A DNA stretch of 14,619 nucleotides, from NCBI GenBank assembly GCA_902805995.1, contig CADCUU010000237.1, forward strand, positions 1 through 14,619, read 5' to 3'. Position numbers and translations under genes: made by a program. The number at the start of each line of letters is the position of its first letter. Positions within the stretch are counted from its first letter, which is position 1. This DNA is from an uncultured Rubellimicrobium sp. (lineage in GTDB: Bacteria > Pseudomonadota > Alphaproteobacteria > Rhodobacterales > Rhodobacteraceae). Shown here in pieces: positions 1 to 14,619 of the stretch. Below the pieces are notes generated by a model. That model searched no databases. It saw nothing but the letters and a program-made list of their open reading frames with translations, and was not told where the DNA came from.

Positions 1-1
1 G

Positions 2-1126
2 GCCGCGCTCGCCGCCATCCGCGACACCCACGAGCTTCGACCCGAGGGGCTGCACCCCCTCCGCTTCGATCCCGCCACCGACCTCCGCTTTGACTACGGC
101 CCCGCGCTGCCCGGCCATGCCAACGGGATGATCCTGCGCGGCACCGACGCACAGGGCGACGTGATCGTGGAGGAGACTTACTACTCGGTCGGCGGCGGCT
201 TCGTCCTCACGGCCGAGGAACTGGCGGCGGGCAAGGCCACCGACAGCGGCCCGCCCGTCCCCTTCCCCTTCGACAACGCCGAGGCGATGCTGCGGATGGC
301 CCGCGACTCCGGCCTCTCCATCGCCGAGATGAAGCGGAGGAACGAGCTGTCCCGCATGGATGCGGTTGGCCTCGACGCAGGCATCCGCCGCATCTGGGAG
401 GTGATGAACGCCTGCATCGACCGGGGCCTCACCTCCGAAGGCATCCTGCCCGGCGGCCTCAAGGTCAAGCGCCGCGCCATGGGCATCCACCGCTCGCTGC
501 TGGCCGAACGGGGCCTGAACCTTGTCGCCCCGCACACGATCAACGACTGGATGTCCGCCTATGCCATGGCGGTGAACGAGGAGAACGCGGCGGGCGGGCA
601 GGTCGTCACCGCGCCCACCAACGGGGCCGCGGGCGTCGTCCCCGCCGTGATCCGCTACTGGCTCGACCATGTCCCCGGGGCGAGCCAGCGCGACATCCCC
701 ACGTTCCTGCTGACCGCCGCCGCCATCGGGGGCCTCATCAAGTACAACGCCTCCATCTCCGGCGCGGAATGCGGCTGCCAGGCCGAGGTGGGCTCTGCCT
801 CCGCCATGGCCGCGGCCGGGCTCTGCGCCGTCCTGGGCGGCACGCCCATGCAGGTGGAGAACGCCGCCGAGATCGCGCTGGAACATCACCTCGGCATGAC
901 CTGCGACCCGGTGCGCGGCCTTGTCCAGGTCCCCTGCATCGAACGGAACGGCCTGGGCGCGATCAAGGCGGTCTCGGCGGCGTCGCTGTCGATGCGCGGC
1001 GACGGCACCCACCTCGTCCCCCTCGACGCGGCCATCGAGACGATGCGCCAGACGGGCCGCGACATGCACGAGAAGTACAAGGAAACGTCCCTCGGCGGCC
1101 TCGCGGTGAACGTGCCGAACTGCTGA
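2..1126 (+). CDS. sdaA: L-serine dehydratase (L-serine ammonia-lyase), iron-sulfur type; 5' end missing
   Basis: Deaminates L-serine to pyruvate and ammonia in the cytoplasm with a [4Fe-4S] cluster. The frame is open from base 2; the start lies outside the window, leaving 374 residues. The beginning holds the end of the beta domain ([12 protein letters not shown], just after the first in-frame ATG at 128), then the alpha catalytic domain with [14 protein letters not shown]. Numbering from the fragment, Cys259, Cys301 and Cys312 are spaced 42 and 11 residues apart, the same spacing as the three cluster cysteines I recall for the Legionella and E. coli enzymes. The protein ends in Cys (VNVPNC); in this family the C-terminal Cys acts as a 'tail-in-mouth' fourth ligand, so the 3' end looks complete and functional. 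The family is clear; the exact symbol (sdaA or sdaB) is conventional. No T-tailed terminator follows. Confidence 0.96.
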
Positions 1127-1139
1127 CTGCGATCCGCCG

Positions 1140-1169
1140 TTGACGGTTCCGCACCCGCGCGCCTAGCTT
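1140..1169 (+). promoter_or_regulatory. Candidate sigma-70-type promoter for the dienelactone hydrolase gene
   Basis: TTGACG (1140-1145) lies 18 bases before TAGCTT (1164-1169). The -35 matches the consensus in five of six bases. The -10 is weak, as is common in alphaproteobacteria. Transcription would begin near 1176, inside the inverted repeat at 1171-1198. Inferred from spacing and motif only. Confidence 0.4.
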
Positions 1170-1170
1170 C

Positions 1171-1198
1171 GGCCGACCTACTCTGACGAAGGTCGGCC
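1171..1198 (+). promoter_or_regulatory. Perfect 9-bp inverted repeat over the transcription start and ribosome site
   Basis: GGCCGACCT (1171-1179) and AGGTCGGCC (1190-1198) are exact complements around a 10-base loop, ending one base before the ATG at 1200. The likely Shine-Dalgarno GAAGG (1188-1192) falls partly in the 3' arm, so the hairpin would hide it. It could be an RNA hairpin that lowers translation or a DNA operator next to the promoter. No T-tract follows, so it is not a terminator of the usual kind. Confidence 0.55.
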
Positions 1199-1199
1199 C

Positions 1200-1760
1200 A
1201 TGCCCCACATCGTCCTCTTCCACTCCATCCTGGGCCTGCGCCCCATCGAACGCGACCTCACCCGGGAATGGGAGGACGCAGGCCACACCGTGAACCTGCC
1301 CGACCTCTACGACGGTCGCGCCACGAACGACTACGACGAGGGCTTCGCGCTTTTCCGCGAGATCGGCCGTCCCACAATCAGCGCCCGCGCGGCGGAGGCC
1401 ATCGCCGCCGCGCCAGCAGAGGCCGTACTGGCTGGCGTCTCCATGGGCGCGGGCCTCGTCGCGGACCATTGGGGGCAGCGGCCCCAAAGCCGGGGCGCCC
1501 TCCTCATCGCCGGGCCCGCCGAATGGTCGCCCGCCCTTCGCCCCGGCCTGCCGGTCCAGGCCCATATCGCCCGCCCCGACCCCTTCGACCCCGAGGAGGT
1601 CTTTGCCGAGTGGGAGGGGGCGAACCCCGGCGCCGCTCTCGACCTGCGCCGCTACGACGGCGTGGGCCACTACTTCCTCGACCCCGCGCTGTCCGACTAC
1701 GGCGAAAAGGCCGCGCGAGAGGCCCGCGCGGCCATGCTGACCTTTCTCGCTTCGATCTAG
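1200..1760 (+). CDS. Dienelactone hydrolase family protein (alpha/beta hydrolase)
   Basis: A 186-residue cytoplasmic alpha/beta hydrolase of the dienelactone hydrolase family; the substrate cannot be told from sequence. The N-terminal strand (IVLFHSILGLRP) and a Tyr-Asp-Gly segment near residues 37-39 are typical of the small members. The nucleophile elbow is GVSMGAG with Ser81, where classical dienelactone hydrolases carry Cys, so this belongs to the serine branch. Asp127 in the ARPDPFDP loop and His157 in GVGHYF complete a plausible triad. The ATG at 1200 follows GAAGG by 7 bases. It has its own candidate promoter and a hairpin over the ribosome site, so it is probably transcribed apart from the serine dehydratase. 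Its stop lies two bases from the stop of the convergent DUF4139 gene. Confidence 0.88.
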   Translation: MPHIVLFHSILGLRPIERDLTREWEDAGHTVNLPDLYDGRATNDYDEGFALFREIGRPTISARAAEAIAAAPAEAVLAGVSMGAGLVADHWGQRPQSRGALLIAGPAEWSPALRPGLPVQAHIARPDPFDPEEVFAEWEGANPGAALDLRRYDGVGHYFLDPALSDYGEKAAREARAAMLTFLASI

Positions 1761-1762
1761 GC

Positions 1763-3715
1763 TCACTCGCCCGACAGATGCGCCTCCAGCGCGGCCTCGG
1801 TGGCCAGAGCCGCCTCGCGCAGCGCCTCGATCCGGGCGCTCGCTTCCGCGATCTGGTCCTCCAGCCCCAACAGGTTCGCGAGGAACCGGTCATAGGCGGC
1901 CGAGGGCTGCGGCACGGTACCCAAGAGGCGACTCACCCGGTCCTGCTCGTTCGTCAAGCGCCCGAGCGCCCCCTCGGCCTCGACCAGCGCATCCTCGGCC
2001 CGGTCCGCCTCACGCATCAGTCGCGCGGCCTCCTCCAGGTAGGCCCGCGTCCCCTCGTCGCTCGCCTGCCCGACCCAGACGAGGATCGCCGCCTCGTCCA
2101 GCGTCCCGATCTCCACGACCTGCTCGTAGGGGTACACGTCGCGCACACGCAGGACCGCGCCCTCCGCCTCCACCGGCAGCACGGTCCGCAGCCAGCGCCG
2201 CCCGTCGTCGTCCTGCCGCGCCTTGCCCTCGGGGCCGGTCAGCACCTCCGTCTTCCAGCCCTGGGCCAGCGGATGGTCGATCACGATCTCCCGCGCCTCG
2301 CCCGACGGCGAGGTCACGAGGTAGCCCACCTCGCGCACCTGCTCCTGCGTGATGGTCAGCACCCCCTCCGACGCCCGCACCGACACCTGCCGCGTGGTTT
2401 CGGACACCGTCTCCTCGACCCGCAGCTTGCGGTCCATCCCAAAGGGCACGGCCTCGGTCTCCCCCGGCGCGACCAGCGGGAAGTCCGCGTCGCCCACATA
2501 GCCACCCGTCTCATCCGACACCGTCATGATCCCCGCAGGCAGCCGCACCGAGAGATCGTTCGTCACCTCCAGCATCATCTGCGGGTTGCCCGTCCGTGTG
2601 GCGTTCCGGCCCTTCCACAGCGACAGGTGGCTCGCCTCCAGCGCATCCGTGAGGAACGGGAGCGACAGCATCTCCCCCGCGCCGAGGTCCACCGGCTCGG
2701 CAAAGTCGAAGCGGGAGTCGAGCACCCCTTCCTCCGCCGCCGTCGCGGCGACGATGGGCGCGGGCGCCACGACCTGCGGGGCGAACCCGCCCGCCTCCCG
2801 ATCCTCGGCGAGGGCGGCAAAGGTCCCCGGCTCGGGCTCCATCACCATCACGGGCGCGGGCGCCACGACCACAGGGAACTCGGGCTCCACGACCTCCCGG
2901 TACCGCCAGTCCCGCGCATGAAGGTCCGCAGCCAGCGTCACGGGGGAGCCCGAGGACAGCGTGAGCGCCACGTCCTCCCAGTCCTCGCCGGTGGCGTTCT
3001 CGATCACCGCCCAGGCCTGAAGGTCCACTTCCCCCTCCTCGCCCGTGACCGCGCGATAGGCCGTCTTCCACGCAGGCGCGGCCACGACATAGGACAGCGC
3101 GCCACCCGTCACCTCCGCCCCCTCGATCGTCACCGCGACCTCGCGCACCGCGCCCGAAGCGGATTCCCGCAGCGCCGCGAGCCCCCGCGCCAAGGCCGCG
3201 TTGATCTCCTCATCAAGGATCGCGATCTCCAGGTCCCCGTCAAAGACGTGCCGCCGCAGCGCGCCGTCGTCGCCCAGCACGGTCAGCACCGTCTCGCAGC
3301 CACGCTCCTCCGTGCAGTCGTCGACGACGCCCATCACGACGCCCTCGCGCCCCTCCGGGAACCCCGGCTCGCTCACCCGCACCCGAATCCCCGGCACCGA
3401 CCGCAAGAGCGTCACGAGGTCGGTGGCCGCGGCGGGCGGGAAGGGCAGCGAGGCAAAGGCGTCCTCCACCGGCGTCTGCCCGTCCAGCGACAACCGCGCC
3501 CCCGTGATTCCCGCTCCGCGCACGAGGAGCGACTTCAGCACGTCGTTCACGTCCCTCAGCGGCACCCTCAGCGAGACCTCCCGCGCGGCCCCCGTCTCAC
3601 GGGTCAGTTCGGCCAGGCCCGCCTCGAACAGGACGACCTCGCGGACGGGCGCCTCCTGCCCCAAGGCGGGCGCGGCGGCGATCAGGGCGATGAGGGAAAT
3701 AGCGGTGGCGCGCAT
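1763..3715 (-). CDS. Secreted DUF4139 domain-containing protein (MuiA-related)
   Basis: A 650-residue protein with a signal peptide (hydrophobic MRATAISLIALIAAAPALG, likely cut before Gln20), so periplasmic or envelope-associated. The DUF4139 signature lies at about residues 205-260: APAWKTAYR with Trp216, then IENATGEDWEDVALTLSSGSP. A Pro/Ala/Val-rich linker with VVAPAP twice sits near residues 275-325. The last ~92 residues (from YLEEAARLMREAD) are Glu/Ala/Arg-rich and look like coiled coil, which in classical MuiA proteins lies before DUF4139 instead. The family's biochemical role is not established; the mucoidy link comes from naming. The start at 3713-3715 is chosen over the longer frame because AGGAG lies 5 bases upstream and the signal peptide begins there. 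It is downstream of an alpha/beta hydrolase gene on the same strand, after a 137-base gap. Confidence 0.85.
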   Translation of the reverse strand: MRATAISLIALIAAAPALGQEAPVREVVLFEAGLAELTRETGAAREVSLRVPLRDVNDVLKSLLVRGAGITGARLSLDGQTPVEDAFASLPFPPAAATDLVTLLRSVPGIRVRVSEPGFPEGREGVVMGVVDDCTEERGCETVLTVLGDDGALRRHVFDGDLEIAILDEEINAALARGLAALRESASGAVREVAVTIEGAEVTGGALSYVVAAPAWKTAYRAVTGEEGEVDLQAWAVIENATGEDWEDVALTLSSGSPVTLAADLHARDWRYREVVEPEFPVVVAPAPVMVMEPEPGTFAALAEDREAGGFAPQVVAPAPIVAATAAEEGVLDSRFDFAEPVDLGAGEMLSLPFLTDALEASHLSLWKGRNATRTGNPQMMLEVTNDLSVRLPAGIMTVSDETGGYVGDADFPLVAPGETEAVPFGMDRKLRVEETVSETTRQVSVRASEGVLTITQEQVREVGYLVTSPSGEAREIVIDHPLAQGWKTEVLTGPEGKARQDDDGRRWLRTVLPVEAEGAVLRVRDVYPYEQVVEIGTLDEAAILVWVGQASDEGTRAYLEEAARLMREADRAEDALVEAEGALGRLTNEQDRVSRLLGTVPQPSAAYDRFLANLLGLEDQIAEASARIEALREAALATEAALEAHLSGE

Positions 3716-3785
3716 GGCGGCTCCTGAAAGGGATGCGAGGACTGGCCGCCAACCTAGCCCTCCCCCTTCCCCCCCGCGAGGCGCG

Positions 3786-3815
3786 GTTTCCTTACCCAAG
3801 TTCCGCCAAGGAAAC
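3786..3815. promoter_or_regulatory. Perfect 8-bp inverted repeat upstream of the DUF4139 gene
   Basis: GTTTCCTT (3786-3793) and AAGGAAAC (3808-3815) flank a 14-base spacer, in a locally less GC-rich patch between the alpha/beta hydrolase stop and the DUF4139 start (both on the minus strand). Read on the minus strand no T-tract follows, so an operator or RNA hairpin is more likely than a terminator. Confidence 0.4.
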
Positions 3816-3852
3816 GCACCCCAAGCGCGTCACACCCCTTCGGCCCAGCGCG

Positions 3853-4863
3853 TCAGCCGTTCTGCGTCAGGAAGGCCGCGATCTCCGACAGGACCCGCGA
3901 CCGGATGGCGGGCGTCTCCATCAGCACCTCGTGGCGCGCGGCGGGCACCTGCACGAGCCGCGCCCCCGGCCAGTCCGCGAACCGGCGGCGGATGCGCGAC
4001 GGGTCCACGATCATCTCCTCCGTCCCCACGAGGGCCAGCGCCGGCACCTTGGGCGCGGGCCCGGACATCAGCCGCCGCATCTCCCGCAGCGCCTCGTTCA
4101 GCCAGTGCAGCGACGGCCCGCCCAGCGCGAGCTCCGGCTCCGCCGCCAGTTGCGACCGCAGCCATTCAAAGGTCGTCCGGTCCGAGGTCAGCGTGTTGTC
4201 GGCAAAGTCGCAGCGCAGGAGGTAGCTTACCGCCTCCTGCCCCGGCGTGAGGAGATGCCCGAACCCGAAGCCCCGCCCCACCGAGGTCACCGACCACGCC
4301 ACGGGACGAAGAGCCGCCGTCATCTGCAAGCCCCACATCGGCGCGGAAAAGACCGCCGCCCGCACGTCGAGCCCTTCCCTCAGGGACCGCAGCGCGATGC
4401 AGCCCCCCATGGAATGCGACAGCAGGACCCACGGCTCGGGCAGCCCCAGCGCCCGCCCATGAGCCAGAAGCGCCCGCACGTCGCGCTGATAGTCCTCGAA
4501 GCGGCCCACATGGCCCAGCGACCGCTCGGCCCGCAGCCGGTCCGACAGGCCCTGCCCCCGCCAGTCCACCGTCAGCGTGGCATAGCCCAGCGCCGCGAGG
4601 TCCCCGGCCAGCCGCCCGTACTTTTCGGCGTATTCGGTGCGCCCGGTGAACAGGAGCACCGTGCCCTTCCGGGCCCCCCGGCCCCAGGACACCGCCCGCA
4701 GCCGCACGCCGTCCTCCGCCTCGATCCACCGGGCCGTCCCGTCCAGGCCCGCCTGTGCGAGGTGGCGGTGGAACGGGGCCTCGCCCGCAGGGGCCCCGTC
4801 CAGGAGGCGTCCTCCGTCAGCCAAGGACCGAGGCCAGGCGCATGGCCGCCCCCATGTCCCCAT
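3853..4863 (-). CDS. Alpha/beta hydrolase, lysophospholipase/monoglyceride-lipase type
   Basis: A PldB-like serine hydrolase, probably acting on lysophospholipids or monoacylglycerols; the substrate is inferred from family. Numbering from the ATG at 4863: oxyanion loop LFTGRTEYAEKY (71-82), DWRGQG (100-105), nucleophile elbow SHSMGG with Ser151, an acidic residue in VGTEEMIVD (279-287), and His311 in ARHEVL. There is no signal peptide. The start is uncertain. I give the ATG at 4863 as the outer limit, but it overlaps the upstream SCP2 gene by 47 bases and has a poor ribosome site. GGAGGA (4810-4815) sits 6 bases before a CTG (4801-4803), just after the SCP2 stop; starting there gives 316 residues beginning near APFHRHLA, where homologues usually begin. 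A TTG at 4822-4824 is a third option. It is co-directional with the SCP2 gene and likely co-transcribed. Confidence 0.87.
   Translation of the reverse strand: MGTWGRPCAWPRSLADGGRLLDGAPAGEAPFHRHLAQAGLDGTARWIEAEDGVRLRAVSWGRGARKGTVLLFTGRTEYAEKYGRLAGDLAALGYATLTVDWRGQGLSDRLRAERSLGHVGRFEDYQRDVRALLAHGRALGLPEPWVLLSHSMGGCIALRSLREGLDVRAAVFSAPMWGLQMTAALRPVAWSVTSVGRGFGFGHLLTPGQEAVSYLLRCDFADNTLTSDRTTFEWLRSQLAAEPELALGGPSLHWLNEALREMRRLMSGPAPKVPALALVGTEEMIVDPSRIRRRFADWPGARLVQVPAARHEVLMETPAIRSRVLSEIAAFLTQNG
4810..4815 (-). promoter_or_regulatory. Strong Shine-Dalgarno without a canonical start codon
   Basis: On the minus strand GGAGGA lies one base after the SCP2 stop codon (4817-4819) and 6 bases before an in-frame CTG (4801-4803). 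No ATG, GTG or TTG follows at usable distance in the hydrolase frame. This decides between the possible starts of the hydrolase and favours CTG. Confidence 0.5.
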
Positions 4864-5107
4864 CCACGGCGAGCTTGCCGCTCATGAAGGCCGAGGTCGG
4901 GTTCAGCGTCCCCGTCAGGATGTCCCGGAATGTGTCGGGCGTCGCGGTCAGGGTCACGTCGGCAGGGCCTTCGCCTTTCCGCGCCTCGCCCTGATCGACA
5001 AAGATGCTGCCTTCGCCCGTCAGGACGAACATGGCGGTGCCCTCGAAGCTCCGCCCCGCCATACGTTGGTTCAGTTGTGTGACCGCTTGGTCCAGAATCT
5101 CGCTCAT
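4817..5107 (-). CDS. SCP2 sterol-binding domain protein, single domain
   Basis: A 96-residue stand-alone SCP2 domain, a small hydrophobic-pocket fold that in bacteria binds or carries fatty acyl and other lipids. Visible family features are the N-terminal amphipathic helix (SEILDQAVTQLNQR), the central strands (TAMFVLTGEGSIFVD, then ADVTLTATPDTFRDILTG) and the C-terminal FMSGKLAVDGDMGAAMRLASVLG, including the near-invariant SGKLAVDGDMG. I chose the ATG at 5105-5107 because AGGGAG lies 6 bases upstream. The ATG two codons earlier (5111-5113) directly abuts that site. The gene leads a minus-strand group with a lysophospholipase-type hydrolase, which fits a lipid-handling role, though this is inference. 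It diverges from the TPR gene across 73 bases. Confidence 0.9.
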   Translation of the reverse strand: MSEILDQAVTQLNQRMAGRSFEGTAMFVLTGEGSIFVDQGEARKGEGPADVTLTATPDTFRDILTGTLNPTSAFMSGKLAVDGDMGAAMRLASVLG

Positions 5108-5137
5108 GCCCATCTCCCTTTACCTGCTTGTGATGTC

Positions 5138-5165
5138 CTTCCCCTGGTGTTTGTTCCAAGGGAAG
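5138..5165. promoter_or_regulatory. Imperfect inverted repeat between divergent SCP2 and TPR genes
   Basis: CTTCCCCTGG (5138-5147) and CCAAGGGAAG (5156-5165) pair with a single mismatch around an 8-base loop. It occupies the middle of the 73-base divergent intergenic region, a natural place for an operator serving both genes. I could not fix confident -35/-10 elements for either gene here. Confidence 0.35.
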
Positions 5166-5180
5166 CGCTACAAAAGGGTT

Positions 5181-5753
5181 ATGGGATCGCGCCATCTCCC
5201 CTTCAAACCTATCGTGGCGGCACTGCTCGCCCTGGTATGGTTTTCCGCACCAGCCTTCGCCCAGCAGACCGATGCGGAGCGGGAGGCCGACCTCCTGCGC
5301 CAGCTGCGCGAGGCCGAGGACCCGGCAGCCGCCCAGATGATCGAGACGGAGCTGACCGGGCTCTGGTCCCGCAGCGGATCGGCCGCCATCGACCTGCTGC
5401 TCCGCCGCGGCCAGGACGCCTTGGAGGCCGGCGACGCCGAGGCCGCCATCGAGCATCTGACCGCCGCCATCGACCACGCCCCCGACTTCGCGGAGGCCTA
5501 TGCCGCCCGCGCCGCGGCCTATTACCTGACCAACCGCGCGGGCCCCGCCCTCGATGATCTGCGGCAGGCCTTGGTGCTCAATCCGTCCAATTGGCAGGCC
5601 ATGCAAGGCTTCGCCTTGATGCTCGAAGAGATGGGGCGCGAAGAGGACGCCCTTGAACTATGGGGTCGGGTGCACGAGATGCATCCTCAGAACGCCGAGG
5701 CCCAGGCCTCGGTGGACCGTCTGCGGCTTTCGCTCGAGGGCCGCACCCTCTGA
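5181..5753 (+). CDS. Periplasmic tetratricopeptide repeat protein
   Basis: A 190-residue exported protein: positively charged start (MGSRHLPFK), hydrophobic core (PIVAALLALVWF) and likely cleavage after APAFA. Two or three TPR units follow, e.g. AIDLLLRRGQDALEAGDAEAAI, AIDHAPDFAEAYAARAAAYY and ALVLNPSNWQAMQGFALMLEEMGREEDALELW. TPR proteins are scaffolds for protein-protein contacts; no catalytic residues are evident and the partner is unknown. The start at 5181 is chosen because it begins the signal peptide; upstream in-frame ATGs would add sequence that breaks it. The ribosome site is weak (AAGGG 2 bases before the ATG). Only 17 bases separate it from the helicase, suggesting one operon even though this product is exported and the helicase is cytoplasmic. 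Confidence 0.85.
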   Translation: MGSRHLPFKPIVAALLALVWFSAPAFAQQTDAEREADLLRQLREAEDPAAAQMIETELTGLWSRSGSAAIDLLLRRGQDALEAGDAEAAIEHLTAAIDHAPDFAEAYAARAAAYYLTNRAGPALDDLRQALVLNPSNWQAMQGFALMLEEMGREEDALELWGRVHEMHPQNAEAQASVDRLRLSLEGRTL

Positions 5754-5770
5754 CTGCGCGGAGCGCGCCC

Positions 5771-9245
<3,475 letters not shown>

Positions 9246-9250
<5 letters not shown>

Positions 9251-9287
9251 GCGGCGCCCTCAAGTGAGCGCGGGACTCCAGTGAGCG
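9246..9287 (+). repeat. AGTGAGCG three times at exact 17-base spacing across the helicase stop and hslR start
   Basis: AGTGAGCG occurs at 9246-9253, 9263-9270 and 9280-9287. The first copy contains the helicase TGA and the third contains the GTG start of the S4 protein. The intervening bases are only partly similar. It looks like a small tandem duplication of a stop/start junction; only the third GTG is in frame with the S4 gene. Confidence 0.65.
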
Positions 9288-9613
9288 ACGACCCCGCGCG
9301 CGAGACGATCCGCCTCGACAAGTGGCTCTTCCAGGCGAGGTTCCTGAAATCCAGGGGCCTCGCCGCCGATCTCATCCAAGACGGCAAGATTCGCGTGAAC
9401 GGCCAGCCCACCGACAAGCCCGCTCGCGCGGTGGGCGCAGGCGACGTGCTGACCTTCGCCCTTCACGGCCGCGTCCGCGTGCTGCGCATCCTTGGCCTCG
9501 GCGATCGCCGAGGCCCCGCCCCGGAGGCGCAGGGCCTCTACGAGGATCTCGCCCCCGAACCGGGTGCCCCTGCGGCAAGGCAAGCCCCGCCCGCCGCCCC
9601 ATCGCTTGAATGA
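9281..9613 (+). CDS. hslR: S4-domain RNA-binding protein, Hsp15 (HslR) type
   Basis: A 110-residue protein whose first ~70 residues form an S4 RNA-binding domain: [19 protein letters not shown], then [29 protein letters not shown]. coli Hsp15 binds stalled 50S subunits carrying peptidyl-tRNA and helps recycle them; the same role here is inferred. The remaining residues ([21 protein letters not shown]) match the usual C-terminal extension, ending in an Ala/Pro-rich tail. The only reasonable start is the GTG at 9281. No strong Shine-Dalgarno is visible, so translation may depend on coupling to the helicase, whose stop is 30 bases upstream. A perfect 22-base palindrome lies inside the gene at 9494-9515. 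FdxA follows after 49 bases. Confidence 0.88.
9494..9515. repeat. Perfect 22-base palindrome within hslR
   Basis: GGCCTCGGCGA (9494-9504) is followed at once by its exact reverse complement TCGCCGAGGCC (9505-9515). The centre contains GCGATCGC. It encodes part of LGLGDRRGP, a conserved protein segment, so it may be partly a coding coincidence. As RNA it would form a tight hairpin. Confidence 0.7.
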
Positions 9614-9662
9614 TCCGCCCCCACGCGTTACCTCAGCGCCGGACTCAAAGGCGCGGACTCCC

Positions 9663-9998
9663 ATGACCTACATCGTCAACGACAACTGCATCGCCTGCAA
9701 ATACACCGACTGCGTGGAGGTCTGCCCCGTCGACTGCTTCTACGAGGGGGAGAACATGCTGGTGATCCACCCCGACGAATGCATCGACTGCGGCGTGTGC
9801 GAGCCCGAGTGCCCCGCCGACGCGATCCGCCCCGACACCGAGCCCGACATGGCCAAGTGGGTGGAGTTCAACCGCAAGTATGCCGAACGCTGGCCGGTGC
9901 TCACCACCAAGAAGGACCCCCTCCCCGGCGCAGAGGAGATGGACGGCAAGCCCGGCAAAATGGACCTCTTCTCCGAGGCGGCTGGCCCGGGTAACTAA
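9663..9998 (+). CDS. fdxA: Seven-iron ferredoxin FdxA ([3Fe-4S] and [4Fe-4S])
   Basis: A 111-residue cytoplasmic electron carrier. Cysteines at 9, 12, 17, 21, 25, 40, 43, 46 and 50 match Azotobacter ferredoxin I (8, 11, 16, 20, 24, 39, 42, 45, 49) with a constant shift of one. By that alignment Cys9, 17 and 50 hold the 3Fe cluster and Cys21, 40, 43 and 46 the 4Fe cluster; Cys12 and Cys25 are the non-ligand positions. The C-terminal half ([22 protein letters not shown]) is the usual extension of this class. The ATG at 9663 starts directly at the conserved MTYIV; the ribosome site is weak. It sits between hslR and carD, a neighbourhood I recall as common in related genomes. Its redox partner is not indicated here. 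Confidence 0.96.
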
Positions 9999-10010
9999 TC
10001 GGTGGGCCGA

Positions 10011-10039
10011 ATGCTCCCCGGGATGTGACCCTGGGGCAT
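10011..10039 (+). terminator. Strong hairpin just after fdxA, without a T-tract
   Basis: ATGC-T-CCCC-GGG (10011-10022) folds back on CCC-T-GGGG-CAT (10029-10039) with one bulge and one mismatch around a 6-base loop. It begins 12 bases after the fdxA stop. The absence of a run of T means it may only stabilise the 3' end or act with Rho. Confidence 0.35.
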
Positions 10040-10082
10040 GGCCAGCACGGCGCGTCGGGCTTTCCCGGCTCGCAAAAATGTG

Positions 10083-10175
10083 CTATGGGTCAAGGAACAT
10101 GACGTTCCACCCCACTTGAATTGCCGGCACGACAGACCACCTGACGGGAACCCTGTTTCCGTCGGGTTTTCTGTT
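10083..10175 (+). ncRNA. Candidate small RNA or attenuated leader between fdxA and carD
   Basis: The stretch has a weak -10-like CTATGG (10083-10088; no good -35 found) and a small perfect hairpin GGAAC/GTTCC (10094-10108). A single-stranded C-rich segment (CCACCCCAC, 10107-10115) that could pair with ribosome-binding sites comes next, and then the terminator-like hairpin at 10139-10175. That layout is typical of a roughly 80-base small RNA. The same elements could instead form an attenuator in the carD leader. There is a 6-codon frame MTFHPT at 10099-10119. No family is recognised; this is inference from structure. Confidence 0.3.
10139..10175 (+). terminator. Rho-independent terminator-like hairpin upstream of carD
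   Basis: CCTGACGGGAA (10140-10150) pairs with TTTCCGTCGGG (10156-10166) over 11 positions (two G-T wobbles), with loop CCCTG, followed by TTTTCTGTT. It is a good intrinsic terminator for fdxA transcripts or for a small RNA. Since I see no promoter between it and carD, it may also work as an attenuator for carD. Confidence 0.65.
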
Positions 10176-10213
10176 GCGGCCGGTCCATTGCCCAGGCCCG
10201 CGCGCTTCGTTTC

Positions 10214-10220
10214 GGAAGGA
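10214..10220 (+). promoter_or_regulatory. Intact Shine-Dalgarno of carD
   Basis: GGAAGGA lies 5 bases before the carD ATG at 10226. It shows that translation initiation for the interrupted carD frame has not decayed. Confidence 0.75.
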
Positions 10221-10225
10221 CCCCC

Positions 10226-10738
10226 ATGACCACCAAGACCCGCAAGAGCGATTTTCACCCCAACGATTTCGTCGTCTACCCCGCCCATGGCGTGGGCCGC
10301 ATCGTCTAGGTCGAGGAGCAGGAGGTCGGTGGCTTCAAGCTCGAACTCTTCGTCATCTCCTTCGAGAAGGACAAGATGACCCTGCGCGTGCCGACCAACA
10401 AGGCGACCGAATCCGGCCTGCGCGCCCTGTCGAACGCCGACACCGTGGCCCATGCCATGAAGACCCTGAAGGGCAAGGCCAAGGTCAAGAAGGCCATGTG
10501 GTCCCGCCGCGCCCAGGAATACGAGCAGAAGATCAACTCGGGCGACCTCATCGCCATCGCGGAGGTCGTGCGCGACCTGCACCGCGCCGACGACCAGCGC
10601 GAGCAGTCCTATTCCGAACGCCAGCTCTACGAGGCCGCCCTGGAGCGCCTGACGCGCGAGATCGCCGCCACCACGGGCCGCGACGAAAGCGCCGCCTCCA
10701 AGGAGATCACTGAGGTTCTCGTCGGCCGCGCCGCCTGA
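10226..10738 (+). pseudogene. carD: CarD/CdnL-family RNA polymerase-binding regulator interrupted by in-frame TAG at codon 28
   Basis: CarD binds the RNA polymerase beta subunit and stabilises open promoter complexes. The 171-codon frame starts well (FVVYPAHGVGRIV, the RNA polymerase-interacting Tudor-like domain). It meets TAG at 10307-10309, then continues without another stop through VEEQEVGGFKLELFVISFEKDKMTLRVP and the helical DNA-binding domain (MWSRRAQEYEQKI, DQREQSYSERQLYEAALERL) to TGA at 10736-10738. Homologues have a small residue (Ser/Ala/Thr) at the TAG position, so one base change from TCG would suffice. Length, Shine-Dalgarno and terminator are all normal, and I see no frameshift or other decay. 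An internal ATG at 10376 (Met51), preceded by AAGGA at 4 bases, could restart a 120-residue C-terminal fragment lacking most of the polymerase-binding domain. Explanations are a sequencing error, a recent null mutation with another copy elsewhere, or amber readthrough. The family is certain; its functional state is not. Confidence 0.9.
10307..10309 (+). other. In-frame amber codon inside carD
   Basis: Reading from the ATG at 10226, codon 28 is TAG within ATC-GTC-TAG-GTC-GAG. Conservation resumes immediately after it in the same frame, so this is a substitution and not an indel. Confidence 0.95.
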
Positions 10739-10761
10739 TCCCCTCCGCCTCACCCGAATCG

Positions 10762-10795
10762 AGGCCGCGTCCAAGCCGGACGCGGCCTTTTTGTT
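10762..10795 (+). terminator. Rho-independent terminator after carD
   Basis: GGCCGCGTCC (10763-10772) and GGACGCGGCC (10778-10787) form a perfect 10-bp stem, extended by an A-T pair, with loop AAGCC. TTTTTGTT follows directly. It begins 24 bases after the carD stop and ends the transcription unit. Confidence 0.93.
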
Positions 10796-11147
10796 GGCGC
10801 CGACCTCAGCCCAAACGCCGGCGCCTCCAATCAGCGACCATCCCAGCCTGCCCACGGCCCAGGCGCCCCGCTCTGCGGCTGTCCCGCCACGCCCTCTGGC
10901 CCGTGACCATCGCTGGCACGTAGCGTGCCTCGCCCATGCGATCCGCTCGACCGTCCAAGCGCGGCAGGCCGCCCCCGCCTCCTGAGACGCGAGGACATCC
11001 GCCCCGAATCACCCCCGCGCACCCGTCCAGGCCGTTGCGCGCCCAAAGTCGACCGTTCGTTGGGGTCACGTCCCGTTAACCCGTCCGTGCCAAGCTGACA
11101 CCCACAGGCCGCCCCATGCGGACCCACCGGCACGACAGGACGACCCC
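10796..11147. other. Intergenic stretch with no convincing gene
   Basis: About 350 GC-rich bases. The short frames here are Arg/Pro/Ala-rich, lack ribosome sites and resemble no family I know. The only structure seen is a perfect 6-bp hairpin GGCACG-TAG-CGTGCC (10915-10929) and a tiny 11-codon frame (11116-11151) whose stop overlaps the exonuclease start. The exonuclease promoter should lie in the last ~100 bases, but I could not define it. Confidence 0.6.
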
Positions 11148-12275
11148 ATGACCACCCCGCAAGCCAGCGAAGCGCGCCCTTCCCGCCCCGCGCCGCCGCG
11201 CTATCCTAGCGACATGCCCGTCCTGACCTTCGACCCCCGCGGCATCTACTGCGAGGCCGGGGACTTCTTCATCGACCCCTGGCGTCCCGTCCCCCGGGCG
11301 CTCATCACCCATGGCCATTCCGACCATGCGCGGTCCGGCATGGGCGCGTACCTCAGCACCGATATCGCCGCCCCGGTTATGCGCCACCGCCTGGGCGACA
11401 TCTCTCTCGACACGATCCGCTACGGCGAGGTCCGTCAGATCGGCGGCGCGAAGGTGAGCTTCCCTCCCGCTGGCCACGTCCCCGGCTCGGCCCAGATCCG
11501 CATCGAGGTCGGGGGCGAGGTCTGGGTTGTCTCCGGCGACTACAAGACGACTCCCGACGGCCTCTCCACCCCGTGGGAGCCGGTGCGCTGCCACGCCTTC
11601 ATCAGCGAATGCACCTTCGGCCTCCCCGTCTTCCGCTGGCAGCCGCAGGAGGAGATCGCGCAGGACCTCAACGCCTGGTGGGCCCGGAACGCTGCCGACG
11701 GCCGGTTCTCCCTCCTGGGCGCCTACTCCCTCGGCAAGGCCCAGCGCCTTCTCCACATGCTCGACCCGTCCATCGCCCCCATCCTGACCCACGGCGCCGT
11801 GGAGGCCACGAACGAGGTCCTTCGCGACCAGGGCCTCCCCCTGCCGCCGACCACCCGCGTCGCGGCGGGCCTCGACCTCAAGGCGCATGCGGGCGCTCTC
11901 GTCGTCGCCCCGCCCTCCGCCTTGCATTCCGCCTGGGCACGCAAGTTCGGCCCGGCCTCCACCGCCGTCGCCTCGGGCTGGATGGCGCTGCGGGGCATCC
12001 GGCGCAGGCGCGGCACCGACCGGGGCTTCGTCGTGTCGGACCATGCCGACTGGCCGGGCCTCAACGACGCGATCCGCGCGACGGGCGCGCACAAGGTCTT
12101 CGTCACCCACGGCTACACCGCCGCCTTCCGCCGCTGGCTGGAGGATCAGGGCTATGACGCCGGCATCGTCGCCACCGACTACGCGGGCGAGGAGGTCTTC
12201 GCCGAAGGCGACGCCCCCACCGACATTATCGACGAGGACGCGCCGGAGAGCACAGCCCAGGGGGACGCGGCATGA
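11148..12275 (+). CDS. Ligase-associated DNA exonuclease, metallo-beta-lactamase/beta-CASP fold
   Basis: A 375-residue predicted zinc-dependent nuclease of the group found next to ATP-dependent ligases and Lhr-type helicases in a bacterial DNA repair cassette. The metal-binding motif HGHSDH is at residues 55-60 (numbered from 11148). Further ligand candidates follow in PPAGHVPGSA, VVSGDYKT, ISECTFG, the late VVSDHADWPG and VFVTHGYT. Nuclease activity is inferred from family. The ATG at 11148 has AGGA 7 bases upstream and is my choice. A second ATG at 11214 (MPVLTFDPRGIYCEAGDF) is closer to where homologues begin, so the 22-residue Pro/Arg-rich leader may not be translated. The stop overlaps the ligase start as ATGA, so the two are translationally coupled. 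Confidence 0.9.
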   Translation: MTTPQASEARPSRPAPPRYPSDMPVLTFDPRGIYCEAGDFFIDPWRPVPRALITHGHSDHARSGMGAYLSTDIAAPVMRHRLGDISLDTIRYGEVRQIGGAKVSFPPAGHVPGSAQIRIEVGGEVWVVSGDYKTTPDGLSTPWEPVRCHAFISECTFGLPVFRWQPQEEIAQDLNAWWARNAADGRFSLLGAYSLGKAQRLLHMLDPSIAPILTHGAVEATNEVLRDQGLPLPPTTRVAAGLDLKAHAGALVVAPPSALHSAWARKFGPASTAVASGWMALRGIRRRRGTDRGFVVSDHADWPGLNDAIRATGAHKVFVTHGYTAAFRRWLEDQGYDAGIVATDYAGEEVFAEGDAPTDIIDEDAPESTAQGDAA

Positions 12276-13867
12276 AGGACTTTGCCGCGCTCTACGCCCG
12301 TCTCGACCAGACGTCCAAGACCAACGCCAAGGTAGAGGCGCTGGCCGACTACTTCGGGAGCGATACGGTCCCCGACGCCGACAAGCTCTGGACCGTCGCG
12401 CTCTTCTCCGGCCGCCGCCCGCGCCGGACCATCACCGCCACGTCCCTGCGCGACTGGGCCGCCGAACGCGCCGGCCTGCCCCTGTGGCTCTTCGAGGAAT
12501 CCCACGGCATCGTCGGCGACCTGAGCGAGACGATCTCCCTCATCCTGCCGCCCGCCGAGCAGGAGTCCGACCAGCCCCTCGCCTTCTGGATCGCCCGCCT
12601 GCGCGAACTCTCGGCCCTGCCCGAGCCCGAGCGCAAGCAGGGCATCCTCGACGCCTGGGACTCCCTTCCGGGGCCGGAGCGGTTCCTGTTCACCAAGCTC
12701 CTCACCGGCAGCTTCCGCGTGGGCGTGAGCCAGACCCTGATGACCAAGGCGCTGGCCCAGGCGACCGGCCAGCCCGACGCGGATGTCGCCCACCGCCTGA
12801 TGGGCGACTGGACGCCCGAGAAGACAAGCTGGACCGGCCTCCTCCTTGAAGGGGAGGCGCGCGACGACAGCGCGCGGCCCTACCCCTTCTACCTCGCCTA
12901 CCAGCTCGACAATCCCTCGGACCTCGGCGACCCCTCCGACTGGTTCGCGGAGATGAAGTGGGACGGCATCCGCGGCCAGCTCATCCTGCGCGAGGGCCGC
13001 CACCACCTCTGGAGCCGGGGCGAGGACCTCATCACCGACCGCTTCCCCGAACTCGCCCGCGCGCTCGACTGGCTGCCCGGCGGCACCGTGTTGGACGGAG
13101 AGATCCTGGCCTGGGAGGGCGACCGCCCCATGAGCTTCAACGCGCTGCAGCCGAGGATCGGGCGCAAGACGGTCCCGAAGTCGCTCCTCGCCAGCGCGCC
13201 CGTCGTGATGATGGCCTACGACCTGCTGGAGCAGGGTGGCGACGACATCCGCTCCGCCCCCTTCGCCGAACGCCGCACCCGGCTGGAGCACCTTCTGCGC
13301 GACCTCCCCCCGGAGGCCCCTCTCCGCATCTCGCCCCCTGTCGCCTTCGAAACGCTGGACGACCTGCGAGAGGCCCGCGAGCGCGCACGGGACGAAGGGG
13401 CCGAGGGGCTGATGCTCAAGCGCCTCTCCTCCCCCTACGGGAACGGGCGCAAGAAGGGCGACTGGTGGAAGTGGAAGGTGGACCCCCTCACCATCGACGC
13501 CGTGATGATCTACGCGCAGGCCGGGTCGGGGCGGCGGGCGAACCTGTTCACCGACTTCACCTTCGCGGTGAAGGACGGCAACCAGCTCGTCCCCTTCACC
13601 AAGGCGTACAGTGGCCTCACCGACGCCGAGTTCCGCCGCATCACCGCCTGGGTGAACAAGCACACCGTCCAGAAGTTCGGCCCCGTCCGGCAGGTCGAGC
13701 CCCAGCAGGTCTTCGAGATTGGGTTCGAGGGCATCCAGGCCTCGCCCCGCCACAAGTCGGGCGTAGCCCTGCGCTTTCCAAGGATGCTCCGCTGGCGCCA
13801 TGACAAGCCGGTGGACGAGATCGACACCCTCGATCATCTCAAGGACCTGCTGGCAGTGCACGGCTGA
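12272..13867 (+). CDS. ATP-dependent DNA ligase of the exonuclease/Lhr-associated type
   Basis: A 531-residue ligase that seals DNA nicks through a lysine-AMP intermediate. The N-terminal DNA-binding domain spans about residues 1-200 (e.g. FLFTKLLTGSFRVGVSQTLMTKAL). Motif I is EMKWDGIRGQ with catalytic Lys229. The other nucleotidyltransferase motifs include LWSRGEDLITDRFPEL, LDGEILAW, VMMAYDLLE, EGLMLKR and WWKWKVDP, and an OB-fold follows to the end. It probably serves repair, since replication uses the NAD-dependent LigA. Its ATG overlaps the exonuclease TGA by four bases. Family cassettes usually continue with an Lhr-type helicase and a metallophosphoesterase; neither follows here. No T-tailed terminator is visible downstream. 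Confidence 0.94.
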   Translation: MKDFAALYARLDQTSKTNAKVEALADYFGSDTVPDADKLWTVALFSGRRPRRTITATSLRDWAAERAGLPLWLFEESHGIVGDLSETISLILPPAEQESDQPLAFWIARLRELSALPEPERKQGILDAWDSLPGPERFLFTKLLTGSFRVGVSQTLMTKALAQATGQPDADVAHRLMGDWTPEKTSWTGLLLEGEARDDSARPYPFYLAYQLDNPSDLGDPSDWFAEMKWDGIRGQLILREGRHHLWSRGEDLITDRFPELARALDWLPGGTVLDGEILAWEGDRPMSFNALQPRIGRKTVPKSLLASAPVVMMAYDLLEQGGDDIRSAPFAERRTRLEHLLRDLPPEAPLRISPPVAFETLDDLREARERARDEGAEGLMLKRLSSPYGNGRKKGDWWKWKVDPLTIDAVMIYAQAGSGRRANLFTDFTFAVKDGNQLVPFTKAYSGLTDAEFRRITAWVNKHTVQKFGPVRQVEPQQVFEIGFEGIQASPRHKSGVALRFPRMLRWRHDKPVDEIDTLDHLKDLLAVHG

Positions 13868-13897
13868 CGCGCCGCACGGCCTGCGCACGGCTCGGGG

Positions 13898-13929
13898 AGG
13901 CGCCCTTCCCCCTGCCGGACCGGGCGCCT
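13898..13929 (+). promoter_or_regulatory. Perfect 8-bp inverted repeat abutting a candidate -10 upstream of the M3 peptidase gene
   Basis: AGGCGCCC (13898-13905) and GGGCGCCT (13922-13929) flank 16 bases. The second arm touches TAGATT (13929-13934), which could be a -10 for the peptidase gene; I find no good -35. It could be an operator. In GC-rich DNA an 8-bp repeat can also be chance. Confidence 0.3.
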
Positions 13930-13963
13930 AGATTGGTTCACGACACAGATAAGGGACAGCACC

Positions 13964-14619
13964 ATGACCAAGCGCGTCTTCGACGCCAATGCCACGGCGG
14001 GCCACAACGAATTCGGCGCGCTTCCCGAGTGGAACCTGTCTGACCTCTACGCCTCGCCCGACGCGCCCGAGCTGAAGCGCGACATGGACTGGCTGGAGGG
14101 GGCCTGCGCCTCCTTCGCCACCGATTACGAAGGCAAGCTCGCCACGCTCGACGCCCAGGCCCTGCTGGAGGCCGTGCGCCGCTATGAGCGGATCGACCAG
14201 ATCGCGGGCCGGGTCATGTCCTATGCGGGCCTGCGCTACTACCAGCTCACCACGGATGGCGAGCGGGCCAAGTTCTTCTCCGACTGCCAGGACCGCGTGA
14301 CGAACTTCACCACGCCTCTCGTCTTCTGGAGTCTGGAGTTCAACCGGCTTGACGACGAGCACCTGTCGAGCCTTCTTGGCCAGAGCCAGGAGCTGCACCG
14401 CTACAAGCCGGTGTTCGACCGGATGCGCGCGATGAAGCCCTACCAACTCTCGGACGAGCTGGAAAAGTTCCTCCATGACGCCTCGGTCGTCGGTGCCTCG
14501 GCCTGGAACAAACTCTTCGACGAAACCATGGCCGCCCTCGAATTCGAGGTGGAGGGCGAAAAGCTCAACATCGAGGGCACGCTGAACCTTCTGACCGACC
14601 AGGACCGCGCCAGGCGCGA
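13964..14619 (+). CDS. pepF: M3-family oligoendopeptidase (PepF-type), N-terminal part, cut by the window end
   Basis: The first 218 residues of a zinc metallopeptidase that degrades short peptides in the cytoplasm. The sequence follows the oligoendopeptidase F N-terminal pattern: LPEWNLSDLYASPDAPELKRD, YERIDQIAGRVMSYAGLRYYQ, then a helical oligopeptidase_F domain (from about LVFWSLEFNRLDDEHL to DELEKFLHDASVVGASAWNKLFDETM) and the first part of the M3 region. The HEXXH zinc site would lie beyond the window, so activity cannot be checked. The ATG at 13964 has AAGGGA (13951-13956) 7 bases upstream. It has its own intergenic region after the ligase (96 bases) and is probably an independent unit. 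Confidence 0.92.
   Translation, partial: MTKRVFDANATAGHNEFGALPEWNLSDLYASPDAPELKRDMDWLEGACASFATDYEGKLATLDAQALLEAVRRYERIDQIAGRVMSYAGLRYYQLTTDGERAKFFSDCQDRVTNFTTPLVFWSLEFNRLDDEHLSSLLGQSQELHRYKPVFDRMRAMKPYQLSDELEKFLHDASVVGASAWNKLFDETMAALEFEVEGEKLNIEGTLNLLTDQDRARR

What the first reader, a model, noticed from the sequence alone, without database searches (positions are those of the whole stretch)
10226..10738. carD interrupted by a single in-frame amber codon while everything around it is intact
CarD/CdnL is reported as essential or nearly so in related alphaproteobacteria. Here codon 28 is TAG, yet the start, Shine-Dalgarno, conserved downstream protein and terminator are all preserved. Possibilities are an assembly or sequencing error (TCG read as TAG), a fresh null allele tolerated because of a second carD, readthrough by an amber-suppressing tRNA, or restart at Met51. 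Readthrough in an essential transcription regulator would be a genuinely unusual control point.
Basis: partly seen in the sequence, partly recalled or inferred. Interest (0 to 1): 0.75.

Follow-up and report, generated by a model that had tools for sequence, protein, structure and literature searches.

The report
carD with one stray stop codon
The only copy of a growth-regulator gene found in a draft bacterial genome carries one stop codon near its start, most likely a reading error or a very fresh mutation rather than a new way of controlling the gene.

Summary
A carD/cdnL gene (10226-10738) has an in-frame TAG at codon 28 (10307-10309); the rest of the gene is intact and conserved. The host is a fragmentary draft of a Rubellimicrobium-genus bacterium (504 contigs, 85% complete). 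No second carD was found. Of 100 other genomes searched, 92 have a carD match and none of these has an internal stop; codon 28 is serine in 103 of 109 relatives' loci.

Nothing supports recoding. TAG ends ordinary genes here. Release factors RF2 and RF1 (cut by a contig end) are present. None of the 21 anticodons recovered reads UAG, but the tRNA set is incomplete. The RNA around the stop is not unusually structured. In-frame stops in conserved genes are rare: 2 clear cases in about 117 ortholog comparisons, carD included.

At 117 other amino-acid columns invariant in 11 relatives, this carD differs at none. The stop is therefore either not in the organism (consensus error, my preferred reading) or very young (null allele or minority strain). 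CdnL is dispensable in Caulobacter, so a living null is conceivable. Restart at Met51 could give only a fragment lacking most of the RNA-polymerase-binding domain. Only reads or another sample of the species can decide.

The parts
10226..10738 (+). carD/cdnL gene, single CarD match found in this genome, interrupted in frame
10307..10309 (+). in-frame TAG at codon 28; serine in 103 of 109 relatives' loci
10216..10220 (+). Shine-Dalgarno-like AAGGA of the normal start
10253..10423 (+). CarD_TRCF_RID domain (RNA-polymerase-interacting part), split by the stop
10367..10371 (+). AAGGA before Met51, possible internal restart signal; lies in codons of a conserved protein stretch (present in 69 of 109 relatives' loci)
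10376..10738 (+). 120-aa frame from Met51; lacks the first 50 residues of CarD
10761..10789 (+). terminator-like hairpin after carD
9663..9998 (+). ferredoxin gene upstream (name from its cysteine pattern, recalled); kept beside carD in 11 of 11 relatives compared

Best explanation
The TAG is a single-codon change in the assembled consensus of a fragmentary draft genome, most likely an assembly or sequencing error (or a minority-strain base taken into the consensus), with an intact carD in most living cells of the species. Shown: one codon departs from all relatives, the other invariant positions of the gene are kept, no recoding machinery was found. Inferred: that the base is not in the population's typical genome.
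For: Draft of 504 contigs, 85.04% complete, 5.1% contamination. Single carD; intact in all 92 of 100 other genomes that have a match. Of 118 columns invariant in 11 relatives this gene differs only at codon 28; the 117 others (268 nonsynonymous sites, 104 columns after the stop) are unchanged, which bounds unconstrained drift to about 0.011 per site, against an own-branch dS of about 0.16-0.23 (using distances). Its dN/dS to 7 congeners is 0.11-0.25, inside the range 0.03-0.33 among the 21 congener pairs. A second clear in-frame stop, also with conserved sequence on both sides, lies in an oxidoreductase gene 321 bases from a contig end, so such stops turn up in about 2 of 117 genes.
Against: No reads could be inspected. 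Stops are not common in this assembly: 0 of 76 BPD_transp_1 matches, 0 of 37 adh_short and 1 of 122 ABC_tran, that one at a rearranged junction. So the consensus is not broadly poor, and a real young mutation fits the same data. The mean dN/dS of this carD to congeners (about 0.19) is a little above the mean among congeners (about 0.14) (averaged), which could mean slight relaxation.
Confidence: 0.57

Rival explanations
1. A genuine, very recent nonsense allele: the sampled strain makes no full-length CarD and lives with slow growth, or relies on a compensating change elsewhere.
For: Caulobacter CdnL is not essential for viability; its absence gives slow growth and filamentation (PMC5324124, abstract and passages). 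The rest of the gene is intact, as expected for a young change. PMC7918605 (abstract; first part of Results) reports that in-frame stops in bacterial genes tend to persist only at the time scale of population polymorphism.
Against: CarD is described as essential in several Alphaproteobacteria (PMC8407463, passages); none of the 92 other genomes with a match carries a stop.
Confidence: 0.34
2. Internal restart at Met51 yields a 120-aa C-terminal CarD fragment that keeps some activity.
For: AAGGA lies 4 bases before ATG 10376, and that ATG is conserved in 109 of 109 loci.
Against: AAGGA falls in codons of a conserved protein stretch and occurs in 69 of 109 relatives' loci with intact genes, so it is not an adaptation to the stop. 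The fragment lacks most of the RNAP-interacting domain. Caulobacter mutants unable to bind RNAP are cold-sensitive (PMC5324124).
Confidence: 0.05
3. The UAG is read through, by a suppressor tRNA or by stop context, so that CarD is made at low level as a control point.
For: The sequence after the stop is as constrained as in relatives.
Against: No CUA anticodon among 21 anticodons recovered (set incomplete). TAG ends 91 of 510 coding-like frames in a 724-kb sample and 13 of 98 ortholog ends tested in an 854-kb sample. RF1 is present, cut by a contig end. The RNA from 10290 to 10389 folds no better than shuffles (z -0.80). The stop is shared with none of the relatives compared.
Confidence: 0.03
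4. An ordinary pseudogene backed by a second intact carD in the missing part of the genome.
For: Completeness is 85%.
Against: 7 of 7 congeners have one CarD match; the gene shows no decay.
Confidence: 0.01

Closest known systems
CarD/CdnL family of RNA polymerase-binding transcription factors (PF02559 + PF21095; solved chains 2lwj_A, 4ilu_A)
   Same: Domain order and length; 83-90% identical to the CarD of 7 congeners; same upstream neighbour as in 11 of 11 relatives
   Different: One in-frame TAG at codon 28
In-frame stop codons in otherwise conserved bacterial genes (PMC7918605)
   Same: Single stop, purifying selection on both sides
   Different: That study focused on stops shared by orthologs of two or more species; here none of the relatives compared shares it

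Membership tests
CarD/CdnL | N-terminal RID domain PF02559 | tested here: met
   Over the family cut-off when read across the stop, 54.6 bits; the first piece alone 26.9 bits
CarD/CdnL | C-terminal CarD domain PF21095 | tested here: met
   87.8 bits
CarD/CdnL | Uninterrupted reading frame | tested here: not met
   TAG at codon 28
Programmed UAG readthrough / amber suppression | Stop conserved in orthologs | tested here: not met
   0 of the 92 other genomes with a match; 0 of 109 loci
Programmed UAG readthrough / amber suppression | UAG-reading tRNA | tested here: inconclusive
   None among 21 anticodons; tRNA set incomplete
Programmed UAG readthrough / amber suppression | UAG not used as a general terminator, or RF1 lost | tested here: not met
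   TAG ends many genes; RF1 fragment at a contig end
Programmed UAG readthrough / amber suppression | Full-length protein made | not testable with these tools
   needs mass spectrometry
Decayed pseudogene | Relaxed constraint after the stop | tested here: not met
   0 changes at 104 invariant columns after the stop

The most novel reading that the evidence does not exclude
The UAG is real and fixed in this species, and low-level readthrough sets a reduced dose of CarD, a dose-control switch on rRNA transcription made by one codon.
Probability: 0.03. Interest if true: 0.6.

Novelty: not a real feature. Interest (0 to 1): 0.13.

Why it matters
If the TAG were real and fixed, a living member of a group where CarD is often listed as essential would be running without it or by readthrough, which would test how far CarD is needed. 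As it stands it mainly warns that a single consensus base of a draft genome should not be read as biology without reads.

Tried and rejected
General recoding of TAG: rejected, since TAG terminates 91 of 510 coding-like frames in a 724-kb sample and 13 of 98 ortholog ends tested.

An assembly full of stops: a first count gave 21 of 153 ortholog hits with stops, 26 stop places. I judged these by eye from the alignments, overlapping frames and a frame statistic. Most look like antisense or other-frame reading, sequence before a start, or gene ends. Two are clear: carD and a TAA at L159:321. The rows at L152, L270, L255:6255 and L151:31/196 are not settled by the statistic, so a few more real stops are possible. 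A codon-position filter kept 116 of 165 hits, with 10 stop places, of which I count only carD; L159:321 had been dropped by that filter and is counted back in, hence 2 of 117; the other 48 dropped hits are outside that figure. Six frameshift-like pairs looked like adjacent genes or other-frame reading; 5 of the 6 were looked at closely. A stricter first pass gave 1 of 38. The contig sample is not random: 60 contigs were taken because earlier searches had named them, 20 by number.

Reference-free scan for interrupted frames: 23 candidates among 510 stops here, carD and L159:321 among them; control G004, 13 among 314. Both pieces of 9 of the other candidates were tested with Pfam; no family spanned a stop. 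L138:6447 and L169:4496 stay undecided; the remaining candidates were not tested.

TAG in an ABC_tran match on C144: the sequence before it is not an ABC protein, so it is a junction rather than a point stop. The genus-wide ABC_tran list was capped to the best matches and is not used for counts. Viral contigs: no relative of carD found.

Full report
What is there. The window is contig C237 of a 3.03-Mb draft with 504 contigs, 85.04% completeness and 5.1% contamination. Its carD is 87-90% identical to that of four named isolates of the genus and 83% to a further draft. The carD gene runs 10226-10738, and codon 28 is TAG at 10307-10309. The two pieces match the two ends of the CarD family: PF02559 positions 1-18 before the stop, and CarD_C with the weak rest of PF02559 after it. 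A ferredoxin-like gene stands upstream here and in 11 of 11 relatives compared, so the locus is where it belongs.

Is there another carD? PF02559 matches two places in the genome: a 1190-codon frame on C137 (the size of Mfd, a name recalled, not tested) and this gene. A CarD protein search gives one match here and one in each of 7 of 7 congeners. Of 101 genomes searched, this one included, 93 have a match, and this one alone has a stop inside.

What do relatives have at codon 28? Serine in 103 of 109 loci, otherwise Asn 2, Thr 2, Ala 1, Met 1. Some loci are the same genome fetched twice; among 100 distinct DNA sequences serine is at 94. None of the 109 has an internal stop. The 80 loci are the best of 583.

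How old is the stop? Among 11 relatives 118 columns are invariant. This gene departs from them only at codon 28. The other 117 columns hold about 268 nonsynonymous sites with no change, so unconstrained evolution since the stop can be at most about 0.011 per site (95%), while the branch leading to this genome has a synonymous distance of roughly 0.16-0.23. The stop is therefore absent from the organism, or younger than about 5-7% of the branch, or without effect on selection (readthrough). The bound assumes full loss of constraint after the stop and takes dS as the neutral rate. Over the whole gene, dN/dS to congeners averages about 0.19, a little above the 0.14 among congeners (averaged).

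Is the genome full of such stops? Family matches read with stops counted: 1 of 122 ABC_tran, 0 of 76 BPD_transp_1, 0 of 37 adh_short; the one ABC case follows unrelated sequence and is a junction. Comparing 937 frames of the congener G004 with 854 kb of this genome gave 116 hits whose changes fall mostly at third codon positions. By inspection carD is the only interrupted one among them. One further gene outside that filter, an oxidoreductase (L159, label from recall on its sequence), has a TAA where G004 has a tyrosine codon. That makes 2 clear cases in about 117; a few other flagged rows stay unsettled. The rate is low enough that the assembly is not poor throughout, and high enough that meeting one such gene by reading is no great surprise.

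Is TAG read as an amino acid here? TAG closes 91 of 510 coding-like frames in 724 kb and 13 of 98 ortholog ends tested. One gene in the window also ends in TAG (the frame 1200-1760). A release-factor domain piece matches RF2 best (below the whole-protein cut-off because only a piece was given), and an RF1 gene is present up to a contig end (310 bits against a whole-protein cut-off of 400). Of 22 tRNA matches found genome-wide, none has anticodon CUA, nor has any in the sampled contigs (39 hits with overlap between loci, 21 anticodons). Tyr, Trp, Lys, His, Cys and Ile tRNAs are also missing from that list, so this is weak. The RNA from 10290 to 10389 is not unusually structured (z -0.80).

Restart. 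AAGGA stands 4 bases before ATG 10376, so a 120-residue fragment could be made. It would lack the first 50 residues, most of the RNA-polymerase-interacting domain. In Caulobacter, mutants unable to bind RNAP are cold-sensitive, and lack of CdnL gives slow growth and filamentation but not death (PMC5324124, abstract and passages).

Essentiality. PMC8407463 (passages) calls CarD essential in several Alphaproteobacteria. [quoted passage not shown] Two Rhodobacter sphaeroides CarD papers cited by PMC11034885 (passages) are not held.

Verdict. I put consensus error or minority-strain base at 0.57, a genuine young null allele at 0.34, restart at 0.05, readthrough at 0.03, hidden second copy at 0.01. 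The split between the first two rests on judgement, not on a test, because reads are out of reach and the protein database that might have held another copy of the species was switched off.

Noticed in passing
L159 (G000:C91):321-323: In-frame TAA near the 3' end of an oxidoreductase gene, where congener G004 has a tyrosine codon; conserved sequence on both sides; close to a contig end.
   Followed up: partly
L155 (G000:C144):about 290-370: An ABC transporter gene lacks its start and follows an unrelated small frame (HlyU-like, a label from recall) across a TAG; looks like a rearrangement or assembly junction.
   Followed up: partly
L276 (G000:C312):2-802: The RF1 gene is cut by the contig end.
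   Followed up: no
L138:6447 and L169:4496: Two long coding-like frames interrupted by TAG and TGA; Pfam pieces gave no family across the stop, so they may be neighbouring genes or further breaks.
   Followed up: partly
window 8000-9250: The C-terminal part of the helicase-like gene varies strongly among relatives (38-58% identity in the seven longer matches) and looks low in complexity.
   Followed up: no
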